Shown in pieces: positions 1-11,285 of a stretch of DNA of 11,285 bases. Source of the DNA: Clostridiaceae bacterium (GTDB taxonomy: Bacteria > Bacillota_A > Clostridia > Clostridiales > Clostridiaceae); contig JAQSXU010000106.1 of NCBI GenBank assembly GCA_029256485.1, forward strand, positions 1 to 11,285, in the 5' to 3' direction. The first letter of the stretch is position 1. Every line of letters begins with the position of its first letter. A program made the position numbers and the translations under genes. Under the pieces are notes generated by a model. It made no database searches. It was not told the origin of the DNA and was given only the letters and a program-made list of their open reading frames with translations.

Positions 1-51
1 ACTACATTAATATAGAATTAAACAAACATAAAATTATGGAGGGTGAAATAT

Positions 52-300
52 ATGAATAAAACTACAAACAATCTTCAAGATATATTTTTAAATAGTGCTA
101 GAAAATGTAAAATAGCAGTAACTGTTTATTTAACAAATGGATTTCAGTTAAAGGGTAATGTTAAAGGTTTTGATAGTTTCACAGTAGTATTGGATTGCGA
201 TGGAAGGCAAATGATGATATATAAGCATGCCATATCCACAATAACTCCATTTAAACCTGTGTTATTTACCAATAATGAAGAAGAAGAAATTCAAGGATAG
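52..300 (+). CDS. hfq: RNA chaperone Hfq
   Basis: Hfq forms a ring-shaped hexamer that binds small RNAs and mRNAs and helps them pair. The 82-residue protein has the expected Sm fold: an N-terminal helix at about residues 8-18, the Sm1 strands at about 21-50, and the Sm2 signature at 57-63, including Lys58-His59-Ala60, the KHA residues of the proximal RNA-binding pore. A basic patch (Arg17, Lys18, Lys20) sits where the rim arginines of enterobacterial Hfq lie. The tail is short and acidic (Glu-rich, residues 76-79), unlike the long disordered tail of E. coli Hfq. An in-frame GTG at 43 would add three residues, but it overlaps the GGAGG at 38-42, so ATG 52 (9 nt downstream) is chosen. A terminator follows directly. 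In related genomes the gene follows miaA, which lies outside this window. Family assignment is secure. Confidence 0.96.
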
Positions 301-326
301 GCCTCAGTTTGCCTATTCTTTTTTTA
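293..326 (+). terminator. Rho-independent terminator of hfq
   Basis: A ten-base-pair stem (293-302 with 311-320, one G-U pair) closes an eight-base loop and runs into a T tract at 319-325. The 5' arm overlaps the end of the hfq coding region, which is common for compact genes. It separates hfq from the next gene. Confidence 0.85.
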
Positions 327-358
327 TGTGCTATTATATATTTTGTTACTCATAAAAA

Positions 359-364
359 TATAAT
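359..364 (+). promoter_or_regulatory. Possible -10 element for the PLP enzyme gene
   Basis: A perfect TATAAT lies about 40 bases upstream of the start codon and downstream of the hfq terminator, where a promoter is needed. No good TTGACA-like box is seen 16-18 bases upstream, so this is a weak call. Confidence 0.35.
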
Positions 365-402
365 TTTAAAGTAACTTTCTTTAGGAGGAGGTCAAATAAT
401 AA

Positions 403-1695
403 ATGCTTAACATAACAAAGGACAATTTAAAAAGTGCATACGGCATAAGCGATACTGTAATAGAATTATATGAGAAAACTATGAAGGACATCATCAGTGA
501 GTTTAATGCATATGATGAAATTAGAGAATTTAACCAAATAAAGGTTTTAAAGGCATTCCAAGATGAGAGAATAAGTGACTCACATTTTACCAATTCTTCT
601 GGTTATGGCTATGGTGATATAGGAAGAGACTCTCTTGACAAGGTATATGCTAGAATATTTAATACTGAATCTGCTTTAGTAAGACCTCATTTTGTTAATG
701 GAACACACGCTTTAGGAGCAGCCCTTTTTGGCAATTTAAGGCCTGGTGATACTCTGCTTTCTGTATGCGGAAAACCATATGATACTTTACATAACATTAT
801 AGGAATTAGTGGTAAAAACAACATTGGTTCTTTAAAAGAATATGGCATTAAATATAAACAGGTGGATTTAACTGCAGAAGGTAAAATAGATTTCAAAGAA
901 ATTAGACAAGAGTTGACGTCTGACAGCAATATTAAAATTGTTCATATACAACGTTCCACAGGCTATGGCTGGAGAAAATCCTTACTTATTTCAGAAATAA
1001 AGGAAATAATAGATTTTGTAAAGAAAATTAAACCAAATGTTATTTGCTTTGTAGATAATTGTTATGGTGAATTCATTGACGCTAAGGAACCTACTGAAGT
1101 AGGAGCAGACTTAATTGCTGGTTCTTTGATAAAAAATATTGGTGGTGGAATAGCCCCAACTGGCGGATATATTGCAGGTAAAGAGGAATATGTACTACAA
1201 GCCTCTTATAGACTAACAGTTCCCGGAATAGGAGGGGAGTGTGGTTCTACTTTTGGGGTAATGAGGCTTTTATATCAAGGGTTATTTTTTGCTCCACACG
1301 TTTCTATTGAAGCTTTAAAGGGTGCTATTTTCTGTGCAAGACTCATGGAGCTTGCTGGTTTTGAAGTACTGCCTAAGTATACAGATAAAAGAAGTGATAT
1401 AATTCAATCCATTAAATTTTATGATAAAAACAAATTGATAAGCTTTTGCAAGGGTATACAGAAGGGCTCCCCCATTGATTCATTTGTTCAATGTGAGCCA
1501 TGGGATATGCCAGGTTATGAAGATCAGGTAATAATGGCTGCAGGAGCATTTATACAAGGAGCTTCCATTGAACTTTCGGCTGATGCGCCAATAAGAGAGC
1601 CTTATATAGCCTATCTGCAAGGCGGGTTAAATTTTGATCATGCAAAAATAGGAATATTAATTGCTCTTTCAGAAGTTTTAAAAAGTACAAAATAG
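403..1695 (+). CDS. ynbB: PLP-dependent methionine gamma-lyase-like / aluminium resistance family protein
   Basis: This 430-residue protein belongs to the PLP-dependent fold-type I family annotated as 'aluminium resistance protein' or 'methionine gamma-lyase family protein', of which B. subtilis YnbB is a member. The family's substrate is not firmly established, so cysteine/methionine C-S lyase activity is only an inference from fold similarity. Visible landmarks are a Tyr/Gly-rich stretch at 67-74, Asp218 in the VDNCYGEF block (expected to contact the pyridine nitrogen) and Lys244 in SLIKNIGGG (expected Schiff-base lysine), followed by a Gly-rich segment. Length is normal for the family. A very strong ribosome binding site (AGGAGGAGG, 383-391) precedes ATG 403. 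Placement next to hfq and lexA is typical of clostridia. It appears to be transcribed alone, between two terminators. Confidence 0.88.
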   Translation: MLNITKDNLKSAYGISDTVIELYEKTMKDIISEFNAYDEIREFNQIKVLKAFQDERISDSHFTNSSGYGYGDIGRDSLDKVYARIFNTESALVRPHFVNGTHALGAALFGNLRPGDTLLSVCGKPYDTLHNIIGISGKNNIGSLKEYGIKYKQVDLTAEGKIDFKEIRQELTSDSNIKIVHIQRSTGYGWRKSLLISEIKEIIDFVKKIKPNVICFVDNCYGEFIDAKEPTEVGADLIAGSLIKNIGGGIAPTGGYIAGKEEYVLQASYRLTVPGIGGECGSTFGVMRLLYQGLFFAPHVSIEALKGAIFCARLMELAGFEVLPKYTDKRSDIIQSIKFYDKNKLISFCKGIQKGSPIDSFVQCEPWDMPGYEDQVIMAAGAFIQGASIELSADAPIREPYIAYLQGGLNFDHAKIGILIALSEVLKSTK

Positions 1696-1698
1696 ATA

Positions 1699-1735
1699 AA
1701 AGGAAAACTGCTTGTTTTATAAGCAGCTTTCCTTT
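1699..1735. terminator. Bidirectional terminator between ynbB and lexA
   Basis: A 15-position stem (1699-1713 with 1721-1735) with one A-C mismatch and a seven-base loop. The outer part is A-rich on the left and T-rich on the right, so it can serve both the + strand gene and the convergent lexA. Confidence 0.8.
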
Positions 1736-1740
1736 ATTAA

Positions 1741-2352
1741 TTATTTATAATCTCTAAATAATCCAATCAACTTGCCAAGTATTTGACAGTCATTTACTAT
1801 TATTGGGTTCATAGTTTTATTTTCAGGTTGAAGACGTATATGATCCTTTTCTTTATAAAACCTTTTGATTGTGGCTTCATTTTCTATAAGTGCAACAACA
1901 ATTTCACCATTTTCTGCAGTATTCATTTGCTCAATAATTGCTAAATCGCCATTATAAATGCCGGCATCAATCATGCTTTCGCCTTTAACTTTAAGCATAA
2001 AAAGCTGATTATTGCTTTTTATATAATTGATAGGTATAGGAAAAGAATCCTCTATATTTTCTATTGCTAAAATTGGTTTTCCAGCAGTTACAGTTCCAAC
2101 AATAGGAATGTCCACTAACTCTTTTCTTATGGACGTTTCTTCCAAGACTTCTATAGCTCTTGGTTTAGTTGGATCTCTTCTGATTAATCCTTTTTTCTCT
2201 AATCTTGCTAAATGACCATGCACAGTAGATGTAGAACTCAGGCCTACAGCGCTGCAGATTTCTCTAACAGAAGGTGGATAACCTTTTAAATGTATTTGAC
2301 TTTTTATGTAATCATATATTTCCTTTTGTTTCGAAATTTTAGGTTCGGTCAT
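1741..2352 (-). CDS. lexA: LexA, SOS response repressor
   Basis: LexA represses DNA-damage genes and cleaves itself when stimulated by RecA filaments. The 203-residue protein has an N-terminal winged helix-turn-helix (about 1-70, with the recognition region near [14 protein letters not shown], 39-52) and a C-terminal S24 peptidase-like domain. The whole self-cleavage apparatus is present: the scissile Ala90-Gly91 pair, the nucleophile Ser126 in the KGESM motif, and the general base Lys163 in ATIKRF. Length matches the usual 200-210 residues. The start at 2352 is supported by a GAGG ribosome binding site 9 bases upstream. Its promoter carries a LexA box, so it is very probably autoregulated. 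It is convergent with the PLP enzyme gene and divergent from the Cys-rich protein gene. Confidence 0.97.
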
Positions 2353-2380
2353 ACATCAACACCTCACAATCCTTAAGGCA

Positions 2381-2409
2381 ATTATACCACATAAAACAGC
2401 AAACATCAA
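2381..2409 (-). promoter_or_regulatory. Sigma-A type promoter of lexA
   Basis: On the - strand, TTGATG (2409-2404) and TATAAT (2386-2381) are separated by exactly 17 bases. A TG dinucleotide makes it an extended -10. Transcription would start near 2374, giving a leader of about 22 bases. Confidence 0.8.
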
Positions 2410-2420
2410 ACTTATGTTCT
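2407..2420 (-). promoter_or_regulatory. LexA operator (SOS box) over the lexA -35
   Basis: Read on the - strand the site is AGAACATAAGTTTG, whose core GAAC-N4-GTTT fits the Gram-positive LexA (DinR) box GAAC-N4-GTTC with one change. It overlaps the -35 hexamer of the lexA promoter, so binding should block transcription. Confidence 0.8.
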
Positions 2421-2459
2421 TATAAGGAAAATCGTTCATTTCATTTAAACAATATATAA

Positions 2460-2488
2460 TTGATAAAAATCTACTACTTTGATATAAT
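2460..2488 (+). promoter_or_regulatory. Sigma-A promoter of the Cys-rich protein gene
   Basis: TTGATA (2460-2465) and TATAAT (2483-2488) are spaced by exactly 17 bases, and the start codon lies 35 bases downstream of the -10. The lexA operator ends 40 bases upstream of this -35, so direct repression by LexA is not obvious. Confidence 0.75.
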
Positions 2489-2523
2489 AGACAAGAAAAT
2501 AAACAAAGTTAGAGGGATAAAGT

Positions 2524-2988
2524 ATGAAAGAAAAAAAGTGTATATTTGATGATAATAAATTCTGCGATGATTGCGGAAAATGTGATGTTTGTGATTTAGA
2601 CCCAAATAAAAAATGCAACAACTGCGGTAAATGTTTAGAAGAGCAGGGGATAGATATAAAAGCAATTAAAATAGACGAAATTATTGAAGATGAAAAGTAT
2701 GCAAATGAAATTCAACATGAAGAAGCTAATTTAGAAGCAGATTCAGATGATAACGGCAATGATGATTATTCTAATAATGAATATTTAGATGATGATTACT
2801 CAAATGAAGATAATAACGATGATTATCACGATGAGGATTATGTTGACGTCATGGATATGAATGTGGAATTTATCGATGATATTAATGGACTAAATGAGGT
2901 GTTAGAAGATAACACTAAGTCAGATAATTTATTTGAAGAAAAATTCCCTGGATTAATAAAATTTAAGCCGTCAAAATATAAAAATTAA
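2524..2988 (+). CDS. Hypothetical protein: N-terminal cysteine cluster plus long acidic region
   Basis: I do not recognise a named family. The 154-residue protein has eight cysteines, all in the first 37 residues: Cys6, then Cys14, 17, 20 and 23 spaced by two, then Cys31, 34 and 37. Two of these blocks read CxxCGKC, which looks like a metal-binding (zinc or Fe-S) module. From about residue 48 to 135 the protein is extremely acidic (about 34 Asp/Glu in 90 residues, many in DD pairs, with Asn and Tyr), with no hydrophobic core, so it is probably disordered. A short C-terminal part (PGLIKFKPSKYKN) becomes basic. No signal peptide or membrane segment is seen. The start has an AGAGGG ribosome binding site 7-8 bases upstream and a clear promoter of its own. 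It is divergent from lexA. A metal-sensing or protein/nucleic-acid-competing role can only be guessed. Confidence 0.82.
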   Translation: MKEKKCIFDDNKFCDDCGKCDVCDLDPNKKCNNCGKCLEEQGIDIKAIKIDEIIEDEKYANEIQHEEANLEADSDDNGNDDYSNNEYLDDDYSNEDNNDDYHDEDYVDVMDMNVEFIDDINGLNEVLEDNTKSDNLFEEKFPGLIKFKPSKYKN

Positions 2989-2993
2989 TAAAC

Positions 2994-3024
2994 AAAAGCA
3001 TGGCATTAAATTGACCATGCTTTT
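2994..3024. terminator. Bidirectional terminator between the Cys-rich gene and xer
   Basis: A ten-base-pair perfect stem (2994-3003 with 3015-3024) with an 11-base loop. The A-rich left flank and T-rich right flank allow function in both directions, as expected between convergent genes. Confidence 0.82.
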
Positions 3025-3028
3025 TATT

Positions 3029-4015
3029 TTATTCTTCCTCATCGCTGAGAGGATTAGAATTTACAGCTTCTCTAAGTTTTTCATCATCGACATGTGTATA
3101 AATTTGAGTAGTTGAAACATTCTCATGTCCCAATATCTTTTGCAGACTTCTAATATCCACATTGCCATACTTATACATTAAAGTAGCAGCAGTATGGCGT
3201 AGTTTATGAGGAGTATATTTCTCTACATCCAAATCAGATTTTTTTAGATACTTTTTTAACATTAATTCAACAGATCTTTTATTAATTCTGGTATAATTCT
3301 TACTAATAAATAGGGCGCTCTTGTCCTTAATTTTGTCGAAATCTAAATTTCTCACTTGTAAATAACTATTTAATGCTTTAATACATGCGTTATTTAAATA
3401 CACCGTTCTTTCTTTATTACCCTTACCAATTACAGTGAGAGTATCTTCTTTTAAATTTGAAATATCAATTCCGCATAGCTCTGAAAGTCTTAATCCGCAA
3501 TTTAAAAATAGGGTGATAATGCAATAATCTCTTTCTTTATATTTGCCATCAATAGATCTAAGCAAACTCTTGCTTTCATCTAAAGTAAGATAGATAGGGT
3601 TTCTCTTACTTATTTTTGGAGATTCTAACTCAATGGCAGGGTTTTCATCTACTATTTTTGCTTTGCCCTGAAGATATTTAAAATATGACTTTAAAGTAGC
3701 TACTTTTCTAGCCCTAGCATAATTTCCATTATTTCTATAATTCTCAGCAAAGGCTATAAAGGCATATAAGTCCTGTAGACTTATATCTCTAATAAGCTTA
3801 TTATCAATATCATTGATTTTTATGGTCTCAAAGCTATCTGTTTGTTTAGCTAGGCCTTTGTACAATTTTAAAAATCTAAAGAACATTGTCAAATCAACTT
3901 TATAGCCATTTATAGTATTGCTGGATTTACCTCTGATCGTATCTAAATAATTTATAAAATCATTAACACTTCTTGGTAAATCCGGATCAAAAACATTTTT
4001 CAAATCATATTTCAT
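3029..4015 (-). CDS. xerC: Xer-family tyrosine recombinase
   Basis: This is a site-specific recombinase of the XerC/XerD type, which cuts and rejoins DNA through a covalent phosphotyrosine; Xer pairs resolve chromosome dimers at dif. The 328-residue protein has an N-terminal SAM-like core-binding domain (about 13-115, containing SSNTINGYKVDL) and a C-terminal catalytic domain (about 138-315). All catalytic residues are visible: Arg176 in GLRLSEL, Lys198 in GKGNKER, His270 and Arg273 in HKLRH, His297 in LGHEN, and the nucleophile Tyr306. It is 20-30 residues longer than typical XerC/XerD, with an acidic C-terminal tail. GGAGG at 4027-4023 sets the start. The dif-like site 592 bases upstream of its start suggests that this is the dimer-resolution enzyme. 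Whether it is the XerC or the XerD partner cannot be decided, so the gene symbol is provisional. Confidence 0.9.
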   Translation of the reverse strand: MKYDLKNVFDPDLPRSVNDFINYLDTIRGKSSNTINGYKVDLTMFFRFLKLYKGLAKQTDSFETIKINDIDNKLIRDISLQDLYAFIAFAENYRNNGNYARARKVATLKSYFKYLQGKAKIVDENPAIELESPKISKRNPIYLTLDESKSLLRSIDGKYKERDYCIITLFLNCGLRLSELCGIDISNLKEDTLTVIGKGNKERTVYLNNACIKALNSYLQVRNLDFDKIKDKSALFISKNYTRINKRSVELMLKKYLKKSDLDVEKYTPHKLRHTAATLMYKYGNVDIRSLQKILGHENVSTTQIYTHVDDEKLREAVNSNPLSDEEE

Positions 4016-4053
4016 TATTTCGCCTCCATATTACAATAAAAAACAGGGTCAAC

Positions 4054-4088
4054 TTCGCTAAATGGTTATTTAGCGAATATAATATTCG
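4054..4088. repeat. Two overlapping palindromes in the xer leader
   Basis: The first is a perfect inverted repeat with ten-base arms TTCGCTAAAT (4054-4063) and ATTTAGCGAA (4068-4077) around GGTT. The second, with arms CGAATAT (4074-4080) and ATATTCG (4082-4088) around one base, shares its left arm with the end of the first. They lie 39-73 bases upstream of the xer start codon, so an operator or a leader-RNA switch for xer is plausible. No U tract follows directly, so this is not a simple terminator. Confidence 0.7.
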
Positions 4089-4132
4089 ACGTAGGGGAGC
4101 GAAAATCCTTCTTTTTTCAATAAATTTTTTAT

Positions 4133-4467
4133 TGGGTATAATAATGTTTCTCAAATATTTTATGTATAATAGCTGGCTATTTAAATTTTGTCTTATTTTT
4201 CTATACTATAGTTAGCAATTTGAATCCACATTTAGTGCATTTTATATATTTTGTCGATTTTATGATCATATGTTCCCTTCTAGTATCTTGATTTCAATTG
4301 AGAATGATATAGCAGTGAATAGGGCTGCATGGTAATATCTGTTATATTTTACATTTTATATTATTAATACAGTTATGCAAAAATAATTTTATAATGGGTT
4401 ATTAACACATGTTAATAATTATGGGTATAATTACCATAATCGTAACAGTTAACAGTCTGGGTATAAT
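4133..4467 (+). repeat. Three exact direct copies of TGGGTATAAT
   Basis: Identical 10-mers start at 4133, 4422 and 4458, all in the same orientation and followed by WA. Copies two and three are 36 bases apart. The tail resembles a -10 hexamer, but no matching -35 boxes were found. Function unknown. Confidence 0.65.
4399..4440. repeat. Pair of adjacent inverted repeats
   Basis: Arms TTATTAAC (4399-4406) and GTTAATAA (4411-4418) flank a four-base loop. Directly adjoining, arms ATTATGG (4418-4424) and CCATAAT (4434-4440) enclose one TGGGTATAAT copy. Both are perfect but AT-rich. Confidence 0.55.
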
Positions 4468-4606
4468 TATGTTGATTCATTTTTAGATATTACATTACAT
4501 TTTTTGACATTGCCCCTTTTTATATATTTATTATATTTTTAGAATATCTACAAGCTAACTTTTCTACTCTTGAAATTTATTATTTTTCATATTTTTATTT
4601 CAGTTA

Positions 4607-4634
4607 ATTATCTATAATATATATTATGTAAACT
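4607..4634 (+). other. dif: dif-like chromosome dimer resolution site
   Basis: The 28-base site splits into a left (XerC) arm ATTATCTATAA, a six-base centre TATATA and a right (XerD) arm TTATGTAAACT. Compared by hand with the B. subtilis dif as I recall it, 24 of 28 positions match, including the whole centre and the whole XerD arm; all four differences are in the XerC arm, which is also the more variable arm in known dif sites. It lies in a gene-free region, 27 bases from the purB terminator and near a Xer recombinase gene. Gene orientation changes around it, as expected at a replication terminus. Confidence 0.85.
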
Positions 4635-4660
4635 TCATAATATATATTGTTTTAATATAA

Positions 4661-4695
4661 AATAGAAAAAGCACGAAGTAAGCTTTACTTCATGC
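4661..4695 (-). terminator. Terminator of purB
   Basis: An 11-pair stem (4671-4681 with 4685-4695). The single imperfect pair is C-A on the + strand but a G-U wobble in - strand RNA, followed on that strand by TTTTTCTATT. This identifies it as a - strand terminator. Confidence 0.85.
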
Positions 4696-4720
4696 TCTAA
4701 TTAAAATATTTTATTTTTTA

Positions 4721-6151
4721 TTATACATTTATTTCTGCTTCAATGCCAAGACTTTCTTTATTTGACTCCAGCAAAGGTTTTACTTGTTCAGCTATAAAAT
4801 CATCAACTTGACCTGCAGCTCTTCCAGTAAATTTTTTTGGATCAATTAAAGACAATATTTCCTCTCTTGAAAGTCCAAAGGATTTATCATTAATTATTCT
4901 TGCAATTAAGTCGTTATTCAGTCCTAACTCCTTAACCCTCTTTCCGGCTTCCATAGAATGCATTCTAATTTTTTCATGAAGATCCTGTCTGTCTCCACCT
5001 CTTTTTACACATTCCATTAGAATATTTTCTGTAGCCATAAATGGTAATTCATTATTGACATGAGATTCAATAACCTTGTCATATACTACTAAATTGCTGC
5101 TTATGTTTAAATACAAGCTAAGCACTCCGTCTAAAGCAAGAAAAGCTTCAGGAACTGCTATTCTCTTATTAGCAGAATCATCAAGAGTCCTTTCAAACCA
5201 CTGTGTTGCTGCTGTTATAGCTGGATTTAATGAGTTGACAATTATATATCTGGATAAAGCTCCTAATCGCTCACTTCTCATTGGATTTCTCTTATATGCC
5301 ATAGCAGATGATCCTATTTGATTTTTTTCAAATGGCTCTTCTATTTCCTTCATGCTTTGAAGAAGCCTAATGTCATTACTAAACTTATAAGCACTTTGCG
5401 CAATTTCAGAAATAGTATTTAGTATTATTGAATCAACTTTTCTAGGATATGTTTGGCCTGTAACCATAAATTCTTTACTAAACTCCATTTTATTTGTAAC
5501 TATCTTATCTAGCTTTTTTACAAGCTCTTCGTTACCATTAAATAGTTCCATAAAACTTGCTTGGGTACCTGTAGTTCCCTTAACACCCCTAAATCTCAAA
5601 TTATCAATAACATATTCTAAATTTTCAACATCAAGGAGTAAATCTTGAATCCACAGTGTAGCTCTTTTTCCAACAGTTGTTAACTGAGCTGGTTGAAAAT
5701 GAGTAAAACCTAAAGTAGGCAATTCTTTGTATGTTACAGCAAACTTTGATAAAGCATTTATCACATTTATAACTTTTTTCTTAATTAAAAGCATTGCTTC
5801 TCTCATTATAATTAAATCTGTATTATCCCCAACGTAACAGCTTGTTGCTCCAAGATGAATTATGCCCTTTGCACTTGGGCATTGAACTCCATAGGCATAC
5901 ACATGGCTCATTACATCATGTCTTACAACCTTTTCTCTTTCCTCTGCAACTTCATAATTTATATTATCTTTATAAGCTTTGAGTTCATTTATTTGTTCTT
6001 CAGTTATCGGTAGTCCTAATTCCCTCTCCCCTTCAGCTAAAGCTATCCATAATCTTCTCCAGGTTTTAAATTTCATTTCCTCTGAAAATAAATAGCTCAT
6101 TTCTTTAGAAGCATACCTAGTATTCAGTGGAGTATTATATATATTTCTCAT
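4721..6151 (-). CDS. purB: Adenylosuccinate lyase
   Basis: PurB carries out two beta-eliminations that release fumarate: SAICAR to AICAR, and adenylosuccinate to AMP, in purine synthesis. The 476-residue protein belongs to the fumarase/aspartase superfamily. Landmarks are the TSCYVGDNTDL block (about 103-113), His151 in THFQPAQ (expected general acid), and the signature loop GSSAMAYKRNP at about 280-290 with the catalytic serine. Human-type PurB normally has Pro where this loop has Ala. At 476 residues it is longer than the ~430-residue B. subtilis enzyme, and stretches such as WFERTLDDSAN and ELPFMATENI resemble animal ADSL as I recall it. A start at 6199 would add 16 residues, but AAGGAGA (6167-6161) lies inside that extension, 9 bases before ATG 6151, so 6151 is chosen. 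It is not next to other purine genes. Confidence 0.95.
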   Translation of the reverse strand: MRNIYNTPLNTRYASKEMSYLFSEEMKFKTWRRLWIALAEGERELGLPITEEQINELKAYKDNINYEVAEEREKVVRHDVMSHVYAYGVQCPSAKGIIHLGATSCYVGDNTDLIIMREAMLLIKKKVINVINALSKFAVTYKELPTLGFTHFQPAQLTTVGKRATLWIQDLLLDVENLEYVIDNLRFRGVKGTTGTQASFMELFNGNEELVKKLDKIVTNKMEFSKEFMVTGQTYPRKVDSIILNTISEIAQSAYKFSNDIRLLQSMKEIEEPFEKNQIGSSAMAYKRNPMRSERLGALSRYIIVNSLNPAITAATQWFERTLDDSANKRIAVPEAFLALDGVLSLYLNISSNLVVYDKVIESHVNNELPFMATENILMECVKRGGDRQDLHEKIRMHSMEAGKRVKELGLNNDLIARIINDKSFGLSREEILSLIDPKKFTGRAAGQVDDFIAEQVKPLLESNKESLGIEAEINV

Positions 6152-6203
6152 AATCAATTTTCTCCTTACGCATAATAATATGTATTCTGTATAATTCATT
6201 CAT

Positions 6204-6233
6204 ATTATAGCATATGTTATTTATTTTTGTATA
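6204..6233 (-). promoter_or_regulatory. Probable purB promoter
   Basis: On the - strand TATACA (6233-6228) and a perfect TATAAT (6209-6204) are 18 bases apart. The leader to ATG 6151 would be about 45 bases. The -35 is a weak match. Confidence 0.45.
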
Positions 6234-6273
6234 TATTTTGTTCGCCATTTTCCCTTTTTATTTATAAAATAAG

Positions 6274-6301
6274 TTCTATTTTAAATATTTTTAAATATAA
6301 T
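6274..6301 (+). promoter_or_regulatory. Possible promoter of the DUF378 gene
   Basis: A perfect TATAAT (6296-6301) lies 16 bases after a weak -35 (TTCTAT, 6274-6279) and 32 bases before the start codon. Confidence 0.4.
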
Positions 6302-6333
6302 CTATTAGGAAATAATATGTTTGGAGGACTTTA

Positions 6334-6552
6334 ATGTATAAATTAAATTTAATGGACAAAATTTCTTTTATACTTGTTATTTTAGGGGCTATAAACTGGG
6401 GATTAATAGGGTTATTCAATTTTAATCTAGTAGCTGCTATATTTGGCGAACCTGCTCCTATGATTGCAAGAATAATTTATATTTTAGTTGGTATTGCAGG
6501 ATTAAATATGATATTAACTTTAATTAAAATGAGAAATTCTACAAAGGTATAA
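6334..6552 (+). CDS. DUF378 family small membrane protein
   Basis: A 72-residue protein with two predicted membrane helices (about 9-31 and 42-63) joined by a short loop containing GEPAPMIAR. The pattern LVILGAINWGLIGLFNFNLV in the first helix is the hallmark of DUF378 (B. subtilis YuzA is a member); the biochemical role of this family is unknown. GGAGG at 6323-6327, six bases before the ATG, supports the start. It is the only + strand gene right of the dif-like site, divergent from purB and convergent with ptsH, so it is transcribed alone. Confidence 0.9.
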   Translation: MYKLNLMDKISFILVILGAINWGLIGLFNFNLVAAIFGEPAPMIARIIYILVGIAGLNMILTLIKMRNSTKV

Positions 6553-6585
6553 TAAATAAAAGGCTCCTAAGAGCCTTTTATTTAT
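6552..6585. terminator. Bidirectional terminator between DUF378 gene and ptsH
   Basis: A perfect 15-base-pair stem (6552-6566 with 6571-6585), with a GGCTC/GAGCC core and a four-base loop. The A-rich and T-rich outer arms are symmetrical, so it fits both convergent genes. Confidence 0.9.
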
Positions 6586-6594
6586 GTATCAATA

Positions 6595-6855
6595 TTATTC
6601 TTCAATAGATTCAATAAGTTTAACGATTTCTTCAGCTGCTAGAGCTTCGTCATCTCCTGATGCGATAACTTTAATCTTGGAATCTTTAGTAACTCCAAGG
6701 GATAATACACCAATTAAACTTTTAACATTAGCTTTCTTTCCATTAAATTCTACAGAAACATCTGATTTAAAAGAAGAAGCCTTTTTCACTAATAATGTAG
6801 CTGGTCTTGCATGTAATCCTGTTGAGCTTTTTACTATAACTTCTTTAGATACCAT
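6595..6855 (-). CDS. ptsH: HPr, phosphocarrier protein of the PTS
   Basis: HPr passes phosphate from enzyme I to sugar-specific EIIA proteins. In Gram-positive bacteria HPr phosphorylated on Ser46 also partners CcpA in carbon catabolite repression. The 86-residue protein shows both sites: His15 in STGLHARPA and Ser46 in NVKSLIGVLSLGV. Having His15 rules out Crh, the regulatory-only paralogue. The start is supported by AGGGGTG about 11 bases upstream. Enzyme I (ptsI) is not adjacent; the neighbours are unrelated and the gene has its own promoter and terminator, so it is monocistronic. This solitary arrangement is, as I recall, usual for clostridia, unlike the ptsHI operon of bacilli. Confidence 0.96.
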   Translation of the reverse strand: MVSKEVIVKSSTGLHARPATLLVKKASSFKSDVSVEFNGKKANVKSLIGVLSLGVTKDSKIKVIASGDDEALAAEEIVKLIESIEE

Positions 6856-6912
6856 TCATTTCACCCCTATTAATTTGTATTATATATTATTGTGTAAAAC
6901 ACCACTTACATA

Positions 6913-6940
6913 ATTATATCATTTTTGCTCGAAAATTCAA
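6913..6940 (-). promoter_or_regulatory. Promoter of ptsH
   Basis: On the - strand TTGAAT (6940-6935) and TATAAT (6918-6913) are 16 bases apart, with TGA before the -10 making it an extended type. A second TATAAT at 6884-6879 lies downstream without a clear -35. I see no convincing cre site. Confidence 0.65.
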
Positions 6941-7017
6941 CATGAAGTTTGGAATAAATTATATTTTTACGTAATTCAATATAAAAAATCATAAAATATC
7001 TAAAATTATATTAACAC

Positions 7018-8211
7018 TTATTCAATAGATTCCATAAATCTATTTATTCTATCCAATCCTTTTTTAATATTTTCCATAGAAATAGCATAAGAAAGTCTCA
7101 TATAATTGTTCATACCAAATGCTGCACCAGGAATTACTGCTACTTTTTCTTTTTCCAAAAGTAATTTTGAAAATATTATTGAATCCTTAATGACAATATT
7201 ATCTACCTTCTTGCCTATGGCACCATATAGATTAACCATTACATAAAAAGCACCTTGCGGGTTAATGCAGCTTAATCCATTAATCTCTTCTAATCTTTCC
7301 ACCATATAGTTTCTTCTTTTTGCAAATTCCTGTATCATTCTTTCTACATCATTTTTATCTCCATTTAAAGCCTCAACAGATGCGTATTGAGCTATAGAGT
7401 TAGCATTTGATGTAGTATGGCTTTGAATATTAGACATTAACTTAATTACCTGCTCAGGTCCTGCCGCATATCCTATTCTCCATCCTGTCATTGAATAGGT
7501 CTTTGAAACCCCATTTATTACTATTGTCCTGTTATATGCATCATCAGAAAGACTTGCAATACTAATGTGCTCTTCATTCCCATAGATAAGTTTTTCATAT
7601 ATTTCATCTGAAATAATGAATATATCATGTTTCTTTGCAAACTCTGACAAACTAAGCAATTCCTCCTTTGAATAAACAGTTCCAGTAGGATTATTAGGGC
7701 TGTTAATTAATATGGCTTTCGTGTTTGGAGAAATACTTTTTTCTAGTTCTTCAATTGTATACTTAAAATTATTACTTTCTGAAGTATTTACGAAAACTGG
7801 TATGCCATCTGCTAACTTAACTAATTCCGGATAGCTAACCCAATATGGTATTGGTATTAATACCTGATCACCTGGGTTTAATATGGCTTGAAATACATTT
7901 GCTAAACACTGTTTAGCCCCAGTTGATATAATAATTTGTGACGCATTATATTTTATATTATTCTCATTTCCTAATTTTTTAATAATAGCTTCTTTTAATT
8001 CCATAATTCCCGATGATACTGTATACTTTGTGAACCCTTTCTTTATTGCATTTATTGCAGCTTGCTGAATATTTTCAGGTGTATTAAAATCTGGTTCTCC
8101 AGCACCAAATCCAACTACATCGATTCCTTCAGCTTTCATTTTTTTTGCTGTTGCGGTTATCGCTAGTGTTATTGATGGTTCAATTTGAAGTGCCTTTTTT
8201 GATAACATCAT
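7018..8211 (-). CDS. Class I pyridoxal phosphate aminotransferase (aspartate aminotransferase-like)
   Basis: A 397-residue fold-type I aminotransferase of the AspB (subgroup Ib) kind, which swaps amino groups between an amino acid and 2-oxoglutarate. Visible motifs are GAGEPDFNTP near the N-terminus, STGAKQ (phosphate contact), SPNNPTG with the cofactor-contacting Asn, SDEIYEKLIY (Asp202 and Tyr205), SKTYSMTGWRIGY with Schiff-base Lys237, and a C-terminal YMRLSYA whose Arg should bind the substrate carboxylate. Aspartate is the likeliest substrate, but this subgroup includes enzymes with other specificities. The longer start at 8226 is rejected because its own first codons contain GGAGGG (8224-8219), seven bases before ATG 8211; ATG 8208 is a close alternative. 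No strong terminator follows on the - strand. The neighbours do not reveal the pathway. Confidence 0.9.
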   Translation of the reverse strand: MMLSKKALQIEPSITLAITATAKKMKAEGIDVVGFGAGEPDFNTPENIQQAAINAIKKGFTKYTVSSGIMELKEAIIKKLGNENNIKYNASQIIISTGAKQCLANVFQAILNPGDQVLIPIPYWVSYPELVKLADGIPVFVNTSESNNFKYTIEELEKSISPNTKAILINSPNNPTGTVYSKEELLSLSEFAKKHDIFIISDEIYEKLIYGNEEHISIASLSDDAYNRTIVINGVSKTYSMTGWRIGYAAGPEQVIKLMSNIQSHTTSNANSIAQYASVEALNGDKNDVERMIQEFAKRRNYMVERLEEINGLSCINPQGAFYVMVNLYGAIGKKVDNIVIKDSIIFSKLLLEKEKVAVIPGAAFGMNNYMRLSYAISMENIKKGLDRINRFMESIE

Positions 8212-8347
8212 ATTAATTCCCTCCATAACAATTTTTACTTGCTTTAAAAATTATATCAAATTTTTCACCTTTTCAAAAAAATGAAAGATATTATTCAATT
8301 AATATAAATATAACATTTACCATTCACTTTGTAAACATTTTATACTA

Positions 8348-8356
8348 ATTATACCA
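8348..8356 (-). promoter_or_regulatory. Possible extended -10 promoter for the aminotransferase
   Basis: On the - strand TGGTATAAT lies just after the stop of the upstream membrane protein gene. No good -35 is seen. If used, it gives an AT-rich leader of about 130 bases with no recognisable riboswitch. Confidence 0.4.
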
Positions 8357-8357
8357 A

Positions 8358-8720
8358 TTAACTCCTGGACACTAATACAACTCCAATAATAATAAATAAT
8401 ACACCTAACACCCTTAAAAATGAGATATTTTCTTTAAAAAAGAAATATGAAAATACCATAACAAGTACATACCCTATGCTTACCATAGGATAAGCATAGC
8501 TAAGTTCCACTTTACTTAACACTTTAATCCAAAGTAAAAAACTAACACCATAAGATATTATACCGCACATTACTGGTGCATTTTTAAGTATTGACAAAAT
8601 GCTTGATAATATATCTTTAGATGTAAAATTTAAAGTCAAATTTGAAGCTCCGAATTTTACTAGTACCTGACCAATGGCCCCTAAAAAAACAGATGTTAAT
8701 ATTAAACCTAACATATTCAT
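8358..8720 (-). CDS. Small four-helix EamA/ArnE-like membrane protein (putative lipid-linked sugar flippase subunit)
   Basis: A 120-residue protein with four predicted helices (about 4-22, 45-68, 71-93, 98-117), the size of SMR/ArnE half-transporters in the drug/metabolite transporter superfamily. The N-terminus aligns with EmrE around GxxLxKFG, but the essential proton-binding Glu14 of multidrug EmrE is Gly14 here, so drug efflux is unlikely. ArnE/ArnF, which flip undecaprenyl-linked aminoarabinose, are a better comparison. The ATG overlaps the stop of the upstream glycosyltransferase gene (ATGA), and its ribosome binding site (AAGGAG, 8734-8729) lies inside that gene, so the two are translationally coupled. 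Context suggests it moves a polyprenyl-linked sugar made by the UbiA-like enzyme across the membrane. A homodimer, or a partner encoded elsewhere, would be needed. Confidence 0.78.
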   Translation of the reverse strand: MNMLGLILTSVFLGAIGQVLVKFGASNLTLNFTSKDILSSILSILKNAPVMCGIISYGVSFLLWIKVLSKVELSYAYPMVSIGYVLVMVFSYFFFKENISFLRVLGVLFIIIGVVLVSRS

Positions 8721-9985
8721 AGTAAATTCTCCTTATTAATAAAATACCTAAAGCTATTTTTCATAGTAAAATAAAAGAAATATATCATTACAAATATAAT
8801 TGGGAATGAGTATCTTGATTGTCCTTCAGTAATAAAGTAAACACAAGTATTCATATAATATAAAATTAAGAAAAATAAACTATATACATTCAAATTCTGA
8901 GTTTTATTTTTAAATATCATCGCTATTATATATAGTGAATATGCTAACACTCCAATAGTTCCCGGAATAAATATTATATTTCTTATAGTATTGGCAATGT
9001 TAAATAATTTATGACTTACCTTGCTGCTTAAACCGGATCCATATGTACTATACCCAATGTCATCCCCTAAATAATATGTATTATACAATCTTTTAAAACC
9101 AAGTTGCAAGAACCTTTTTGGATTACTAGTAATCCATTTTTTTGCAGCCTGTGACAGCATTTTATTTTGCTGTGTTCTGTTAGATGATTTATATTTATCT
9201 GTAACTGTAATTGAGTTTTCAACATTATCTGATGGCATCCACCTTCCCATAGTATTGGTTGAGTTGTTATTTATATAAAGTACTATTCCTCCATTGTTTG
9301 AGATAAATGTAAACTGGCCAATATATTTTGTGTTTCTATAAACCCATGGCGCTATTGTAATTAAAGTAACCAAAAGTACTATAATACTGTTTATAACGGC
9401 TTTGCTGAATTTTTTATTTTTTATTAACTCAACTAGAAATATGCCAAAGAAAATAACTATGAAAAAAGGTTTTACCAAACTATTTATACCCGTTAAGATA
9501 CCAATGATAATATATTTGTATTTTATATTTTTAAAATAAACTAATGTAGTTAATAATAAAATACTGGTAAATAGTATTTCAGTACATAGAATACTATTAT
9601 AAAAAATATTATTTGGAAACAATACAAACATTGTAAAAATTATCTTCTTATCTCTTCTATTTAAATTAACAGCATTTAAAATATTATAAAATATTACATT
9701 ATTTAACAAAGTAAGAACAATATTAAATACTTTACCTAACATAATACTTGCTCCAAATAATTTAAAAACACCTCCAAGTACTATAGCATATCCTACAGAT
9801 GTATATGTGTCCCCCCACTTACCACCATTGGCTATCTGTTTAGCTAAGTTGTAGTAGTAGTCGAAATCAGAAAAAGGAACGGTGTTAATAAATAAAATCC
9901 ATAGTACACTTAATAACAAACTAATAGTACCTATATATAAATAGTAGTTATTATTTTCTTTTGTAGATATATTTTCAAAATACAT
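8717..9985 (-). CDS. GT-C family (GT39/PMT-like) integral membrane glycosyltransferase
   Basis: A 422-residue protein with about ten membrane segments. It fits GT-C enzymes, which use polyprenyl-phosphate sugars as donors and act on the outer face of the membrane. The first long outside loop contains acidic residues in PFSDFDYYYNLA (Asp40, Asp42), the usual place of the catalytic DxD/DE motif of this class. Further features are CTEILF at the start of a middle helix, a large soluble loop at about 230-325 that is Asn/Ser-rich, and a late EGQSRY motif before the last helix. The start at 10021 is rejected: AAGGAG (9996-9991) overlaps the stop codon of the upstream UbiA-like gene and lies 5-6 bases before ATG 9985. 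The acceptor (teichoic acid, wall glycan or protein) cannot be read from the sequence. Confidence 0.82.
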   Translation of the reverse strand: MYFENISTKENNNYYLYIGTISLLLSVLWILFINTVPFSDFDYYYNLAKQIANGGKWGDTYTSVGYAIVLGGVFKLFGASIMLGKVFNIVLTLLNNVIFYNILNAVNLNRRDKKIIFTMFVLFPNNIFYNSILCTEILFTSILLLTTLVYFKNIKYKYIIIGILTGINSLVKPFFIVIFFGIFLVELIKNKKFSKAVINSIIVLLVTLITIAPWVYRNTKYIGQFTFISNNGGIVLYINNNSTNTMGRWMPSDNVENSITVTDKYKSSNRTQQNKMLSQAAKKWITSNPKRFLQLGFKRLYNTYYLGDDIGYSTYGSGLSSKVSHKLFNIANTIRNIIFIPGTIGVLAYSLYIIAMIFKNKTQNLNVYSLFFLILYYMNTCVYFITEGQSRYSFPIIFVMIYFFYFTMKNSFRYFINKENLL

Positions 9986-9995
9986 TTTATTCTCC

Positions 9996-10862
9996 TTATA
10001 ATTTAAAGTATATAATAACAAGGGATGAAATCACCCATAATAATATATTAACTAGAAATGGTAAATCATTGCTAAAAACATCTTCAGGTTTCCCTCCAAC
10101 ATTGTTCTTATCCACAAGATACTCATATCTAAATATGCCATATAATACAAATGGAATAGTATACATCATTGTTTTACTTTGTACCGAACTAAATGTATAT
10201 AAGCTGTATGCCATCAAAATTGAAGGTGTTACAATGGTTAACATCTTATCTATCATTTCAACGCTATATTCTTCCAATATCTTTCTATGATTGGCGCTTT
10301 TATCCTTAAGGGTAATAATTTCACTCTTTCTTTTATTTAATCCTAGAAATAATGATAAGAGGATTGTACACAAAAACAGCCATGGAGAAACTTGTACTCC
10401 TGTTGCTATACTTCCACTTTCAACCCTTAATACAAAGCCAAAGGTTATTACCATAACATCAATAATTACAATATTTTTTAATTTAAAAGAGTACATTATA
10501 TTTATTAAAAAATAAACAGCAAAAATGCATAATATTCTTATGTCTAAATATACTATTGATATTAGCACAACTGATATAATTATTAATATATCCACCATAA
10601 CAGCTGATTTTATTGATACCTTGCCACTTGGCAATGGCCTAAATTTCTTTTTTGGATGGCATCGATCTTTATCTATATCAACTATATCGTTCAAAATATA
10701 TACAGATGAAGAAGTCATGCAAAACAATAAAAAAGTTATAATATTAGAAGATAACATTTCAAGATTTAAAAAATTACCAGAAAAAATTATTGCAGCAAAT
10801 ATAAAACTATTTTTAATCCATTGCTTTGGCCTTATTAGTTGTATAATTCCTTTTATATTCAT
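9996..10862 (-). CDS. UbiA-family polyprenyl-phosphate phosphoribosyltransferase-like protein (DPPR synthase type)
   Basis: A 288-residue membrane prenyltransferase with seven to nine helices. The first Asp-rich motif is NDIVDIDKDR (58-67), followed by CHPKKKFRPLPSGK, which is characteristic of decaprenyl-phosphate phosphoribose synthases (mycobacterial Rv3806c type) rather than of quinone or heme prenyltransferases. The second motif region (YSFKLKN 124-130, Asp135) and GFVLRVESG...NKRKSE (142-181) also fit that subfamily as I know it. The expected reaction is PRPP plus polyprenyl phosphate giving polyprenyl-phosphoryl-phosphoribose. No DprE1/DprE2 epimerase or matching phosphatase is nearby, so the final sugar could be ribose or something else. 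A start at 10874 is rejected because GGAGG (10872-10868) lies within it, five bases before ATG 10862. It is the first gene of a three-gene operon; no clear promoter was found upstream. Confidence 0.85.
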   Translation of the reverse strand: MNIKGIIQLIRPKQWIKNSFIFAAIIFSGNFLNLEMLSSNIITFLLFCMTSSSVYILNDIVDIDKDRCHPKKKFRPLPSGKVSIKSAVMVDILIIISVVLISIVYLDIRILCIFAVYFLINIMYSFKLKNIVIIDVMVITFGFVLRVESGSIATGVQVSPWLFLCTILLSLFLGLNKRKSEIITLKDKSANHRKILEEYSVEMIDKMLTIVTPSILMAYSLYTFSSVQSKTMMYTIPFVLYGIFRYEYLVDKNNVGGKPEDVFSNDLPFLVNILLWVISSLVIIYFKL

Positions 10863-10926
10863 AATATCCTCCATAGTATTTTAAAATAACTCAACAGTTT
10901 ATAATTTATCACATTTCAACAATAAA

Positions 10927-10959
10927 TTAAAGGGCTTGAATCGAATTCAAGCCCTTTAA
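10927..10959 (-). terminator. Terminator of spoVS
   Basis: A perfect 14-base-pair stem (10927-10940 with 10946-10959) with a GGGC/GCCC core and a five-base loop, followed on the - strand by a T-rich TTTATTG tail. It separates spoVS from the envelope operon. Confidence 0.8.
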
Positions 10960-10975
10960 AGTGCTAAAAATTATT

Positions 10976-11236
10976 TTATCTAGGTTGAATTATTAATTTT
11001 ATAGCAGTTCTTTCCTCACCATCTATTTCTATATCTGTAAACGCTGGTATACATATTAAATCTATACCACTGGGTGCTACGAAACCTCTCGCAATTGCCA
11101 CAGCTTTAATAGCTTGATTCAGTGCTCCTGCACCAATCGCCTGAATTTCAGCTGCTCCTCTTTCTCTTAAAACACCTGCTAACGCACCTGCCACAGAATT
11201 TGGACTTGATTTTGCTGAAACTTTTAATACTTCCAT
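10976..11236 (-). CDS. spoVS: Stage V sporulation protein S
   Basis: SpoVS is a small protein needed for sporulation, affecting coat assembly and progress past stage V in B. subtilis; its structure resembles Alba-type nucleic-acid-binding folds. The 86-residue protein is full length and typical: MEVLKVSAKSSPNSVAGALAG at the N-terminus, then an Ala/Gly-rich helix (GAGALNQAIKAVAIARG) and a C-terminal strand region ending in KLIIQPR. AGGAGG (11248-11243) lies six bases before the ATG. The promoter would lie at or beyond the window edge; the 37 bases visible show no clear sigma-H or sigma-A boxes. Its presence indicates an endospore former, although the family also occurs in some non-sporulating bacteria. 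Confidence 0.96.
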   Translation of the reverse strand: MEVLKVSAKSSPNSVAGALAGVLRERGAAEIQAIGAGALNQAIKAVAIARGFVAPSGIDLICIPAFTDIEIDGEERTAIKLIIQPR

Positions 11237-11285
11237 AATGAACCTCCTAAATTATCTTAATTGTAATTATTACTACTAGTTTAAA

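What the first reader, a model, noticed from the sequence alone, without database searches (positions are those of the whole stretch)
4607..4634. A dif-like site next to a Xer recombinase: the window probably spans the replication terminus
The 28-base site matches the B. subtilis dif (from memory) at 24 of 28 positions by hand count; centre and XerD arm are identical and all differences lie in the XerC arm. It lies 592 bases upstream of the xer start codon. In bacteria with XerC and XerD the genes usually lie far from dif; close linkage is known for single-recombinase systems (XerS/difSL, XerH/difH). A canonical XerC/XerD-type site linked to a Xer gene is therefore notable.
Basis: partly seen in the sequence, partly recalled or inferred. 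Interest (0 to 1): 0.75.

Follow-up and report, generated by a model that had tools for sequence, protein, structure and literature searches.

The report
Symmetric dif site beside clostridial Xer
The reported dif-like site is real and lies near where chromosome copying ends, but an overlooked palindrome right next to the xer gene looks like the site this enzyme really recombines, in a one-enzyme version of the system seen in many Clostridia and apparently borrowed by filamentous phages.

Summary
The 28-mer at 4607-4634 is real: 24 of 28 match the recalled B. subtilis dif; 300 shuffles reached at most 22. The terminus reading is supported through relatives only, since the window's own genome is not held: in three complete Clostridium chromosomes the local cumulative GC-skew maximum lies inside the orthologous xer (2) or 4.4 kb away (1), and skew converges on xer in 53 of 57 loci. 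Such a site lies within 700 bp upstream of the lexA-linked xer in 57 of 72 loci, stays near the skew peak in two genomes where it is 5-6 kb from xer, and separates filamentous-phage genes from Xer in seven contigs. Relatives' XerD orthologues carry Lys for catalytic Arg-I in 39 of 46; the lexA-linked Xer keeps Arg in 80 of 80. Best reading: a single-recombinase Xer/dif system with a symmetric dif beside its gene; the 4607 site is more likely a XerD-binding site or old dif. Binding, recombination and XerD inactivity are inferred. New variant of a known kind.

The parts
3029..4015 (-). xer: lexA-linked tyrosine recombinase, 328 aa, with the residues R176, K198, H270, R273, H297, Y306
   Evidence: hexad alignment
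4052..4079 (.). proposed symmetric dif: ACTTCGCTAAA-TGGTTA-TTTAGCGAATA, 10 of 12 arm pairs matched, 36 bp upstream of the xer start codon
4084..4111 (-). sigma-H-like promoter (consensus recalled) 32 bp ahead of the palindrome, reading towards xer
4616..4648 (.). 13-bp perfect inverted repeat (4616-4628 / 4636-4648) overlapping the 4607 site
1741..2352 (-). lexA, conserved neighbour of xer
4721..6157 (-). purB (adenylosuccinate lyase), on the other side of the two sites; start at 6157 chosen, the ORF runs to 6199

Best explanation
The window spans the replication terminus of a Clostridium. The lexA-linked Xer is probably the only Xer of the terminus with a full active site, and it probably recombines the 28-bp symmetric site at 4052-4079 beside its gene (two like 11-bp arms round a 6-bp asymmetric centre), one protein species filling both arms, to resolve chromosome dimers. 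Filamentous phages of Clostridia appear to use the same site to integrate. The canonical dif-like site at 4607 keeps a perfect XerD arm; because XerD of the relatives looks catalytically impaired, this site more likely binds XerD (for example as an SMC-unloading mark) or is a relic of a former XerCD dif. Shown by computation: position at the skew turn in relatives, presence and conservation of the symmetric site, its juxtaposition to phage genes, active-site residues. Inferred: binding, recombination, dimer resolution, XerD inactivity, any role of the 4607 site.
For: Terminus. Symmetric site: palindromes (12-4-12, 11 or more pairs) reach 2.71 per kb in the 200 bp upstream of xer (41 loci) and 0.05-0.21 per kb outside the last 600 bp (no sequence model used); a site scoring over 17.5 lies within 700 bp upstream in 57 of 72 loci (the score matrix was made from arms of the same loci). 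Site and Xer distances correlate (Mantel r 0.64, 0 of 2000 permutations, n 68; shared ancestry contributes). In 22 genomes 10 copies of TTCGCTAAAT-N4-ATTTAGCGAA with 0-1 mismatch lie in 9 genomes, 8 of them beside xer. Where the site is away from xer, the skew maximum is 23 bp from it in G017 (xer 5.2 kb away) and 1.2 kb from it in G018 (xer 5.8 kb away). Seven IMG/VR contigs carry inovirus Rep and/or Zot homologues, then the palindrome, then the Xer gene. XerD Arg-I is Lys in 39 of 46, lexA-linked Xer Arg-I is Arg in 80 of 80, checked against E. coli XerD for one protein.
Against: No wet evidence. The window's own genome, hence its XerD, is not held. 15 of 72 loci lack a scoring site within 700 bp, 8 of 72 in the whole locus; in several Clostridium loci only one arm and the centre are kept. 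In G002 the skew maximum is 4.4 kb from xer, and in L063 it is not at the displaced site. No second copy of the site was seen in the seven phage contigs, so integration rests on one border each; two further inovirus contigs with Xer (L236, L241) show no such palindrome. Six or seven XerDs keep Arg-I, including Acetivibrio and Anaerobacterium which have the palindrome. The window itself has a good XerD arm at 4607.
Confidence: 0.65

Rival explanations
1. The 4607 site is the working dif, recombined by the lexA-linked Xer (acting as XerC) together with XerD; the palindrome is only a regulatory operator through which Xer controls its own promoter.
For: The 4607 site is 24 of 28 identical to the recalled B. 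subtilis dif with a perfect XerD arm. A XerD-model match is present in 19 of 19 relatives. A sigma-H-like promoter stands 32 bp before the palindrome in the window and 31-35 bp before it in 12 of the 14 loci where the motif was found, of 73 examined, which is where an operator would sit.
Against: XerD Arg-I is Lys in 39 of 46, including the nearest named relative G002, which also has Phe for His-II. The palindrome can be 5-6 kb from xer and then sits at or near the skew peak. It borders phage genes in seven contigs. Close matches to the 4607 core were few: with up to 3 mismatches to its 22-base core, hits in 19 genomes were about as many as for the reversed control.
Confidence: 0.17
2. The palindrome is an RNA hairpin or attenuator in the xer leader, not a DNA site.
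For: It can form a 12-bp stem with a 4-base loop, lies just after a likely promoter, and its two arms change together between lineages.
Against: It is found 5-6 kb from xer in two genomes, at -3386 in L027 and beyond lexA in L049 and L050; several loci keep one arm and the centre but lose the other arm, which would abolish a hairpin; phage genes abut it. No Rfam match in the window.
Confidence: 0.06
3. Xer and XerD share the palindromic site: XerD fills one arm without catalysis, and Xer alone makes one strand exchange.
For: XerD is kept as an open frame with Arg-II and Tyr in 46 of 46; some Clostridium sites have one diverged arm such as TTTATTAAACT, which resembles a XerD arm.
Against: 54 of 68 sites have 11 or 12 of 12 arm pairs matched, as expected for one protein species on both arms.
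Confidence: 0.1

Closest known systems
XerS/difSL of streptococci and lactococci
   Same: One recombinase longer than XerC/XerD (XerS 356 aa; here 328), gene next to its site at the terminus (PMC5357621, passages).
   Different: difSL is 31 bp with an 11-bp centre; here 28 bp with a 6-bp centre. XerS model score 161.3 against a cut-off of 267.
XerA/dif of archaea
   Same: 28-bp site of two 11-bp arms and a 6-bp spacer with few or no arm mismatches (PMC2958812, passages); among solved structures XerA is the best sequence match to the window Xer, 127.5 bits.
   Different: Bacterial host; XerA_Arch model score 202.4 against a cut-off of 220; FtsK was not examined here.
XerL/dif of Legionellales
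   Same: Distinct single-recombinase system at the terminus, revealed by a mobile element that integrates at dif (PMC9765430, abstract and one results section).
   Different: Unrelated host group; XerL was not compared here.
XerCD/dif, B. subtilis type
   Same: The 4607 site; XerD-model matches in relatives.
   Different: XerD catalytic Arg-I replaced in 39 of 46; xer gene at the terminus; conserved site symmetric.
Filamentous phages that integrate at dif with host XerCD (CTXphi type)
   Same: Rep and Zot-like genes next to the host recombination site.
   Different: The site is the symmetric clostridial one, beside the Xer gene.

Membership tests
XerCD/dif | 28-bp site with canonical XerD arm and XerC arm | tested here: met
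   4607 site, 24 of 28 to the recalled B. subtilis dif; the 4052 palindrome is a different sequence
XerCD/dif | two catalytically complete recombinases, XerC and XerD | tested here: not met
   tested in relatives only: XerD Arg-I Lys in 39 of 46; XerC over cut-off in 0 of 19, a cut-off passed in only 2 of 14 controls
XerCD/dif | site at the GC-skew turn | tested here: met
   relatives' xer loci; not testable in the window's own genome
XerS/difSL | XerS protein family | tested here: not met
   161.3 bits, cut-off 267
XerS/difSL | 31-bp site with 11-bp centre | tested here: not met
   28 bp with 6-bp centre
XerS/difSL | gene adjacent to its site | tested here: met
   36 bp apart in the window; 57 of 72 loci within 700 bp
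XerA/dif | XerA protein family | tested here: not met
   202.4 bits, cut-off 220
XerA/dif | symmetric 11-6-11 site near the terminus | tested here: met
XerH/difH | XerH protein family | tested here: inconclusive
   XerH chain 52.1 bits, below XerA 127.5 and XerD 117.7; no XerH model was run
any single-recombinase dif system | recombination by one Xer in the absence of others | not testable with these tools
   needs a recombination assay

The most novel reading that the evidence does not exclude
In Clostridiaceae the two jobs of XerCD/dif have been split: a lexA-linked Xer with a symmetric dif beside its own gene resolves chromosome dimers, while XerD has become a non-catalytic DNA-binding protein that marks the terminus at XerD-arm sites such as 4607-4634, perhaps to unload SMC.
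Probability: 0.4. Interest if true: 0.85.

Novelty: new variant of a known kind. Interest (0 to 1): 0.72.

Why it matters
If right, many Clostridia use a chromosome dimer resolution system that the sources seen here do not describe, and dif predictions based on the B. subtilis site may point at the wrong site in them. It gives a simple test bed for a symmetric one-enzyme Xer reaction, an attachment site for filamentous phages of Clostridia, and a natural case for asking whether XerD works at the terminus without catalysis.

Tried and rejected
Whole-chromosome test in the window's own genome: not possible, none is held. Mobile-element remnants as the cause of the many XerD-arm sites: not excluded, not pursued. 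Uniqueness of the 4607 core: a 22-base core with up to 3 mismatches gave hits in 18 of 19 genomes at about the level of the reversed control, so it says little. XerD-arm palindromes TTACATAAT-N4-ATTATGTAA (up to 2 mismatches): 18 of 73 lie within 100 kb of xer against 2.6 expected (entered by hand); G006, G014 and G016 were dropped because their rows were not all printed, 7 of the 16 genomes used have none, hits were treated as independent, and the pattern was chosen after seeing such sites near xer in some of the same genomes. Centre asymmetry: 0 of 68 centres self-complementary, but only 31 distinct centres, so weak. A second exact palindrome in G010 (C5:31080) follows an ABC-transporter operon and is followed by T-rich DNA, so it is probably a terminator; the copy in G023 (C8:246) was fetched but not interpreted. 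Palindrome variants tried in IMG/VR without a match; one match was not followed up. A XerC-type partner was not found, but the XerC cut-off is strict (2 of 14 controls). No structure prediction was run.

Full report
What is there. The window is from a Clostridium-like genome with hfq, an aluminium-resistance/methionine gamma-lyase-like gene, lexA, a small acidic protein, xer, purB, HPr, an aminotransferase and spoVS. The 28-mer of the finding is confirmed at 4607-4634, with 4 mismatches to the recalled B. subtilis dif, all in the XerC arm; 300 shuffles never came below 6.

Terminus. No whole genome is held for the window, so relatives were used. One search gave 80 loci around xer orthologues (the best 80 of 563 matches). 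hfq-ynbB-lexA-xer order is conserved in many of them, whereas the purB side is often broken. In three complete chromosomes sampled at 20 or more places each, the sign pattern is two-armed and the maximum of cumulative skew in the 58-140 kb joined round xer lies inside xer in G001 (C. carboxidivorans) and G003 (C. bovifaecis) and 4.4 kb from it in G002 (Clostridium sp. OS1-26). In G004-G006 samples on the two sides of xer have opposite signs. Of 57 loci with both flanks of at least 3 kb, 53 have positive skew before and negative skew after xer, 50 of them beyond 0.03; none is reversed; L038, L062, L067 and L074 fail. As a control, 1 of 60 other 20-kb samples shows such a turn at its middle. dnaA was not located.

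A second site. A scan for palindromes, with no sequence given, found families of 28-bp sites next to xer. In the window it is ACTTCGCTAAA-TGGTTA-TTTAGCGAATA at 4052-4079. Other lineages have other arms: ATTATACAAAAT, TAGTCACAAAAT, ATGTCGTGAAAT, ATTCAACAAAAT, each with its complement after four bases. Palindrome density is 2.71 per kb in the last 200 bp before xer and 0.51 in the 400 bp before that, against 0.05-0.21 elsewhere. With a matrix built from these arms, 64 of 72 loci with 700 bp upstream have a site somewhere and 57 within 700 bp; 54 of all 68 sites have 11 or 12 arm pairs. Several Clostridium loci keep one arm and the centre only. Site and Xer distances correlate, r 0.64, to which common descent contributes.

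How often in a genome. TTCGCTAAAT-N4-ATTTAGCGAA with up to 3 mismatches gave 30 places in 22 genomes, against 6 for the reversed control; 10 have 0-1 mismatch, in 9 genomes, 8 beside xer. The Acetivibrio-type palindrome with up to 2 mismatches occurs once each in G017, G018 and G001 among 19 genomes; in G001 it is far from xer. In G017 the site is 5.2 kb and in G018 5.8 kb from the xer start, and the skew maxima are 23 bp and 1.2 kb from the site. L063 is a counter-example.

Phages. The palindrome occurs in 9 and 13 stretches of viral contigs and not for three other arm types. I examined 16 of the 80 Xer-bearing viral loci, the best matches plus L308, and L212 and L215. Nine of these 18 have inovirus Rep or Zot homologues; in seven (L212, L215, L235, L240, L243, L244, L247) a palindrome lies between those genes and the Xer gene; L236 and L241 have none of this kind. 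Families were checked for L212, L215 and L222, the same contig as L235. No second copy was found in the seven contigs, and only L212 and L222 continue beyond Xer, so either a prophage at the host site or a phage-borne Xer module is possible; integration at the site is the likelier reading.

XerD. All 19 genomes searched have a XerD-model match, 10 above cut-off. These proteins have Lys for Arg-I in 13 of 19. With 27 more (48 of 59 genomes had a match; loci were given for the best 30) it is 39 of 46; His-II is Tyr, Phe or Asn in 40 of 46; Arg-II and Tyr are kept in 46 of 46. The beta-hairpin Lys is hard to align and is not used. The alignment to E. coli XerD confirms Arg-I to Lys and His-II to Phe in G002 and intact residues in G018. 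Orthology rests on the model, not on gene order. In the lexA-linked Xer, Arg-I and Lys are kept in 80 of 80 and the other four residues in 79 of 80; the deviating row was not examined. A passage in PMC4381057 says Arg-I-mutated Flp (R191A) does not cleave but still synapses. That XerD unloads SMC at the terminus is taken from passages in PMC12322038 and PMC13342612; the original paper (Karaboja 2021) is not held.

The 4607 site. XerD-arm palindromes gather near xer in 9 of 16 genomes (18 of 73 within 100 kb, 2.6 expected, with the limits told under Tried and rejected). The 4607 site, with its perfect XerD arm, fits such a mark, but a working or former dif is not excluded.

Literature. Ten searches listed no paper on a symmetric dif or Xer-dif linkage in Clostridia; this covers the open-licence library only. 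The review PMC5357621 has no word beginning Clostridi in its main text. PMC3025954 predicted dif in 97 of 100 Firmicutes, failing in C. perfringens 13 and C. beijerinckii (passages); which sites it predicted in other Clostridium was not seen, so it may list either site.

Noticed in passing
window 2524-2988 (+): 154-aa acidic protein with a Cys-rich start between lexA and xer, conserved in many Clostridium loci at about 31-67%, without Pfam or NCBIfam match.
   Followed up: no
window 4084-4111 (-): Sigma-H-like promoter (consensus recalled) ahead of xer; 14 of 73 loci have the motif within 700 bp upstream, about 2 expected from the background rate. Xer may be made at the onset of sporulation.
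   Followed up: partly
window 4133, 4422, 4458: TGGGTATAATTA or a near copy three times in the xer-purB gap.
   Followed up: no
L214, L216, L217, L219, L223: Phage contigs, L214 and L223 apparently tailed-phage by their ORFs, carry a host-type palindrome; perhaps used for dimer resolution of phage DNA.
   Followed up: no
G003:C1 1791432, 1801035, 1861641: XerD-arm palindromes with longer perfect flanking arms near the terminus.
   Followed up: partly
59 genomes: 11 of 59 genomes have no XerD match at E 1e-68; XerD may be lost or more diverged there.
   Followed up: no
L222: A XerD-like gene, a membrane protein, Xer, the palindrome and inovirus genes lie side by side on one contig.
   Followed up: partly
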